A DNA stretch of 64,000 bases, from NCBI GenBank assembly GCA_029975215.1, contig JARKPO010000061.1, positions 99,999 through 163,998 of the forward strand, given 5' to 3'. This document shows, piece after piece, positions 1-64,000 of the stretch (position 1 is the stretch's first letter; the number at the start of each line of letters is the position of its first letter). The position numbers and the translations under genes are program-made. Under the pieces are notes generated by a model, which was not told the origin of the DNA, searched no databases, and worked only from the letters and a program-made list of their open reading frames with translations. The stretch comes from Levilinea sp. Lineage in GTDB: Bacteria > Chloroflexota > Anaerolineae > Anaerolineales > Anaerolineaceae.

Positions 1-1
1 C

Positions 2-559
2 ATCACCTGGTTCACCTCGGTGTGGGATGAACGCTCGGTGGATTTTATGGAAGCTTTTGAGCCGGTATGCTACAAAATCCCTTCGGCCATGCTGACCGAC
101 CATTCCCTGCTGCGACATCTGCGCGCCACAGGGCGGCCGCTGATCCTTTCTACGGGCATGTCCACGATGGAAGAGATCCGTGAGGCGGTGGAGGTGTTGG
201 GCACGGACAAACTGGTGATCACACACGCCACCAGCACCTATCCCTGCGACCCGAGCGAACTGAACCTGCTCATGATCCGCACGCTGAAGAAGGAATTCCC
301 GGTTCCAGTGGGCTATTCGGGGCATGAAGTGGGTCTGATCCCCTCGGTGGTGGCCGCCTCATTGGGTGCCTGCATGGTAGAACGGCACATTACCCTGGAT
401 CGGGCCATGTGGGGCAGCGATCAGGCGGCCTCGGTGGAGCCAGGTGGGTTTGAACGCATGGTGAAGTATATCCGTGTGGCCGAACAGAGCCTGGGCGACG
501 GCGTGAAGCGCGTGTACGAGAGCGAAATGAGCTCGCGCAAGAAGCTGCGCCGCAACTAA
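2..559 (+). CDS. NeuB-family nonulosonic acid synthase, C-terminal part (start outside window)
   Basis: C-terminal ~185 residues of a sialic/legionaminic/pseudaminic acid synthase, the TIM-barrel enzyme that condenses phosphoenolpyruvate with an N-acylated hexose. The open frame runs in from the left edge, so the start is missing. Visible family signatures are the VWDERSVDF segment, YKIPS, the STGMST strand, THATSTYPC, GYSGHE and ERHITLDRAMWGSD. The protein stops at SSRKKLRRN, where SAF-containing NeuB/SpsE enzymes would continue into the C-terminal SAF (antifreeze-like) domain, so this copy appears to lack SAF. A NeuA-like cytidylyltransferase lies 2.6 kb downstream on the same strand, supporting CMP-nonulosonate production. 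The exact sugar cannot be told. Confidence 0.88.
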   Translation: MTWFTSVWDERSVDFMEAFEPVCYKIPSAMLTDHSLLRHLRATGRPLILSTGMSTMEEIREAVEVLGTDKLVITHATSTYPCDPSELNLLMIRTLKKEFPVPVGYSGHEVGLIPSVVAASLGACMVERHITLDRAMWGSDQAASVEPGGFERMVKYIRVAEQSLGDGVKRVYESEMSSRKKLRRN

Positions 560-572
560 GGCAGGAGGCGTT

Positions 573-2177
573 TTGAATTTCCGACAGGTGCTGAACGGCG
601 CACGCCGCCGGTGGGTGCATTGGAAGAATAACCGCAGGATGGTAGGTTTAGCTCGCCAGGTGGCGGGGCTGGCCCCGCGGCGCAATGAACGCCCGGTGGT
701 GTTTTTCAATGCATCCACCCGGCTGGAAGGGATGAGCCTGAACGCTTCCTTCTCGTTGGTGGCCAGCTGGGCGCTGCGCATGCAGGGTACGCCGGTGGTG
801 CATTTTGTCTGTGCACAGGGACTGCGCCCTTGTGTTTTGGGCACGCAGCGCGATGATCCGCTGGCCAAACCTCCCTGCCGCGCCTGCCAGGCGCAGTCTC
901 GGGCGGTGTACCACGGGGCCAAGAAACGCCCCTTTGTGTACCGTGAAGATGCGGCCTTGCGGCAGGCGTTGGAAGGGCGCAGTGTGGCGGATTTGATGGC
1001 GCTGGAATACGGCGGCGTGCCTTTGGGGAGGCTGGTGACCCCGGCCTTGCGCTGGATTTTGCGGCGGCACACCCTGGAAGAGAACGCCGCCACGCGCACG
1101 CTGCTGTGCCAATACTTGCTTTCGGCCTACAGTCTGGCGCAGCAGTTTGGCAAATTATTGGATGATGTGAATCCCCAGGCGGTGGTGGTGTTTAACGGCC
1201 AGTTTTACCCCGAAGCCACCGCTCGCTGGGTGGCCCAGCAGCGCGGTTTGCGGGTGATTACCCATGAAGTGGGACTGCTGCCGACCACGGCCTATTTTAC
1301 CCCCGGCGAGGCCACCGCTTACCCGATTGACATCCCCGAGACCTTTGACTTAAACGAAGCGCAGAACCGCCAACTGGATGAATACCTGGAAAAGCGTTTT
1401 CAGGGCAATTTCAGCATGGCGGGGGTGCAGTTTTGGCCGGAGATGCAGCCTTTGGGCGAGGACTTTTGGCAGCGAGCCAGCAAGTTTCGTCAGATTGTGC
1501 CGATTTTCACCAATGTAGTCTTTGACACCAGTCAGGGCCACGCCAACGTGCTTTTTCCGCACATGTTTGCCTGGCTGGATCAGACGCTGGAAGTGATTCG
1601 CGCCCATCCGGAGACGCTGTTTGTGATCCGCGCACACCCAGATGAGCTGCGCCCCGGTAAGGAAAGCCGTGAGAGCGTGGCCATGTGGGCTGAGGAACGC
1701 AACGTGCGCGCCCTGCCCAATGTGCTGTTTGTGGATGCCACCGAGTACTTCAGCTCCTATGAGCTGATCCAGCGCAGTAAATTTGTGATGATCTACAATT
1801 CGACCATTGGGTTGGAAGCCTCGCTGATGGGGGCGGCGGTGCTGTGTGCGGGCAAGGCGCGCTTCACCCAGCTGCAAACGGTGTTTCTGCCGCCCAACGC
1901 TGAAGCCTACCGGCAGATGGCGGAGGAATTTCTGGCGAGCGAAAAGATTACTCCGCCCGCCGAGCATCAACGCAACGCCCGCCGCTTTTTGTATTACCAA
2001 CTTTTTCGCACCTCGCTGCCCTTTGAGCGCTGGTTGCAGGAGGATGGGGTGTGGCGTGGGTACACAGCTTTTAAACCCAAGGTGACCTGGCAGGATTTGC
2101 TCGTGCAGTATTCTCCGGTGCTGCGCACGGTGGTGGACGGCATTCTGAAAGGCGAACCTTTCTTGAAGAAAGAATGA
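573..2177 (+). CDS. KpsC/LpsZ-like capsule polysaccharide biosynthesis protein
   Basis: 534 residues, TTG start chosen because AGGAGG lies 5 bases upstream and 13 bases after neuB. The C-terminal half has features of the Capsule_synth (PF05159-like) family: FVIRAHPDE near residue 355 and the nucleotide-sugar-site pattern YNSTIGLEASLMG near 410. The N-terminal half contains a CxxC pair (PPCRACQAQ) that could bind metal but has no clear family match. Probably a cytoplasmic glycosyltransferase, or Kdo/nonulosonate-type transferase, of surface polysaccharide synthesis. The specific reaction is inferred from family resemblance only. It overlaps the next gene by 4 bases, implying translational coupling. 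Confidence 0.7.
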   Translation: MNFRQVLNGARRRWVHWKNNRRMVGLARQVAGLAPRRNERPVVFFNASTRLEGMSLNASFSLVASWALRMQGTPVVHFVCAQGLRPCVLGTQRDDPLAKPPCRACQAQSRAVYHGAKKRPFVYREDAALRQALEGRSVADLMALEYGGVPLGRLVTPALRWILRRHTLEENAATRTLLCQYLLSAYSLAQQFGKLLDDVNPQAVVVFNGQFYPEATARWVAQQRGLRVITHEVGLLPTTAYFTPGEATAYPIDIPETFDLNEAQNRQLDEYLEKRFQGNFSMAGVQFWPEMQPLGEDFWQRASKFRQIVPIFTNVVFDTSQGHANVLFPHMFAWLDQTLEVIRAHPETLFVIRAHPDELRPGKESRESVAMWAEERNVRALPNVLFVDATEYFSSYELIQRSKFVMIYNSTIGLEASLMGAAVLCAGKARFTQLQTVFLPPNAEAYRQMAEEFLASEKITPPAEHQRNARRFLYYQLFRTSLPFERWLQEDGVWRGYTAFKPKVTWQDLLVQYSPVLRTVVDGILKGEPFLKKE

Positions 2178-3154
2178 AACCGATTTGTTCGATTGTAATT
2201 CGCGCGTATAACGAAGAAAAGCACATCGGCCGTTTGCTGACGGGCATCACTCAGCAGAACGTACAGCCGGTGCAGATTATTTTGGTGGATTCTGGCTCCA
2301 CGGACGCCACGGTGGCCATTGCTTCGCGCTATCCGGTGGATTTGGTGCAGATCCGGCCGGAGGATTTCACCTTTGGGCGTTCCTTGAACCTGGGGATTCA
2401 GGCAGCGCGCGCCGATTTTGTGGTGATGGCCAGCGCGCATGTCTACCCCGTTTACCCGGATTGGCTGGAACGCCTGCTGGCGCCGTTTGCGGATGAGCAG
2501 GTGGGTTTAACCTACGGCAAGCAGCGCGGGGCAGAAACCTCCCATTTCAGCGAGCACCAGGTGTTTGCCCGCTGGTTTTCGGATGTCTCGGTGCACCACC
2601 AGGCGCACCCCTTCTGCAACAATGCCAATGCGGCCATCCGGCGCGCCCTGTGGGAGCGGCATCCGTATGATGAGACCCTGCCGGCCCTGGAGGATTTGGC
2701 CTGGGCGCGCTGGGCGCAGGAGCAAGGCTGGTGGGTTTCGTACGCCGCCGAGGCTGAGATCATCCACGTGCATCAGGAAACCTGGCGCGGGGTGTACAAC
2801 CGCTACCGGCGCGAGGGCATGGCCTTTAAACGTATTTACCCGCAGGAGCGTTTTACCCTGACGGATCTGATACGCCTGTGGGCGAGCAACGTAGCCACCG
2901 ATTGGCAGGCGGCTGCTCGCCAAAAGGTGCTGCGCACGCACTGGAGCAGCGTGCTGCGCTTTCGGTGGATGCAGTTCTGGGGAACCTACCAGGGCTACCG
3001 TCAGTCGGGGCCGTTGACCTGGAATTTACGGCAGACCTTTTATTATCCGCACAGCAGCCAGACCTCCCCTCAGACCGCGCGCCGTTCGGTGCGGCCAATC
3101 CCCTATGGGGAGACGCTGGACGCGGGGGCGGGCAAAGACGCAGGACTTTCGTAA
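2174..3154 (+). CDS. GT2 family glycosyltransferase (rhamnosyltransferase-like)
   Basis: 326-residue GT-A fold glycosyltransferase. The start overlaps the previous stop (ATGA). The N-terminus SIVIRAYNEEKHIGRLL, the sugar-nucleotide motif VDSGSTDAT (about residue 38) and the acceptor-side NNANAAIRRALWE...LEDLAWARWA segment are typical of GT2 enzymes of the rhamnosyltransferase-like branch. Catalytic acid ED lies near residue 176. There are no membrane helices, so it probably works at the inner membrane face. It sits between the capsule-type gene and the NeuA-like gene in the same rightward operon. Donor and acceptor are unknown. Confidence 0.85.
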   Translation: MKPICSIVIRAYNEEKHIGRLLTGITQQNVQPVQIILVDSGSTDATVAIASRYPVDLVQIRPEDFTFGRSLNLGIQAARADFVVMASAHVYPVYPDWLERLLAPFADEQVGLTYGKQRGAETSHFSEHQVFARWFSDVSVHHQAHPFCNNANAAIRRALWERHPYDETLPALEDLAWARWAQEQGWWVSYAAEAEIIHVHQETWRGVYNRYRREGMAFKRIYPQERFTLTDLIRLWASNVATDWQAAARQKVLRTHWSSVLRFRWMQFWGTYQGYRQSGPLTWNLRQTFYYPHSSQTSPQTARRSVRPIPYGETLDAGAGKDAGLS

Positions 3155-3171
3155 TTAATTGCGGAGGGAAC

Positions 3172-3864
3172 ATGGGATTAAAGATTGAAACCATCGCGGC
3201 TTTGGTGCCCATGCGCCACTATTCGGTGCGCGTGCCGGGGAAGAATTACCGCCCGCTGGCAGGAAAGCCCCTGTTTCACCATATTCTGGATACGCTGCTG
3301 CAAGTGCCGGAGATTCAGACGATTGTGGTGGACACGGACAGCCCAGACGTTTTGGAAGGGCTGGCCAAACATTACCCCACTGTGACCGCGCTGAACCGGC
3401 CGGAGCATTTGCGGGCGGACGATATCCCCATGAACGAAATTCTGCTGCATGATACCGCCCTGGTTCCGGCGGATTTGTATTTGCAGACGCATTCCACCAA
3501 CCCGCTGCTGCGGGCCGAAACCATCCGCGCGGCCATTCAAACCCTGGTGGAGCGATACCCGGCCTATGATTCGCTCTTTTCGGGCACGCGGCTGCAAACC
3601 CGTCTGTGGGACGGGCTGGGGCGGGCGATTAACCACAACCCCAACATCCTGCTGCGCACGCAGGACCTGCCGCCGGTGTATGAGGAAAATTCGTGCATCT
3701 ACCTGTTTACCCGCCAGACGCTGGAATTGCGCCGCAACCGCCTGGGTGAGCGGCCGTACCTGTTCGCGATGGAGCCAGACGAAGCCTGGGATATTGATGA
3801 AGAGTTGGACTTCACCATCGCCGACCTGCTGCTGAGCAAGCGCCTGCTGCAAACCGGGGTATAA
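3172..3864 (+). CDS. NeuA-type cytidylyltransferase (CMP-nonulosonate synthetase family)
   Basis: 230 residues. ATG chosen because GGAGG lies 5 bases upstream; longer frames to the left overlap the GT2 gene. The family activates sialic-acid-like sugars with CTP. Seen: ALVPMRHYSVRVPGKN (the nucleotide-binding loop, usually PARGGSKG-like, here modified), RPEHLRADD, LQTHSTNPLL and the C-terminal DEAWDIDEELDF segment that supplies acidic metal ligands. The degenerate N-terminal loop resembles a subgroup of cytidylyltransferases found in surface-glycan loci rather than classical NeuA. Its partner is probably the NeuB-family enzyme at the left edge. Confidence 0.82.
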   Translation: MGLKIETIAALVPMRHYSVRVPGKNYRPLAGKPLFHHILDTLLQVPEIQTIVVDTDSPDVLEGLAKHYPTVTALNRPEHLRADDIPMNEILLHDTALVPADLYLQTHSTNPLLRAETIRAAIQTLVERYPAYDSLFSGTRLQTRLWDGLGRAINHNPNILLRTQDLPPVYEENSCIYLFTRQTLELRRNRLGERPYLFAMEPDEAWDIDEELDFTIADLLLSKRLLQTGV

Positions 3865-3931
3865 TTTCACAGCTTGGCGCACCCTGAGGGTGCCGCTAGG
3901 CCATTCACACTTTTCCAGGCGAGGAAGCATA

Positions 3932-4900
3932 ATGCCTACCATTTTGTTGACGGCCCCCTACATGATCCCGGCGCGGGAACGTTTTCAACCGGTTTTTGAG
4001 CATTTTGGTCTTGAGGTGATCATTCCGGCAGTGGAAGAACGCATGGAAGCCGCGGAATTGCTGGCGTATGCCGGGCAATTTGACGCCACCATCTGCGGCG
4101 ACGACCGCTACACCCCCGAGGTGCTGGCGGCCTGCCTGCCGCGGCTAAAAGTGATCTCCAAATGGGGGACGGGCATCGATTCGATTGACCGCGAAGCGGC
4201 GGTTCAGATGGGGATCCAGGTGCGCAATACACCCAACGCCTTCACTCTGCCGGTGTCGGATTCGGTGCTGAGCTACATGCTGGCTTTTGCCCGGCGGCAG
4301 CCGTGGATGGACCGTGAGATGAAGGCCGGCCGGTGGGAAAAACTGATGGGGCGTTCGCTGAGCGAATGCACCCTGGGCGTGGTGGGGGTGGGCAACATCG
4401 GCAAGGCGGTTTTGCGCCGGGCGCGCGCCTTTGGCATGAAGCTGCTGGGCTGCGACATTGTGCCCATCGCCCCGGATTTCCTCTTGGAAAATGGGGTGGA
4501 GATGGTGCCGCTGGAAGAACTGCTGGCCCGGGCGGATTTCGTCAGCATCAACTGCGATTTGAACCCCACCAGCCGCCACCTGATCAATGCGCGTACCTTG
4601 CAGATGATGAAGCCCACGGCAGTGCTGATTAACACGGCGCGCGGGCCGATTGTGGAACAGAGCAGCCTGGAGGCGGCCCTGGCCGCGGGGCAAATTGCCG
4701 GCGCAGGGCTGGATGTGTTTGAATTTGAGCCGCTGCCCAAAGATTCGCCCCTGCTGCACATGGATCAGGTCCTGTTGGCCCCCCATAACAGCAATTCCAG
4801 CCCGGCCGCCTGGGAACGGGTGCATTGGAACACGCTGCGCAACTTGCTGGACGGCCTGGGAATGGACCCGGCAGATTTGGCTCGCTTTCAAAACGCATAA
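3932..4900 (+). CDS. D-isomer-specific 2-hydroxyacid dehydrogenase (SerA-like)
   Basis: 322 residues. ATG at 3932 chosen for the GAGGAAG ribosome site just upstream. NAD-binding Rossmann motif GVVGVGNIGKAVL (about residues 149-161), the N-terminal SKWGTGIDSID signature, and the catalytic R (NTARG) / E (FEFEPLP) / H (APHNS) set are all present. The family reduces 2-keto acids or oxidises phosphoglycerate-like substrates. At about 320 residues it lacks the ACT regulatory domain of full SerA. Its place within the glycan locus suggests a dedicated sugar-acid or precursor step rather than serine synthesis, but the substrate is not determined. Confidence 0.85.
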   Translation: MPTILLTAPYMIPARERFQPVFEHFGLEVIIPAVEERMEAAELLAYAGQFDATICGDDRYTPEVLAACLPRLKVISKWGTGIDSIDREAAVQMGIQVRNTPNAFTLPVSDSVLSYMLAFARRQPWMDREMKAGRWEKLMGRSLSECTLGVVGVGNIGKAVLRRARAFGMKLLGCDIVPIAPDFLLENGVEMVPLEELLARADFVSINCDLNPTSRHLINARTLQMMKPTAVLINTARGPIVEQSSLEAALAAGQIAGAGLDVFEFEPLPKDSPLLHMDQVLLAPHNSNSSPAAWERVHWNTLRNLLDGLGMDPADLARFQNA

Positions 4901-4905
4901 CCACG

Positions 4906-6924
4906 ATGCAAGCCAAACGCATTCTCGCAGAAACTTGGTTAGCCGCCGGATTCCTGGCGGCGCTTTCTGCTTTGGCCTACCTCAGCCGGGCGGGCGCGTT
5001 GGGCTTTTACACGGACGACTGGTATGTGATTTGGGGCGGAACCCAGCGCGGCCTGGGGCAGATTGTGGATTTTTATCTGGTGGACCGGCCGTTTATGGGC
5101 CTGCCCTTCGCGGCCACCTTTTCCCTCTTGGGCAATTCGCCGCTGGTCTGGCATGTGTATGCGGCCCTGCTGCGCTTTTTGGGCGGGCTGGCGGCCTTAT
5201 GGCTGCTGCGCCAGTTGTGGCCGGAGCAGCGCCTGGCTACCACGTTGGCGGCGGGCCTGTTTGTGGTGTACCCTGGGTTTTTGTCGCAGCCTAAAGCGGT
5301 GACGTATCAGCTGAATATCCTGGCTCTGGATTTGGGTCTGCTCTCTTTGGGGATGATGACGGCGGCGGTGCGCGCCCAGCGCAAATGGGTGCGAGTGGGG
5401 CTGACGCTGGCGGCGGTGGGGGCGGCTTTGCTGTGCTACGCCATGTTTGAATACATGATCGGACTGGAAGGAGTGCGCCTGTTGGTGCTGGCGGCGCTCT
5501 TCTGGGGCGGCGCGGCCCAAAAACCCCTGCAACGCGCCTTGCGCGCGCTGCGCCCGGCGCTGCCCTACCTGGGTGGCGCGCTGGTCTTCTTGATCTGGCG
5601 CGTGTTCTTCTTCACCAGTGCGCGTGCGGCCACCGATCTAGGCGGCCTGAAGGGGCAGTATCTGGCCGACCCGCTGGGGATGGGGCTGCGCCTGGTGGTG
5701 GAATCGTTTAAGGACATGTTGGAAAGCCTGTTCCTGGCCTGGGGTGTGCCGCTGTACAACCTGACCCAGCGGGCAGAGACCGGCGTGGTGCTGCAAGCCC
5801 TGGGAGTGGGACTTTTGGGCGGAGTGGCGCTCTTTGGCTATGCAGCGGCGCTGCGCCTGCGCGGACTGGATTCGCGCGACGAGGAGCCCGCCTGGACGCG
5901 GGGGGCTTTGTGGATGGGGGCGGCGGGGACGTTGGCTGCGCTGCTGCCGGTGCTGTTGGCCGGACGGGATGTGTATTTCGCGGATGCGTACGACCATTAC
6001 TCGCTGCAAGCCGGGCCGATGGTGGGTTTGTTTTTGGCGGCAGCGGCCTGCGCCTGGTTCCGGCCTAAGGGGCGCATTTTGGCTGGGGCGGTGCTGATCG
6101 CTGCGGGGCTGGCGGCCCAGAACGCCAACGCGGCGGTGTACAGCCGCGCCTGGGAATATCAGCGCCAGTTGTGGTGGCAGCTGAGCTGGCGCGCGCCCGA
6201 TTTGAAAGACGGCACGGTGATCGTTCCCGTACTCCCGGCGGGCTACCGCCTGCGCGAAGGCTACGAAGTCTGGTCGCCAGCCAATTTGATCTACAACCCC
6301 GGCGAGGCGGATTTGCGCGTGGTGGGCATGACCCTGGACGACCAGACTCTGCTGCAAGCCCTGCGGCGTGAGACCTTTGGCGAATGGTTTCGGCGGGTGG
6401 AATACACGGTGGAGACGCGCAGCAGCCTGGTGGTGAGCCTACCGCCCGGCGGGGCGTGTTTACATGTGATTGAGGGAGGGCGCGGCGAGGTCTCCAGCCG
6501 GGAGGAAGCGTTGGTACGGCTGGTGGCACCGCTTTCAGATGTGAGCCGCATCGCGGCGGAGGCTGCGGCGCATACTCCCCCGGCGGCGGTGTTTGGGCGC
6601 GAACCGGAACATGGATGGTGTTATTATTACCAACAGGCCAGCCTGGCACGCCAGCGGCAGGATTGGCAGGCTGCCGCGTCTCTGGGAGATGAGGCTTTGG
6701 AACGCGGGTTGACCCCGGCGGACCTCAGCGAATGGATGCCGTTTTATGAGGCTTACGCAGTGCTGGGCCGTCAGGAACAGGCCGACCATTTGGGCGGGCT
6801 GCTGCGCACGGACGCGGCCTTTTTGAATACTTACTGCACCGCGCAGCGCGCTCAATTGGGTGCGCAGGCGGCGGAGAGCTATCTGGTTCACAATTTGTGC
6901 GGAAACGTGGAAGCTGCCAATTAA
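4906..6924 (+). CDS. Polytopic membrane glycosyltransferase-like protein (GT-C fold) with soluble C-terminal domain
   Basis: 672 residues starting 5 bases after the dehydrogenase stop. About ten hydrophobic segments cover residues 10-415. An early FYTDDWYV motif (about residue 36) resembles the acidic motif of the first periplasmic loop in GT-C enzymes (PMT/GT39, ArnT). The last ~230 residues are hydrophilic and end in a TPR-like helical stretch (ASLARQRQDWQAAASLGDEA). A lipid-phosphate-sugar dependent transferase acting outside the membrane is the best guess. No close family is recognised, so the enzymatic role is inferred from topology. Confidence 0.6.
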   Translation: MQAKRILAETWLAAGFLAALSALAYLSRAGALGFYTDDWYVIWGGTQRGLGQIVDFYLVDRPFMGLPFAATFSLLGNSPLVWHVYAALLRFLGGLAALWLLRQLWPEQRLATTLAAGLFVVYPGFLSQPKAVTYQLNILALDLGLLSLGMMTAAVRAQRKWVRVGLTLAAVGAALLCYAMFEYMIGLEGVRLLVLAALFWGGAAQKPLQRALRALRPALPYLGGALVFLIWRVFFFTSARAATDLGGLKGQYLADPLGMGLRLVVESFKDMLESLFLAWGVPLYNLTQRAETGVVLQALGVGLLGGVALFGYAAALRLRGLDSRDEEPAWTRGALWMGAAGTLAALLPVLLAGRDVYFADAYDHYSLQAGPMVGLFLAAAACAWFRPKGRILAGAVLIAAGLAAQNANAAVYSRAWEYQRQLWWQLSWRAPDLKDGTVIVPVLPAGYRLREGYEVWSPANLIYNPGEADLRVVGMTLDDQTLLQALRRETFGEWFRRVEYTVETRSSLVVSLPPGGACLHVIEGGRGEVSSREEALVRLVAPLSDVSRIAAEAAAHTPPAAVFGREPEHGWCYYYQQASLARQRQDWQAAASLGDEALERGLTPADLSEWMPFYEAYAVLGRQEQADHLGGLLRTDAAFLNTYCTAQRAQLGAQAAESYLVHNLCGNVEAAN

Positions 6925-6943
6925 CCGAAAGGGAGCGATACGA

Positions 6944-7708
6944 ATGGAAGAACGACAACGAGTGATGCTGATCACGGGGGCGGCTGGCGGCGTGGGGCGG
7001 GCGACCGTGGCCTATTTTGCCCAGGCGGGCTGGCGTGTGGTGGGGGTGGACCGCGCGGATTTTGGCGCGGGATTTCCGGCAAACGGCTTGTTCATTCGCG
7101 CCGACATCTCGAATCCCCAGGATATTGAGACCATTTATCAGCAGGCTTCGGCCTATGCGGGGCTGCTGGATGTGGTGGTGAACAACGCCGCCATGCAGAT
7201 CACCCGGCCGCTGGTGGAAACCAGTGTGGAAGAATGGGATCAGGTGATGGCTTCCAATCTGCGTTCGGTTTTTTTGGGGGCCAAGCTGGCCTACCCGCTG
7301 CTGGTGGCAGCGGGCGGCGGGGCGATTGTGAATGTTTCTTCGGTCCACGCGGTGGCTACCTCGGCCAATATCGCCGCGTATGCGGCCAGCAAAGGCGGTC
7401 TGTTGGCGTTGACGCGCGCCATGGCGATTGAATTTGCGCCGCAGAACATCCGCGTGAACGCCATCCTCCCCGGCGCGGTGGATACCCCCATGCTGCGGGC
7501 GGGGCTGAACCGCGGGCATGTGGGCGGGGAATCGGTGAACGACCGGTTGGAAAACCTGGCGCGTAAGACGGTGAACGGCCGCATTGGGCAGCCGCAGGAG
7601 ATCGCCAGCGCCATTTATTTCCTGGCGGACGGGCGGCAGTCGTCGTTCATGACCGGGCAGGCGTTAATTGTGGATGGGGGCGCCACGGCGCGGCTGAGCA
7701 CAGAATGA
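6944..7708 (+). CDS. Short-chain dehydrogenase/reductase (SDR)
   Basis: 254-residue classical SDR with cofactor motif TGAAGGVG (residues 11-18), the NNAA motif (about residue 84), the catalytic Ser in NVSSVHA and the YAASK catalytic Tyr/Lys pair, then the usual PGAVDTPM loop. Aspartate at the end of beta-2 (GVDRAD) suggests NAD(H) preference. ATG at 6944 follows an AAAGGGAG site. It overlaps the next gene by 4 bases and belongs to the glycan operon, so it probably oxidises or reduces a sugar or sugar-derived precursor. SDR substrate cannot be read from sequence. Confidence 0.88.
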   Translation: MEERQRVMLITGAAGGVGRATVAYFAQAGWRVVGVDRADFGAGFPANGLFIRADISNPQDIETIYQQASAYAGLLDVVVNNAAMQITRPLVETSVEEWDQVMASNLRSVFLGAKLAYPLLVAAGGGAIVNVSSVHAVATSANIAAYAASKGGLLALTRAMAIEFAPQNIRVNAILPGAVDTPMLRAGLNRGHVGGESVNDRLENLARKTVNGRIGQPQEIASAIYFLADGRQSSFMTGQALIVDGGATARLSTE

Positions 7709-8523
7709 GCGCGATCAAACAATCCCTCAAGAAAATCCTGTCGCCGTCCCTCATTCGAGCGGGCGGGCAGAGCCTGGATGCGCTGCAGCGGGCCAAAGGC
7801 TGGCCGGAAGCCACCTTTCACCCCTGGCGGCGCGATACTATGCGGCGCATGGCCGCCCTGAAGGACAGCCGCAAGGGTGAACGCTGTTTCATCATCGGCA
7901 ACGGCCCCAGTCTGCGCGAGACGGATTTGAGCAAGCTGAAGGGCGAGTTCAGCATCGGCATGAACCGCATTTACCTGATGTACCCGGAACTGGGTTTTTC
8001 TACCAGCTATTACCTGTCGGTCAACGATCTGGTGGTGGAGCAGTGCGCGGCGGACATTCAGGCGCTTAAACTGCCGCGCTTTGTCTCCTGGCGGGCGCGG
8101 CGCTGGCTGCGGCCCGAAGACGACCTGTACTTCCTGTACACCACCTACACCGGTGCGGGCTTTCAAAAGAACGCAGCGCGGCGGCTGTGGGAGGGCGCGA
8201 CCGTCACCTACGTGGCCATGCAGCTGGCTTTTTACCTGGGCTTTCAGCAGGTGGTGCTGATTGGCGTGGATCACAATTTTGTGACTCAGGGCAAGCCCAA
8301 TACTACGGTGGTTTCTGAAGGGGACGACCCCAACCATTTCTCCCCCAGCTATTTTGGCAAGGGCTTCCGCTGGCAGCTGCCCGATCTGGAGACCTCCGAA
8401 CTGGCCTACGGCATGGCCAAACAAGCCTACCAGGCGGCGGGGCGGGAGATCATTGACGCCACGGTGGGCGGCAAGCTGCGCGTCTTTCCGCGGGTGGATT
8501 ACAACAGCCTGTTCCACGGTTAA
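7705..8523 (+). CDS. DUF115 / MptE-like protein of a glycan locus
   Basis: 272 residues, overlapping the SDR by ATGA. The core CFIIGNGPSLRETDLSKLK (about residue 60), IGMNRI and IGVDHNF segments match the DUF115/MptE-like fold. That fold is shared with the central domain of Maf proteins, which attach pseudaminic or legionaminic acid to flagellin. With NeuB- and NeuA-type genes in the same operon, a role in handling or transferring CMP-nonulosonate is plausible. The alternative is a pterin pyrophosphokinase-like enzyme, which the context does not support. Cytoplasmic; no signal peptide. Confidence 0.62.
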   Translation: MSAIKQSLKKILSPSLIRAGGQSLDALQRAKGWPEATFHPWRRDTMRRMAALKDSRKGERCFIIGNGPSLRETDLSKLKGEFSIGMNRIYLMYPELGFSTSYYLSVNDLVVEQCAADIQALKLPRFVSWRARRWLRPEDDLYFLYTTYTGAGFQKNAARRLWEGATVTYVAMQLAFYLGFQQVVLIGVDHNFVTQGKPNTTVVSEGDDPNHFSPSYFGKGFRWQLPDLETSELAYGMAKQAYQAAGREIIDATVGGKLRVFPRVDYNSLFHG

Positions 8524-8529
8524 ATCCAT

Positions 8530-9489
8530 ATGTCTGCCTGGCCGCGCCTGACGATTGTGACCCCCTCCTTCAACCAGGGAGCTTACCTGGAGCAGACCAT
8601 CCATTCCGTTCTGGATCAGGGCTACCCTAACCTGGAATATTTTGTGGTGGACGGCGGGTCCAGCGATCAAAGCCCCGAGATCATCCGCCGCTACGCCAAA
8701 CGATTGGCGTGGTGGGTTTCGGAGCCGGACCGCGGGCAGGCTGAGGCGATTAATAAAGGTTTGCGGCGGGCCACAGGTGATTTTGTGGCCTGGATCAATT
8801 CGGATGATTACTATCTGCCGGGGGCTTTTAAGGCCGCGGTGGAAACCCTGCTGCATCAGCCGCGGGTGGGTCTGGTGTATGGGGATGTGCTGGCGGTGGA
8901 TGAAGCCGGTCAGCCCCTGAACCGCCTGAGCTACGGTAATTGGGGCCTGGAGGGGCTGCTGCGCTTTCAGATCATCGGCCAACCGGCGGTGTTCATGCGG
9001 CGTGAAACGCTGCGGCGGGTGGGGTATTTGGATGTGCGCTACCACTACCTGCTGGATCACCAACTGTGGATCCGCATGGCGGCTGCCGCGGGGGCGCAGT
9101 ATGTGCCGGAGTTGTGGGCGGCGGCCCGTTTTCACGCTGAGGCCAAGAACGTGGCCCAGGCGGCGGCTTTTGGGCGTGAGGCGCTGGATATCGCCGCCTG
9201 GATGCAGTGGCAGGATGGACTGCGGGTGCATTTCCGCAAAGACCGCAAACGAATTTTGGCGGGGGCGCAGCGGCTGAACGGGCGTTATCTGTCGGAGGGG
9301 GGCGACTACGAGGGCGCGCTGCGGGCGTATGCGGCCTGTGCGCGGCTGCATATGCCCACGGCGCTGGCCGATTGGAAACGCATCGCCTACACCTGTGCGG
9401 CGGGGATGGGCGGTGCCCGGCTGCGTACATGGTTCGACCGTCGGCGTAGTGTGCGCACGGCGCGGCGGCTGCCACCCAATTTGGAATGA
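8530..9489 (+). CDS. GT2 family glycosyltransferase
   Basis: 319-residue GT-A transferase starting 6 bases after the previous stop. Motifs: TIVTPSFNQGAYLEQTIHS at the N-terminus, VVDGGSSDQS (nucleotide binding), WINSDDYY (DxD-like metal site) and DHQLWIRMA near the catalytic base. Residues 1-220 match closely the GT2 gene at 13341, so the two are paralogues. This copy has an additional ~80-residue Arg/Ala-rich tail with TPR-like character (AAFGREALDIAAWM...GDYEGALRAYAACARLH). Sugar specificity is unknown. Confidence 0.88.
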   Translation: MSAWPRLTIVTPSFNQGAYLEQTIHSVLDQGYPNLEYFVVDGGSSDQSPEIIRRYAKRLAWWVSEPDRGQAEAINKGLRRATGDFVAWINSDDYYLPGAFKAAVETLLHQPRVGLVYGDVLAVDEAGQPLNRLSYGNWGLEGLLRFQIIGQPAVFMRRETLRRVGYLDVRYHYLLDHQLWIRMAAAAGAQYVPELWAAARFHAEAKNVAQAAAFGREALDIAAWMQWQDGLRVHFRKDRKRILAGAQRLNGRYLSEGGDYEGALRAYAACARLHMPTALADWKRIAYTCAAGMGGARLRTWFDRRRSVRTARRLPPNLE

Positions 9490-10281
9490 ATGGGAGAAGG
9501 TATGCTGGATTCGCTTCCGGAAAAAGTTGAAAAGGCGCTGGAATATCTGGTGACCCCTCTGGCCTTCCCGCGGGATTTTGGCCGCCTGGCCAAATGGACG
9601 CTGACGCGCCGCCCGCTGGTGCGAGAATTGGCCCATCTGCGCCGCCACCGGCGTTGGTTTGAACACCAGGGCTTTCAAACGGTGCTGGATGTGGGCGGGT
9701 ACATTGGGGCGTTTTCGCTGGCTGTTCACGCCCTGCTGCCGGAGGCGCAGATTTACGCCTTTGAGCCGCTGCCGGATCATTATGAACAATTGACCCGCAA
9801 TCTGGCGCATTTACCGCGTTTTACCGCTTTTCAGACGGCTTTAGGAGCCGAGAGCGGCGAGATCAGCTTTTACCGCAGCAGCTTCTCGCCCTCTTCGTCG
9901 GCGCTGCCGATGGATGAGCTGCACAAGCGCACCTTTCCCCACACAGCGGGGGTGCAGGAAGTGCGTGTAGCCGTGGGGCGGCTGGATGATTTCCTGCCGC
10001 GCATGGAATTGCGCGCGCCGGTGCTGCTGAAGCTGGATGTGCAGGGCTATGAGGAGCAGGCTCTGAGCGGGGCGGCGGAGACCCTGCGCCACGTGGATGT
10101 GATCCTGAGCGAAGTCTCTTTTCAGCCGCTGTATCAGGGGCAGGTGAGCTTTTCTCGCCTGAACGCGCTGCTCAAAACCCAAGGCTTCCGCTACGCAGGC
10201 GGCTTTGACAGCCTGCTTTCGCCGGTGGACGGCTCGGTTTTGCAGGCAGACGCCTTGTTTGTGCGCGGTGAGGAGGCCTAG
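9490..10281 (+). CDS. FkbM family methyltransferase
   Basis: 263 residues. SAM-binding motif I VLDVGGYIGAFSL (about residue 64), motif II AFEPLPDHY and the FkbM signature LLKLDVQGYEEQAL (about residue 180) are clear. FkbM enzymes O-methylate sugars or polyketides. Within this locus the likely target is a sugar hydroxyl of the surface glycan, often capping the chain. The start could be 9490, which directly abuts the upstream stop, or 9502, which has a GGGAG site in front. The latter would shorten the protein by four residues. Confidence 0.87.
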   Translation: MGEGMLDSLPEKVEKALEYLVTPLAFPRDFGRLAKWTLTRRPLVRELAHLRRHRRWFEHQGFQTVLDVGGYIGAFSLAVHALLPEAQIYAFEPLPDHYEQLTRNLAHLPRFTAFQTALGAESGEISFYRSSFSPSSSALPMDELHKRTFPHTAGVQEVRVAVGRLDDFLPRMELRAPVLLKLDVQGYEEQALSGAAETLRHVDVILSEVSFQPLYQGQVSFSRLNALLKTQGFRYAGGFDSLLSPVDGSVLQADALFVRGEEA

Positions 10282-10282
10282 G

Positions 10283-11794
10283 GTGAGCCTTTCGCGGCTG
10301 TGGGCCAGGGGTTGGCAGACGGCGCTGGTGGTATTGGTGTGCCTGGCGGGCTTCGGCGTGCGCCTGGTGGATCTGTACGACCCGCCGCTGGATTTTCACC
10401 CCACGCGGCAGCTGCGTTCGGCCATTCTGGCGCGCAGTGTGTATTATCAGCTTTCGCCAGATGTGGATCCGCAGCAGCGCGAGGCTGCGCGTTCCCTGGC
10501 TGAGTTGGAGACTTACGAACCGCCCATCTTGGAGACGCTGGTAGGCGGGGTATACGCCCTGCTGGGAAAAGAAGCGCTGTGGGCGGCGCGGGTGATAAAC
10601 GCTCTCTTCTGGCTGATCGGCGGGGCGGCCTTGCTGCAAATTCTGCGCGGGGCGGTGCCGTTTTGGGCCAGCTGGCTGGGGCTGCTCTTTTACCTGTGCC
10701 TGCCTTTTGGGGTGATCGCCAGCCGTTCCTTCCAGCCGGAGCCGTGGATGGTGATGTGGATGCTGCTGGCCACCTGGGGGCTGCGGCGTTGGCAGGCCGC
10801 GCCGGACCAATGGCGCTGGGCGCTGATTACCGGCGGGCTGATGGGTATGGCGCTGCTGGTGAAGGTGGTGGCGGGGTTCTTCCTGCTTCCGGCGCTGGCG
10901 GCGGTGATGCTGGCGGGCGGGCTGGGCAAGATGCTGAAACGGCCGCAGACCTGGGCGTTGGCCGCCCTCAGCGCGGCGCCGGTGCTGATTCTGTATCTGG
11001 GCTTCAATGCCCAGCGCAGCGGCGACTTCCTGTCGTTTTGGACTGTGGCGCTTTCGGGTTTGGTGCTGACCACCAATTTCTACGCGGATTGGCTGGCGAT
11101 GGTGAAGGGGCTGACCGGCCTGGCGTACCTGCCGGCGGCGCTGCTGGGGACGCTGCTGGCGGGGCGCGAGCACAAACCGCTGCTTATTGGCTGGTGGGTG
11201 GGCTACGCGCTGTATGGGCTGCTGTTCCCCTACCAGTACACCACCCATGAATATTATCATTTGCCCCTGGTGGCGCTGATTGGGCTGAGCCTGCCTTTTT
11301 TGGCGGCGCCGGTGGTGGAACGGCTGAAACAGGAAGCCTGGGTCTGGCGGCTGGCCGCTTTGGGGGTGGTTTTAGCGGCGGCGGGCTATGCCCTGTTTGT
11401 GGCGCGCTCGACCCTGGTGGCCAAAAATTACCCCTATGAGCCGGAAAGCTGGCGGCGCGTGGGCGAGGCCATTCCGCCGGGAAGCTCGGTGGTGGCCCTG
11501 ACGGCCGATTACGGCATGCGCCTGCGCTATTACGGCTGGCGCAGCATCGCCGCCTCTTGGCCCGCGGGCGCGGATCTCAAGCTGTTTTCGATGGCGGGCA
11601 GCGAAGCCGGCGACCCACTGGAGGCGTTTGCCAGTCTTACGGAGGGCCGCCAGTATTTTCTGGTGACCGCTTTCAGCGAGCTGGATGCGCAGCCGGAATT
11701 AAAACAAATTTTGACCGAACACTACCCCGTATTCGCGGAAGGCAACGGTTTTGTGCTGTACGACCTGCAAAATCCGCGGCCGGAGACGAAGTGA
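10283..11794 (+). CDS. GT39/PMT-type membrane glycosyltransferase, copy 1 of tandem pair
   Basis: 503 residues, GTG start preceded by GAGGAGG. Residues 10-400 contain about ten membrane spans. The first periplasmic loop carries LYDPPLDFHPTRQL, probably holding the catalytic acid. RSFQPEPW and the YTTHEYYHLPL loop are also found in the neighbour at 11806. The soluble C-terminal ~110 residues (VVALTADYGMRLRYYGW, YFLVTAFSELDAQPELK) are shared as well, so the two genes arose by duplication. GT39-like enzymes transfer sugars from polyprenyl-phosphate donors on the outer face of the membrane. The acceptor is unknown. Confidence 0.8.
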   Translation: MSLSRLWARGWQTALVVLVCLAGFGVRLVDLYDPPLDFHPTRQLRSAILARSVYYQLSPDVDPQQREAARSLAELETYEPPILETLVGGVYALLGKEALWAARVINALFWLIGGAALLQILRGAVPFWASWLGLLFYLCLPFGVIASRSFQPEPWMVMWMLLATWGLRRWQAAPDQWRWALITGGLMGMALLVKVVAGFFLLPALAAVMLAGGLGKMLKRPQTWALAALSAAPVLILYLGFNAQRSGDFLSFWTVALSGLVLTTNFYADWLAMVKGLTGLAYLPAALLGTLLAGREHKPLLIGWWVGYALYGLLFPYQYTTHEYYHLPLVALIGLSLPFLAAPVVERLKQEAWVWRLAALGVVLAAAGYALFVARSTLVAKNYPYEPESWRRVGEAIPPGSSVVALTADYGMRLRYYGWRSIAASWPAGADLKLFSMAGSEAGDPLEAFASLTEGRQYFLVTAFSELDAQPELKQILTEHYPVFAEGNGFVLYDLQNPRPETK

Positions 11795-11805
11795 GCAGAG
11801 GGAGC

Positions 11806-13341
11806 ATGGCTGAGCAGGTTATGGACATTTCTTTGCAGACTGAGACGCCGCGGCTGGCCCCGCGGCGGTGGATGCTGTTTGCGGCCCTGGCGCTGATTTT
11901 TGGGCTGGGGCTGGCGGTGCGCCTGTACGATTTGGGCGACGCCCCGCTGGATTTTCACCCCACTCGCCAGCTGCACTCCATGTTGATGGCACGCGGGATG
12001 GCTTACCAATCCCTGCCGGATGTGCCCGATTGGCAGCGGGAAATGTCTTATCAGCAGTGGAAGAAAGAGGGTCTGATAGAGCCGCCGGTGATGGAATGGC
12101 TGACGGCGCAGGCTTATCGGGCTGCGGGGCAGGTGGATCTGCGGCTGCCGCGCCTGTTTTCCATCTTCTTCTGGATGCTGGGCGGGGCGGGCATTTTTCT
12201 GCTGGCCAAGACCCTGACCGGGCCAGACGGGGGACTGGTGGGGGCGGCTTATTTTCTGGTGCTGCCCTACGCGGTGCTGGCCAGCCGGGCTTTCCAGCCG
12301 GACCCGCTGCTGACGGCGAGCATCATCTGGGCGTTATGGGCGGCGCTGCGGTGGCAGATGCGTCCCAGTTGGGGACGGGCAGCTTTGGCAGGGGTCCTGT
12401 GCGGCCTGGCTATTTTCATCAAAAGCACGGCGGTGTTCTTCGTGGGCGGCGGGCTGGTGGGGCTGGTGCTGGCGGGTTGGGGGCTGCGGCGCGCCCTGCG
12501 GGACGGGCAGGTGTGGCTGGTGGCGGTGCTGACTGTGCTGCCCTACGCTTTGTTCCACATTTACGGTGTGTATATATCCGGCGAGCTGCAAAGTCAGTTC
12601 AGCCTGCGCTTTTTCCCGCAGATGTGGGTGGATCCGGTTTTTTACCTGCGCTGGAACGGGCAAATTGCCAGCACGGTGGGGTTTGAGTGGTTTTTACTGG
12701 CGCTGCTGGGAACGTTTGCGGTTAAAGATCCCCGCGCACGGGCCATGCTGCTGGGCGCGTGGGTGGGCTATTTCCTGTACGGTATGACCCTGCCGCATCA
12801 CATTTCTACCCATGATTATTATCAACTGCCGTTGATCCCATTGGCGGCGCTGGGGCTGGCGGCAGGGGCAGCGGTGCTGTTTCGCGCGCTGCGCGGGCCG
12901 CGGGTGCTGGTATCTGTGGCCGTGATGGGGGTGCTGCTGTATGGGCTGACGATTAAGTCCTGGGATGCACGCGTGAGCCTGAAACGGCAGGATTACCGCC
13001 AGGAGGTGGTTTTTTGGGAAAAGCTGGGCGAAAGGTTGGGGCGCGACCGGGCGGTAGTGGGGCTGACCCAGGACTACGGCTTTCGCCTGAGCTATTGGGG
13101 CTGGGTTGACACCACCAACTGGATGACCTCCGGCGATTTCAGTTACCGCGAGTTGGCCGGACAAGAATTTAACATGCGAACCTTGTTTGACGAGGTGACC
13201 GCGGGCAAAGATTTGTTTGTGGTCACCCTGCTGGGTGAATTGGATCATCAGCCGGAACTGAAGAAAATTCTGGATGAAAACTACCGGCTGATCGAATCGA
13301 GTAGTGATGTGCTCATCTACGATTTGAAGCAGGCTCCCTGA
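11806..13341 (+). CDS. GT39/PMT-type membrane glycosyltransferase, copy 2 of tandem pair
   Basis: 511 residues. ATG at 11806 follows GAGGGAG closely; ATG at 11821 is a possible alternative. Multi-spanning, with the same first-loop motif as its neighbour (LYDLGDAPLDFHPTRQL), plus ASRAFQPDPLL, HISTHDYYQLPLIPL and the C-terminal VVGLTQDYGFRLSYWGW and FVVTLLGELDHQPELK segments. The equivalent order of motifs over the full length shows tandem duplication followed by divergence. Probably a polyprenyl-phosphosugar-dependent transferase working outside the membrane on the locus product. It overlaps the next start by 1 base. Confidence 0.8.
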   Translation: MAEQVMDISLQTETPRLAPRRWMLFAALALIFGLGLAVRLYDLGDAPLDFHPTRQLHSMLMARGMAYQSLPDVPDWQREMSYQQWKKEGLIEPPVMEWLTAQAYRAAGQVDLRLPRLFSIFFWMLGGAGIFLLAKTLTGPDGGLVGAAYFLVLPYAVLASRAFQPDPLLTASIIWALWAALRWQMRPSWGRAALAGVLCGLAIFIKSTAVFFVGGGLVGLVLAGWGLRRALRDGQVWLVAVLTVLPYALFHIYGVYISGELQSQFSLRFFPQMWVDPVFYLRWNGQIASTVGFEWFLLALLGTFAVKDPRARAMLLGAWVGYFLYGMTLPHHISTHDYYQLPLIPLAALGLAAGAAVLFRALRGPRVLVSVAVMGVLLYGLTIKSWDARVSLKRQDYRQEVVFWEKLGERLGRDRAVVGLTQDYGFRLSYWGWVDTTNWMTSGDFSYRELAGQEFNMRTLFDEVTAGKDLFVVTLLGELDHQPELKKILDENYRLIESSSDVLIYDLKQAP

Positions 13342-14111
13342 TGCGCGTCAGTATTGTGACCCCCTCTTATCAGCAGGCGCCGTTCTTAGAGGCGACCATA
13401 CGTTCGGTGCTGGATCAGGATTATCCCGATTTGGAATACTGGGTGATAGACGGCGGCTCTACCGACGGCAGCCTGGAGATCATCCAGCGCTACGCACCGC
13501 GGCTGGCGGGCTGGGTCTCCGAGAAGGACCGCGGGCAGACAGACGCGATTAACAAAGGTTTTGCACGGGCCCAGGGGGAAATTTTGGCCTGGCTGAACTC
13601 AGACGACACCTACGAGCCAGGGGCTGTGCGGCAGGCGGTGGAATATATGCAGGCCCACCCCGAGGTGGGGCTGGTGTATGGGGATGCCAACTTTATCAAC
13701 GCGCAAGGGGCGGTCATCGGCCGTTTTCCGGCGGCGCAGACGGATTACCGGCGGCTGCGGCAGGGGTATGTGCACGTGCCCCAGCAGGCAGCTTTCTTCC
13801 GGGCGGATCTGTGGCGCAAGGTGGGGCCGTTAGACCCCAGCTTTTACTTTGCGATGGATTACGATTTGTGGGTGCGGCTTGCGCGGCTGGCGGCGGTGGC
13901 GTATCTGCCGGGCAAGGTGTGGGCCAATTTCCGCCTGCACGGGGAGGCCAAAACCATCGCAGCGGACGACCGCTGCTGGCCGGAGATGCTGCGGGTGCAC
14001 CGGCGCGAGGGCGGCTCCGTTTTTTCGGTGATCTATGCCAAATATTGGGTGCGCAAGCTGGTGGGGCCGTTGATCCGCTGGCGCAGACGGCAGCGGCTGC
14101 GTGCGGAGTAG
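13341..14111 (+). CDS. GT2 family glycosyltransferase
   Basis: 256 residues, start overlapping the previous stop (TGATG). Close paralogue of the GT2 gene at 8530: VSIVTPSYQQAPFLEATI, VIDGGSTDGS, WLNSDDTY and DYDLWVRLA align in order. It ends with a basic, tryptophan-containing tail (KYWVRKLVGPLIRWRRRQRL) that may associate with the membrane. Last gene of the rightward glycan locus. It converges on a minus-strand gene only 9 bases away, with no recognisable terminator between them. Confidence 0.88.
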   Translation: MRVSIVTPSYQQAPFLEATIRSVLDQDYPDLEYWVIDGGSTDGSLEIIQRYAPRLAGWVSEKDRGQTDAINKGFARAQGEILAWLNSDDTYEPGAVRQAVEYMQAHPEVGLVYGDANFINAQGAVIGRFPAAQTDYRRLRQGYVHVPQQAAFFRADLWRKVGPLDPSFYFAMDYDLWVRLARLAAVAYLPGKVWANFRLHGEAKTIAADDRCWPEMLRVHRREGGSVFSVIYAKYWVRKLVGPLIRWRRRQRLRAE

Positions 14112-14120
14112 GGGGTTGGT

Positions 14121-15698
14121 CTACAGGGCCAGCATGAGAAAAGGCGGACGGATGGGGGTTTGACCGCTGAGCCAGTTTTGAGCGCCGATGCGGATGAGGA
14201 TTTTTTCTGCTTCCAGCCAGTAGGGCAAGGCCTGTTCGGGTGTGTTTTGCTTGCCCCCCAGATCCAGCAAACAGGCGGCTTCATCGAAGGGGCGGCGGGT
14301 TTCGCGCGCCACGGCCAGGGCTTCTTCCAGCCAGGGGACGGCTTGACGAGGGGGATGCAGGAAGGCCATTCCGCGGCGCCAATGGATCTGCAAGGCGGGC
14401 TGTTCTTTGAGCGATTCAGAGATGCTTTGGGCCTTTTGGGTGTAGTACAGACCCAATGTGGTGTTGTTTAAACAGGCGTAGCATAACCCCAACTCAATAT
14501 AACTCAATACCACCAGCTCCTGGCGTCCCATGGTGCGGAATTGGGCCAGGGTCTTCAGCAAATCAGGCAAGGCCTCAGCACAGCGGCCCAAATAGAGCAG
14601 GATGCTGCCGCGGTTGCCGACTGCTCGGGCCAGTTCGATGGTGTCGCCGATGCGCTGGGCGATCTCAAGGTGACGGCGGTCGTATTCCAGCGCGTCTAAC
14701 AGGCGGCCGCGGGAAAGCTGCACAGCCACCAGGTTGCCCACCGAACGAACCAGCCGCCACTGCGCGTCGCTTTGTTCGCAGGCGATGACGCTCTGGCGAA
14801 TGAGATCTTCTGCGGTATCATATTCGGCCATGCTCCAATGAATGAGGCCGAGGTCTCCGCGCACATTAACCGCCTCGAAAGAATCGCCCAATTGATCCAA
14901 AATCTCAGCGGCGCGGCGAAAGTCTTGGGCGGCCAGGTGGTGCTCGCCGCGCGTCCAATACAGCGTACCGCGCATTTGAAGTGCCTCGGTGAAGAGCATG
15001 TCCGGCCGGGAACGGGAAGATAAGGCGATGAGAGCGGCATGGGCAGCGTGAAGGGCTTCGGTCAGGCGGCTTTCAATGCGCAGCAGAGCGGCACGGTGCA
15101 GATTCAAGCGGGCACGGGCCTCCAGAAGATCCTGGGGGGCGGGCGGCGGCGACCAGCGTTCCACCTCGTTTTGAAACGCGTTGAGATATTGGACGGCGTC
15201 GATATTTTCGCCTTGAGTGCGCAGGGTGAGAAGCAGGGCGCTGGCTGCGGCGGCGAAGGGCGGCAGGGCATGCTGGGCGCGCGCGATTTTGAGGGCCTGA
15301 ACCGCGAACTCCAGGGCCTGGGGCAGCACGCCGCGGGCAATTTGCAGCTCAGCCAGGGCGGTGAGCAGGTAGGCTTGCTGATCTGCCAGACCCAGGGACG
15401 CGGCGGTTTGGGCGGCGGTGCGCAGGGCCGAATCCCAGGCAGGCCACATACCCCAGCGCAGCGGCCAGGGGTGCAGCCCCAGGGTCAGTTGCACACTGAG
15501 GGGATGCGGGCCGAGCTGCTGATCCGCTTCGGACAGCAGGGTGAGCAGGCTGGCAAGATGGGGCTGAAGATTAGTCGGCGGCTGACCGGCGGGGGGCAGA
15601 CTCTCCACCGCCCACCGCAGCCGGTTTTCCAGCAGGGTGCGGTAACGGCTGGCCCAATCGGCGGCGGGGGGAGCGGCAGGTGAGGGGGGTGCGTTCAT
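14121..15698 (-). CDS. TPR-repeat protein, partner of NB-ARC ATPase
   Basis: 525 residues, overlapping the upstream NB-ARC gene by 4 bases (ATGA). Helical throughout, with TPR-like units such as LGLADQQAYLLTALAELQIA, YWTRGEHHLAAQDFRRAAEI and WSMAEYDTAEDLIRQSV recurring about every 40 residues from 90 to 460. In most STAND proteins this sensor region is the C-terminal part of the same polypeptide as the NB-ARC domain. Here it is a separate translationally coupled gene. Probably the ligand- or partner-sensing half of a two-subunit STAND switch; the signal is unknown. Confidence 0.75.
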   Translation of the reverse strand: MNAPPSPAAPPAADWASRYRTLLENRLRWAVESLPPAGQPPTNLQPHLASLLTLLSEADQQLGPHPLSVQLTLGLHPWPLRWGMWPAWDSALRTAAQTAASLGLADQQAYLLTALAELQIARGVLPQALEFAVQALKIARAQHALPPFAAAASALLLTLRTQGENIDAVQYLNAFQNEVERWSPPPAPQDLLEARARLNLHRAALLRIESRLTEALHAAHAALIALSSRSRPDMLFTEALQMRGTLYWTRGEHHLAAQDFRRAAEILDQLGDSFEAVNVRGDLGLIHWSMAEYDTAEDLIRQSVIACEQSDAQWRLVRSVGNLVAVQLSRGRLLDALEYDRRHLEIAQRIGDTIELARAVGNRGSILLYLGRCAEALPDLLKTLAQFRTMGRQELVVLSYIELGLCYACLNNTTLGLYYTQKAQSISESLKEQPALQIHWRRGMAFLHPPRQAVPWLEEALAVARETRRPFDEAACLLDLGGKQNTPEQALPYWLEAEKILIRIGAQNWLSGQTPIRPPFLMLAL

Positions 15699-17179
15699 AC
15701 CCAGCGCTGGAGGATATTGGTCTGCAAAAAGGTGGCGGTCAGGCGGTGCAGGCGGTAGGTGGGGTCACCCAGGCCGCCGCCCACCTCGATGAGCGAGAAA
15801 TGCTGCAGGCTGCGCAGCGCGGGGGTGAATTCGTCTGGCGGCAGTCCGCTCATGGCCTGCAGCCAGGGGAGGGTTTCGCCGTCAGGGGAGCTCATCAGCA
15901 TCGAGAGCAGCAGTTGGCGGGCGGGATCGTCCAGCAACCCCCAGGATTGGCGGTAAATGTGGGTATAGAGCTGGGCGCTGTCCTGATTGGCAGCATCCTG
16001 CAGGGCGGTGAGAATGGCATCAAAGGGCAGCAGGGTGAGCTGGGCAGCGGCCAGCTTGAGGGCCAGGGGCAGGCCGCCGGTATGGGCAAACAGAGCGGTC
16101 ATGACTTCGCGGCTCAGCCCGGCGGTATGCCCGCGGCGCAGCAGTTCGCTGGTGACCAGTTGGTGAGCCTCTTCGATGGACAGCTCCGGCACGGGCAGCA
16201 CCTGCACAAAGGGATAGGCAGACAGACTGGTGCGGCTGGTGAGTAGAAAACGGGTTTGACCTGATAGCGGAAAGAGGTGGGGCAGCAGGTCTTTGACGTC
16301 GTCGGGGGTTTCCAGATTGTCAATGACGATCAGGTAAGGGTGTTCGTGCAGCAGTGGACGCAGATTTTCCAGGCGGGCGGTGGTGGTCAGCCCGGCCAGG
16401 GGATCCTGGCCTAATTGATACGAGATGCGCGTGACAATGTCGTCCAGGCGCTGGATGGGGTGCGGTGAGGAGGAATCGGGGGCGGCCGGACGTGCGGAAA
16501 CCCAGGCGACGCCCGATAACTCGGCCTGGGCGGTCAGGTCCCAGGCGACGGCGCGTGCCAGGGCGGTTTTGCCAATGCCGCCTAGGCCTTCCAGGCTGAT
16601 GAAACCCGGTCCGCAGGGCTTTTGCAGCAGTTCCTGCAGACGCGCGCGCAGCGGGCTGTGCCCTACGAAATGCAGATATTCGGGCGGGGGGATATGGCGG
16701 CGGAGACCGTAAAGGCGGTTGGTGCTTTGAACATCTTCATCGGCGCGCTGCAAAGCCGAAAGCAGATGTTCCAATCCGGCAGACAGGCGGCGGCGAAATT
16801 GGCGGGGGGCCACATGCGCCGCATCGGACAGGTCGCGCACCGAAACATCCAGCGGGCTGAGATAGCGGTGGTAGACGGCGCTCCAGGCTTCCAGCTGTGT
16901 GCTGGAGGCGCTGAAATCGGAGGCCAACTGCTCCAGGTTCTGTTCGCGAGAAGGGTTGGCAGGGGCAAGGGTGGGGGCGCCCGCAGCGGCGCGAGCTTGC
17001 TGGAGATGTTCCAGCGCGAGGCGCAGAAGAGTCTCTTCGAGCAGCACGGCGGGGCTGCGGGTGGTGGTGGCGGTCTGCAAGATCTGCAAATGGAGGACAA
17101 CCCCGCTGAGAGGTTCAGCCCGGCGGAGAGCACGAAGAGCACGTTCCAGATCGTCGGGGGAAAGCTGGGATTGGGACAT
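15695..17179 (-). CDS. STAND-class NB-ARC ATPase
   Basis: 494 residues. Walker A GLGGIGKT at residues 198-205, Walker B in YLIVIDNLE, the sensor region RFLLTSRTSLSAY and the GLPLALKLAAAQ motif define an NB-ARC ATPase of the AP-ATPase/SARP-regulator type. Residues 105-150 (VSVRDLSDAAHVAPRQFRRRL) look helix-turn-helix-like but are not a firm match. After the NB-ARC come a winged-helix-like segment and a short end (TFLQTNILQRWV), with the TPR part on the next gene. STAND ATPases act as ATP-driven switches in transcriptional control, conflict or cell-death systems; which applies here is undetermined. A good minus-strand promoter precedes it. Confidence 0.82.
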   Translation of the reverse strand: MSQSQLSPDDLERALRALRRAEPLSGVVLHLQILQTATTTRSPAVLLEETLLRLALEHLQQARAAAGAPTLAPANPSREQNLEQLASDFSASSTQLEAWSAVYHRYLSPLDVSVRDLSDAAHVAPRQFRRRLSAGLEHLLSALQRADEDVQSTNRLYGLRRHIPPPEYLHFVGHSPLRARLQELLQKPCGPGFISLEGLGGIGKTALARAVAWDLTAQAELSGVAWVSARPAAPDSSSPHPIQRLDDIVTRISYQLGQDPLAGLTTTARLENLRPLLHEHPYLIVIDNLETPDDVKDLLPHLFPLSGQTRFLLTSRTSLSAYPFVQVLPVPELSIEEAHQLVTSELLRRGHTAGLSREVMTALFAHTGGLPLALKLAAAQLTLLPFDAILTALQDAANQDSAQLYTHIYRQSWGLLDDPARQLLLSMLMSSPDGETLPWLQAMSGLPPDEFTPALRSLQHFSLIEVGGGLGDPTYRLHRLTATFLQTNILQRWV

Positions 17180-17254
17180 GACCTGTCTCTTTTTTGTCCG
17201 AAATTTGTCTGAAACCAGCTTGTTTGCCGAAAAGCAATCACTATAATGAATGCA

Positions 17255-17283
17255 ATTATAGCGAACTTGCAGTACAGTTGCAA
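17255..17283 (-). promoter_or_regulatory. Promoter for the NB-ARC/TPR gene pair
   Basis: On the minus strand TTGCAA (17283-17278), a 17-base spacer and a perfect TATAAT (17260-17255) precede the NB-ARC gene by about 75 bases. The region is AT-rich against the surrounding GC-rich DNA. Confidence 0.7.
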
Positions 17284-17313
17284 TTGTTGTAAGTCATCAA
17301 TGTATAAGCATTG

Positions 17314-17416
17314 TGTAACCCCCCCCATGCGCCATTTCCTTCCGCGCCCAGGGGAGCGGAATTCAATCCCAGTCTTGCGAGGGCCACTACCATGAGCCTC
17401 GTGAGACTGGTTTTTT
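17314..17416 (+). ncRNA. Candidate small RNA ending in a strong intrinsic terminator
   Basis: Between the NB-ARC gene (minus) and an MFS gene (minus) the plus strand has promoter-like elements: TTGCAA 17278-17283, 17 bases, TGTATA 17301-17306; also TTGTTT 17220-17225, 16 bases, TATAAT 17242-17247. About 100 bases then end in a 14-bp hairpin with six Ts. No plausible ORF lies in between. The RNA would carry a run of eight Cs and an unpaired CAUUUCCUUCC stretch complementary to purine-rich ribosome sites. No known RNA family is recognised; transcription is inferred. Confidence 0.45.
17369..17416 (+). terminator. Intrinsic terminator on the plus strand
   Basis: Arms 17369-17382 and 17397-17410 pair over 14 bp (two G-U), followed by TTTTTT at 17411-17416. 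On the minus strand the hairpin is preceded by As and not followed by Ts, so it should act on plus-strand transcripts. Yet no plus-strand protein gene ends here. Confidence 0.8.
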
Positions 17417-17433
17417 AAGCGGACTGCGGGCCC

Positions 17434-18669
17434 CTATGCAAGGGGTGCGGCGCTTGGGGTTTCGCGGCGTTCCACGCGGATCAGATACAGCAGGAAGGCA
17501 AAGCCAACCAGAGCGATCACTCCTGCGCCAATCCAGATGAAGATAGGGCCGAGAGTGTCATTGAGCAGGCCGCCCAGGAGGGCGCCCACGCCGTGCGAGA
17601 TGCCCCAGGTGAGGCCGAAGATGCTCATATAGCGGCCGCGCATGTGGGCAGGGGCGCGTTTGGCGGTGTAGGCGTTGGCCGTGGGAACCAGGGTCAGCTC
17701 GCCAAAGGTCATCACCACCATACTGATCCAAAACCCCCAAAAGCCAGTACTCAGACTGATCATGAACATGGATACGGCGTACAGCAAAACCCCCACGGCG
17801 ATCACCGGCAGGGAGGAGTAGCGTTTGGTGATGTTGGTGACAAACACTTGCAGGGCCACCACCATGATGGCATTGGTGGAGGCAATCCAGCCGAATTCGC
17901 TTTCAAGGATACCAAAATTGGCTTTGAGATAGACGGCCATAAGCACCCACACCATTGTGGCGCACATTTGGCCGAGGATGAGGGCGAAGATAAAACCCAT
18001 GAATGGCCGGTCTTTGAAGATGATGTTGTAGCCACCGAAGCGTTCGCGTACGGGGGCTTGCAGCGCGGCTTCAGGCAGACGGGCGGGCAGGGTTTCGCGG
18101 GCGAAGAAGGTCAGCAGCAGACTGTAGGAGACCATGCCGGTGGCGGCGCTGAGGAAGGCCACCGTGTAGGAAGAGCTGGCGATGAAGCCGCCCAAAGCCG
18201 GGCCGATGGCGACGCCGAGGTTGTTGCTCATGCGCATGATGGCATAGGCATCCAGGCGTTTGTCCTCGGGAATCAGGTCGGCCACCATTGCGTCGGCTCC
18301 CACACGGTAGAGGGGGTTGACAGCACCGGAGAGGATCATCAAGGCGGCAAAGGCAGCGTAGGTGTGCGCCTGGGTGTAGAGCAAGTACATACCGCCCAAC
18401 AGACCGAGGCTGATGACCATCGCCCATTTGCGGCCCAGACGGTCGATGATCGGCCCCACGATTAATGAGCTGACCAGACCCGCGGCGGAGTTGATGGTCA
18501 TCAGGCTGGAAACGATCACAAGGGGCAGGTCGAGCTGGCTGCTGACATACACCATCAAAAAGGGCCAGATCATGCTGGCGCCGATCGTGCTGATGAGCAT
18601 GCCGGCCACCATCAGCCAGAATTGACCGGGGTACCGTTTGTTTTGAAGGCTTGCCAGATAGGATGACAT
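17434..18669 (-). CDS. MFS transporter, downstream member of a tandem pair
   Basis: 411 residues, about 12 membrane spans. The loop 2-3 signature appears as GPIIDRLGRKWAM (residues ~65-77), and loop 8-9 carries the weaker second copy. MIWPFLMVYVSSQLDLPL at the N-terminus closely matches the equivalent part of the adjacent MFS gene, and motifs such as VGADAMVADLIPE and PTANAYTAKRAPAHMRGRYMS are also shared, so the pair is a tandem duplication. Best resemblance is to drug/multidrug or general efflux MFS proteins; the substrate is unknown. It follows the paralogue by 13 bases, so the two are co-transcribed. Confidence 0.85.
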   Translation of the reverse strand: MSSYLASLQNKRYPGQFWLMVAGMLISTIGASMIWPFLMVYVSSQLDLPLVIVSSLMTINSAAGLVSSLIVGPIIDRLGRKWAMVISLGLLGGMYLLYTQAHTYAAFAALMILSGAVNPLYRVGADAMVADLIPEDKRLDAYAIMRMSNNLGVAIGPALGGFIASSSYTVAFLSAATGMVSYSLLLTFFARETLPARLPEAALQAPVRERFGGYNIIFKDRPFMGFIFALILGQMCATMVWVLMAVYLKANFGILESEFGWIASTNAIMVVALQVFVTNITKRYSSLPVIAVGVLLYAVSMFMISLSTGFWGFWISMVVMTFGELTLVPTANAYTAKRAPAHMRGRYMSIFGLTWGISHGVGALLGGLLNDTLGPIFIWIGAGVIALVGFAFLLYLIRVERRETPSAAPLA

Positions 18670-18682
18670 AGGAGCGCTCCAT

Positions 18683-19903
18683 TCAGGACAGCGGGGTGCG
18701 AGTGAGCGTGATTTTGAAGCGGCGAGAGAGGATCAGGAACACGGCCACGCCCAGCAGGCCGACGGCCAGGCCGCCGTACCACATGGCCACGGGGGCAATG
18801 TTGTCGTTGAGCAGACCGGCAAAAATGGGCCCAAAACCGGCGGCCAGCGGCCAGGTGAGGGAATAGACGCTCATGTAGCGGCCGCGCATGTCTTCGGGGG
18901 CCAACTGGGCGGTGAGTGAGGTGGCCGTGGGGGTCATGATCAACTCGCCGATGGTAAGGATGACCATACTGACCACAAAAGCCCAAAAGTTCGTGCCGAG
19001 AGCCACGCTGCCCGCCCCCAGAGCGTAAAAGAGCGCGCCGACCGCCAGAACGGGAAGAGGCGGGTACTTTTTGATGACCTGTGTGACGAAGTACTGCACA
19101 AATATGCACATGAGTGCATTGACGGTCACGATGTAGCCATACTGACTTTCTGGGACGTTGAAATTCTCGTTGGCGTACACGGGCAGCATGACGAACATGA
19201 GGGTGGCGGTGACCATGGTGAAGGTGAAGGCCAGCACAAACCAGACGAAAATGCGGTCCTGAAGGATGCGGCCGTACCCGCCCAGCGGTTCTTTGGGGGC
19301 AGAGGCAGATTTTTCCGCCCGGGTGAGGGTTTCGCGGATGAAGAAAATATTAATGAGGGCATACAATCCAAAAAAGGCAGCAGCTGTAGCAAAAGCCACA
19401 TTGTATGAGGCGGCTATGAGGATTCCACCGGCAATGGGGCCGATGGCCACGCCCACGTTGTGCACCATACGCAGGAAAGAGTAGGCATCTACCCGTTCTT
19501 GATCGGCCACCAGATCGGCGACCATGGCATTGGCGCCTACGGGGTAGAGAGCCGAAGCCGCACCCCAAAAACCCATCAGCAGAGCAAATTCGAAAAAGGT
19601 GGAGGCGCTGCCGAGCAGCCCGTAATACAGTGCACCGCAAAGCAGGGACAGGCTCATCACATGCTTGCGTCCGAAGCGGTCCGCAGCCATCCCGGCGATG
19701 AACGAAGAAATCAGGCTGGTGATCGCGTTAATGGTCAAGAGGCTGGCCACGGTGGTCATGGGTAAATCTAACCGCTGGCGCAGGTAGATGGTGAGAAACG
19801 GCCAGATCATGGCGCCGCCGGTGGCAGACAGCAGGGATCCGCCGACCAGCAGCCAGTACTGGCGGGGGAAATTTTGCCAGGCTGCTTTAATTTGGTTGAG
19901 CAT
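18683..19903 (-). CDS. MFS transporter, upstream member of a tandem pair
   Basis: 406 residues. Start placed at ATG 19903 (MLNQIKAAWQNFPRQYW); an upstream in-frame extension runs into the inverted repeat and lacks a ribosome site. About 12 membrane spans, the GMAADRFGRKHVM loop 2-3 signature (residues ~66-78), VGANAMVADLVADQERVDA and APEDMRGRYMSVYSL segments. Homologous over its whole length to the downstream gene. If the two proteins form a heterodimer or have split specificities, that cannot be told from sequence. Confidence 0.85.
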   Translation of the reverse strand: MLNQIKAAWQNFPRQYWLLVGGSLLSATGGAMIWPFLTIYLRQRLDLPMTTVASLLTINAITSLISSFIAGMAADRFGRKHVMSLSLLCGALYYGLLGSASTFFEFALLMGFWGAASALYPVGANAMVADLVADQERVDAYSFLRMVHNVGVAIGPIAGGILIAASYNVAFATAAAFFGLYALINIFFIRETLTRAEKSASAPKEPLGGYGRILQDRIFVWFVLAFTFTMVTATLMFVMLPVYANENFNVPESQYGYIVTVNALMCIFVQYFVTQVIKKYPPLPVLAVGALFYALGAGSVALGTNFWAFVVSMVILTIGELIMTPTATSLTAQLAPEDMRGRYMSVYSLTWPLAAGFGPIFAGLLNDNIAPVAMWYGGLAVGLLGVAVFLILSRRFKITLTRTPLS

Positions 19904-19944
19904 AGTGCCTGCCTTCCAGGGAGTATTAGAGCATATTCTAACAC

Positions 19945-19974
19945 AACCCGCCGCTTTTGCAGCAGCGGCGGGTT
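19945..19974. terminator. GC-rich inverted repeat between the CHAP-cadherin and MFS genes
   Basis: Arms 19945-19954 and 19965-19974 pair perfectly over 10 bp. On the minus strand it follows the CHAP-cadherin gene by 34 bases and is followed by GTGTTAG, so the T-tract is poor. Probably a weak terminator or 3'-end stabilising hairpin for that gene. Confidence 0.5.
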
Positions 19975-20007
19975 GGGGATCATCCACTGTGTGCTGTCCA
20001 GGGTGGT

Positions 20008-23000
20008 TTAGGGCGGGGTGACGCTGAGGAAGGGAAAGTAGATTTCCCGCCGGTTGAGGATGGTGATGACGAAGCTTTGCTCAAAGCTGTAACCGCCGCT
20101 GTCTTGCACGGCCAGGCGGATTTCACAGCTGGGTTCGCTTTCATAATCGAACACGTCGGTACTGATCAGCCGATCGCCTTGCACAGCGAAGCGCGCATTG
20201 CAGGTGTCCCCAGAGCCGGGGACGAGGGCAAAGGTAAAGGTCTCACCCAGGTCGGCGTCTGCGGTGGTGAGCAGGCCCACCACGGTGCTGCCGTCGCCGG
20301 GTTGATTCTCCCACAGGGAAGCGTTGGAAAGCAGGACAGCCGTGGGAGGATATTCGCTGACGGGCAGCACCTGTACGCGCAGCGGGGTTTCCACCGCGGC
20401 CCCGGCGGTGTCCACGGCGCGAATGCGCACAAAGTATTCGGACTTGCTTTCGTAATCGAAGACTGCGGCAGAGCGCAGCTGCCCGTCGGTGAGGGTGAAG
20501 GCAGCGTTATCCTGCCCACCTTCACCAGCTGCCAGCGAGAAGGTGAAGGTGTCGCCGGCATCCTGATCTACGGCGCTGAGCGTGCCGATGGGCGCTCCGG
20601 CAGGGGTGTTTTCTGGCAGGCTGCCGTTGGTCAGCAGCACGGCAGTGGGGGCATCGTTGGTGTTGGTGACGGTGACGATGAGGGCCTGATCCACAGTGAG
20701 ACCGCCGGAATCGGTGGCGCGCACGCGGATCTTGTACTGGCTCTTGGTTTCATAGTCCAGCACGCGGGCGGTACGCAGGCTGAGGCCGTTAATGGTGAAG
20801 GCGGCGTTATCTTCGGAGCCTGTGCCGGAAACCAGTTTGAAAGTGTGGCTGTCGCCCTGGTCTTGATCCAGCGCGCTGAGGGTTCCCACCAGGGCGGCGG
20901 CGGGCTGATTTTCGGCCACACTGCTGGGAGAAAGCAGAATGCCGGTGGGAGCGTATTCGTTCTTGTTGGTGACGGCGATGGTGAGGGCCTTTTCCACGCT
21001 CAGGCCGCCGGAATCGGTGGCACGCACGCGGATGCTGTACTGTGTTTGCGTCTCATAGTCAAAGACGGCGGCGGTGAGCAGGTTGGCCCCCGAAAGGCTG
21101 AAGCTGGCGTTGTGGGTGCTGCCCGCGCCGGATACCAGGGCATAGGTGAAGGTATCGCCGGTATCAGGGTCCACCGCGGCCAGTGCGCCCACCAGCGTGC
21201 CGATCGGTTTATTTTCGGCCACGGTGGTTTTGCTGAGAGTCAGGTCGGTGGGGGCGTCGTTGCGGTTGTTAATGGTGATGATGAAGGCCTTTTCAAACCA
21301 GGCCGCGCCCGAATCGGTGACGCGCGCGCGGATCTTATAGCTGCTCTTGGTTTCAAAATCAAAGCTTTGGGCACTGAGCAGTTGGTTCCCCGACACGCTG
21401 AAACTGGCATTATCATCACTGCCGGTACCGGGCACCAACGAGAAGGTGAAAGTTTCACCCGCGTCCTGATCTTCGGCGCTGAAAAGGCCCACCAGGCTGC
21501 CCGCCGGACGGTTTTCATCCAGAGTGCGGTTGGAGAGGGCTGGGGCCGCGGGGATGTCGTTGGTGTCGGTGATGGTGAGAGTGAAGGCTTTTTCCAGGAA
21601 CTGCCCGCCAGAATCCGTGGCGCGCACGCGCAGGCTGTAAGCGGCTTTGGTCTCAAAATCGAATACAGCGGCCGATTTGAGCTGGTCGCCGCTGATGGTA
21701 AAGCTGGCGTTATCTGCGGAGCCTTCGCCAGAAACCAGGGTGTAGGTGAAGGTTTCGCCCAGGTCAGCATCCTGCGCGCTGAAGGTGCCCACCAGGCTGC
21801 CTTTCACTTTATTTTCGGGGAAAGTGCTGGTGCTGAGGGTAATGTCTTGGGGAGGGGTTTCGCTGACATTCTCAATTTGCACGGTGAGGGCACGCTCAAA
21901 GCTGGCTCCGGCGGCGTCGGTGGTGCGCACACGGATGGAATATTGGCTGCGCACCTCGGCGTCAAAAATGACCGCGGTTTTGAGCTGATTCCCGCTGAGG
22001 GTGAAGCTGCTGTTATCCGCACTGCCTGTGCCAGAGACCAGGGCATAGGTGTAGGTATCAGCGGCGTCTTCATCAGTACTGGAAAGCGTCCCCACCAGTG
22101 TGCCCGCGGGGCGGTTTTCCAGGACGGAAGCGGGCGTGAGGGTGATGCCGCTGGGGGGATCGTTGGCATCCGTGACGGTGATGGTGAATTTTTTGTCGTA
22201 GGTGTCGCCGGAATTGTTGGTGACACGCACGCGGATGCGGTAGGTGGACAGGACTTCAAAATTCAGCGCGGTGGCCGTTTTCAACTGGTTTCCCTGGGTG
22301 GTGAAGAAGATGTTCTCTTCACTACCCTCACCGGAAACCAGGGTGTAGGTATGGGTGGCGTTGGGGTTCTGGTCGGTGGCGGTGAAGGTGCCCACCACGG
22401 TGCCGGCAGGCAGATTTTCGGCAACGCTTTTGGGCGTCAGGCTAAGGCCGGTGATTTGATAAGGATCGTGCAGCCAGCCGGTGACCACGGTGGAGGCGTA
22501 CACGTGCCAGCCGCCAACGGTGAGGGTTTTGGAGCCGGTAGCGGAGCTGTTCTGTTCGATGACGGTAATGCTTCCGTTGCCGTTGGCATCCACGCTGGAG
22601 GCGCTGACCACCGAAGTGTGGCCCACGCCGGTAGTGCCGTAGCTGAGTACATCTCCGGGGACGGGAGCCACACCGGCGGTGTCGTTGGCAATTTTGACCA
22701 GGCTGCCGTTGGGATTGTAAATGGCATAGTTGTTGACCACGTTGAGGCCGTTGCCGGGATAGGGGGGGACGTTATGCGCCAGGTAGAGATAGCGCATGGA
22801 GAGTTCCACGCACTGCCATTCCAACTCGCCGTGCGCGCCGCTAAAGAAGTAAACGACCACATCCTGAACACCGTCATAATAGGGCCGCGGGCCGCAGGCT
22901 TTCACATTGCGGTAGGACGCCCCCAGGGGATAGGAAGCCACTTTGGAGCCGCGGGCTTTGTAATAATCCAGGTCGCATTCACCCTGCCACCAGGCCGGGG

Positions 23001-23706
23001 TGGGCAGATCTCCCACGGCGAAGAGTGACTCGGCGGTTTGCACGCGCGGTAGGGGGGCGAGAGGCGCAGGCAGGGTTTGAGCGGCGGCGCTGGTGGAAGG
23101 CTGGCTGGGGTCAGGACTGTTGAGCTGAAATTGCCCCAGGGGGCGCAGCAGGGCGGCGAGGTCTTCCGTATGATCCAGACGCTGACCCGCGCGCAGAATC
23201 CAGATGCGTCCGCCGGCTTCCGCCACCCATTCGGCCATCAGAATCTGGACGGGGTCCAGCCCGGCGACGGGGGCATCATACACGCTGAAATAACCCGGAA
23301 CCCAGCGCCCAAACATACGCGCAGCGGGAGCACGGCGAGCGGGACTGCCCGCCTGGGCATGCTGTTCCTGCAGGGTAGTGCGGAAGGCGCGTTCCTGGCC
23401 GGGGGCGGCGGGGGGCAGGGCTTCGGTGGGGGCGCGCATCCCATAGGGGATGACAGTCAGCGACACTTCCTGATAATCGCCCAGGCGCACAGCGGTGGCC
23501 ATCTGGATGCTGTCATCAGGATCCGCCGCTGTGAAGGGGCCGGGAAGAAAAGGGGCTGCAAGGTTCAGTTCCACGCCGTCCAATGTAAAAGAAGTGCGAG
23601 CGGTTTGGGTTGGGGCGGCCTGGGCGGGGGTGATCACGGCGGCGCATAAAACAGCGCAGGCGGTGAGTATACGGAGCATTTTTGTCATCCAGGGGGAAAG
23701 GTGCAC
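20008..23706 (-). CDS. Secreted CHAP-domain protein with eight cadherin-like repeats
   Basis: 1232 residues from GTG 23706 (GGAGG about 10 bases upstream); ATG 23688 or 23679 are alternatives that still keep the signal peptide MLRILTACAVLCAAVITPAQA. Residues ~285-412 form a CHAP amidase/peptidase domain with Cys299 (WQCVEL), His363 (GHTSVV) and Glu384 (VIEQN), expected to cut peptidoglycan stem peptides or cross-bridges. From ~418 to ~1220 eight ~100-residue cadherin-like modules follow, each with an xEN-PaGxxVGtl opening, a central DxDxG-TFTY stretch and a closing DxNDxP-type calcium motif. It ends YFPFLSVTPP, like the short hydrophobic tails of many Chloroflexota exported proteins. Exported cell-wall or adhesion protein. 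Confidence 0.85.
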   Translation of the reverse strand: MHLSPWMTKMLRILTACAVLCAAVITPAQAAPTQTARTSFTLDGVELNLAAPFLPGPFTAADPDDSIQMATAVRLGDYQEVSLTVIPYGMRAPTEALPPAAPGQERAFRTTLQEQHAQAGSPARRAPAARMFGRWVPGYFSVYDAPVAGLDPVQILMAEWVAEAGGRIWILRAGQRLDHTEDLAALLRPLGQFQLNSPDPSQPSTSAAAQTLPAPLAPLPRVQTAESLFAVGDLPTPAWWQGECDLDYYKARGSKVASYPLGASYRNVKACGPRPYYDGVQDVVVYFFSGAHGELEWQCVELSMRYLYLAHNVPPYPGNGLNVVNNYAIYNPNGSLVKIANDTAGVAPVPGDVLSYGTTGVGHTSVVSASSVDANGNGSITVIEQNSSATGSKTLTVGGWHVYASTVVTGWLHDPYQITGLSLTPKSVAENLPAGTVVGTFTATDQNPNATHTYTLVSGEGSEENIFFTTQGNQLKTATALNFEVLSTYRIRVRVTNNSGDTYDKKFTITVTDANDPPSGITLTPASVLENRPAGTLVGTLSSTDEDAADTYTYALVSGTGSADNSSFTLSGNQLKTAVIFDAEVRSQYSIRVRTTDAAGASFERALTVQIENVSETPPQDITLSTSTFPENKVKGSLVGTFSAQDADLGETFTYTLVSGEGSADNASFTISGDQLKSAAVFDFETKAAYSLRVRATDSGGQFLEKAFTLTITDTNDIPAAPALSNRTLDENRPAGSLVGLFSAEDQDAGETFTFSLVPGTGSDDNASFSVSGNQLLSAQSFDFETKSSYKIRARVTDSGAAWFEKAFIITINNRNDAPTDLTLSKTTVAENKPIGTLVGALAAVDPDTGDTFTYALVSGAGSTHNASFSLSGANLLTAAVFDYETQTQYSIRVRATDSGGLSVEKALTIAVTNKNEYAPTGILLSPSSVAENQPAAALVGTLSALDQDQGDSHTFKLVSGTGSEDNAAFTINGLSLRTARVLDYETKSQYKIRVRATDSGGLTVDQALIVTVTNTNDAPTAVLLTNGSLPENTPAGAPIGTLSAVDQDAGDTFTFSLAAGEGGQDNAAFTLTDGQLRSAAVFDYESKSEYFVRIRAVDTAGAAVETPLRVQVLPVSEYPPTAVLLSNASLWENQPGDGSTVVGLLTTADADLGETFTFALVPGSGDTCNARFAVQGDRLISTDVFDYESEPSCEIRLAVQDSGGYSFEQSFVITILNRREIYFPFLSVTPP
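20047..22455 (-). repeat. Eight in-gene tandem cadherin-like repeats (~300 bp period)
   Basis: Within the CHAP-cadherin gene, eight units of roughly 97-102 codons repeat. Unit starts can be followed by the AEN/LEN/PEN/DEN-P-G motif (for example AENLPAGTVVG, LENRPAGTLVG, DENRPAGSLVG, AENKPIGTLVG). Units have diverged at protein level, with no identical DNA blocks longer than a few dozen bases, so the array is old rather than recently expanded. Confidence 0.85.
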
Positions 23707-23891
23707 GTGCCGACATCCTCCTCACTTTCAGTATACCGGCCGGGGAGGATTCGTCAACCCATGGAGGATTACAAAACTGATAGATAGGGGCTTGCAAAAG
23801 CCGAACCGCTCGTGCCGTGAGGGGCTTCGTCGGGGGCAGGGGATTTGTGATAAAATTTACCCAACCAATTCCGAGACAATGAGGTGGAACC

Positions 23892-25682
23892 ATGACTGAA
23901 CCCGTTCTTGTGGCCGTCGCCTGGCCGTATGCCAACGCTGATATCCATGTGGGCAATTTGACCGGTGCCTATTTGCCTGCCGATATTTTTGCGCGCTACA
24001 ACCGCTTGATGGGCCGCCAGGTGCTGATGGTCTCAGGTTCGGATTCGCACGGTACGCCCATTACGGTGCGGGCGGACGCCGAAAACTCCACCGCGCTGGC
24101 TGTGTATGAGCGTTTTCATGCCGGTTTTTTGGAACTGTATCAGAAGCTGGGCCTGACCTACGATTTGTTCACCTCCACCCACACCGAAAACCATTTCGAT
24201 GTGAGCCAGAAGATGTTCCTGGCTCTGAAAGATAATGGCTTTCTGTACACGGCCCGCGAGATGCAGTGGTACGCTCCCAGCCAGGGACGCTTCCTGCCGG
24301 ACCGCTACGTGGAAGGCACCTGCTACATTTGCGGTTACAACAATGCCCGCTCGGATCAATGCGATAAATGCGGCAACCTGTTGGAGCCTGACAAACTGAT
24401 TGATCCGCGCTCGAAGATTGACGGCTCGGTTCCCGAACTGCGTGAGACCGAACATTACTATCTGGATCTGTCTAAACTTCAGCCGGAAGTGGTGGATTTT
24501 TTGGAGAAGCGTCAAAGCTACTGGCGGCCCAACGTGCTGCGCCAGTCTCTGGGACAGATTCAGGCTGATTCCCTGCGCGGGCGGCCGATTACCCGCGACC
24601 TGGATTGGGGCATCCCCGTGCCGCTGGAAGGTTGGGGTGGAAAATGCCTGTATGTGTGGTTTGAGGCGGTCATCGGTTACCTTTCGGCTTCGATCGAATG
24701 GGGCAAGGTGACGGGAGACCCCGAAGCCTGGCGGCAGTGGTGGCATAACCCGGCTGCGCGGGCGTACTATTTCATCGGCAAAGACAACATCCCCTTCCAC
24801 GCCATCATCTGGCCGGCGGAGCTGATTGGAGTGGGGACGCGCTTTGATGAGCTCATTGGCAGCCAGCCCCCCGAAAAGATGGTGCTGCCCTACGATGTGC
24901 CCGCCAACGAATTCATGAATCTGGAAGGTCAAAAGATCTCCGGCAGCCGCAACTGGGCGGTGTGGGGATTGGACTTCCTGACGCGTTATGATCCCGACCC
25001 GCTGCGCTACTACCTGACCGTGAACATGCCCGAGGCGCGCGACAGTGATTGGGATTGGGGCGATTTCCTGCGGCGCAACAACGACGAGCTGGTAGCCACC
25101 TGGGGCAATCTGGCCAACCGCGTGCTGGGTTTTGCCAACAAGCATTGGGAAGGGCGTGTGCCCGACCCTGGCGAATTAACCGAGCGCGATCAGGAACTGC
25201 TGGCGCTTGTGGAGGCTGGTTTTGAAAGCGTTGGCAAAGAAATGGAAGCGGTGCGGCTGCGCGGGGCGCTGGCGGAAGCCATGCGCATCGCCAGCGAGGT
25301 GAACCGTTATCTGGACCAGACGGCGCCGTGGACGGCGGTGAAGACCGACAAGGCCGCGGCGGCGCGGGCGGTATACACCGCCTTGCGGGCGATTGACTCG
25401 CTGAAGATTTTACTGGCCCCCTTCCTGCCGTTCACCAGCGAAAAACTGCACACCTTCCTGGGATACGACCAGCCGCTGTTTGGGGAACAGGGCGTGGAAT
25501 CTTACACTGACAGCCTGGGGACGCACACCGCCCTGCGCTATTATCCCGAAAAGGGCACAGGGCGTTGGCAGCCCAGCCAGCTTCAGGCCGGGCATCCCCT
25601 GCGCCAACCCGCCCCGCTGTTTAAGAAATTGGAACCCTCTGTGGTGGATGAGGAACGCGCCCGCCTGGGGCAGAGCGCGTAG
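23892..25682 (+). CDS. metG: Methionine--tRNA ligase
   Basis: 596 residues. Class I synthetase: VAWPYANADIHVGN carries the HIGH-type motif (HVGN), VSGSDSHGTPI the methionine pocket, a four-cysteine zinc knuckle (CYIC...CDKC, about residues 144-160) follows, and the second signature reads KISGS (about residues 346-350) instead of KMSKS. The C-terminal anticodon-binding helices are present; the extra C-terminal tRNA-binding (EMAP-like) domain of longer MetRS is absent. Charges tRNA-Met for initiation and elongation. It has its own terminator 24 bases downstream. Identity is secure despite the altered KMSKS. Confidence 0.95.
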   Translation: MTEPVLVAVAWPYANADIHVGNLTGAYLPADIFARYNRLMGRQVLMVSGSDSHGTPITVRADAENSTALAVYERFHAGFLELYQKLGLTYDLFTSTHTENHFDVSQKMFLALKDNGFLYTAREMQWYAPSQGRFLPDRYVEGTCYICGYNNARSDQCDKCGNLLEPDKLIDPRSKIDGSVPELRETEHYYLDLSKLQPEVVDFLEKRQSYWRPNVLRQSLGQIQADSLRGRPITRDLDWGIPVPLEGWGGKCLYVWFEAVIGYLSASIEWGKVTGDPEAWRQWWHNPAARAYYFIGKDNIPFHAIIWPAELIGVGTRFDELIGSQPPEKMVLPYDVPANEFMNLEGQKISGSRNWAVWGLDFLTRYDPDPLRYYLTVNMPEARDSDWDWGDFLRRNNDELVATWGNLANRVLGFANKHWEGRVPDPGELTERDQELLALVEAGFESVGKEMEAVRLRGALAEAMRIASEVNRYLDQTAPWTAVKTDKAAAARAVYTALRAIDSLKILLAPFLPFTSEKLHTFLGYDQPLFGEQGVESYTDSLGTHTALRYYPEKGTGRWQPSQLQAGHPLRQPAPLFKKLEPSVVDEERARLGQSA

Positions 25683-25705
25683 CGCATCTTGAATGGACAG
25701 CTCAC

Positions 25706-25738
25706 AACTGCCAGGGTTTTTTACCCTGGCAGTTTTTT
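25706..25738 (+). terminator. Intrinsic terminator after metG
   Basis: A perfect 12-bp stem (arms 25706-25717 and 25722-25733) is followed by a T-tract. It lies between metG (plus) and the convergent DinB-like gene. Confidence 0.9.
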
Positions 25739-25752
25739 GCGCAGATGAGCGT

Positions 25753-26445
25753 TTAGAGCAGCTTGATGATGTGCTGGATATGATCCATCTCGTGCCAGAG
25801 CACGCGCCGCAGCAGTTTGCGCGGAGACCAGAATTCACCCTCTTTGCCCAGCACTTGCTCCACCTCCACCAGGCCGCTGAGCAGGGTACGCAGCCGAGTC
25901 CGGGTGAACTCCAACCGTTCATAGGGATCTTTCGGCAGATCAGCGCGCGGGCCGCCCTGGCCAAAGCGGTCTAAATACCACCATTCGGCCGTAGCGATGT
26001 GGGCCAGGATGCCGCGGATGGACCAACGTTCTTCTGGATAGACCTGATCCAGCTTTTCGGCGGGCAGACTTTGGACGATGGCGAGTAGATCCTGGCGGGA
26101 ATATCCCAACAGGTCCAGCCCAAACGAGACTTCATCTGTTGTCAGGGGCCGCCAATCGTCGTGGAACCAGGCGTTGATGGGGACCCCCTGTGGATCGGGG
26201 TTAAAATCTTTGTTCAGCGTGTAGACTTCCCAGGTGTCAACCAGCCGCAAATCGAAATCGCCCAACTGCATGCGCTCAAAACCGGAATGACGATTCACCC
26301 AATGCTGATAGTGAATGAGGGCCTGAGGCAGGTTCATAAATGCTTCACCGCTGTCCAGACCGTAGGCAAACGCACCAGGGAAATCTAACGCCCAGGCTTG
26401 ACTGCGGCCTTGAAAACCATTTTCGATGCCAATACGAATGAGCAT
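25753..26445 (-). CDS. DinB-like metal-binding four-helix protein with extra N-terminal domain
   Basis: 230 residues. The C-terminal ~135 residues form a DinB/DUF664-type bundle: His ligands are likely in GILAHIATAEWWYLDRF and LWHEMDHIQHI. The first ~95 residues (PGAFAYGLDSGEAFMNLPQALIHYQHWV...) look like a small alpha/beta domain resembling the HicB-type fold, so this may be a fusion. DinB-family proteins include thiol transferases and stress proteins of unknown role. Converges with metG; substrate unknown. Confidence 0.65.
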   Translation of the reverse strand: MLIRIGIENGFQGRSQAWALDFPGAFAYGLDSGEAFMNLPQALIHYQHWVNRHSGFERMQLGDFDLRLVDTWEVYTLNKDFNPDPQGVPINAWFHDDWRPLTTDEVSFGLDLLGYSRQDLLAIVQSLPAEKLDQVYPEERWSIRGILAHIATAEWWYLDRFGQGGPRADLPKDPYERLEFTRTRLRTLLSGLVEVEQVLGKEGEFWSPRKLLRRVLWHEMDHIQHIIKLL

Positions 26446-26475
26446 GCGTCTCTCCAGGTAGGGTACGGATGGGGG

Positions 26476-27726
26476 CTAAGACTTCTTTTTTCCAGGGGAA
26501 AGCAGGTTTTCCTGCCAGTCCACGTGGAAGCGGGTCAGCAGATCAATGAGGGGCAGGCGGCCTTTGGCACGGCTTTCGGCAGAGGGTGAGGGGCCTTTTT
26601 GGGCGGCTTCCCAGGCGAGGTGAGCGATGGTGTAGGCTGCTTCAGGCTTGCCCAGGGCGCGGGCGTTTTTGGCGGCCTGGCGCAGCTCGCGCTGATCGTG
26701 CATGAACCAGTGAGCAAGGACGCGCAGGGCCTCAATGGGGGTGGTGGCCAGCACACCTGCTCCGTTAGAGACGACGTATTCGGCGTTGCCGGTTTCCTGG
26801 CCGGGCAGGGCATCCACCAGGATCATGGGCAGGCCAGAGGCCATGGCCTCGGTGACAATCAACCCGCCGGCTTTGCAGATGAGCAGATCGGCAGCGCGCA
26901 TCATGGTGGGCACGTTGGCGGCATATTCGTAAATGTGGGTGGGCACATGCCAATCCACGGCTTTTAGCTGGGCGTACAGGTCTTCGTCTCGCCCGGCGAC
27001 AACGGCCAACTGCAGGGGGCTGCCAAAATGGTTGAAAACATCCAGGGTTTCCAACAGGTTGTCCACTCGGCGGCTGCCGACGGCCAACAGGGTGGGCAGG
27101 TGCGGATCCCAGCCGAGGGATTGGCGCAGGGTGGTGCGGTCGCGGCGTTCGCGCAGGATTTCGGTAGAGACGGGCAGACCGGTGACGATGACTTTCTCGG
27201 CCGGCAGATCGAATTTGAGAGCCAGGTCACGCACCTCTTGCGTGGGAGCCAGGCACAGAGAGGCCGCGTTATGAAACCAGACACGGTGTACAGTGGCCAG
27301 GTCGGTGATGACTGTCAGCAAGGGGATCTGGAAATTACGGATGGTGAAGACCGCGTCGAGCGGAGCCTGATAAAGGGGGTAGGTGGTGATGATGGCGTCT
27401 GGGCGGAAACGGCTGAGTTCGTCGCGGATGGCTTCATAGAGCAGAACCGCCAGGGCACTTTCTAAAATGGCTTTGGGGACGATGCTGTCGCTGGCATCGT
27501 AGCCAAAGCGGTACAGCTCTGGCGCGTTGCGGATGATGGTGTCGTAGTCCGATTGGGAATCGCGCAGAAAAAACGGCGTGCGGCGGTCGTCCAGGGGGTT
27601 GCTGATCTCCACCTGGCATTGGTCAGGGTAAACCTCTTCCAGGGCCGCTGCCACGGCGTTGGCCGCGCTGCGGTGGCCGAAACCGGCATCTGCGGTTAAG
27701 ATGAGAATCCGTTTTTTTGCGTTCAT
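26476..27726 (-). CDS. MGDG-synthase-like GT28 glycosyltransferase
   Basis: 416 residues. N-terminal LILTADAGFGHRSAANAVA is the MGDG_synth-type acceptor domain signature. The C-terminal UDP-sugar domain contains VVAGRDEDL, ICKAGGLIVTEAMASGLPMI and PLPGQE-like (ALPGQETGN) motifs of GT28 enzymes. These enzymes make mono- or diglucosyldiacylglycerol, or MurG-like products, at the inner membrane. A glycolipid synthase is the most likely role. Transcribed with the pncC gene upstream (36-base gap). Confidence 0.8.
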   Translation of the reverse strand: MNAKKRILILTADAGFGHRSAANAVAAALEEVYPDQCQVEISNPLDDRRTPFFLRDSQSDYDTIIRNAPELYRFGYDASDSIVPKAILESALAVLLYEAIRDELSRFRPDAIITTYPLYQAPLDAVFTIRNFQIPLLTVITDLATVHRVWFHNAASLCLAPTQEVRDLALKFDLPAEKVIVTGLPVSTEILRERRDRTTLRQSLGWDPHLPTLLAVGSRRVDNLLETLDVFNHFGSPLQLAVVAGRDEDLYAQLKAVDWHVPTHIYEYAANVPTMMRAADLLICKAGGLIVTEAMASGLPMILVDALPGQETGNAEYVVSNGAGVLATTPIEALRVLAHWFMHDQRELRQAAKNARALGKPEAAYTIAHLAWEAAQKGPSPSAESRAKGRLPLIDLLTRFHVDWQENLLSPGKKKS

Positions 27727-27762
27727 ATTACCTCAAAAGAACGAAGAGATGCAGGGGGCGTG

Positions 27763-28275
27763 TCAGTCCGCCTGAAGCGCCGCTCCATTGAGATAGTCCC
27801 ACAAAATGTTCAGCGCACGGTCGGCGGTTTGATCCTTGATTTCAATGCGGCTGCCTTTGAATAGGTTGCGGAATGCCCAGGTGCCGTCGGGGGCGCTGAG
27901 GGCGATCCACACCAGCCCAACGGGTTTGCCGGGCATGCCGCCGCCTGGGCCGGCGATACCGCTGACGGCCAGGGAAACGGTATGGTCCAGCGGATAGCGG
28001 GCCGCCAGCGCCTGGCGCACGCCCTGGGCCATCTCCAACACGGTGGCTTTGCTGACGGCGCCGTGCTCCAGCAGGGTCTCGTGGCGAACCCCCAGGAATT
28101 CCTCTTTGGCGTCGTAGGCGTAGGCAACCACCCCGCCGACGAAATATTCGGAGGATCCGGGAATATTGGTGACGCGGTGGCCGATGAGGCCGCCAGTACA
28201 GGATTCGGCCAGGGCTAACATGAGCTGTTTTTGCCGCATGAGGTCGCCGATTTGATCTTCGATTTCGGGTTTCAA
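27763..28275 (-). CDS. pncC: Nicotinamide-nucleotide amidase (CinA C-terminal domain)
   Basis: 170 residues, TTG start with AAAGGAG 8 bases upstream. Matches the stand-alone CinA C-terminal domain: ALAESCTGGLIGHRVTNIPG, VVAYAYDAKEEFLGV, AVSGIAGPGGGMPGKPVGLVWIA. This enzyme deamidates nicotinamide mononucleotide to nicotinate mononucleotide in NAD salvage, with Ser/Lys residues in the SCTGG and SGIAGP regions as catalytic. The N-terminal COG1058 domain of full CinA is absent. Confidence 0.92.
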   Translation of the reverse strand: MKPEIEDQIGDLMRQKQLMLALAESCTGGLIGHRVTNIPGSSEYFVGGVVAYAYDAKEEFLGVRHETLLEHGAVSKATVLEMAQGVRQALAARYPLDHTVSLAVSGIAGPGGGMPGKPVGLVWIALSAPDGTWAFRNLFKGSRIEIKDQTADRALNILWDYLNGAALQAD

Positions 28276-28377
28276 TGGTAAGGCGCTCCTTTAAGGATGA
28301 AAATACCACCTTCCTATTATAATGCCTGAATATCATTCATTTTCCCAAGCTACCCCATTTTGACCTGGAGCCATCCC

Positions 28378-29331
28378 ATGAGCCTCAACGCACCCGCCCG
28401 CAGCTTGACGCGTCAGACCCAAGGTTATCTCATCGCCCTGCTGGGAACGGTGATTTGGTCCACCACTGCGATTTTAATCCGCTACCTGACTGAAAATTAC
28501 GAGATTGCCCCGCTGACCCTGGCCTTTTGGCGCGACCTGATGGCCTTTGCTGCCCTGGCGGCGGCCTGGCGCGTTTTTCGGCCGGAATGGCTGCGGGTTC
28601 GGCGCACGGATTGGGCGTTTATGGGGATCTATGGGGCTTTAATGGCGGTGTTTAACGGCCTGTGGACCGTTTCGGTGGCGCTGAATGGGGCGGCGGTGGC
28701 GACGGTGTTGGCTTACAATTCCAGCGCGTTCACAGCGTTCTTGGGCTGGCGCCTGTTTGGCGAAAAGCTGGGCGCAGCCAAGCTGCTGGCGGTGAGCTTG
28801 AGTCTGGTGGGCTGCGTTTTGGTGGCGGGGGCGCACGACCCGGCTATGTGGCGCGGTAACGCCCTGGGAGTGATCTGTGGACTGGGGGCGGGGCTGTGTT
28901 TTGCGGGCTACAGCCTGATGGGCCGCGAGGCTGCCCGTCGCGGCATCCCCTCGTGGACGGCCCTGACCTACGCCTTCGGCGGGGCGGCGGTGGTGCTGCT
29001 GGCGGGCAATGTGCTGTTGGCGCAGCTGCCTTTGCAGGTGGGCGGGGCGTTTTTCCCGGACATGGACGCCGCTGGGTGGGGAATCTTGTTTGCCCTGGCC
29101 GCTGGGCCGACCATCGGCGGGTATGGGTTTTACACCCTGAGCCTGGCTTATTTGCCTGCCAGCGTGGCGAATTTGATCGCAACGCTGGAACCTTCGCTGA
29201 CGGCTGTGCAGGCTTATGCCTTTTTGGGCGAATCCTTCACCTTGACTCAGATTGTGGGCAGTTTGATGGTGATCGCCGGGGTAGTGATTCTGCGAGTGAG
29301 CGAGGCGGGCAAAGGGGATGTGGGTTCTTGA
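28378..29331 (+). CDS. EamA/DMT family transporter
   Basis: 317 residues. ATG 28378 chosen (CTGGAG 7 bases upstream) over a TTG six codons earlier. Ten membrane helices in two EamA halves: IWSTTAILIRYLTENYEIAP begins the first, GLCFAGYSLMGREAARR the second. YLPASVANLIATLEPSLTA near the C-terminus is a typical EamA stretch. Drug/metabolite exporters of this family move amino acids, nucleobases or sugars. Divergent from pncC; an AT-rich TATTATAAT lies between, readable as a -10 element on both strands. Confidence 0.88.
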   Translation: MSLNAPARSLTRQTQGYLIALLGTVIWSTTAILIRYLTENYEIAPLTLAFWRDLMAFAALAAAWRVFRPEWLRVRRTDWAFMGIYGALMAVFNGLWTVSVALNGAAVATVLAYNSSAFTAFLGWRLFGEKLGAAKLLAVSLSLVGCVLVAGAHDPAMWRGNALGVICGLGAGLCFAGYSLMGREAARRGIPSWTALTYAFGGAAVVLLAGNVLLAQLPLQVGGAFFPDMDAAGWGILFALAAGPTIGGYGFYTLSLAYLPASVANLIATLEPSLTAVQAYAFLGESFTLTQIVGSLMVIAGVVILRVSEAGKGDVGS

Positions 29332-29378
29332 CCGGCGTTGACGGATATGTTATAAAGGCCTTTAGAGGAAATGAACCA

Positions 29379-30596
29379 ATGAACGACATGGATACGCCAT
29401 CGTCGCCGCGGCAGGAATACGACGGCGATGCGCCTACCGGGCCGGAAACGGCTGAGTCCCCCCAGCGATCAAAAATGAATTGGACCCAAATTTGGGAGAA
29501 TCTGCTGCGCTTGGGTTTGGGCGAAACTGCTTTGCGCTTTGGTACGGCGCTTTCATCGATTGTGCTGGTGCTGCTGGTGATTTGGGTGATGAGCACGTTC
29601 TACCTGCGCGGTGAGTTCAATACCGCCAGCGAAGTGGCCATTGCTGCGCCGCAGGCCGCGCCCACTGCTTTGCTGAAACAGCCGCCCCTGCAGCCCATGC
29701 GCAGCGGTGCTTTTGACGGCGGCATCGCCCGCTTGCGCGAACTGCACACCTCTTTGCCGGTGCAGCCGCGCGGTGAACTGACCACCTATATTGTGCAAAA
29801 GGGCGATACCATTTTCGGTATTGCGGAAAAGTTTAACTTAAAGCCGGAGACGATCCTCTGGGGCAATTATTACACCCTGGTGGACGACCCCCACCGGCTG
29901 CAGCCCGGGCAGGAACTGGTGATTTTGCCGGTGGACGGCGTGTATTATCGCTGGAACGCGGGCGACGGGCTGAACGCCGTGGCGCGCTTTTACGGTGTGA
30001 CTCCCGAAGATATCATCCAATGGCCGGGCAACCACCTGAACCCCGATACCCTGGGGGATTGGGCCAACCCAAATATTGAACCGGGGACGTTCCTGGTGGT
30101 TCCCAACGGCCGCCGCGAATTTGTAACCTGGAGTGCGCCGCGCATCACTCGCCAGAATCCCGGTGTGGCGAAGATCTTCGGCCCTGGGGCCTGCGGCACG
30201 ATTACAGATGGGCCGGTGGGTACGGGCACTTTCGTGTGGCCCTCGGTGGAACGCTACCTGTCTGGCTTTGATTATTCGCCGGAGACCAACCATCGTGGAA
30301 TTGATATCGCAGGTAAGATGGGCAACGCCATTTTCGCCGCGGACAGCGGCGTGGTGGTGTACGCAGGCTGGAACGATTGGGGCTACGGCAACGTGGTGGT
30401 GATTGACCACGGCAACGGCTGGCAAACCCTGTACGCGCACTTGAGCACGCTTAACGTGGCCTGCGGATCTTACGTGTATCAGGGGGATGCCATTGCAGGC
30501 ATGGGCAGCACGGGCAACTCTTCTGGACCCCACCTGCATTTTGAAATGCTGAGCGATGAATACGGCAAAGTGAACCCCTGGAATTTCCTGCAGTAA
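29379..30596 (+). CDS. Membrane-anchored LysM / M23 peptidase
   Basis: 405 residues from ATG 29379 (AGAGGAA 8 bases upstream). One membrane helix (LSSIVLVLLVIWVMSTFYL, about residues 52-70), then two LysM modules (TYIVQKGDTIFGIAEKFNLK and YRWNAGDGLNAVARFYGVT), then a C-terminal M23 zinc endopeptidase with HRGIDIAG (H and D ligands) and HLHFE. It is expected to bind peptidoglycan through LysM and cut cross-links, for instance during cell division or growth. A perfect intrinsic terminator follows. Confidence 0.92.
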   Translation: MNDMDTPSSPRQEYDGDAPTGPETAESPQRSKMNWTQIWENLLRLGLGETALRFGTALSSIVLVLLVIWVMSTFYLRGEFNTASEVAIAAPQAAPTALLKQPPLQPMRSGAFDGGIARLRELHTSLPVQPRGELTTYIVQKGDTIFGIAEKFNLKPETILWGNYYTLVDDPHRLQPGQELVILPVDGVYYRWNAGDGLNAVARFYGVTPEDIIQWPGNHLNPDTLGDWANPNIEPGTFLVVPNGRREFVTWSAPRITRQNPGVAKIFGPGACGTITDGPVGTGTFVWPSVERYLSGFDYSPETNHRGIDIAGKMGNAIFAADSGVVVYAGWNDWGYGNVVVIDHGNGWQTLYAHLSTLNVACGSYVYQGDAIAGMGSTGNSSGPHLHFEMLSDEYGKVNPWNFLQ

Positions 30597-30615
30597 GCGT
30601 TCGCCTGGCAACCCC

Positions 30616-30646
30616 ACCCCTCCGCGGCCGCGGAGGGGTTTTTTTT
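30616..30646 (+). terminator. Intrinsic terminator after the LysM/M23 gene
   Basis: A self-complementary 24-base GC-rich palindrome is followed by eight Ts. It lies 20 bases after the peptidase stop. Confidence 0.92.
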
Positions 30647-30648
30647 AT

Positions 30649-31074
30649 TTATGGGTTAAGCGGCTCGGTGGGCTGCACTACCAGCAGCACGGCCACCATG
30701 CCCTCCTCCGCCAGGGGCGGGGCGGCGATCACATCATATTCACCGGCGGCCTGGGGGGCGGTGAACTGCCACAGCCGTGAAGCTCCGGCGGGGATCTCCA
30801 CCCAGGCAATCACCGCCGCGCGGTCGGCTTCATCCCAGGGGGAGGTGTAGCTGCGGGAGAGGACGTAGAGGGTGTGGGTCTGCGGATCCTCGTTTTTCAC
30901 GGTGATGGACAGTAAATGGTCGGCGGGCACGCGCCATTGAGCCGGGCGGATGGAATGATCCACCAGGGTCACTTCCCATTCCGCAGAGCCAGGGGCGATG
31001 GGGGCGGGGGAGGCACAGGCAGTCAGCGCGGCGGCGAGGCACAGCACAGCCAAAAAGGTGGAAAAAAAGCGCAT
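30649..31074 (-). CDS. Cupredoxin-like lipoprotein
   Basis: 141 residues. Signal peptide with lipobox LTAC (cleavage before Cys19), then a beta-sandwich-like domain: VTLVDHSIRPAQWRVPADH, LLSITVKNEDPQTHTLYVLS, ASRLWQFTAPQAAGEYDVIA. The order is that of cupredoxin-like domains. The usual type-1 copper ligand set (His...Cys-His-Met) is not complete: there is no internal Cys. It may therefore not bind copper and may be a structural or sensing lipoprotein. Role unknown. Confidence 0.65.
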   Translation of the reverse strand: MRFFSTFLAVLCLAAALTACASPAPIAPGSAEWEVTLVDHSIRPAQWRVPADHLLSITVKNEDPQTHTLYVLSRSYTSPWDEADRAAVIAWVEIPAGASRLWQFTAPQAAGEYDVIAAPPLAEEGMVAVLLVVQPTEPLNP

Positions 31075-31082
31075 AGAACTCC

Positions 31083-31111
31083 TTGAATAAATAGAACAAA
31101 TATACTATAAT
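31083..31111 (+). promoter_or_regulatory. Promoter for the lytic transglycosylase gene
   Basis: TTGAAT (31083-31088), 17-base spacer, TATAAT (31106-31111), in a very AT-rich stretch about 45 bases before the start codon. Confidence 0.8.
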
Positions 31112-31156
31112 GTGAGTCGCAGCCTATTGGAACTGGTTTGAGACAAGGAACACGAC

Positions 31157-31744
31157 ATGAACTCAGCGCGCGGATGTATCTTCCCTGGAATTGTACTCGG
31201 ATGTTTGCTGCTGGTGGGTTTTTCCAGCCTGGCGATTGTTTCGGAGCCGGTGTCCGCCCAATCCGAGGTGAACGCGCCCACCCCTGCACCCAAAGCAGAG
31301 AAGCCCACACGGGGATGCGGGCTGAACCCGGCCATTCCCGAAGAGATTCGCCAATGGTGCGAGCTGATCGAAAGCTCCGCCCGGGAGCAGGGCCTGGACC
31401 CGGCGCTGATTGCGGCGGTGATCACCCAGGAAAGCAGCGGCGATCCCTCTTCCTATTCATCCAGCGGGGCGGTTGGGCTGATGCAGGTGATGCCCAAAGA
31501 CGGCCTGGCGGCCAGTTACCAATGTATTCACGGGCCGTGTTTTGCGGCGCGCCCGACGATGGACGAGTTGTTTGACCCGCGCTTCAACGTACAGTACGGC
31601 ACGCAGATGCTGGCAGGATTGGTGCGGAAATACGGCAACTTACGCGACGCGCTGCGCGCCTACGGGCCGATGGATGTGGGTTACCTGTATGCCGATTTGG
31701 TGTTGGGGATTTACGCGGGCTATCAGGCTGGGTCGGAGGGATAA
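31157..31744 (+). CDS. Soluble lytic transglycosylase-like (SLT) protein
   Basis: 195 residues. N-terminal membrane/signal segment (IVLGCLLLVGFSSLAIV), a short Pro-rich linker, then an SLT domain: catalytic Glu in AAVITQESSGDPSS, GAVGLMQVMPKDGLA, NVQYGTQMLAGLVRKYGNLRDALRAY. The family cleaves peptidoglycan glycan strands to 1,6-anhydromuropeptides. The last 22 bases overlap the 3' end of the convergent phosphatase gene. Confidence 0.9.
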   Translation: MNSARGCIFPGIVLGCLLLVGFSSLAIVSEPVSAQSEVNAPTPAPKAEKPTRGCGLNPAIPEEIRQWCELIESSAREQGLDPALIAAVITQESSGDPSSYSSSGAVGLMQVMPKDGLAASYQCIHGPCFAARPTMDELFDPRFNVQYGTQMLAGLVRKYGNLRDALRAYGPMDVGYLYADLVLGIYAGYQAGSEG

Positions 31745-32217
31745 GACGGGCCGCTGCGCAGACGCCGCACGATGTATTCCTGGCCGCGGCGGATGTAGCG
31801 TTCGATCTGAGCGGCAGTCTTGTGGAAGGCATCCGGCGGGCCGCCCATTGGGTCGTCAATGGTCACCTGTGTCCCGGACATTTCGCTGAGCAGGTAAATA
31901 CGACCGGCCAGATGAGAGAACTCCACCTGGAGCGCCTCTTTCTGGCCGGTTTCCATGGTTAAGATCAGATCAAACTGCTCCAGCAATTCCTGGCTGACCT
32001 CGCGCGAGCGGTGGCGACTGATGTCAATACCGCGTTCGGCCATCACCTGCCGCGCCAAAAGGGCAGCGGGACGGCCGGGGGTGGTCCAGGTGCCAGCAGA
32101 TTCCACCCGCCAATCCAGCCAATTGGGGTCCACTTCGGGCAGGCGGGCAGTAAAGAAAGCCGCGGCCATTGGCGAGCGGCAGATATTGCCGGTGCAGACG
32201 AACAACACCGACGGCAT
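31723..32217 (-). CDS. Low-molecular-weight protein-tyrosine phosphatase
   Basis: 164 residues from ATG 32217 (MPSVLFVCTGNICRSP). The catalytic P-loop CTGNICRS is the Cx5R(S/T) motif of LMW phosphatases. The general-acid loop is DDPMGGP (about residues 126-132). It starts 5 bases after gmd ends and is in the same orientation, so it is co-transcribed with a GDP-sugar gene. Wzb-type phosphatases regulate polysaccharide polymerisation by dephosphorylating tyrosine kinases, so a similar role is plausible. Arsenate reductase activity is a less likely alternative. Confidence 0.88.
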   Translation of the reverse strand: MPSVLFVCTGNICRSPMAAAFFTARLPEVDPNWLDWRVESAGTWTTPGRPAALLARQVMAERGIDISRHRSREVSQELLEQFDLILTMETGQKEALQVEFSHLAGRIYLLSEMSGTQVTIDDPMGGPPDAFHKTAAQIERYIRRGQEYIVRRLRSGPSYPSDPA

Positions 32218-32222
32218 AGCGT

Positions 32223-33293
32223 TTAGCGCTCCATGCTGACGACTTGTGATTCCCAACGGTGCCAGCCGCCAAACTTCTCCTGCAGAATGCTGCGGCCTTC
32301 GCCGGGGCAGGGCAGCCCTGCCAGCTCCAGATCGGCATCTACCATGATGCGCACCAGTTCGTGGAAGCGCACCTTGGGTTCCCAGCCCAGCTGTTGGCTG
32401 GATTCGGTGGCATCCGCCAGGAGGTAATCCACTTCGGTGGGGCGGAAGTAGCGCGGGTCAATACGCACGTAGGCTTCCCAATCCAGGTTGAGGTAGCCAA
32501 AGGCTTCGGTCAAGAATTCACGCACGGTGTGGGCTTCGCCCGTGCCGAGGACGAAATCACCGGGCTGGCCCAGCTGGAGCATCTTCCACATGGCCTCCAC
32601 GTATTCGGGGGCATAGCCCCAATCGCGCCGTGAGTCCAGGTTGCCGAGGTAGAGGTACTGCTGCTTCTTAGCCACAATTTGCGCCAGGGCGCGGGTGATT
32701 TTGCGGGTGACAAAGGTTTCGCCGCGGCGGGGGGATTCGTGGTTGAAGAGGATCCCGTTGGAGGCGAACATCTGGTAACCTTCGCGGTAGTTACGCGTGA
32801 CCCAATAGGCGTACACTTTGGCGGCAGCGTAGGGGCTGCGCGGCTCAAAAGGTGTGTGCAGGCCCTGGGGGGGCTTTGCGCCGCCGAACATCTCGCTGGA
32901 AGAGGCCTGGTAAAAGCGAGTCTCAATTTTGCTCTTGCGGATGGATTCCAGCAGGCGGATGGTGCCCAGGCCGGTCGTATCCCCGGTGTATTCGGGCATA
33001 TCAAAACTGACGCGCACATGCGACTGGGCGGCGAGGTTATAGATTTCGTCGGGACGCACGTTGTAGATCACGTCGGTGATGGTTTCGCCCACGGAGATGT
33101 CGCCGTAATGCAGATGCAGGTGAACGGTTTCGCCGTTGTTGTGCGGGTCGTGATAGATGTGGTCAATGCGGCGGGTGTTAAAGGTGGAGCCGCGGCGGAT
33201 AATGCCGTGAACTTCGTAACCTTTGGCCAGCAGCAATTCCGCCAGGTACGAGCCGTCCTGGCCGGTGATGCCGGTGATGAGAGCTTTTTTCAA
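32223..33293 (-). CDS. gmd: GDP-mannose 4,6-dehydratase
   Basis: 356 residues, TTG start with AGGAGG upstream. NAD(P)-binding [15 protein letters not shown] at the N-terminus, [26 protein letters not shown] (catalytic Ser/Glu), [19 protein letters not shown] (catalytic Tyr-x3-Lys) and [18 protein letters not shown] are diagnostic for Gmd. It converts GDP-D-mannose to GDP-4-keto-6-deoxymannose, precursor of GDP-rhamnose, fucose or perosamine. No second-step enzyme (rmd, fcl, per) is next to it. Its promoter lies 86 bases upstream. Confidence 0.95.
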
Positions 33294-33379
33294 GATTTCC
33301 TCCTGTTAGATCCAGCCGCGTTGGCGAGGCGGAAACGGGGGGGGTTCCAGCGCCAACCCCCTGGTCGAACCGCGGCGGG

Positions 33380-33408
33380 ATTATCTATTCGCGTGAGTTT
33401 AAAATCAA
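33380..33408 (-). promoter_or_regulatory. Promoter for gmd
   Basis: On the minus strand TTGATT (33408-33403), 17 bases, GATAAT (33385-33380), followed by an ~85-base leader. Confidence 0.6.
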
Positions 33409-33534
33409 GGTGTGCGCCAACCAGGGGCGCGCAGCCTGGGATAGTATACCACGAGGAAAAAAGACGTGGGGGAAGATTGATGCGCACGGCGCAGGGGCGA
33501 AAATCTGGTAGAATCGGGGGCAGCGAGGTTAACG

Positions 33535-35013
33535 TTGAGACGACGGACGGGAAATATCCTGCGCTGGACGGCGCTGGTGATGATTTTTGCGGCGGCTTTG
33601 TTATTGGTGGCGCAGCTGGTGGTCTTCAGCCGCATCCGTTCCGCGTTTCCGGCGGGGCTGATGGTGGCGGGGGTGCCGGTGGGGGGGCTGAACCAGCAGC
33701 AGGCAGCGGACCGGCTAACACAGGCTTACGGTGTGCCGGTGGAGCTGCGTTACGGCGAGGCTGCCATTCAAATTAAGCCTAATACAGTGGGCTTTGAGTT
33801 GGATTTGCAGGGCATGTTAGCCGCGGCCGATTTGCAGCGCATTGAGCAGCCGTTCTGGTCGGCTTTTTGGAGCTATTTATGGGGGCGCACCAACCCGCCG
33901 CAGGCCATTCCGCTGCGTTCCAGCCTATCGGAAGACCGGCTGCGAGAATTCCTGAAGGATGAGATCGCCAAGCGCTACGATCGCCCGCCCTCCGAGCCGG
34001 TTCCCGTGCCCGGGACCACGGAATTTGCCCAGGGCGACCCGGGCTCGACCCTGGATGTGGACCGCGCGGTAATATTGATCGGCGACGCGCTGCGCTCGCC
34101 CTCGGCGCGGGTGGTGAACCTGTCCTTTACCCGCGTGGGGTCACTGCGGCCCTCTTTGGCCAATTTGGAAGTGCTGCTCAAGCAAACCATTGACCTTTCA
34201 GGCTTCCCCGGTGAAGTGGAATTGTACATGCTGGATTTACAGACGGAACGCGAAGTGTACTTTGCGCGCGGCGGCGGGCAAGACCTGACCCCTGGAATTG
34301 CTTTCACCGCGGCCAGCACGATGAAGATCCCCATTATGGTGTCGGTGTTTTCCCGCGTGGGCGAGCCGACCCCGCCGGGGGTAACGGATTTGCTGGAACT
34401 CATGATTGAACGCTCTGAGAACGACCCGGCAGACCGTCTGATGGAAACGGTGATGGATAAGAACCTGGGGCCGCTGCGTGTGACAGATGATTTAAAAGAA
34501 ATGGGGTTGGAAAACACCTTCCTGGCCGGGTATTTTTACCCTGGGGCGCCGCTGTTGGTGCGCTTTCAGACCCCGGCCAATTCGCGGACGGATGTTTTTT
34601 CTGGCCCTGACCCGTACAACCAGACCACATCCCTGGAAATGGGCATGGTGCTGTGGGATATTTATCAGTGTGCGGATAAAGGTGGGGGTACGCTGATGGC
34701 GGTTTTTCCGGGAAAGATCTCACAGGCCGAGTGTCAGACGATGCTGACCTACCTGACCCGCAACCGCATTGGGGTGCTGATGCAGGCGGGGCTGCCGGAC
34801 GGCACGCGCATCGCCAATAAGCACGGTTGGATCACAGAAAACGATGGTTTGCTGCACACCATGGGTGACGCGGGGATCATTTATACCCCTGGCGGCAACT
34901 ACATCCTGGCGATTTACATTCACAACACCCAGCAGTTGGTGTTTGATGAGGGCAACCGGCTGATCGCTGACCTGACCCGCGCTACCTACAACTACTTTAA
35001 TATGCCGCAGTGA
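33535..35013 (+). CDS. Membrane-anchored class-A-type serine hydrolase with N-terminal VanW-type domain
   Basis: 492 residues, TTG start with GAGG 6 bases upstream. One N-terminal membrane anchor (residues 10-30), a putative peptidoglycan-binding segment (VAGVPVGGLNQQQAADRLTQ, PG_binding_4/VanW-N-like) to about 200, then a penicillin-recognising hydrolase: S261xxK264 (STMKIP), S294-E295-N296 in place of SDN, and K429-H430-G431 in place of KTG. Could be a D,D-peptidase or a beta-lactamase-like enzyme; the SEN and KHG variants make true beta-lactamase activity uncertain. Acts outside the membrane. Confidence 0.8.
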   Translation: MRRRTGNILRWTALVMIFAAALLLVAQLVVFSRIRSAFPAGLMVAGVPVGGLNQQQAADRLTQAYGVPVELRYGEAAIQIKPNTVGFELDLQGMLAAADLQRIEQPFWSAFWSYLWGRTNPPQAIPLRSSLSEDRLREFLKDEIAKRYDRPPSEPVPVPGTTEFAQGDPGSTLDVDRAVILIGDALRSPSARVVNLSFTRVGSLRPSLANLEVLLKQTIDLSGFPGEVELYMLDLQTEREVYFARGGGQDLTPGIAFTAASTMKIPIMVSVFSRVGEPTPPGVTDLLELMIERSENDPADRLMETVMDKNLGPLRVTDDLKEMGLENTFLAGYFYPGAPLLVRFQTPANSRTDVFSGPDPYNQTTSLEMGMVLWDIYQCADKGGGTLMAVFPGKISQAECQTMLTYLTRNRIGVLMQAGLPDGTRIANKHGWITENDGLLHTMGDAGIIYTPGGNYILAIYIHNTQQLVFDEGNRLIADLTRATYNYFNMPQ

Positions 35014-35030
35014 TGCAGAACTGTTTAACC

Positions 35031-35070
35031 AAAAAGCCCCGCGCGGCGCGTCACCGGCGGGGCTTTTTTT
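35031..35070. terminator. Bidirectional intrinsic terminator
   Basis: GC-rich hairpin with AAGCCCCGC / GCGGGGCTT arms, T7 on the plus side and T5 on the minus side. It separates the serine hydrolase gene (plus) from the HAD-HD gene (minus). Confidence 0.88.
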
Positions 35071-35081
35071 ATGGACGCATA

Positions 35082-36146
35082 TCAGGCAGAGGGCGCGTTG
35101 AAGGCTTCGCGCAGGCGCGGAATAAGCTCGCTGCTGGGGAAGCCTGCTGCGCTGCAAATCTCTTCCTGCAGGGTTAACAAAGGCCCCTGAAGGCGTTCCA
35201 ATTGGCGTGGGTCAATCTGGTAACGCTGCTTGAGGGCAGCGATGCGCTCAGACAGCGGGGTGATTTGCCCTCCTTCCGCCAATTTATCGGCAAAATAGAC
35301 CAGTTTTTCTTCCCAGGTGGTGGGCACGAGCTGGGGGTCGAGCAGGGTGAACATGGTGTGCCGTCGGACGATTTGCGCCAGGAGGGGTTCACCCTTTTCG
35401 GTCAGGATATGCCCGCCCAGTTCGCCGTGGTTCAGGTTTTGGGCGCGGGCGGCCAATTTGGCGATGTCGTGCAGCAGCCCACCGCGGTGGGTGAGGACGG
35501 GACTGACCGCTTCACCGCGGGCGCGCAGCCAGAGGGCCAGCTGATAAGCTGCGGCGGCCACCAGCTGCACATGATTGAGCAGATTGAAGGAAAAGGGTTG
35601 TTCCCACAGCCAGCTCAGGCAGGTTTCATAGCTAGGCGGCAGACCGGCGGCCAGGGCGCGCGGCAAATCGGACAGATGAGCGAGATCGGCATCCTGCAAG
35701 GGGACCAAACTGGGGGCCGGGCGCGAGGCAGGGTTATACCACACACTGCGCCAACTGGCGCGGTGAGAGCCGAGGACGTCGTTTTTCCATTCATCGCCCA
35801 CCATTGCAATTTGCTCGGCGGGAACTTGAATCTGGGCGGCGAGGTTGTGGAAGAACTGAGGCTGCGGTTTCCGTGCGCCCAATTCGGCGAAGGTGAAAAT
35901 GCCGTCCAGGTACTGTACCAGGCCCACCCGCCCCAGGGCAGCGCGCACCTGATCGGCGCTGGAGGCCTGGGCGTTGGTGCCCACATACAGGGCGCAACTG
36001 CCGTGCAAGTCCTTCAGGGCTGCGCCGATGCCGTCCACAGCCTGAACCTGGGGCCAATCGGCCATCGGCCCATCATATTGGGTGAAGTTGACCATGAGGG
36101 TGTCGCCCCAATCAAAAACCAGGGCGCGCGGAGGAAGGGAAGACAT
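35082..36146 (-). CDS. HAD hydrolase fused to an HD-domain phosphohydrolase
   Basis: 354 residues. The N-terminal 165 residues form a HAD domain: motif I VFDWGDTLMV (Asp residues at 12 and 15), motif III RKPQPQFF, motif IV VGDEWKNDV. Residues ~190-305 form an HD domain: NHVQLVAAAA, the HD pair H226-D227 in HRGGLLHDIAK, a further His in NHGELGGHIL, RRHTMFTL and EEKLVYFADKLAEGG. Both halves are predicted metal-dependent phosphohydrolases, so one polypeptide may carry out sequential dephosphorylations. The substrate is unknown. Cytoplasmic. Confidence 0.8.
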   Translation of the reverse strand: MSSLPPRALVFDWGDTLMVNFTQYDGPMADWPQVQAVDGIGAALKDLHGSCALYVGTNAQASSADQVRAALGRVGLVQYLDGIFTFAELGARKPQPQFFHNLAAQIQVPAEQIAMVGDEWKNDVLGSHRASWRSVWYNPASRPAPSLVPLQDADLAHLSDLPRALAAGLPPSYETCLSWLWEQPFSFNLLNHVQLVAAAAYQLALWLRARGEAVSPVLTHRGGLLHDIAKLAARAQNLNHGELGGHILTEKGEPLLAQIVRRHTMFTLLDPQLVPTTWEEKLVYFADKLAEGGQITPLSERIAALKQRYQIDPRQLERLQGPLLTLQEEICSAAGFPSSELIPRLREAFNAPSA

Positions 36147-36222
36147 GTCAGGCTCCTTGGGTTTGGTGGGGGAATTGTACCATCAGCACCCGCCTTGCCT
36201 CCTCTTTGAGAACTGGGGAACG

Positions 36223-36251
36223 TTGCCGAGTTGGATGGGTATGGGTTATAC
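36223..36251 (+). promoter_or_regulatory. Probable promoter for the FW-domain lipoprotein
   Basis: TTGCCG (36223-36228), 17 bases, TTATAC (36246-36251), about 65 bases before the start codon. Confidence 0.5.
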
Positions 36252-36316
36252 TGTAGCCTTCAGATTGGGGCCTGCGGCCCCAGGATTGTATGCTCGGATT
36301 TGAGGAGAAAGGCAAA

Positions 36317-37000
36317 ATGATGACGAAGAAAATCTTAACGCGTTTAATATTGGGCGGCCTCATGTTGGCGCTGGCGGCCTGCAATGCCGCGCCTGTGGAG
36401 CCGACGGTAGACGCGAATATCATTTACACCCAGGCGGCCCAAACCGTTGAGGCGCAGCTTACTCAGACAGCGGCTGCCCAGCCGACCGCCACGGCAACCC
36501 CTGAACCCACCGCCACACCGGAGCCCACGGCCACCCCTGAGCCGCCCACGGCCACGCCCACCCTGGACCCCACCGCGGCGGCCTTGACTCAGGTCAGCGG
36601 TTCGCCCACAGCGGCGGTATTGGTTCCGCCCACCCAGGCCGCAGCACCCACGCAGGAAAGCGGGCCGAAGCCGGGAGATAACGCCACCTTCCTCTATAAT
36701 GTACCTGCCGATGGGAAGAAGTTGGCCCCCAAAGAGGAATTCTTGTTTGCGGTGGGTTGGAAGAACAGCGGCACGACCACCTGGAACTCCAGCTACGGTA
36801 TGGTTTACCTGGGCGGTACGCTGACTACAACCTACACCAGCATCAAAATGGATAAGGATGTGAAACCCGGCGAGAAATACGAGTTTAACATGCGCATGTA
36901 TGCTCCGGAAAAGCCGGGCAAATACATCACCCGCTGGAAGTTGGTGAACCCGCAAGGGGTGTATATGAACGAATTCTATTTCCAGTTTATCGTCGAATAA
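36317..37000 (+). CDS. Lipoprotein with Thr/Pro/Glu linker and NBR1-type FW domain
   Basis: 227 residues. Lipobox in LMLALAACNAAP (Cys19), then a low-complexity linker of TPEPTATPEPTAT-type repeats (residues ~60-125). The C-terminal ~105 residues form a beta-sandwich with the four-tryptophan (FW) domain pattern: FAVGWKNSGTTTWN, VKPGEKYEFNMRMYAPEKPG, YITRWKLVNPQG, FYFQFIVE. FW domains occur in eukaryotic NBR1 autophagy receptors and in bacterial surface proteins. The tethered design suggests a binding module held away from the membrane. Ligand unknown. Confidence 0.82.
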   Translation: MMTKKILTRLILGGLMLALAACNAAPVEPTVDANIIYTQAAQTVEAQLTQTAAAQPTATATPEPTATPEPTATPEPPTATPTLDPTAAALTQVSGSPTAAVLVPPTQAAAPTQESGPKPGDNATFLYNVPADGKKLAPKEEFLFAVGWKNSGTTTWNSSYGMVYLGGTLTTTYTSIKMDKDVKPGEKYEFNMRMYAPEKPGKYITRWKLVNPQGVYMNEFYFQFIVE

Positions 37001-37021
37001 ACTCAGTGAATATGAGGTCAG

Positions 37022-37063
37022 GCCCTGGCCGGCTTCCGCGAGGAGGCTGCCAGGGTTTCTGAT
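37022..37063 (+). terminator. Intrinsic terminator after the FW lipoprotein gene
   Basis: A 15-bp stem beginning CCCTGGC with a GCGA tetraloop closes at GCCAGGG and is followed by TTTCTGATTT. Confidence 0.85.
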
Positions 37064-37172
37064 TTAACGAAGGGCCTTGAGGTGGGGCTTGCCAGATCAG
37101 CCAGTTTCAAGGATAATCAAGCCTGTTAGATTGAATAACCTGAACTTACCTTCAAGACGGAAAGACCTTTCT

Positions 37173-40100
37173 ATGGAACAACAAACGCGAACAGCCACAT
37201 CCTGGTTTGACCGGCCGATCACCTGGCTGTCAACCTGGAATGTCGAGAAAATTCTGGTGGTGATCATCCTGATTCTGGCTTTGGCCAGCCGCTTTTACAT
37301 GGTGGGGGCGCGGGTGATGAGTCACGATGAGGTCAACCATGTGGTGCCGGCCTATGAGCTTTTTCAGGGGAACGGTTATCGGCATGACCCTGTGACGCAC
37401 GGGCCGATGCAGTTCCACCTGCTGGCGCTGTCCTATTTCCTGCTGGGCGACAGCGATTTCAGCTCCCGCGTTCCGGCAGCGCTGTTCAGCACGGCGGCAA
37501 TCATTTTTGTTCTGTTTGCTTTTCGCCGTTACCTGGGGCGCAAGGGGGCCATGATCGCGGCGGTGATGTTCCTGATTTCGCCGTACATGCTTTTCTACGG
37601 ACGCTACACGCGTAACGAGGCTTTCATTGAACTGTTTGGTGTCGTGGCCTTATATGCCACCCTGCATTATCTGGAGACGGGCAAAAACGGCTCGCTGACT
37701 CTGCTGACGGCGGCCATGGGGCTGCATTTCACCACCAAAGAGACGGCCTTTATTTACATGGCCCAGCTGCTGCTGTTTACCTTTTTGGTGTTCTTGTGGC
37801 GGGTGATCCAGCAAAGCTGGCCCTCGGAGCAGACGCGCAAACGCTTTATTTTGCTGATGATTTTCGCGTTGGGGGCTTTGGTGGCGGCCCTGGGGCTGGC
37901 CATTTGGAACGCTGCTCTGCAAAACCCGCCGGAAGATGGGGCGGCTACGGTGACGCAGGCCTCAGAGGCTGCGGCGCAGACGCTTCAGCTTACGCCCCAA
38001 CTGGCGGGCGAGGTGGCGGCCCTGGCCCTGGCGGCGGTATTGGCCCTGGCCGGCGCGGTGGTACTGATCCGCAATTTGGGATGGGAGGCTATCCGCTCGG
38101 AGCGTTCCTTTGACATTCTGATCATGATGGGCACGGTGACCTTGCCGCAGCTGACTCCTTTCATGGTCAGCATCATCGGCGGGGACCCGCTGAATTACGA
38201 ATGGCCGGCGGTGCTGGTGACGGCGGTGGTGGCGGCGGTGTTCTTTGGCATATCCATCGCCATCGGCCTGTACTGGAAGCCCAAAGTGTGGTTAGGCAAC
38301 GCGGCTTTATTCTGGGTAGTCTTTACGGTTTTATACACAACTTTCTTCACCAACGGGCGCGGTTTTGTGACCGGGTTGGTGGGTTCGCTGGGGTATTGGC
38401 TTTCGCAGCAGGGGGTTGAGCGGGGCAGCCAGCCGCTGTATTACTATGCGTTGATCCAGATTCCGATGTATGAATATCTGGCAGCATTGGGCACACTGCT
38501 GGCAGCCTATTTTGGCTTGCGCTACGGGCGCTTCTGGCAGGAGGCTGGCCGCGCTCCGGCGGATATTCCTTTGCCGCTGGTTCCAACCGAAGAGCCAGAT
38601 CTTGAACCTGGGAAGGAGACCCTGAAGCAAAACGAAGCCAAAGCCGTTCAAACCGTGGAGCCGACGGCTGCGGAAACGGGCGAACACGCGGAGCGGCTGC
38701 CGGTGTTGGCGCTGCTAATTTTCTGGAGCGTCACCAGCCTGGCGGCTTATTCCTTTGCAGGAGAAAAGATGCCCTGGCTGACCGTGCACATTGCTCTGCC
38801 GCTGATTTTGACGGCGGGCTGGGGTCTGGGTTTTTTGGTGGATACGACCCCCTGGAAGCGGGTGCTGGAACGCAGCGGCCTGCTGGCGCTGGCGCTGACG
38901 CCGGTGTTCATCACCAGCCTGGCATCTGTGTTTGGCAGCATTCTGGGGGCCACGCCGCCCTTCCAGGGCAAGGAACTGGTTCAGTTGGAATCCACGAACA
39001 CCTTCCTGCTGGGAACGCTGACAGCGGGCTTGACCGGTTGGGCCATCTTGCGCTTTCTGAAAGACTGGCGCTGGGGCGACCTGCTGCGCTTGGTGACGGT
39101 GACCTTCTTCGTCATTTTGGGCGTGCTGACGGCGCGCACGGCAGCTACGGCTTCGTACATCAATTACGATAACGCCAAGGAATTCCTGGTGTATGCCCAC
39201 GCGGCTTCTGGGCCGAAAGAAGTGCTGCGTCAGGTGGAAGAGATCTCACGGCGTACCACAGGCGGCAAGAATATCGTGGTGGCCTACGACAATGATGCGC
39301 TCTATCCCTATTGGTGGTATTTTCGCGATTATCCCAACAAGCGCTGGTTCACGGACAAACCCTCACGTGACCTGCGGGATGCACCGGTGATCATTTCCGG
39401 CGAATCGACCATGGGTAAGCTGGATCCAATCGTCAAGGGTGATTACGTCAAGTTCAGCTATATGCGCTTGTGGTGGCCCATGCAGGATTATTTCAACCTG
39501 ACCTGGGAACGCATTGCCCCGGCTCTGACCAACCCGAAAATGCGGGCAGCCCTGTGGCAGATCTGGCTGAACCGCGATTACACCCAATATGCTGCGGTGA
39601 CGGGCAGCCAGACGCTGACCCTGGAAAACTGGCAGCCGAGCAGCCGTATGGATGTGTTCATCCGCAAGGATGTGGTCGGGCAGATCTGGAACTACGGGGC
39701 GGTTCCTGTGACCCCTGGCGAGATTGAAACCGACCCCTACGAAGGCAAGGTGTCGCCGCTGACACCAGATTTGCAGATCGGCGCACCGGGGATGGACCCG
39801 GGACAGCTTCAGGCCCCGCGCGGAATCGCGGCGGCGGCGGACGGCTCGATCTATGTGGCCGATTCGCGCAATCACCGCATTCAGCATTTTAGCCCAGAAG
39901 GCGAGCTGCTGCATGTGTGGGGGTCCTTCGCGGATGCCACGGCAGCCAACGCAGAGGCCCCCGGCGGAACCTTTAACGAGCCTTGGGGGGTGGCTGTGGG
40001 ACCGGATGGGTCGGTGTATGTGGCCGATACCTGGAATCACCGCGTGCAAAAGTTCACGGCGGACGGCCAGTTCCTGACGATGTGGGGCTATTTTGGCCAG

Positions 40101-40670
40101 GCGGAGAACCCGGATGCCTTCTGGGGTCCGCGGGATGTGGCTGTGGACGCGCAGGGCCGGGTGTATGTGACGGACACGGGCAATAAGCGTATCGCTGTGT
40201 TTGACGGGAACGGCGAGTTCATTACCCAGTTTGGTGAAGCCGGAATGGAGCCGGGGCAGTTCGACGAACAGGTGGGCATTGCCCTGGGGACTGACGGCCT
40301 GGTCTTCATCACCGATACGTGGAACCAGCGCGTGCAGGTATTTGCGGCTGAGCCTGGCACCAATAATTTCACGCCGCTGACCACCTGGGAAGTGTACGGC
40401 TGGTTTGGACAGTCGCTGGACAACAAACCCTATATCGCTGTGGATCCCGCGAATAATGTATTTGTGACTGACCCCGAAGGGCCGCGGGTGCTGAAATTTG
40501 ACCTGAACGGCAAATTCCTGGCGGCCTGGGGCGATTACGCTGTGGATTCCGGCGCCGGAACGCTGTATTCGGGGGTAGCGGTGGACGCGGAACGCGGTGT
40601 GCTGTGGATCACCGACGCCAACGGTGGGCGGGTGCTGCGCATGCCGTTAGAGGCGCTGCCTATGCCTTAA
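37173..40670 (+). CDS. GT39/Agl23-like membrane protein fused to NHL beta-propeller
   Basis: 1165 residues. ATG 37173 chosen as the first Met after a non-coding-like stretch. Residues ~25-650 contain about 12 membrane spans with GT39/TIGR03663-type features: RVMSHDEVNHVVPAYELF in the first outer loop (acidic catalytic-type motif), HDPVTHGPMQFHLLAL, YGRYTRNEAF, and HFTTKETAFIYM. After a periplasmic domain, residues ~870-1165 hold five to six NHL repeats (GSIYVADSRNHRIQHF, GSVYVADTWNHRVQKF, GRVYVTDTGNKRIAVF, GLVFITDTWNQRVQVF) forming a propeller. Probably a glycosyltransferase or flippase-associated protein with an extracellular binding propeller. Confidence 0.82.
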   Translation: MEQQTRTATSWFDRPITWLSTWNVEKILVVIILILALASRFYMVGARVMSHDEVNHVVPAYELFQGNGYRHDPVTHGPMQFHLLALSYFLLGDSDFSSRVPAALFSTAAIIFVLFAFRRYLGRKGAMIAAVMFLISPYMLFYGRYTRNEAFIELFGVVALYATLHYLETGKNGSLTLLTAAMGLHFTTKETAFIYMAQLLLFTFLVFLWRVIQQSWPSEQTRKRFILLMIFALGALVAALGLAIWNAALQNPPEDGAATVTQASEAAAQTLQLTPQLAGEVAALALAAVLALAGAVVLIRNLGWEAIRSERSFDILIMMGTVTLPQLTPFMVSIIGGDPLNYEWPAVLVTAVVAAVFFGISIAIGLYWKPKVWLGNAALFWVVFTVLYTTFFTNGRGFVTGLVGSLGYWLSQQGVERGSQPLYYYALIQIPMYEYLAALGTLLAAYFGLRYGRFWQEAGRAPADIPLPLVPTEEPDLEPGKETLKQNEAKAVQTVEPTAAETGEHAERLPVLALLIFWSVTSLAAYSFAGEKMPWLTVHIALPLILTAGWGLGFLVDTTPWKRVLERSGLLALALTPVFITSLASVFGSILGATPPFQGKELVQLESTNTFLLGTLTAGLTGWAILRFLKDWRWGDLLRLVTVTFFVILGVLTARTAATASYINYDNAKEFLVYAHAASGPKEVLRQVEEISRRTTGGKNIVVAYDNDALYPYWWYFRDYPNKRWFTDKPSRDLRDAPVIISGESTMGKLDPIVKGDYVKFSYMRLWWPMQDYFNLTWERIAPALTNPKMRAALWQIWLNRDYTQYAAVTGSQTLTLENWQPSSRMDVFIRKDVVGQIWNYGAVPVTPGEIETDPYEGKVSPLTPDLQIGAPGMDPGQLQAPRGIAAAADGSIYVADSRNHRIQHFSPEGELLHVWGSFADATAANAEAPGGTFNEPWGVAVGPDGSVYVADTWNHRVQKFTADGQFLTMWGYFGQAENPDAFWGPRDVAVDAQGRVYVTDTGNKRIAVFDGNGEFITQFGEAGMEPGQFDEQVGIALGTDGLVFITDTWNQRVQVFAAEPGTNNFTPLTTWEVYGWFGQSLDNKPYIAVDPANNVFVTDPEGPRVLKFDLNGKFLAAWGDYAVDSGAGTLYSGVAVDAERGVLWITDANGGRVLRMPLEALPMP

Positions 40671-40699
40671 GCGGGCTGGAGGATTGAGGACGATAAATA

Positions 40700-40738
40700 A
40701 CCAGGGCGTTTCGATCATGAAACGCCCTGGTATTTGTT
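40700..40738. terminator. Intrinsic terminator between convergent genes
   Basis: A 13-bp perfect stem (arms 40700-40712 and 40719-40731) has short AT-rich, T-containing tracts on both sides. It sits between the NHL gene (plus) and the holin-like gene (minus). Confidence 0.75.
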
Positions 40739-40768
40739 AACTAAGAACCGAATGTGGTGGGGGGCCGC

Positions 40769-41161
40769 TTAGCTGGCGCGGCGGCGGTGATCCCGCGAGT
40801 CACGCAGGAGGGCGTTCAGGAAGAAGCTGACCACGCTGACGATGAGCGCGCCCCAAAAGGCCGGCCAGAAGCCGTCTACCGTGAAGCCCACGCCGAAGTT
40901 AGCGCCCAACAGGCCGGAGAGGTAAAACAGCAGCGTGTTGATGAGCAGCGCGCCCAGGCCCAGGGTCAGGATAACCAGCGGGCAGCCGACAATGTGCAGG
41001 ATGGGCTTGAGAACGGCGTTGACCACTCCAAAGATGAGGGCCAGCCAGATGAACGAAAGCCAGTTATCGCTCTGGGGGGTAATGCCTCGGCCGTTCAGCA
41101 AAGCCACTGCGGCGTATAAGGCCACAGCATTAATCAGTAAACGAAGCAAGAATTTTTTCAT
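40769..41161 (-). CDS. Phage holin family 4 (four-helix) membrane protein
   Basis: 130 residues, four hydrophobic helices. KKFLLRLLINAVALYAAVAL, SFIWLALIFGVVNAVLKPIL, LVILTLGLGALLINTLLFYL and GALIVSVVSFFLNALL follow the layout of the bacterial 4-TMS holin family (Phage_holin_4_2). These proteins are common in non-phage chromosomal settings, so a role in lysis should not be assumed. No phage genes are nearby. AGGAGATC precedes the start. Confidence 0.82.
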   Translation of the reverse strand: MKKFLLRLLINAVALYAAVALLNGRGITPQSDNWLSFIWLALIFGVVNAVLKPILHIVGCPLVILTLGLGALLINTLLFYLSGLLGANFGVGFTVDGFWPAFWGALIVSVVSFFLNALLRDSRDHRRRAS

Positions 41162-41186
41162 ATGATCTCCTCTCTTCTGTATCTAT

Positions 41187-42197
41187 CTACGTGCGATCGA
41201 GGGAAAAAGTTGCAGAAGTGGGGTAAAGGATGTTTTGCGGCAGCTTCATCCAGGTGAGCGTGTTCTGAAGGGCAAAGCCTGCCTGCTGAAAGGCGGTGTC
41301 GAGGCGGTGGGCAGGATAGTTGAGCAGAATGCCGCGGTGGCCGCCGCGCCGGTGCAGCACTGCCGCCAGCAGTGGGGGGGCGGCCTGTTCTTCGCTTTCG
41401 GGGTCCAGGGCCAGCCACAGGAAATCCAGCTTGTAACCGGAACCGTCCAGAGTGGCCGCACCCAGGTAACGGTTTTCCAGCCGGGCTGCCCATTGGTGGA
41501 TGACCTCGCCGTTCACCCAACGCGAGAGCGAAGCCAACATGCCGGGGCGGAAGCGCTCGGGGACCAGGGGTAAATTCCAGCGGATATCCACTGGGTAGGC
41601 GTGGTTGAAGAAGCGCAGCTGCTCCGGCCAATCACTGTTGCGGCTGGGGGTAACGAGCACGGGGGAAGCAGGGGCAGGCGGCGGGGTTGAATGGGCAGGC
41701 AGCCGCCAGTTGGAGCGGACGGCCTGAGTCTCAAAACCCAATGAGCGGTAAAGCTCCTCGGCAGAGGGGTTATCATCGCGCACTTGCAGCCACAGCGCGC
41801 TGACGCGGTGGTCGCGGGCGTGCTGGATACCGCGCTGGGTGAGGGCGCGGCCAATCCCCAGGCGGCGGTAATCGGGATGAACAGCCACATTGGCGATGAG
41901 ATAAATCCACTGACCGTCGCGCTGGTGGGGGATAAGAGTCACGTTGCCGACTATACGGTTATCTTGAACCCACACATAACCGTGCAGGGGATAGGAGACG
42001 CGTTCGCCGGAGCCAGAGAGCCATTGGACGTAATGTGAATCGTACCCGGCGCGGCGGATGTGGGCGAGGTACTCGCGGCCCTCTTCGTCCATCGTGGAGA
42101 AGAAGCAGGTTTCGATGAGATCTGAAACCGGCAGCAAGTCGCGGCGAGGATCCAGAGGACGCAGCGTGCCGGAATGCACGGATGTTGGGATATCCAT
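41187..42197 (-). CDS. GNAT family acetyltransferase
   Basis: 336 residues. Residues 10-165 form a GNAT domain with the acetyl-CoA loop VAVHPDYRRLGIGRALTQ (about residues 108-125) and the NPSAEELYRSLGFE beta-bulge region. Residues 175-336 may form a degenerate second GNAT-like half (YPVDIRWNLPLVPERFRPG, HRRGGHRGILLNYPAHRLDTAFQQAGF), typical of two-domain GNATs. Substrate unknown. Probably an independent transcription unit. Confidence 0.8.
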   Translation of the reverse strand: MDIPTSVHSGTLRPLDPRRDLLPVSDLIETCFFSTMDEEGREYLAHIRRAGYDSHYVQWLSGSGERVSYPLHGYVWVQDNRIVGNVTLIPHQRDGQWIYLIANVAVHPDYRRLGIGRALTQRGIQHARDHRVSALWLQVRDDNPSAEELYRSLGFETQAVRSNWRLPAHSTPPPAPASPVLVTPSRNSDWPEQLRFFNHAYPVDIRWNLPLVPERFRPGMLASLSRWVNGEVIHQWAARLENRYLGAATLDGSGYKLDFLWLALDPESEEQAAPPLLAAVLHRRGGHRGILLNYPAHRLDTAFQQAGFALQNTLTWMKLPQNILYPTSATFSLDRT

Positions 42198-42275
42198 GGG
42201 CTAATTTTACTTGATTCAAGCCCGTTGGCGCGAAAACTGCACGGACAAGATGTGGATTTAAGGAAAGGGGTTGAT

Positions 42276-42304
42276 TTGACAGCGGCAAGTCGCCTGGCTA
42301 CAAT
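42276..42304 (+). promoter_or_regulatory. Upstream promoter for clpC
   Basis: Perfect TTGACA (42276-42281), 17-base spacer, TACAAT (42299-42304). It leads into a leader of about 130 bases before clpC. Confidence 0.8.
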
Positions 42305-42396
42305 CAAAGCAGGGTTAGAGGATTCACACGGGCGTTTCTATGCGATTCTTATAAGGTTCTGATACAGTAGACATGGAGTATTCATCCGCCAGATGC

Positions 42397-42429
42397 TATA
42401 ATGCCTGCAATTGGCTCCTATAAGCCAAT
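42397..42429 (+). promoter_or_regulatory. Second -10 element and overlapping inverted repeat (operator candidate) before clpC
   Basis: TATAAT at 42397-42402 is followed at once by the inverted repeat ATTGGCT-N6-AGCCAAT (42410-42429), which would cover a start site near 42409. It does not match CIRCE or the CtsR heptad. The repeat could be a repressor site or a 5'-end stem loop just before the ribosome site. Confidence 0.5.
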
Positions 42430-42445
42430 GAAAAGGACGTGAACT

Positions 42446-44905
42446 ATGATGCGTTTTGACCGATTTACCGAGCGTGCCCAGGAAGCAGCCCAGCGGGCAG
42501 CGGAGATTATTCAGCGGTATGGGCACAATCAGATTGACACCGAACATATCCTGTTGGCGTTAATTGAGCAGCCGCAGGGTGTGGTTTCGCAGATTTTGGC
42601 CCATTTGAAGGTAGACCCGAACGCCATTTCGGAGCGGCTGGATTACATCCTCCGCACCAGCCCGAAAGCCAGTATTTTTGGCGGCGGGGCGGGACAAATT
42701 TTCATCACCCCGCGGGTGAAGCGGATTATTGACCTGGCCAATGAGGAAGCCAGCCGCCTGCATGATGAATACATTTCTACCGAGCATATCTTCCTGGCGA
42801 TCCTGAGCGAGCGCAACACCCCGGCAGCGCGGCTTTTGGAAGGAGCCGGGTTGACCCGTGAACGCGTTTACGACGCTGTGCAGCAAATGCGCGGCGGGCA
42901 GCGGGTGACCGACCCACAGGCGGAGACGCGCTACCGCACCCTGGAAAAATACTCGCGTGATTTGACCCAGCAGGCGCGGGAAGGCAAGCTGGATCCGGTG
43001 ATTGGACGCGATGCCGAGATTCTGCGGGTCATGCAGATCCTTTCGCGCCGCACCAAAAACAACCCGGTGTTGATTGGTGAAGCTGGTGTAGGTAAGACGG
43101 CTATTGTGGAAGGCCTGGCACAGAAGATCGCGGCCAATGATGTGCCGGAAATTTTGATGGGCAAGCGAGTCATCTCGCTGGATTTGGGCGCTATGATCGC
43201 CGGTTCGCGCTTCCGCGGTGAGTTTGAGGAGCGTTTAAAAGCCGCCATTGAAGAGGTGCAGCGCGCGGCGGGTGAGATCATTCTGTTTATTGACGAACTG
43301 CACACCGTGGTAGGGGCGGGGGCAGCCCAGGGGGCCATGGATGCCAGCAATATGTTAAAACCAGCCCTGGCGCGCGGCGAGCTGCAGTGCGTGGGCGCTA
43401 CTACCCTGGATGAGTATCATAAGTTTATTGAGAAGGACGCGGCTTTGGAACGCCGCTTTGCACCGGTGTATGTGGAAGAGCCGACCGTGGACGACACCAT
43501 TCAGATGCTGTTTGGGCTGCGCGACCGCTACGAAGCTCATCACAAGGTGCGTTTCTCGGATGAAGCCCTGGTTTCGGCGGTGAAGCTGTCTTCGCGCTAC
43601 GTGACCGATCGGCGCCTGCCGGACAAGGCCATTGACCTGATGGACGAGGCTGCAGCCAAGCTGCGCGTGGCGCTGTATTCTCTGCCGCCGGAGCTGAAAA
43701 CCATGAAGAGCGAGATCGAGCGCTATGCGGCGGAGGAAGAACAGGCGGGTGTGGAGCGTAATTACGAGCGCGCGGCCCTGATGAAGACTGAACGCCACCG
43801 CCTGGAAGCTGAATTTGCGCAGCTGCGGGATCAATGGGAAGCGGAACACAAGCTGGATGAGGTTGTGGATGTCAACGATATTGCCCAGGTGATCGCGCAG
43901 TGGACGGGCATTCCCGTGAGCCAGATGATGGAAACCGAGGCGGAGCGCCTGCTGCAAATGGAAGACCGTCTGCATGAACGCGTGATCGGACAGGAAGAGG
44001 CCATTAAAGCCATTTCCGACGCGATCCGGCGAGCGCGCAGCGGACTGAAAGACCCGCGGCGGCCTATCGGCTCATTTATTTTCATCGGACCGTCGGGTGT
44101 GGGCAAGACCGAGCTGGCCAAAGCCCTGGCGGAATTCCTGTTTGATGATGATGACGCCCTGGTGCGGCTGGACATGAGCGAATACCGTGAACAGCACACC
44201 GCTTCGCGCCTGTTTGGGGCGCCCCCCGGCTATGTGGGCTATGAAGAGGGCGGGCAGCTGACCGAAGCTGTACGCCGCCGCCCATACCGGGTGATCCTGT
44301 TTGATGAAATTGAAAAGGCCCATCCGGAAGTGTGGAACGCCCTGCTGCAAATTTTAGACGACGGCCGCCTGACTGACGGTCAGGGCCGCACGGTGGACTT
44401 CCGCAACACAGTATTGATTATGACCAGCAACCTGGGCACCGAATTTGTGCGGCGAGGTGGCACGCTGGGGTTCATTCAGGCGTCAGGCAGTTCAGAAGAT
44501 GACAAACTGGCGCACGAGAAGATCGAAAAGGCGCTGAAAACCACCTTCCGTCCCGAATTTCTGAACCGCGTGGATGAGATTATCATGTTCTCGCCGTTGA
44601 CGATGGACCAGATGCTGGAGATTGTAGATTTGCAGCTGCGCGAAGTGCAGCAGCGGTTGGAAGAGCACGGCCTGAAGGTGATCTTGAGCGAAAAGGCACG
44701 GCGGCGGCTGGCAGAAGTGGGTTTTGACCCGGCCTTTGGAGCGCGGCCCCTGCGGCGTGCGCTGCAAAAATTTGTGGAAAGTCCGCTGTCGGTGAGCTTG
44801 CTTTCGGGCGAATTCTCGCGTGAGGATACGGTGGTGGTGGACACCGATGAGGCCGGTGAGATCGTCTTCTCGAAACAAGAGCACAAGAAAAGCAAGAAAT
44901 CCTGA
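42446..44905 (+). CDS. clpC: ClpC-type AAA+ ATPase
   Basis: 819 residues. Domains in order: Clp-N double repeat (residues 1-140), AAA-1 with Walker [10 protein letters not shown] and [14 protein letters not shown], a middle UVR-like region ([22 protein letters not shown]), and AAA-2 with [46 protein letters not shown] near GGTLGFIQ fits the ClpP-docking tripeptide, and the short M-domain separates it from ClpB. Unfolds substrates for ClpP; a general stress and quality-control role. Two possible promoters and an operator-like repeat lie upstream. Confidence 0.93.
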
Positions 44906-44930
44906 GAGCACAGTGCGGCAGAGATCGCTG

Positions 44931-44968
44931 AACCTGGCTGTTTCAATTGTGGGACAGCCAGGTTTTTT
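44931..44968 (+). terminator. Intrinsic terminator after clpC
   Basis: The AACCTGGCTGT arm pairs with ACAGCCAGGTT, followed by a T-tract, 25 bases after the clpC stop. Confidence 0.9.
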
Positions 44969-45023
44969 CACCCCAGGGAACCTGTCAGGGGGCTGGGGCG
45001 TCTCTGAAAGGAGAGGTGAAACC

Positions 45024-45518
45024 ATGAAAAAGATGATGCTTGCCCTGATCCTTTTGAGCGCTTTGCTGTCTGGTTGTGCAGATGGCGCAGCGCAGATGCC
45101 GCCGAAGCCAAGCCCCCTGCCGCGAGGGACTGAAGCCGGGCCGGATACGCCGGTGACGAGCGAGACCAGCGCTCCCCGCCCGCAGCCGCCAGTATCGGAG
45201 GAGGGTATGATCAAAGAAAAAGCCTTTGTGGATTCCGCCGAAGTTTTGGTCATGGAATCAGACCCGCCGCAAATTCGCGTGCTGGTTAACGGCAACGCTC
45301 CTACACCCTGCCATTTCCCCAAAATGGTCATCAACCCGCCCGACAGCCGCGGGCGCATTGAGGTGGAGGTGTACACCCTGGTGAACCCCGATATGATCTG
45401 CACCCAGGTGTTGGCGCCTTTTGTACTGAACGAAACCGTGGATATGCAGGATCAAGCGAGCGGCAAGTACAGTGTTATTGTCAACGGAAAGGCCATTGGT
45501 GAGTTCGATTGGCCCTAA
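45024..45518 (+). CDS. Lipoprotein of unknown function
   Basis: 164 residues. ATG 45024 follows GGAGAGG. Signal peptide with lipobox LLSGCADG (Cys18), a Pro-rich linker, then a ~95-residue domain (AEVLVMESDPPQIRVLVNG, CHFPKMVINPPDSRGRIEVEV, MICTQVLAPFVLNETVDM, GKYSVIVNGKAIGEFDW). This has beta-rich character and two Cys residues (CHF and ICT) that could form a disulfide. No family is recognised. It is 18 bases before the cNMP/bPH gene and probably co-transcribed with it. Confidence 0.7.
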   Translation: MKKMMLALILLSALLSGCADGAAQMPPKPSPLPRGTEAGPDTPVTSETSAPRPQPPVSEEGMIKEKAFVDSAEVLVMESDPPQIRVLVNGNAPTPCHFPKMVINPPDSRGRIEVEVYTLVNPDMICTQVLAPFVLNETVDMQDQASGKYSVIVNGKAIGEFDWP

Positions 45519-45536
45519 ATCGGATATACTTAAGGC

Positions 45537-47186
45537 ATGCCATCGCTTGAAGAGATCGCCGGGCTTCTGAAGACCCATTATCCATTTCGGAAATTGGATG
45601 ATGCCAGGCTGCTGGCAATTGCCGAGCGTATGGACGGACAAACTTTTGAGGATGGTGAGCTGATTTTCCAGGCCGGAAATGACGCTCGCCATCTTTATTT
45701 TGTGTACAGCGGGGCGGTGACTTGCTCGGTGGGTGAGGGCGAGGCCGAAATGGTGATTTCTCGCTTTGTCCCTGGGGATTTGTTCGGCTATGAGATGCTG
45801 GGCAATGAGGCCTGTTGGCAGTCTTCGGCGTCGGCGGACGGACAAACGCTGGTGATGCGTCTGTTCCGCGACGATATGCAGGCCATTTTGGAGGAGATGC
45901 CGGAGCTGGTGGACGGATTGGAGATGCTCTACGACAGCTACCATCTGTCCTTGCAAGTGCCTTTTGATTGGCGCAAGCCGGATGAGGCCATCTATTTTAT
46001 GGCGCGCAAGCAGATTTTATTTCTGGCGCTGCGCATGGCCCCGGTAGCGCTGTTGGCTGTGTTCACTTTGCCCCTGGCGCTGACATTTTTGGTTTTGACC
46101 AACGGCATGGCCACCGCCTGGGTGGTGCTGCTGGTGGATTTGCTGGCGATTGCGGGCTGGGGGTTGTGGAATTATGTGGACTGGGCCAACGATTATTCGG
46201 TGGTGACCAGTCAGCGGGTGATTAACCAGGAACGGGTGGTGCTGCTGTATGACAGCCGCCAGGAGGCTCCCCTGAACGCAGTTCTCTCCGTTACCACCAG
46301 CACTGATCAATGGGGACGCTGGTTGAAGTATGGAGACGTCATCGTGCGCACCTACGCAGGGGTCATCGTACTGCCCAAGCTGGCGAATCCCCAGCAGGTG
46401 GTGGCGTTGATTGAAGGGGAATGGGCGCGGGCGCGGGTGAACCGCACGGCGATGGAAAAAGCTGCTATTGCCAAAATGCTGCGCGAGCGGTTGGGAATGA
46501 ACCGCCCGGGGGCAGCAGCGGTGAATCAGCCGGTGGCACCTCAGGTGGAGCCTGGAGAGCTGCAAAGATTGTTTGCCAATTTGTTCCGCATGCGTTTTGA
46601 AAGCGGCAGCACCATCACCTACCGCACCCACTGGTTTTTCCTGCTGCGCCACATCTTCTTCCCCACCCTGGCGTTTCTGGCCGTGTGGGTGGTCTTTTTC
46701 CTACGTGCAGCAGGGGTGTTTGCGGTCCTTTCGGTGGGGGCCATGTTTGCGCTGACCCTGTTGGGTTCGCTGGTGGTGGGTCTGTGGTGGCTGTACCAGT
46801 ACACCGACTGGCGCAACGATTATTACGTGATCAGCGACGATCAGGTGCTGGATGTGTACAAAAAACCATTGGGGCGCGAGGAGCGCCAGGCGGCCCCGCT
46901 GCGCAATATCCAGAGCATTGAGTTCAAACGCATCGGCCTGTTGGGCCTGCTGCTGAATTACGGCACAGTGTACATCCGCGTGGGCGATGCAAACCTGACC
47001 TTTGACTACGTGTTTAATCCAGCGGATGTGCAGCAGGAACTGTTCCGGCGTATCGCGGAGCGGGATTACAAAGACAAGCGCAGCGCGGAAGAGAAAGAAT
47101 TGCAGCGCACGCTGGATCTCTTTCAGATTTATCACCGTGTAGCGGAAGAAGACCGTATACTGCGCCAACCGCCGCCGCAAAATTGA
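45537..47186 (+). CDS. cNMP-binding domain protein with two membrane-associated bPH modules
   Basis: 549 residues. Residues ~15-125 form a cyclic-nucleotide-binding (Crp-like) domain: LLAIAERMDGQTFEDGELIF, DARHLYFVYSGAVTCSVGEG, RFVPGDLFGYEMLG. Then two copies of a unit made of two membrane helices plus a bacterial PH (bPH2/YdbS-like) domain: WNYVDWANDYSVVTSQRVIN...VLSVTTSTDQWGRWLKYGDV and YQYTDWRNDYYVISDDQVLD...IQSIEFKRIGLLGLLLNYGTV. The canonical phosphate-cassette Arg is not obvious, so the ligand may not be cAMP. Probably a membrane sensor or scaffold; function unknown. Confidence 0.78.
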   Translation: MPSLEEIAGLLKTHYPFRKLDDARLLAIAERMDGQTFEDGELIFQAGNDARHLYFVYSGAVTCSVGEGEAEMVISRFVPGDLFGYEMLGNEACWQSSASADGQTLVMRLFRDDMQAILEEMPELVDGLEMLYDSYHLSLQVPFDWRKPDEAIYFMARKQILFLALRMAPVALLAVFTLPLALTFLVLTNGMATAWVVLLVDLLAIAGWGLWNYVDWANDYSVVTSQRVINQERVVLLYDSRQEAPLNAVLSVTTSTDQWGRWLKYGDVIVRTYAGVIVLPKLANPQQVVALIEGEWARARVNRTAMEKAAIAKMLRERLGMNRPGAAAVNQPVAPQVEPGELQRLFANLFRMRFESGSTITYRTHWFFLLRHIFFPTLAFLAVWVVFFLRAAGVFAVLSVGAMFALTLLGSLVVGLWWLYQYTDWRNDYYVISDDQVLDVYKKPLGREERQAAPLRNIQSIEFKRIGLLGLLLNYGTVYIRVGDANLTFDYVFNPADVQQELFRRIAERDYKDKRSAEEKELQRTLDLFQIYHRVAEEDRILRQPPPQN

Positions 47187-47238
47187 GGTAAAATCAGGGT
47201 CGAACCATTTTAGAGGATGGAATGAAGAAGGTGCTGAG

Positions 47239-47751
47239 ATGACGATACGACCGATCGTGACGATACCGGACGCTGTGCTGCGCCGCAAAGCGCATAAGGT
47301 GACCGATTTTGGCAAAGACTTTCAAACCCTGGTGATGGACATGGTGGAGACCATGCGCGAAGCGCCGGGGGTGGGGCTGGCTGCGCCGCAGGTGGGCGTG
47401 CCCATGCGCCTGGTGGTGGTGGAATATGGGGACGACGAGGACGACGACGCCCCCAAGAAACTGTATGTGATGGCCAACCCGGAGATCGTGCAGGTATCGG
47501 AAGACGATAAGGTCCTGGGGATTGAGGGCTGCCTTTCGGTGCCGCGCCTGGTGGGCGAAGTGGAACGCTATCATAAGATCGTGATCAAGGGCATGAACCG
47601 CCTGGGAAAACCGGTGAAGATCAAAGCTGAGGGCTGGTTGGCACGCATTTTTCAGCACGAAATTGACCACCTGGAAGGGGTCTTGTTCACCGACCTGGCG
47701 ACGCGCGTTTGGGAGCCGAGCAAAGAAGAGGAAGCGAAGTACGTAGATTGA
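47239..47751 (+). CDS. def: Peptide deformylase
   Basis: 170 residues. All three family motifs are present: motif 1 GVGLAAPQVG (about residue 49), motif 2 EGCLSVP (Cys ligand), motif 3 QHEIDHLEG (two His ligands and catalytic Glu). Removes the N-formyl group from new proteins. An acidic insertion GDDEDDDAPKK lies in the loop after strand 3. It ends one base before recF. Confidence 0.95.
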   Translation: MTIRPIVTIPDAVLRRKAHKVTDFGKDFQTLVMDMVETMREAPGVGLAAPQVGVPMRLVVVEYGDDEDDDAPKKLYVMANPEIVQVSEDDKVLGIEGCLSVPRLVGEVERYHKIVIKGMNRLGKPVKIKAEGWLARIFQHEIDHLEGVLFTDLATRVWEPSKEEEAKYVD

Positions 47752-47752
47752 A

Positions 47753-48955
47753 ATGTATCTGACGCGCTTATCGTTGACCGATTTTCGAACTTTTGCCCGC
47801 CTGGACATGGAAGTGCCCCGGCGGATTCTTTTGTTGGTGGGGGATAATGCCCAGGGCAAAACCAGCCTGCTGGAGGCGGTCTACTATCTGGCCACCTTCA
47901 CCTCGCTGCACGCGCAAAGCGATCGGCAGCTGATCCATTTTTTGGCGGCGCAGGAGGCATTGGCGGTGGGGCGCATTACGGCGGAATTTCAGCGCGGGGG
48001 GCGCGGTCACCGTTTGGAAGTGCGGCTGATCCTGGAAAACAGCAACGGCAGCGCGCGCCTGCGCCGGGAAATTCTGGTGGATGGGATTAAACGCACCGCG
48101 CAGGAGGCAGTGGGCTTTTTCAACGCGGTCATCTTCCTGCCGCAGATGACGCGCGTGGCGGACGGCAGCCCCGAAGAGCGGCGGCGCTACCTGAATTTGC
48201 TGCTTTCCCAGGCCCACCCCGGCTATGCCCAGGCGCTGAGCGAATACCAACAGGTACTGACCCAGCGCAACGCACTGCTGAAACAGTTGGGCGAGCGCGG
48301 GGGCGACAACAGCCAGCTGGACTATTGGGATGGGCTGCTGGTGGAACGTGGGGCTACCTTAATTCACGCTCGCAACACGGCCATTTCTGAGATGGAACGT
48401 CTGGCGGCGCAGTTTCACGGACGCCTGACTCGCCAGCAGGAAGTGCTGCGCATTTTTTACCAGCCTGCCTACGATCCGCTGGAACCGCCTGCAGGGCAGT
48501 ACAGCCTGCCGCTGATGGCCAGCGCTGACCGCAGCCGCTTTAGCCGGGAGGATTTGCGGCGCGGCTTTCAGGAGAAACTGGCCACCGTGCGCGGGGAAGA
48601 GATTGCCCGCGGAGTGACCACCATTGGCCCGCACCGCGACGAGGTGCGCTTTGTGAGCAACGGGATTGATCTGGGCAGCTTTGGCTCGCGCGGCCAGGTG
48701 CGCACCCTGCTGCTGTCCCTCAAGCTGGCCGAGGTGGCCTGGCTGAAGGATAAAACCGGCGAGTGGCCGGTGCTGCTGCTGGATGAGATTTTGGCTGAGT
48801 TGGATATGCAGCGCCGGGCTGATTTGCTGGAGGCGCTGGGTGAGGGCGAGCAGTCTTTGATGACCACCACGGATTTAAACCTGTTCGACCCGGCGTTTAT
48901 TCAAAATGCGGCCGTGTGGCGGGTGCAGCAGGGAGTGGTGAGCAGCGAGGCGTAG
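47753..48955 (+). CDS. recF: DNA replication and repair protein RecF
   Basis: 400 residues. N-terminal LTRLSLTDFRTFARLDMEV, Walker A GDNAQGKTSLLEAVYYL, the FNAVIFLPQMTRVADGSPEERRRYL segment, GSFGSRGQVRTLLLSLKLAE signature and Walker B LLLDEILAELD. SMC-like ABC ATPase that loads RecA at gaps through RecOR. It is placed next to def rather than in the usual dnaA-dnaN-recF cluster. It converges with rsmG with no space for a terminator. Confidence 0.95.
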   Translation: MYLTRLSLTDFRTFARLDMEVPRRILLLVGDNAQGKTSLLEAVYYLATFTSLHAQSDRQLIHFLAAQEALAVGRITAEFQRGGRGHRLEVRLILENSNGSARLRREILVDGIKRTAQEAVGFFNAVIFLPQMTRVADGSPEERRRYLNLLLSQAHPGYAQALSEYQQVLTQRNALLKQLGERGGDNSQLDYWDGLLVERGATLIHARNTAISEMERLAAQFHGRLTRQQEVLRIFYQPAYDPLEPPAGQYSLPLMASADRSRFSREDLRRGFQEKLATVRGEEIARGVTTIGPHRDEVRFVSNGIDLGSFGSRGQVRTLLLSLKLAEVAWLKDKTGEWPVLLLDEILAELDMQRRADLLEALGEGEQSLMTTTDLNLFDPAFIQNAAVWRVQQGVVSSEA

Positions 48956-48956
48956 G

Positions 48957-49670
48957 TTATTTTAGGGGGGTCTTGGAAGGGATGCCCACCCGGCGGGGGT
49001 ACTGGGGTGGGGTGGCGGCGACTTTATCCACCACAATTAAATAGCGGTCTTCGGTGATGCCCGGCAGGGTCAGATGATGCAGCTGGCGCAGCCGCCCGCC
49101 CAGGATATGGGTCGGGTGTTCGGCAGCATGGGCTTCGGCTGGGCCGTTTTCGCCCTTCTGCATGAGCACGGCGCCGCCGATGCGCACCAGGGGAATGAGG
49201 TATTCCACCAGGGTGGGCATATGCGCCACGGCGCGGGCTACAGCCCAATCGTACTGCTCGCGGTGTTGAGGCGATTGGCCCAGCTCTTCGGCACGGGACT
49301 GCAGGATTTCGACTTTATCCAACCCCAGGGTGGCCACCATGTGGCGGCAAAACTCAGTCTTCTTCCCCACTGATTCCACCAGGGTCAGGCTGAGGCTGGG
49401 CAGCAGGATTTTGAGAGGCAGCCCGGGGAACCCGGCGCCGGTGCCGATGTCGATCAGGCGGGTGGGGGGAGCTTCGCGCAGCACCAGCAGGCACGAAAGC
49501 GAATCCAGGAAGTGCTTGCTGCGCACGCCTTCTGAGTCGCGGATGGCGGTCAGGTTAAAGCGGCTGTTCCACGCCAGCAGTTCGCGTTCGTAGGTCTCAA
49601 ACGCGGCAATTTGGCGGGCGGTGAGGGTGATCCCCAGCAGATTTTTGACGTCCTGGCGCAATTTTTCCAT
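48957..49670 (-). CDS. rsmG: 16S rRNA (guanine-527-N7)-methyltransferase
   Basis: 237 residues. Motifs NLTAIRDSEGVRSKHFLDSL, LIDIGTGAGFPGLPLKI (SAM motif I), VESVGKKTEFCRHMV and WAVARAVAHMPTLVEYLIPL match RsmG/GidB. Methylates G527 of 16S rRNA; loss gives low-level streptomycin resistance in other bacteria. It stands apart from the usual gidA-parA neighbourhood. Confidence 0.95.
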   Translation of the reverse strand: MEKLRQDVKNLLGITLTARQIAAFETYERELLAWNSRFNLTAIRDSEGVRSKHFLDSLSCLLVLREAPPTRLIDIGTGAGFPGLPLKILLPSLSLTLVESVGKKTEFCRHMVATLGLDKVEILQSRAEELGQSPQHREQYDWAVARAVAHMPTLVEYLIPLVRIGGAVLMQKGENGPAEAHAAEHPTHILGGRLRQLHHLTLPGITEDRYLIVVDKVAATPPQYPRRVGIPSKTPLK

Positions 49671-49688
49671 ACGGCTTGATTATAACCT

Positions 49689-51236
49689 TTAGCGAAGAAT
49701 TTCACGTCCGTCAGGGCCGAAGACGCGCTGGTTGGGGAAGGAAAGTTTCTGGTCTTCGGCTGCGTAGACGGCCCGCAGCCGGGCTTTTTCGGCTGAGGAG
49801 CAGCCCCAGGCCTGCTGGCTGTCGGCAGGCAGGGGCTGGCCGGGTGAGAGCACCGCAAAGCGTTGGGCTGCGAGGTCCGTCTGGGTCTGCTGCACCACGT
49901 ACCAGCGGCCGGCCTCCGGCTCGAAAGCTTCGCCAGAGGTGAGGATGATGGGGGTGGTATCGCAGGCGCGCAGCAGGGGTTCCAGATCCAGACTGCGGCG
50001 GTACAGGCGCGCATCCGTTTGCAGGTTGGCGATGAATTGGGCGGTGAGCAGGAAGCCCACCAGCAGGATGGGGGCTGCGCGCGGGAAGGCCACGGTAGGG
50101 GCGGGGGCGTCTTCACCGCTGGGGCGGGCGGGCGAGGGCAGCTCGGTGAGGGCCAGCAGCGCGGAAAACACCGGAATCAGCACCGGCAGCCAGTAATGAT
50201 CGGGGCGCACGGCGATGACCCAGCCTAGGTAGGCGGTGTAGGGCAGCGCCCAGGCAAGGATGAGCTGATTGTGCAGGCGGCGCGGCCCCGCCAGGGCGGC
50301 CACCAACAGGGAGAGCAGAGCAAATGCCAGGAAATAACCGCTGCCGTACCAGCGTTCCAGCACCGGCAGCCAGGAGAGCGGCCCTTTGGCATAGACGTCC
50401 TGGTTCTCCCAGCCGTGGGTGAAGGAGAAATTGTGATCCTGGTGAACCTGCAGGATGGCAGCGCGGGTCTGCGGGATGAGCAGCAGGGGGTTGGAGAAGA
50501 TGAAGACCGCAAAGAGGACCAGGATGAAAAGCGCACCGGCTTTCAACGCCTGGGGCCAGGTGAGGCAGCGGCGGCGCAGGCCGGTGAGCAGATACCAGGC
50601 GATCGCCAGGAAGAAGAAAAAGCCGATCAGCTTGATTCCGGCGGCCAGACCGCAGGCTGCCGCGGCAAAATAGAAGTTGCGCCCAAAACGCAGCTGGTCG
50701 CGGTCCAGAAAGTAAAACGTCAGCGCCACGGCCAGCACGGTGAGCGCGTCGGGGTGCCACCATTGGATATTCTGGCGAAACACACCCGGGACAAAGGCCA
50801 GGAAGAGGAAAAGCGCAGCCGAGCGCCAGAAAGAGCGCAGGCCAGTTTGCAGGGCGGTGAAGATCACCAGGGCGGCCAGCATGGGCAGAACGGAGATTCC
50901 CTGGCGGAGAAAGAGAATCAGGGTTTGGGTGTGGGCGGCAAGGTCAGCGCCGTAGATGATCTTGAGTGGCAGGGCGGCCAGGGCGTTAAAGAAATAGAAG
51001 GGGTAGCCATAAATGTAGTGCTGATGGTTGAAGAAATGCTTGAGTGATTCGATCAGGGTGCTGCCGGGGGTGAGCATGCGTAGCAGGTTGGGGTACTGAA
51101 TGTTCTCGTCCGGCGAGGTGAGGAAGAGCATGTGCTCATCCGCCGCGCCCTGGGCGTTGGGGAAGATGAAAAGAATAAAGTAAGCCAGGATAAAGGGAAA
51201 CAATGCCCAAAACACACGCTTGCGAGAGGTCAACAT
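49689..51236 (-). CDS. GT39/GT-C type membrane glycosyltransferase
   Basis: 515 residues. ATG 51236 chosen for GGAG 5 bases upstream; GTG 51242 is possible. About ten membrane spans, with MLFLTSPDENIQYPNLLRML as the first outer loop carrying an acidic PDE motif typical of GT39-like enzymes. A C-terminal soluble domain of ~120 residues follows. ILTSGEAFEPEAGRWYVVQQ and VFGPDGREIL lie in that tail. Lipid-phosphosugar dependent transfer outside the membrane is inferred; acceptor unknown. Divergent from the HIT gene. Confidence 0.75.
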   Translation of the reverse strand: MLTSRKRVFWALFPFILAYFILFIFPNAQGAADEHMLFLTSPDENIQYPNLLRMLTPGSTLIESLKHFFNHQHYIYGYPFYFFNALAALPLKIIYGADLAAHTQTLILFLRQGISVLPMLAALVIFTALQTGLRSFWRSAALFLFLAFVPGVFRQNIQWWHPDALTVLAVALTFYFLDRDQLRFGRNFYFAAAACGLAAGIKLIGFFFFLAIAWYLLTGLRRRCLTWPQALKAGALFILVLFAVFIFSNPLLLIPQTRAAILQVHQDHNFSFTHGWENQDVYAKGPLSWLPVLERWYGSGYFLAFALLSLLVAALAGPRRLHNQLILAWALPYTAYLGWVIAVRPDHYWLPVLIPVFSALLALTELPSPARPSGEDAPAPTVAFPRAAPILLVGFLLTAQFIANLQTDARLYRRSLDLEPLLRACDTTPIILTSGEAFEPEAGRWYVVQQTQTDLAAQRFAVLSPGQPLPADSQQAWGCSSAEKARLRAVYAAEDQKLSFPNQRVFGPDGREILR

Positions 51237-51364
51237 CCACACTCCATCGGACAGAATGGGGTCATTTTAACCGAAATTTGGGCAGTAGGGGAAAACAAGC
51301 ACGGAAGGCATTGCTGCACAGGGAGGAGGGGGCTATACTGGGAACTGTGACGGAGTGAACCGCT

Positions 51365-51763
51365 ATGCGTTTTTGCTGGAAGGCAAGGCTAATTCAATTG
51401 GCCCGCAAACCCGCCGCGGGGCGGGTGATCGGATGGGTGTTTGCGAAGATGAGCTTCCTGCTACCTGTGGATCGTCTGGTGGAAACGGAGCTGCTGGTGG
51501 CTTTTTGGCACCCGCAGCCGGCCTACGCCACCCATATTTTGATTGTGCCCAAACGAGCCTACCCCAGTTTGACGGCGGTTCCGGCGGGGGAGGGGGCTTT
51601 TTGGGGAGCACTGATGGAAACTGTGCAGCGCCTGGTGCGTGAACTGGGGTTAGAGGCGGGCGGATACCGCCTGATCGCCAACGGCGGGGCCTTTCAAGAG
51701 GTGGGACAGCTGCATTTCCACCTGGTTAGCGACCGCCCCTTCACGGGAGCGGAACGCGCATAA
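51365..51763 (+). CDS. HIT family protein with variant histidine triad
   Basis: 132 residues. PAYATHILIVPKRAYPSL and YRLIANGGAFQEVGQLHFHLVSDRP define a HIT-type nucleotide hydrolase/transferase. The triad reads Q115-L-H117-F-H119: the first His is replaced by Gln while the nucleophilic middle His and the last His remain. A weak ribosome site precedes ATG 51365. Likely a nucleotidyl hydrolase of the HINT/Fhit type, with altered activity possible. Confidence 0.8.
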   Translation: MRFCWKARLIQLARKPAAGRVIGWVFAKMSFLLPVDRLVETELLVAFWHPQPAYATHILIVPKRAYPSLTAVPAGEGAFWGALMETVQRLVRELGLEAGGYRLIANGGAFQEVGQLHFHLVSDRPFTGAERA

Positions 51764-51829
51764 ACGGCCAGATGGCGAGGGAAGTACCTACCCATTTGAC
51801 CAGTCTTTTATCAGAGAACCAGTAAGTTC

Positions 51830-51859
51830 TTGACACGGTTTGGGGCGGCGTGCTAAACT
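51830..51859 (+). promoter_or_regulatory. Promoter of the leader and acetyltransferase cluster
   Basis: Perfect TTGACA (51830-51835), 18-base spacer, TAAACT (51854-51859). A start near 51866 would give a ~385-base leader before the first protein gene. Confidence 0.75.
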
Positions 51860-51898
51860 GGACTTGATGTAAATTCTAAGAAAGGAGAAGCGCAAGAG

Positions 51899-52000
51899 AT
51901 GGTTTTCAACATTCTTCCTACATTCATGATTTGCTCTGCGGCCGTCGTTTCTGGCGGTGGTGTTGTTGTGCCTTCTCGGAGTGCGCCAACTCCCGGTTAG
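51899..52000 (+). CDS. Leader peptide 1 (33 residues)
   Basis: ATG 51899 follows AAAGGAG (51881-51887) at 11 bases. The peptide begins MVFNILPTFMICSAAVV, is Val-, Gly- and Ala-rich with a VVV run, and stops at TAG 51998-52000, 19 bases before the first terminator. No stable protein function is expected. The position, strong ribosome site and terminators behind it mark a regulatory leader ORF. The frame after the TAG stays open through both terminators to TGA 52121-52123. It resembles valine-rich attenuator peptides of ilv operons only loosely. Confidence 0.6.
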   Translation: MVFNILPTFMICSAAVVSGGGVVVPSRSAPTPG

Positions 52001-52019
52001 AAGAACCAGTCGTCTCTTC

Positions 52020-52056
52020 AAAGCCACGGGCGTGCTCCAAGCCCCGTGGCTTTTTT
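52020..52056 (+). terminator. Leader terminator T1
   Basis: Arms AAAGCCACGGG (52020-52030) and its complement ending in GTGGCTTT, T6 after. 11-bp stem, 10-base loop. Its 3' arm can instead pair with the 5' arm of T2 (CCCGTGGC with GCCGCGGG, one G-U), giving an antiterminator. Confidence 0.85.
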
Positions 52057-52071
52057 GTTTGATGAAAACTC

Positions 52072-52098
52072 AGGCCGCGGGAATCCCGTGGCCTTTTT
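52072..52098 (+). terminator. Leader terminator T2
   Basis: AGGCCGCGGG pairs with CCCGTGGCCT across a tiny loop, followed by T5. The 3' half repeats T1 almost exactly (CCCGTGGCYTTTTTGTTT in both), which suggests local duplication. Confidence 0.85.
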
Positions 52099-52119
52099 GT
52101 TTCAGCACGGAGGACAGAA

Positions 52120-52158
52120 ATGACATTCAAAACAGGATTGAGCAAGGCTTTTTGTTGA
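52120..52158 (+). CDS. Leader peptide 2 (12 residues) downstream of T2
   Basis: ATG 52120 has GGAGG six bases upstream and encodes MTFKTGLSKAFC before TGA. A TTG (52155) overlaps this stop and opens a further 19-codon frame ending at 52214, so a chain of coupled short ORFs leads to the main gene. Whether they are translated is unknown. The hairpin GCGAAC/GTTCGC at about 52180-52199 lies in the last of them. Confidence 0.4.
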   Translation: MTFKTGLSKAFC

Positions 52159-52252
52159 GTTTTGGATCTGCGGTGGCTGCGAACTTCGGGCCGTTCGCGA
52201 GGCCAATTGGTTAGGACAAAGGAACACAAGGAACACGATGAAGGAGCACCAT

Positions 52253-52747
52253 ATGTTTGAGACGTTGACCCGACATGGAGGATACCGCATCGATTACCTG
52301 AAGCCGGAAATTGCCGGCCACCCCGAAGCGTTTGGCTTCTATGTGTGCGGCAGCCTCCCCGAAGATGCGGTGTACAGCACCAGCGCGCGTAGACAACTTT
52401 TGGCCGGGTTGAGTGCCATTCAGAACCAAATGAACCCGGATCACCTGGTGGCGATTTATGTGGACATTAACAACCTGGAGAATTTATTCCGCGGCGCATA
52501 CCAGCAGTTGAAACGAGACGTGCGCGAGGGATTGATTCACCGCGTGTTTGTGATCTCACTGGGCGATTTGATAGACGGCCCAGAAAGTATTGAAGATATG
52601 ACCGGATTGTTCCGCGATTCAGGCGGTTTTGAGATTATTAGCCTGGAGGATGGAATATGCCAGCGTGAGACTTTTGCATACGCCTGTTACCGATGGGTGA
52701 TGCGCAATGCAGCGGAGATCTATGAAGCACCTTGCATTGAACACTAA
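52253..52747 (+). CDS. Unknown protein with degenerate serine-resolvase-like fold
   Basis: 164 residues from ATG 52253 (AAGGAG six bases upstream); ATG 52238 would add five. I do not recognise a named family. Residues ~60-135 (IYVDINNLENLFRGAYQQLK, RDVREGLIHRVFVISLGDLI, GFEIISLEDG) follow the order of a serine-recombinase catalytic domain (DVKxGxIDxVVVxxLDRLSR...GVxxxSL). The LDRLSR motif is replaced by LGDLIDG, no catalytic Ser is evident, and no DNA-binding domain follows. It is thus probably a regulator or sensor rather than a recombinase. Its 3' end overlaps the next leader ORF by 26 bases. Confidence 0.55.
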   Translation: MFETLTRHGGYRIDYLKPEIAGHPEAFGFYVCGSLPEDAVYSTSARRQLLAGLSAIQNQMNPDHLVAIYVDINNLENLFRGAYQQLKRDVREGLIHRVFVISLGDLIDGPESIEDMTGLFRDSGGFEIISLEDGICQRETFAYACYRWVMRNAAEIYEAPCIEH

Positions 52748-52859
52748 ACCCTTGCAGGAACTGCATCCGGTTCAGGTCCACTGCACCTGCCGTCTGAGCG
52801 GCGTGGGGTCAAAGCCCACCCCGTCTCACTTCGGCAGCATGCTCGATAACGGCTCTTGA
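52722..52859 (+). CDS. Leader peptide 3 (45 residues) ending inside a terminator hairpin
   Basis: ATG 52722 follows GGAG (4 bases) within the end of the upstream gene. The peptide (MKHLALNTKPLQELHPVQ... ending SHFGSMLDNGS) contains HCTC. The stop TGA (52857-52859) lies in the ascending arm of the terminator at 52848-52912. A ribosome stopping here would block the hairpin. The upstream part can also fold as a separate GCAGG/CCTGC hairpin. Protein function is not expected. Confidence 0.5.
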   Translation: MKHLALNTKPLQELHPVQVHCTCRLSGVGSKPTPSHFGSMLDNGS

Positions 52860-52912
52860 GGTTGAAAACGCGCCCGCGCGGCTTTTCAGCCCAAGGGCCG
52901 TTTTTCTTGTTT
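52848..52912 (+). terminator. Terminator/attenuator before the first GNAT gene
   Basis: Long composite stem: AACGGCTCTTG (52848-52858) with CAAGGGCCGTT (52892-52902), continued inside by GGTTGAAAA/TTTTCAGCC and CGCG/CGCG; then TTTTTCTTGTTTC. About 24 bp in all. It lies 34 bases before the GNAT start. Confidence 0.85.
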
Positions 52913-52945
52913 CGGCAGCTAGATAGAAAAGGAGGAGACGCAGAC

Positions 52946-53524
52946 ATGATCGAAACGCCCTTATTTGAAGGCAAACGAGTGATAATTTGCGAGATTGACC
53001 CGGAAAGAACGGCCGCCGAGGAAGCGCGATGGACATATGACCTGGATGTGGCCAGTTATTACCGCCCCAATGCCTCGCGTCCTCTGGCGGCTTTTGAAAT
53101 TCAGAAATTCTATGAGGGGCACAAAAAAGACCTCGAAAGCATGCAGGTGCTTTATTTTCTGCTGCGCCACAAAGCCGACGACCAACTGATCGGCTTTTTC
53201 CGCGTGCGCGGCATTCAGATTGCACACCGCACGGCCTGGTTTGATCTGGTGATTGCTGAATCCGAAGGGCAGGCCGAGGCCGAAGAAGAGGCACTGCGCC
53301 TGGCGCTGCGCTACCTGTTTCTGGAATTGAATCTGGAGTACGTGACCATGCGCCTTTCGGAAACCCGCTTTGGGATGGAAGAACGCCTGAAAGCAGCGGG
53401 TTTCGGCCTGGATGTGCGTCAGCGCGGCATGGTATACCGCCGCGGACGCACCTGGGATCTGCTGCATTACGGTTTGCGGCGGCGCAGTTGGCTGCAGAAA
53501 CAGGGGTTGGAGGTGGAAGAATGA
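52946..53524 (+). CDS. GNAT-like acetyltransferase 1 of the leader-controlled cluster
   Basis: 192 residues; ATG 52946 chosen because AAAGGAGGAG precedes it. The pattern LLRHKADDQLIGFFRVRGIQ, AWFDLVIAESEGQAEAEEEALRLALRYLFLELNLEYVTMRLSETRFGMEERLKAAGF resembles RimJ/RimL-type GNATs, but the acetyl-CoA loop (usually RGxGxA/G) is replaced by an acidic stretch (SEGQAEAEEE), so acetyl-CoA binding is doubtful. It overlaps the next gene by 4 bases. Substrate unknown. Confidence 0.7.
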   Translation: MIETPLFEGKRVIICEIDPERTAAEEARWTYDLDVASYYRPNASRPLAAFEIQKFYEGHKKDLESMQVLYFLLRHKADDQLIGFFRVRGIQIAHRTAWFDLVIAESEGQAEAEEEALRLALRYLFLELNLEYVTMRLSETRFGMEERLKAAGFGLDVRQRGMVYRRGRTWDLLHYGLRRRSWLQKQGLEVEE

Positions 53525-54093
53525 ACAGCATGGGTAGCATTTTTGAAGGTAAGCTGGTGCGTCTGGCGATTCCTGATTTCGAGCGCGACAACGAGATCAT
53601 GGTGGGTTGGAGCCGCGACAGTGAGTATATGCGCCTGAGCGGCAGCGAACCCGCGCGCATGTGGTGGCCAGCGGTGGAGAAGAACTGGCTGAAGGAGTAT
53701 ATGGAAGAGGCCTATCTCTTCGGCATTTACCGCCGCGAAGATGACCGCCTGATTGGTACCCTGGATCTGGAGGTGGACAATTGGGCAGTGCGCAACGCCT
53801 GGCTGGGCATTGGTATCGGCGACCGCAGCTGTTGGGGCAAGGGTTACGGCAGCGAGGCTATGCGGCTGCTGCTGCACTTTGGGTTTGAGGAACTGCATCT
53901 GGATCGAGTCACCTTGAATGTTTTTGAGTACAACACCCGCGGGGTGCATGTATATGAGAAGCTGGGTTTCAAGGCGGAAGGACGCTATCCCAAGTGGCTG
54001 CTGCGCGAAGGCAAACGCTGGGATTTGATCTACATGGGGATCACGCGCAGCGAGTGGGAACAGGTGTGCGCGGAGAGCGGCAGCAGTTTTTAA
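53521..54093 (+). CDS. GNAT acetyltransferase 2 (RimJ/RimL type)
   Basis: 190 residues, ATG 53521 overlapping the previous stop; ATG 53530 is possible. Clear Acetyltransf_3-type GNAT: LVRLAIPDFERDNEIMVGW, GIYRREDDRLIGTLDLEVDN, LGIGIGDRSCWGKGYGSEAM (acetyl-CoA loop GKGYGSEA), LDRVTLNVFEYNTRGVHVYEKLGFKAEG. Such enzymes acetylate protein N-termini, aminoglycosides or small amines. The RimJ/L-like context with a ribosome-sensing leader makes an antibiotic or ribosomal-protein target plausible but unproven. Confidence 0.85.
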   Translation: MNSMGSIFEGKLVRLAIPDFERDNEIMVGWSRDSEYMRLSGSEPARMWWPAVEKNWLKEYMEEAYLFGIYRREDDRLIGTLDLEVDNWAVRNAWLGIGIGDRSCWGKGYGSEAMRLLLHFGFEELHLDRVTLNVFEYNTRGVHVYEKLGFKAEGRYPKWLLREGKRWDLIYMGITRSEWEQVCAESGSSF

Positions 54094-54107
54094 ATGGAGA
54101 GGGAAAA

Positions 54108-55142
54108 ATGGCAGCTATTCATCCCATCGCAGAAAAATTCCCCCTGGTGATGCCGGAGGGGATGCACGACCGTCCCTTTACCCTGGCAGATGCGCCAGCG
54201 GTGGTGGAGATCTATAACCGCGTTTCGCAAAAAATGACCGGTCATGACGATACATCGTTAGAAGAGGCCCTGGCCGATTGGAGCGACCCGGTGTATGTGC
54301 CGGAGCGAGATGGGCGCGTGATGGTGAACGAGGCAGGCAAGGTGGTGGGTTTTATTGAGTTTTATGATATGGGCCAGCCACACGTCCGATTTTACAGCTT
54401 TGGGCGGGTGGACCCCGACTTTGCCGGTCGGGGAGTGGGACGGTTCCTGCTCAGTTGGGTGCTGCACCGCAGTTTGGATAATCTGGAACTGGCTGATCCA
54501 GGTATGCGCGTGTCCCTAATGGGCGGGGTGAACGAGGCGGATCAGGCCGGCCGGCGCTTGTTTCAGAACCTGGGCTTTCGCCTGGAACGCGTGTTCAGCC
54601 GTATGCGCATTGATTTTGACCAGCCCCCACAGGCTCCCGTAATTCCAGAAGGGATCACCCTGCGTGCTACCCGTCCAGAGGATAACCGGCAGGTGTACCT
54701 GGCGGTGTACGACGCGTTCATGGATCATTACGGCTTTGTGCCGCAGCCCTTTGAAGACTACTACGCGCGTATGATGCACTTTTTAGAAAGCGACCCGTAT
54801 AAAGATTACGCTCTGCGCTTTGTGGCCGAAGAGGGGGGCGAGATCGTCGGTTTTTCGCTGTGCGATCCGCGCACGGGCGAAGACCCCAACCTGGGCTGGG
54901 TGGGGCAGTTGGGGGTGCGACGAGCATGGCGGCGTAAGGGCCTGGGGCTGGCGCTGCTGCTGCATTCTTTTAAAGAGATGTACGCGCGGGGGCTTCGTTC
55001 GGCAGGGCTGTGGGTGGATTCGGACAGCCTGACGGGGGCCACGCGTTTGTACGAGAAAGCGGGCATGCGCGTGCAGACGCGCTCAGTGCGTTTTGAATAT
55101 GAGCTGCGCGCGGGCAAAGAGGTGGGGGTGATGAGCCTGTAA
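54108..55142 (+). CDS. Two-domain GNAT acetyltransferase
   Basis: 344 residues, ATG 54108 after AGAGGGAAAA. N-terminal GNAT with acetyl-CoA loop FAGRGVGRFLLSWVL and C-terminal GNAT with LGVRRAWRRKGLGLALLLHS followed by SAGLWVDSDSLTGATRLYEKAGMRV. Both loops look intact (RGVGR, RKGLGLA), so both halves could be active; mycothiol-synthase-like and Eis-like enzymes share this layout. Last gene before a terminator, so the three GNAT genes are probably one transcription unit. Confidence 0.85.
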   Translation: MAAIHPIAEKFPLVMPEGMHDRPFTLADAPAVVEIYNRVSQKMTGHDDTSLEEALADWSDPVYVPERDGRVMVNEAGKVVGFIEFYDMGQPHVRFYSFGRVDPDFAGRGVGRFLLSWVLHRSLDNLELADPGMRVSLMGGVNEADQAGRRLFQNLGFRLERVFSRMRIDFDQPPQAPVIPEGITLRATRPEDNRQVYLAVYDAFMDHYGFVPQPFEDYYARMMHFLESDPYKDYALRFVAEEGGEIVGFSLCDPRTGEDPNLGWVGQLGVRRAWRRKGLGLALLLHSFKEMYARGLRSAGLWVDSDSLTGATRLYEKAGMRVQTRSVRFEYELRAGKEVGVMSL

Positions 55143-55169
55143 ACGCTCTTCCGCAGATAGGATCAAAAC

Positions 55170-55204
55170 ACAGCCCAAGCCGCCGCGCGTGGGCTGTTTC
55201 TTTG
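55170..55204 (+). terminator. Intrinsic terminator after the GNAT cluster
   Basis: ACAGCCCA arm (55170-55177) pairs with TGGGCTGT, followed by TTCTTT. It ends the acetyltransferase transcription unit and overlaps the region upstream of the next gene's TATAAT (55217-55222). Confidence 0.8.
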
Positions 55205-55257
55205 CGCTGCAGATGATATAATCCAGGGAATTGCCGCCACCAAGGAGGTTCAGACCC

Positions 55258-55887
55258 GTGATATCAAAGCCGAAAATTCGCGCTGTCATTTTTGACATGG
55301 GGGGTGTTTTGCTGCGCACGGAAGATGGAAGCCCGCGTGAAGCCCTGGGACGCTCTTTGGGGATCACCCGCGCCGAGCTGGAACGGGCTGTGTTTGAATG
55401 TGATGAGGCGCGGGCAGCCACCATCGGGTTGCTGCCCGAAGAACGCATGTGGCAGGCGGTGGGGGAACGCCTGGGGGTGGCAGCAGAGCAGTTAGCGGCT
55501 TTTCAGGATCAGTTTTGGGCAGGGGATGAGCTGGATATGGATCTGGTGCAGATGATCCGCGGGCTGCGTAAGCGCTGGCGGACGGGGCTGTTGAGCAACG
55601 CCTGGCCCAACATCCGTACCACGCTGGGGCGGTTGTACCCTGAGTTTCTGGATGCCTTTGACGAGGTGGTGTTTTCAGCTGAGGTTAAGATGGCCAAGCC
55701 GGATGCGCAGATTTACCATTTGATGGTGGAACGCATGGGGGTGCGGCCAGAGGAAGCCGTGTTTGTGGATGACTTTTCGGCCAATGTGCGCGGAGCGCAG
55801 CGGGCGGGGCTGCACGCGGTGCATTTTACCAGTCCGGCGCAGACCTGGCTGGAGCTGCGCGCGCTGCTGGGAGACGGCCTTGATTGA
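55258..55887 (+). CDS. HAD-superfamily hydrolase (IA type)
   Basis: 209 residues; GTG 55258 chosen because AAGGAGG lies 9 bases upstream. Motif I RAVIFDMGGVLLRTEDG has Asp12 followed by MGG, so the usual second Asp is not at the canonical position (DxGG type, as in epoxide-hydrolase-like and dehalogenase-like HADs). Motif II is LLSNAW, motif III KMAKPDAQIY and motif IV FVDDFSANVRGAQRAG. Phosphatase or related hydrolase of unknown substrate. Overlaps the next gene by 8 bases. Confidence 0.85.
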   Translation: MISKPKIRAVIFDMGGVLLRTEDGSPREALGRSLGITRAELERAVFECDEARAATIGLLPEERMWQAVGERLGVAAEQLAAFQDQFWAGDELDMDLVQMIRGLRKRWRTGLLSNAWPNIRTTLGRLYPEFLDAFDEVVFSAEVKMAKPDAQIYHLMVERMGVRPEEAVFVDDFSANVRGAQRAGLHAVHFTSPAQTWLELRALLGDGLD

Positions 55888-56503
55888 ATTGGAAACGCTG
55901 AGCATTCCCAACGGCCGGCCGCTGCGTTTGGGCGTGGTGTCGGACACGCATGTGCCCGACCGGGCGCAGGAACTGCATCCGGGGCTGATCCCCAGCCTGG
56001 CGGCAGCGCAGGTGGACTTGATTTTGCACGGCGGGGATATCTCGTCTCCGGCGGTGTTGGAAGCGTTGGCCCAGGTGGCGCCGGTGCGGGCGGTGCGCGG
56101 CAACCGCGATTTTGCCTTCTTGGGCAAGCTGCCCCTGGCGCGTGCTTTTCAGATTGGGCCGCGCAAACTGGTGCTGATGCACGGGCACGGCGGGTGGCTG
56201 CGCTACTTGCTGGATAAGGTGGAGTATATCCGGCACGGTTACCGATTGGAGCGGTATCACGATTTGCTGGTAGAAACCCTGCCGCAGGCGGATGGGGTGA
56301 TCTTTGGGCACACGCATTTTGTGGAAAATGTATGGAAAGAGGGGAAATTATTGTTCAATGCCGGCTCGGCTTCGATGGGCTCGCCGGTGCACCCGCTCCC
56401 TTCGTTTGGCGTTTTGAGCGTGGCGCATGATGGGCAGATGCAAGCGGAGGTGGTGGCTCTGACGGGGCTGCGGCGCGAGGGCCGGAAATGGGTGGAATCA
56501 TAA
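55880..56503 (+). CDS. YfcE/MJ0936-type metallophosphoesterase
   Basis: 207 residues; TTG 55880 chosen because GGGAG is 6 bases upstream. Metal-ligand motifs in order: VVSDTHVPD, LHGGDIS, RGNRD, MHGHGG, FGHTH. Matches the small calcineurin-like phosphodiesterases. Hydrolyses phosphodiesters (cyclic nucleotides or synthetic substrates in relatives). Overlaps the upstream HAD gene, so both are likely co-expressed; a pathway is not evident. Confidence 0.9.
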   Translation: MIELETLSIPNGRPLRLGVVSDTHVPDRAQELHPGLIPSLAAAQVDLILHGGDISSPAVLEALAQVAPVRAVRGNRDFAFLGKLPLARAFQIGPRKLVLMHGHGGWLRYLLDKVEYIRHGYRLERYHDLLVETLPQADGVIFGHTHFVENVWKEGKLLFNAGSASMGSPVHPLPSFGVLSVAHDGQMQAEVVALTGLRREGRKWVES

Positions 56504-56532
56504 TTTGCTCTGATGGATTTTCTTAAATTATC

Positions 56533-56561
56533 TTGACCTTTCCATATGCGATTGATATAAT
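56533..56561 (+). promoter_or_regulatory. Promoter for rpoB
   Basis: TTGACC (56533-56538), 17 bases, TATAAT (56556-56561), about 105 bases before rpoB in a clearly AT-rich region. Confidence 0.9.
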
Positions 56562-56664
56562 CACTATTTGCGCATGGTATACCCATACGCAGGAATTTTT
56601 GTGTATTAAGCGGATCTGGAAGAAACCAATATTCGGCCAGGTTTAGACAACTTAGGAGTGCTCT

Positions 56665-59600
56665 ATGGCGTCTGTTCTGCCAACCAAGTCTTTTGCGCGT
56701 ATTCCCGTCATTTTTGACCTTCCTGACCTGATCGAAGTCCAGCTAGATTCCTTCCGACGCTTGAAATCGGAAGGTCTGGCCGACCTGTTCAACGAAGTTT
56801 CCCCGATTGAATCTTACAACAAAGGCATGAAGCTGTTTTTCCCCAGCCACTCGCCAGAAAGCCAGCAGTGGGGCTTGCGCTATTGGTTTGGGGACCCCAA
56901 GCACTCCATGAACGAATGTGTTGAGCGCGATTTGACCTATGCCAGCCCGCTGTATGTAAGCGTGCTGCTGGCAGGGCCAGAAGTGCCCGAACCCATCAAG
57001 CAAGACATCTTCTTGGGCGATTTCCCCGAAATGACCGAAAAGGGCACGTTCATTATTAACGGCTCTGAGCGTGTGGTCGTTTCACAATTGATCCGCTCGC
57101 CTGGCGTGTATTTTGAAGCGCCGGTGGACCGCGCCTCTGGCCACCGCCTGGCCATGGCCAAGTTGATCCCGGATCGCGGCGCGTGGATGGAGTTTGAAAC
57201 CCGCAAGAACGATTATTTGATTTTGAAGTTCAACCGCAAACGCACGGTGCCGATCACCATCTTCCTGCGGGCGCTGGCGGCCATTTCGGACGGCCTGGTG
57301 GATTCCCCGATCAAAGAAGGCAGCGACGAAGAGCTGATCGCCCTGTTCCAGGATGTGGACAACAACCCGGACCGGCTGTTCATCACCTCTACCCTGCGCC
57401 AGGAACCCGCCTGGGATTTGAGCGGCGGCCTGACGGTGGCGGAAGCGGCCTTGATTGAGTTCTTCAAGCGCATGCGCCCGGGCGACCCGGCCACGTTGGA
57501 AAACGCTCGCCAGTTCCTGGAAGAGCAGCTTTTTGATCAGCGCCATTATGACCTGGAACGGGTGGGGCGCTACAAATTGAATCAAAAGCTCGATCTGGTG
57601 GACCGCGTGCCGATCACGCACCGCACGATCACCCGCTGGGACATTGTGTATCTGATCCGGCGCATGATCCTGATCAACAACGAAGTGGAAGACAAGGACG
57701 ACATTGACCACCTGGGCAACCGCCGCGTCAAGACCGTGGGCGAGCTGATTCAGAATAAGCTGCGCATTGGTTTACGCCGTATGGAACGGGTGATCAAAGA
57801 GCGTATGTCCATTCGCGACCAGGAACAGGTGTCGCCGGTGGGTCTGGTAAATATCCGCCCGGTGGTGGCTGCTCTGCGCGAATTCTTTGGTTCCAGCCAG
57901 CTCTCGCAATTCATGGATCAAACCAACCCGCTGGCCGAGCTGCGTCACAAACGTACTCTTTCGGCTTTAGGCCCGGGTGGTCTGCGGCGTGAGCGCGCTG
58001 GCTTTGACGTGCGCGACGTGCACCATTCGCACTACGGCCGCATTTGCCCCATCGAAACCCCGGAAGGCCCGAACATCGGTTTGATTGGCCGTCTGGCAAA
58101 CTTTGCGCGGGTGAATGAATACGGCTTTATTGAAACGCCTTACCGGCGTGTGATCAAGCAGCTGTACAACGACGACGCCCGCATGGAAGGCCGCCTGCTG
58201 AAAGAGGCGGTGGCCAACCCCGAAACCGGTGAGGTGATCGCCCAGAGCGGGGAACGCGTGACCGCGGCCCTGGCGGCGGAGATCAAGAAGCTGCCGCGCC
58301 GTCTGGTGTTTGTGGCCCCGTTTGTGTCGGACGAGGTGGAATACCTTTCGGCAGACGCGGAAGATAAATTCGTCATCGCCCAGGCCAACACCCTGCTGGA
58401 TACGAATAACGAATTTGTCAACGCGCAGATTTCCTGCCGCCACCATTCAGATTTCATCACCTCTTCACCGGATGCAGCCAACTATATGGACGTTGCCCCC
58501 CACCAGGTGGTGGGCGTCAGCGCTGCGCTGATCCCCTTCCTGGAGCATGACGACGCTAACCGCGCGTTGATGGGCTCGAACATGCAGGCGCAGGCCGTCC
58601 CGCTGGTGAAGCCAGACGTCCCCCTGATTTCGACGGGTATGGAAGCCTTTGCCGCGATTGACTCGGGCCAGGTGGTGGTAGCCGAAGAAGACGGCGATGT
58701 CGTTTCAGTGACCGGGCGGCAGGTGATCGTTCGCAACCTGGACGGCATGCTGAAGACCTATTCCCTGCGCAAGTATCAACGCTCAAACCAGAGCACCTGC
58801 ATTGACCAGCGTCCGGCTGTGGCCAAGGGGCAGCGGGTGCATAAGGGCGATGTTTTGGCCGATTCTTCCTCCACGTCTTCGGGTCATCTGGCCCTGGGAC
58901 AGAACGTGGTGGTGGCCTTCGTTTCGTGGGAAGGCGGCAACTTTGAAGATGCCATCCTGATCAGCGAGCGGCTGGTGCAGGACGACCGTTTCACTTCGGT
59001 TCACATCGAGAAGTATGAAGTGGAAGCCCGCGATACCCGCCTGGGCCCCGAAGAGATCACACGCGACATCCCCAACGTGGGCGAAGATGCGATCAAGGAC
59101 CTGGACGATCACGGCATCATCCGTATCGGCGCGGAAGTTGGCCCCAACGACATCCTGGTAGGCAAGATCACCCCCAAGGGTGAGAAGGAACTGACCCCCG
59201 AAGAGCGCCTACTGCGGGCCATCTTTGGCGAGAAGTCGCGCGATGTAAAAGACACCTCCCTGCGCATGCCTCATGGTGAGCGCGGCAAGGTGGTGGATGT
59301 GAAGGTGTTCACCCGCGAAGACAATGTGGACCTTTCGGCGGGTGTGGACATGATGGTGCGCGTTTCGGTGGCCCAGCGCCGCAAAATCACCGCGGGCGAC
59401 AAGATGGCCGGCCGCCATGGAAACAAAGGCGTGGTTTCGCGCGTGGTGGCCGTGGAAGATATGCCCTTCCTGGACGACGGCACTCCGGTGGACATTATCC
59501 TGAACCCGCTGGGCGTGCCTGGCCGTATGAACATCGGTCAGGTTTTGGAAGTACATTTGGGCTGGGCGGCCAAGAAATTGGGTTACCGCTCGCTGACCCC

Positions 59601-60588
59601 GGTATTCGACGGTGCCAACGAAACCGAAATCGAAGCGGAACTGGCGCGAGCCTGGCTGACGGATGTGGCCTGGCAGGAGATTGGCCTGCGCGCGTGGGAT
59701 TGGCTGCACGCTCAGGGCGAATATGACCCGGAATTGATCCGCGACGATGATGAAGTGCGCCTGATGTACCTGGAAGATTGGTTGGGCGAGCAAGGCTACG
59801 ATGTGGCCCGTATGCCCACCGACAGTGATTACACGCGCCGCAGCGTCAGCGCGGCCTGGCTGCGTGAAAAAGGGTTCAACCCCGATGAGATTTTGGATTA
59901 CGACTCGGTGCCCGCCAATGCGCCTTTCACCCGCGAGAGCGACCTGCGCGCGATCAACGTCAGCCTGCGCTTGTGGCTGGAGCGCCAGGGTGTGGACGTC
60001 AGTGATTTGAAGGACGAAGAAATTCGCGCTCGCGCTGAAGCCTACACCGCTGAAACGGGCACACCCATGCCGATTTTGGGCAAGGAAGTGCTGCGCGACG
60101 GCAAGAGCGGCATGCCCTATGACCAGCCAGTGACGGTGGGCGTGATGACCATGCTCAAACTGCACCACCTGGTAGAAGATAAGGTGCACGCCCGTTCCAC
60201 AGGCCCCTACAGCCTGGTGACCCAGCAGCCGCTGGGTGGTAAGGCGCAGTTTGGCGGCCAGCGCTTTGGTGAAATGGAAGTGTGGGCGCTGGAAGCCTAC
60301 GGCGCGGCCTACACTTTGCAGGAAATGCTGACGGTCAAGTCGGACGATGTGCAGGGCCGTGTGAATACCTATGAAGCCATCGTCAAGGGTGAGGCGATTG
60401 AAGAACCGGGTTTGCCGGCTTCCTTCCGCGTGTTGGTGAAGGAACTGCAGAGCCTGGGACTTTCGGTGGAAGCCGTAATGGATTCGGGCGATGTGATCCG
60501 CTTTGGCAAAGATGAAGAGCGGACACGGCCGCCGAAGATTGAAACTGGACTGTTGGGCCTGGGTGAAGATCTGGAGAATTTAATCTAG
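56665..60588 (+). CDS. rpoB: DNA-directed RNA polymerase beta subunit
   Basis: 1307 residues. Protrusion, lobe, fork and hybrid-binding motifs are present. The rifampicin region (residues ~409-441) reads [20 protein letters not shown] then [12 protein letters not shown], with Q, D, H and S of the susceptible type. [21 protein letters not shown], and the [18 protein letters not shown] and [17 protein letters not shown]-terminal motifs are all intact. Between [16 protein letters not shown] and [11 protein letters not shown] lies an extra ~130 residues with four WLxxQG-like units. A strong promoter lies in front, TAGGAG before ATG. rpsL, not rpoC, follows. Confidence 0.97.
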
Positions 60589-60589
60589 C

Positions 60590-60618
60590 TTGACGCTCAA
60601 AATGGGCTGTGATATAAT
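60590..60618 (+). promoter_or_regulatory. Promoter of the str operon (rpsL-rpsG-fusA-tuf)
   Basis: TTGACG (60590-60595), 17 bases, TATAAT (60613-60618). The -35 begins two bases after the rpoB stop codon, so the str operon has its own start. Confidence 0.9.
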
Positions 60619-60624
60619 CAGCGC

Positions 60625-60779
60625 CTGTTGCCCTTAGCGAAGGGGTGGGCATAACCCGCCCATATCCGTTGCACAACGGCGAGGCCATCATTGCAAACGA
60701 TGGCCTCCCTTATTGGAAAACAAAACAATCATTTTATAAGGCGAGGATTTCGCCGCAGGCAATGTTTCGGAGGCAAAAC
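60625..60779 (+). promoter_or_regulatory. Structured 5' leader of rpsL
   Basis: About 155 untranslated bases contain several stems: TGGGC/GCCCA near 60645-60662, CCGTT/AACGG (60666-60679), a 9-bp GAGGCCATC/GATGGCCTC stem (60681-60707) and GGCGA/TCGCC near 60740-60755. No T-tract follows them, so they are not terminators. Autoregulation by a ribosomal protein (S7 or S12) is possible; no specific binding motif was recognised. Confidence 0.45.
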
Positions 60780-61199
60780 GTGCCAACAATTAACCAATTG
60801 ATCCGCAAAGGCCGCCAAATTAAAAAGGCCAAAAGCAAAGCGCCCGCGCTGCAGTACACGCTGAATTCGATGAAGCAGCGCCGCGTGCGCCAGATGGAAG
60901 GCGCACCGCAGAAACGCGGTGTGTGCACGGTTGTGCGTACCATGACCCCCAAGAAGCCGAATTCGGCGCTGCGCAAGATTGCCCGCGTGCGTCTGACGAA
61001 CGGCATTGAAGTGACCGCCTACATTCCGGGCGAAGGTCACTCTTTGCAGGAACACTCGGTGGTGTTGGTGCGCGGCGGTCGTGTGAAGGACCTGCCCGGT
61101 GTGCGCTATCACATCGTGCGCGGTACGCTGGACACGACGGGCGTGGCCAAACGTGGCCAGTCCCGCTCGAAGTATGGTTCTAAGCGCCCGAAGGCCTGA
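60780..61199 (+). CDS. rpsL: 30S ribosomal protein S12
   Basis: 139 residues; GTG 60780 chosen because TCGGAGG lies seven bases upstream and the protein then starts as the family does ([20 protein letters not shown]). Frames beginning earlier would add a non-S12 extension. Conserved loops [16 protein letters not shown] and [18 protein letters not shown] are present, with the streptomycin-relevant Lys of KKPNSA unchanged. Decoding-centre protein; first gene of the str operon. Confidence 0.97.
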
Positions 61200-61247
61200 T
61201 CGCTGATCAGACCCTGACGCCAGGCAATTGAAGACGGAGAGATCTTA

Positions 61248-61715
61248 ATGCGACGTACGAAACCCGAAAAGCGAGAAGTAACCCCCGATGTGCGCTTTAA
61301 CAGCACCATCGTGCAAGAGATCATCAATCGCGTGATGCACTCTGGAAAGAAAAGCACGGCGACCGCGGCCATTTACGGCGCGATGGACCTGATCAAAGAG
61401 CGCACCGGGCGGGAGCCGATGGAAGTGTTGGAGCAGGCGCTGCGCAACGTGGGGCCGATGATGGAAGTCCGCCCGCGGCGTGTGGGTGGGGCGACCTACC
61501 AGGTCCCTATGGAAGTTCCGGCTTCGCGCCGGTTGACCCTGGCCATGCGCTGGTTGATTGATTCATCCCGCAACCGCACTGGCAAGTCCTTCGCGGAGAA
61601 ATTCTCGGCGGAACTGATTGACGCGTCCAACAACACCGGCGCGGCGGTCCGCAAACGCGAAGAAACCCACAAGATGGCAGAAGCCAACCGCGCTTTCTCG
61701 CACTACCGTATGTAA
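61248..61715 (+). CDS. rpsG: 30S ribosomal protein S7
   Basis: 155 residues, start after GGAGAG. RRTKPEKREVTPDVRFNST, LEQALRNVGPMMEVRPRRVG, GATYQVPMEVPASRRLTLAMRW, AFSHYRM at the end are all typical. Primary 16S 3'-domain binder and the usual translational regulator of the str operon. 48 bases after rpsL, 22 before fusA. Confidence 0.97.
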   Translation: MRRTKPEKREVTPDVRFNSTIVQEIINRVMHSGKKSTATAAIYGAMDLIKERTGREPMEVLEQALRNVGPMMEVRPRRVGGATYQVPMEVPASRRLTLAMRWLIDSSRNRTGKSFAEKFSAELIDASNNTGAAVRKREETHKMAEANRAFSHYRM

Positions 61716-61737
61716 TTGAAAGACCAGAGACGCAATC

Positions 61738-63810
61738 ATGTCACGGCAATATCCGATTGAAACTTACCGCAATATAGGCATCATCGCCCATATTGACGCC
61801 GGAAAAACGACCACGACCGAGCGGATCTTATTCTATACCGGCAAGACCTACCGGATCGGTTCCGTGGACGAAGGGACAACCGTGACGGATTGGATGGCCC
61901 AGGAACGCGAACGGGGCATTACCATCGTTTCTGCGGCAGTCTCTGCGGAATGGAAGGGTTACCAGATCAACGTCATCGACACCCCAGGGCACATTGACTT
62001 CACGGCTGAAGTGCAGCGCTCTTTGCGTGTGTTGGACGGTGGGTTGGTGGTGTTTGACGCTACCCAGGGTGTGGAACCGCAAAGTGAAACCGTTTGGCGG
62101 CAGGCGGATCGTTACAGCGTTCCGCGCATTTGCTTTATCAACAAAATGGACCGCATTGGGGCTTCGTATGAAGACTCCATCGACTCCATCCGCACCCTTC
62201 TGGGCGCGAACCCCATCGCTATGCAGCTGCCGATTGGCAGTGAGGCCAATTTCCGCGGTGTGGTGGACTTGATGAGCATGCAGGCCATTTATTGGGATGA
62301 TGATCTGGGCCGGGAAATGCGCATTGCTCCGATCCCGGAGGAATTAAAAGATCAGGCCCAAGAAATGCGCGACCAGATGGTGGAACGAGCCGCCGAATTG
62401 GACGACGACCTGACGGTCAAATTCCTGGAAGGCGAAGAGATCAGTGTGGATGAACTGAAGGCCGCTTTGCGCGGTGCGGTGATCCGCAATCAGGCCACAC
62501 TGGTGTTCTGCGGCTCTTCCCTGCGCAACAAGGGCGTTCAGCCGCTGCTGGACGCGGTGGTAGATTACCTGCCCTCACCGTTGGATGTGCCTGCGGTGAA
62601 AGGCGTAAACCCCAGCACAGACGCCGAAGAAGAACGCATTCCCAGCGATGAAGAGCCGATGAGCGCGCTGGTGTTTAAGATCGTCACCGATCCCTACGTG
62701 GGGCGGTTGGCGTATTTGCGTGTGTATTCTGGCGTGCTGCGCCAGGGTGAGATGGTTTACAACCCGGTGAAGGGGCGCAAGGAACGCGTGGGGCGGCTGA
62801 TCCGCATGTACGCTGACCGACGCGAAGACATCACCGAAGTGTACGCGGGTGATATCGCGGCCATTTTGGGTCTGAAAGATACCTTCACGGGCGACACCCT
62901 GACTGATCCGCAAAAACAGATTATCTTGGAAAGCATCTCCTTCCCCGAACCGGTGATCCAGGTGGCGATTGAGCCGAAGACCACCATGGACCAGGAAAAG
63001 ATGGGTGAGGCCCTGCACAAGCTTTCGGAAGAAGATCCGACCTTCCGCGTGCATGTGGACGAGACCACCGGTCAGACGATCATCGAAGGGATGGGCGAGC
63101 TGCATCTGGACGTGCTGGTGGACCGGATGATGCGCGAATTCCGCGTGCAGGCCAATGTGGGCCGCCCGCGGGTGGCGTATCGCGAAACGATCACACGGCC
63201 GGTGCGCAAGCTTTCGTACCGCTATGTGAAGCAAACCGGCGGACACGGTCAATACGGCCATGTGGTCTTTGACCTGGAGCCGTTGGAACGTGGAAACGGT
63301 GTGGTTTTTGAAAACAATATTGTGGGCGGTGCAATCCCCAAGGAATACATCCCCGCAGTGGAAAAAGGCGTGATTGAAGCTGCTGACAGCGGAACGCTGG
63401 CCGGATATCCGATGACGGACATTCGGGTGAGCCTGGTGGACGGCTCTTTCCACGAAGTTGACTCGAGTGAAATGGCTTTCAAGATGGCCGCGATCTTTGC
63501 CTTCAAAGAAGGTGTTGAGAAAGGCTTACCGGTATTTCTTGAGCCGATTATGAGTGTTGAGGTCATTATCCCCGAAGAATACCTGGGCGATGTGCTGGGA
63601 CAGATCAGCGCGCGCCGTGGGGAAATTTTGGGGATGGATATGCGCCACGGCAACACACAGGCGGTCCGCGCGCGGGTTCCCCTGGCCGAGATGTTTGGGT
63701 ATGCCACAGAGCTGCGCTCTGCAACCCAGGGCCGGGGAGTGTTCTCGATGGAATTTGACCATTATGCGCCGGTTTCCGACTCGGTTGCACAGAAAATTTT
63801 GAACGGCTAG
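61738..63810 (+). CDS. fusA: Elongation factor G
   Basis: 690 residues. GTPase motifs [14 protein letters not shown] (switch I), DTPGHIDF and NKMD, then domains II-V with [18 protein letters not shown] and [14 protein letters not shown] at the end. Translocates tRNAs on the ribosome. This is the canonical fusA position, between rpsG and tuf. Confidence 0.97.
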
Positions 63811-63859
63811 TTCAACCCTGGAAACTATTCGGCTTAATTCTTAAGGAGAGTTAGATCTT

Positions 63860-64000
63860 ATGGCCAAGCAAAAATTTGATCGAAGCAAGCCGCATCTGAA
63901 CGTAGGAACGATGGGACACATCGACCACGGGAAGACGACCTTGACGGCGGCGATCACGAAGTACTGCCAGATGCTGGGGACCGCGGAATATCGGGCGTAC
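63860..64000 (+). CDS. tuf: Elongation factor Tu, N-terminal part (runs off window)
   Basis: First 47 codons after AAGGAG (63843-63848). [19 protein letters not shown] followed by [16 protein letters not shown] matches EF-Tu with its P-loop; the standard GTIGHVDHGKTT is [12 protein letters not shown] here. Truncated by the window edge. Confidence 0.95.

Follow-up and report, generated by a model that had tools for sequence, protein, structure and literature searches.

A predicted ribosome-controlled transcription attenuator with two chained terminators in Chloroflexota

Introduction

In the trp leader of Escherichia coli, the choice among overlapping pairings (1:2, 2:3 and 3:4) is set by the position of a ribosome on control codons for the amino acid of the operon, and a single terminator is involved. 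Related arrangements are described in Bacillus subtilis. The accessible text on the vmlR leader describes an upstream ORF, an anti-antiterminator, an antiterminator and an intrinsic terminator ahead of an ABC-F gene, and when a ribosome stalls on this ORF the anti-antiterminator does not form (PMC9226507). The bmrBCD leader, in the part of its description that is accessible, likewise carries a leader peptide ORF, a terminator, an antiterminator and a predicted anti-antiterminator upstream of ABC transporter genes, and these genes are induced by lincomycin, erythromycin or chloramphenicol (PMC4191407). Elements of the same kinds are predicted in the leader analyzed here, which lies in a 64,000-nt stretch of a Levilinea sp. 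contig (JARKPO010000061.1), referred to below as the window.

Results

Layout of the leader in the window

The leader, the first gene and the three GNAT genes of the window are on the + strand. The leader stands behind a promoter (TTGACA-18-TAAACT, 10 of 12 matches, with TG before the -10 element; 51830..51859), from which a transcription start near 51866 is predicted, and 115 of 117 relatives have a promoter-like site of at least 9/12 in the 110 nt that precede the leader, compared to 20 expected in shuffled sequences. A Shine-Dalgarno sequence, GAAAGGAG (51880..51887), is followed by a leader ORF of 33 codons from ATG 51899 to TAG 52000 (51899..52000), which would encode MVFNILPTFMICSAAVVSGGGVVVPSRSAPTPG. 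Segment A (51884..51899), the Shine-Dalgarno and spacer region, is complementary to segment B, and from duplex energy and family-wide complementarity it is predicted to be the arm of an anti-antiterminator. Segment B, GGAGTGCGCC (51978..51987), occupies the last leader codons, and covariation and energies give it A or C as partner. Segment C, GGCGTGCTCC (52029..52038), is formed by the end of the 5' arm and the loop of terminator T1 and makes 10 bp with B that covary, which marks it as the other part of a predicted antiterminator. Terminator T1 itself (C:D; 52020..52053; -20.9 kcal/mol; T run to 52057) has as its 3' arm segment D, CCCGTGGCTT (52043..52052), whose partner can be C or E, and segment E, AGGCCGCGGG (52072..52081), assigned from the D:E energy and family statistics, is the 5' arm of terminator T2 (E:F; 52072..52094; -19.7 kcal/mol; T run to 52098).

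Because B can pair with C or A, and D with C or E, the possible pairings of the leader form a chain in which each helix excludes its neighbors: A:B, B:C, C:D (T1), D:E and E:F (T2). All five range from -15 to -21 kcal/mol in the window; B:C has 10 bp at -20.4 kcal/mol, D:E has 10 bp, two of them G-U, at -19.8 kcal/mol, and A:B reaches -15.1 kcal/mol split over three short helices. There are 5 terminator-like sites in 1.3 kb, against 1.6 ± 1.2 in shuffles.

The initial annotation had listed the promoter, the 33-codon ORF with its ribosome site, T1, a near-identical T2 and a 12-codon ORF; all are present, and the likeness of the two terminators is confirmed for their stems in the window. It had further paired the 3' arm of T1 with the 5' arm of T2 over 8 bp with one G-U, and this pairing exists with the 10 bp and two G-U pairs given above. 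The trp-type overlapping logic that it proposed holds insofar as the pairings do overlap and D:E would disable T2; however, D:E alone is not the switch, and the predicted ribosome-sensitive part, B:C and A:B, had been missed. The 12-codon ORF (52120..52158), placed between T2 and the first gene and counted as part of the leader, does exist but is not a feature of the family: in a scan of 126 loci the same sequence occurs only in the window and a congener (L001 and L002), ten other loci carry different short ORFs of other sequence at this place, and the ORF was rejected as a family part, its sequence being confined to the genus of the window.

Distribution of the leader

A covariance model of B and T1, built from ten sequences, was applied first to the family to which the window belongs, where 97 of 147 genomes matched (E ≤ 0.1), and to a sample of its order, where 269 of 400 did (E ≤ 0.001), the latter in 94 of 130 genera and with up to 5 matches per genome. 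In a phylum-wide draw, 24 of 301 genomes were matched, 23 of them in the same order and 1 in the same class outside that order. An initial BLAST had found relatives in 14 of 61 genomes; two of its loci (L006 and L013) were judged by eye to be unrelated matches and were excluded. The recurrence of the leader in the family and the order indicates that the architecture in the window is more than chance, and the search of relatives bears out the conservation that the initial annotation had made its touchstone, with the leader ORF and T1 conserved and T2 present in many loci.

A pattern search of genome contigs returned at least 120 stretches, 80 of which were given to the covariance model. Among these, 63 were confirmed, and by record titles all confirmed matches listed are from Chloroflexota, counting Candidatus Aquidulcis, which we take to be placed in that phylum, with the exception of one locus (L213, DYKI01000201.1; 48.1 bits). 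This last is in a metagenome-assembled genome titled Chthonomonas calidirosea that has the leader, through transfer or mis-binning. None of the 17 model-negative pattern matches among those listed is titled Chloroflexota, and they were read as chance.

For the counts that follow, 120 regions were fetched, a non-random set made up mostly of the best-scoring matches, with some high scorers (e.g., G005 and G263) outside the counts. The loci searched with the model gave 129 matches, of which the 126 of at least 85 nt were kept and three shorter ones were dropped; two loci misaligned at B (L007 and L016) are outside the model but inside the 126. Alignment A3 holds 86 matches from 85 loci, and alignment A4 holds 43 matches from 41 loci. 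At three loci (L059, L138 and L161) the first model match is closely followed by another, partial one, which is probably T2 hitting the T1 part of the model.

No Rfam 15 family matched at gathering score in the window or in 12 loci of relatives; six sub-threshold matches (E 0.07-0.7) look like generic terminator or chance matches and were set aside. A description of the leader was not found in the literature searched, which was largely that available without subscription, and Chloroflexi are not named in the accessible text of an attenuator survey (PMC2965389). We regard the leader as a probable new RNA switch family. Named strains that carry it include Levilinea saccharolytica KIBI-1, Ornatilinea apprima P3M-1 and Thermanaerothrix daxensis GNS-1, so it is directly testable.

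Genes downstream of the leader

The first gene of the window (52253..52747; an alternative start at 52238, giving 169 aa, is also open) encodes a protein of about 164 aa without assigned function, for which neither Pfam nor NCBIfam gives a match at E ≤ 0.001. Its family has 17 invariant columns in 11 sequences, the first-gene protein of L. saccharolytica KIBI-1 is identical to that of the window over 164 residues, and the predicted structure has a mean pLDDT of 57.3, too low for a fold search. Three GNAT acetyltransferase genes follow (52946..55142), then a HAD hydrolase gene, another ORF and finally one of 1307 aa, which we take, by eye, for rpoB. The initial annotation had described the downstream genes as acetyltransferases, which is correct for the three GNATs; the first gene encodes the other protein, however, and the wider family adds ABC-F proteins, ABC exporters and MFS proteins.

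The first genes of the 126 loci were classed by clustering and scans of representatives, which assigned 114 of them: 31 to the ~164-aa family, 29 to GNATs, 24 to single ABC ATPases, 14 to ABC-F-like proteins (i.e., those with two Walker A motifs), 8 to ABC half-exporters, 3 to MFS proteins and 5 to others. Both ABC-F proteins that were scanned, one from a first gene and one from a second gene, pass the NCBIfam cutoff for a ribosomal-protection-like protein (470.6 and 415.3 against 380). Scans also covered an MFS protein, an RsgA-like GTPase, a half-exporter and a DrrA-like ATPase, the last scoring below its cutoff. None of the 114 assigned first genes was recognized as one for amino-acid biosynthesis.

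The stretch between gene 1 and the acetyltransferase genes (52748-52915) is strongly structured (fold z -4.98) and has a terminator-like hairpin at its end; by BLAST, it is found only at the locus of the window and that of its congener among the loci compared, where it is 91.5% identical. It could be a second regulatory element, and because of the hairpin after gene 1 in these two genomes, read-through from the leader may not fully reach the acetyltransferase genes.

Pairing across relatives

Both alignments were fitted to T1 and not to B:C, and the shuffle tests on them ignore relatedness. In A3, 85.5% of the B:C cells are paired, compared to 81.2 ± 0.4% after shuffling and 36-50% in slid controls, and 40 cells carry double changes against 13.4 ± 3.0 in shuffles (0 of 500 reaching that number), relatedness being ignored. 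A4 is less variable than A3; here, 90.3% of cells are paired (89.2 ± 0.3% shuffled, 32-62% in slid controls), and double changes number 7 against 1.9 ± 1.2, relatedness again ignored. The double changes occur in 11 labelled genera, with pairs such as GGATTGC with GCAATCC, and GGAGTTTGCC with GGCAAACTCC, and at one locus (L161) A, B and C are altered together. The T1 stem columns are conserved in both alignments, and the stem itself hardly varies. By these comparisons B:C is a covarying pairing that overlaps both the leader ORF and a terminator arm, and it is a putative antiterminator in cells.

The complementarity of B to the region around the ribosome-binding site, tested like D:E below with shuffles that ignore relatedness, is highest in the windows that begin 19, 14 and 9 nt ahead of the start codon, where the mean A:B helix scores are 11.8, 15.6 and 13.7, compared to 9.2, 10.2 and 10.0 with shuffled letters and 8.6-11.3 in the other windows. 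In the same three windows the B of the locus itself scores above the B of other loci (z 6.2, 6.2 and 3.4), with 15.6 against 14.5 at -14; this excess is also seen in two low-scoring windows just upstream of the peak. For D:E, the score is 22.1 within a locus, 19.8 ± 0.2 with the partner from other loci and 11.7 with shuffled letters, measured on the 88 of 126 loci that have a terminator-like hairpin of set score after T1, some of which are not T2-like. Such a hairpin was undetected in the other 38, which is partly the doing of the detector, as some T2 hairpins visible by eye were missed.

Folding models and the state of the ribosome-free leader

In a model of the RNA transcribed as far as C but not yet D, the number of leaders (of 117) in which B:C formed was 112 for a ribosome at the start, 100 for one at codon 11, 99 for no ribosome and 0 for one at the stop. 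Shuffling B changed these numbers to 39, 34, 37 and 1. In the folding model A:B is weak, reaching an occupancy of at least 0.4 in 20 of 117 ribosome-free RNAs compared to 13 with B shuffled.

Once T1 is complete, the mean equilibrium probability of T1 is 0.986 in free RNA, 0.80 with a ribosome at the start, 0.985 with one at codon 11 and 0.996 with one at the stop, and T1 drops by more than 0.2 from stop to start at 30 of 116 loci against 5 in the B-shuffled control. In the window it stays at 0.99. Since T1 wins so widely at equilibrium, the switch would have to be kinetic; at equilibrium, a stall deeper in the ORF is not expected to cause antitermination, and only a ribosome in the start region shifts T1.

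The formation of B:C in most ribosome-free leaders before D exists, together with the weakness of A:B there, would fit a sensor of initiation, in which the ribosome-free leader is the antiterminated state, the response is to failed initiation and not to stalled elongation, and A:B merely brakes re-initiation. We consider this reading unlikely: the complementarity of A to B peaks at the ribosome-binding region and exceeds pairing with the B of other loci, free RNA with T1 complete folds almost entirely into T1, and a Gly-rich stretch one ribosome footprint upstream of B (see below) suggests that elongating ribosomes matter. The preferred reading is a sensor of translation arrest.

The leader ORF and the position of the ribosome

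When the Shine-Dalgarno match is required to be 4 or more, a leader ORF is present at 117 of the 126 loci, compared to 26.5 expected in shuffles; a strict definition (ATG, match of 6 or more, and a stop that falls 9-32 nt beyond the first base of B) retains 82 of 126 compared to 0.6. B is read in three frames, by 97, 16 and 4 of the 117 leaders, and the peptides end in PSRSAPVxR in the major frame and mostly in SECAC in the second. ABC-F genes often follow the second-frame leaders: 7 of these 16 (L075, L087, L097, L111, L120, L125 and L146) precede one, compared to 1 of the 97 major-frame leaders.

The distance from the start of B to the stop codon is 20, 17 or 13 nt in 106 of 117 leaders, and across relatives T1 mostly follows the stop by 17-31 nt. 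On the vmlR upstream ORF, the accessible text reports a toeprint of 30S subunits 16 nt beyond the A of the start codon (PMC9226507). By this measure, a ribosome that holds the stop codon in the A site would have its edge about 13 nt past the first base of the stop, covering B and leaving T1 free. The initial annotation had left the exact effect of the ribosome undecided; with the stop at these distances, a terminating ribosome would mask B. Upstream of B, the Gly-rich stretch has Gly in 41, 53 and 64 of the 97 major-frame leaders at codons -8, -7 and -6, counted from the conserved R codon, and a ribosome with codon -6 in the P site would have its edge about 3 nt before B, which should be the furthest point at which a stall leaves B unmasked.

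The conserved end of the peptide could also suggest a sensor in which the C-terminus, P-S-R-S-A-P, stalls its own ribosome when a ligand is present, and in the major frame R, A and P indeed hardly vary (93, 86 and 93 of 97). This is very improbable, however, as the same nucleotides are read in the second or third frame by the other leaders, the nucleotides of B covary with C, and a ribosome stalled at the C-terminus would cover B and favor termination. The arrest peptide was set aside because, with B read in three frames, the amino acids at the stall site are not conserved across the leaders.

Just as little credit is given to an amino-acid attenuator, for example one for glycine, in which the Gly codons at positions -8 to -6 would be the control codons: their frequency, and the placement of a ribosome on them just short of B, speak for it, but the stretch is not invariant and the assigned first genes include no recognized biosynthesis gene. 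A trp- or his-type attenuator was rejected, as no control codons were found that match an amino acid made by the operon, only the Gly-rich stretch. It is hardly credible, finally, that these are plain, unregulated tandem terminators after a small gene, their arms alike through duplication; the near-identical T1 and T2 stems of the window, and the fact that duplication alone permits D:E, agree with this, but duplication of T1 does not explain B:C or A:B, nor does it account for the covariation of B:C and the fixed position of the stop.

Discussion

From the arrangement and covariation of its segments, the leader is probably a ribosome-controlled transcription attenuator that senses translation arrest, with a tandem-terminator 'domino' in addition. 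A ribosome that finishes the leader ORF would cover B, and T1 and T2 would form; with a ribosome held near the start, B would stay available for pairing with C, the 5' arm of T1. Formation of B:C would release D, D:E would then pair, and both terminators would likely be disabled at once, with A:B acting as the putative anti-antiterminator. The position of the ribosome is thus envisaged as driving the choice of helix, and translation inhibitors as the signal. The suggestion of the initial annotation that the locus responds to ribosome stress is in this respect sound, with the signal presumed.

We give about even chances to a broader proposal, that six-segment 'domino' attenuators are found order-wide, that in each of them one position of the ribosome on an ORF of about 30 codons, read out at the Gly stretch one footprint before B, flips two chained terminators together, and that together they run a dispersed translation-stress regulon (ABC-F proteins, exporters, GNATs, MFS proteins and RsgA-like GTPases) without a protein regulator. 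If this is true, a widespread family of RNA regulators exists that has no gathering-level match in Rfam 15, and the leader sequence marks the whole translation-stress regulon of the order, including proteins of unknown function and acetyltransferases. The chain of tandem terminators would itself be a new design, combining tight shut-off with a single trigger.

Compared to the E. coli trp leader, the leader in the window would follow the same ribosome-position logic, but with a longer chain and with no biosynthetic genes recognized downstream. The vmlR leader, as far as the accessible text describes it, differs in having a 3-codon ORF inside its first hairpin, one terminator hairpin and a hairpin that sequesters the Shine-Dalgarno sequence (PMC9226507), whereas the leader family analyzed here has an ORF of about 30 codons with B at its end, the ribosome-binding region as the opposing arm, and two chained terminators. 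In bmrBCD the terminator lies inside the leader ORF, and a second terminator or a helix equivalent to D:E is not described in the accessible part of that report (PMC4191407). The family also differs from both B. subtilis leaders in its range, being found in Chloroflexota, across dozens of genera and upstream of many gene classes. The logic of anti-antiterminator, antiterminator and terminator nevertheless appears to be shared with vmlR and bmrBCD, and the classes of gene downstream would fit the kind controlled there, putatively for ribosome protection, efflux or drug modification.
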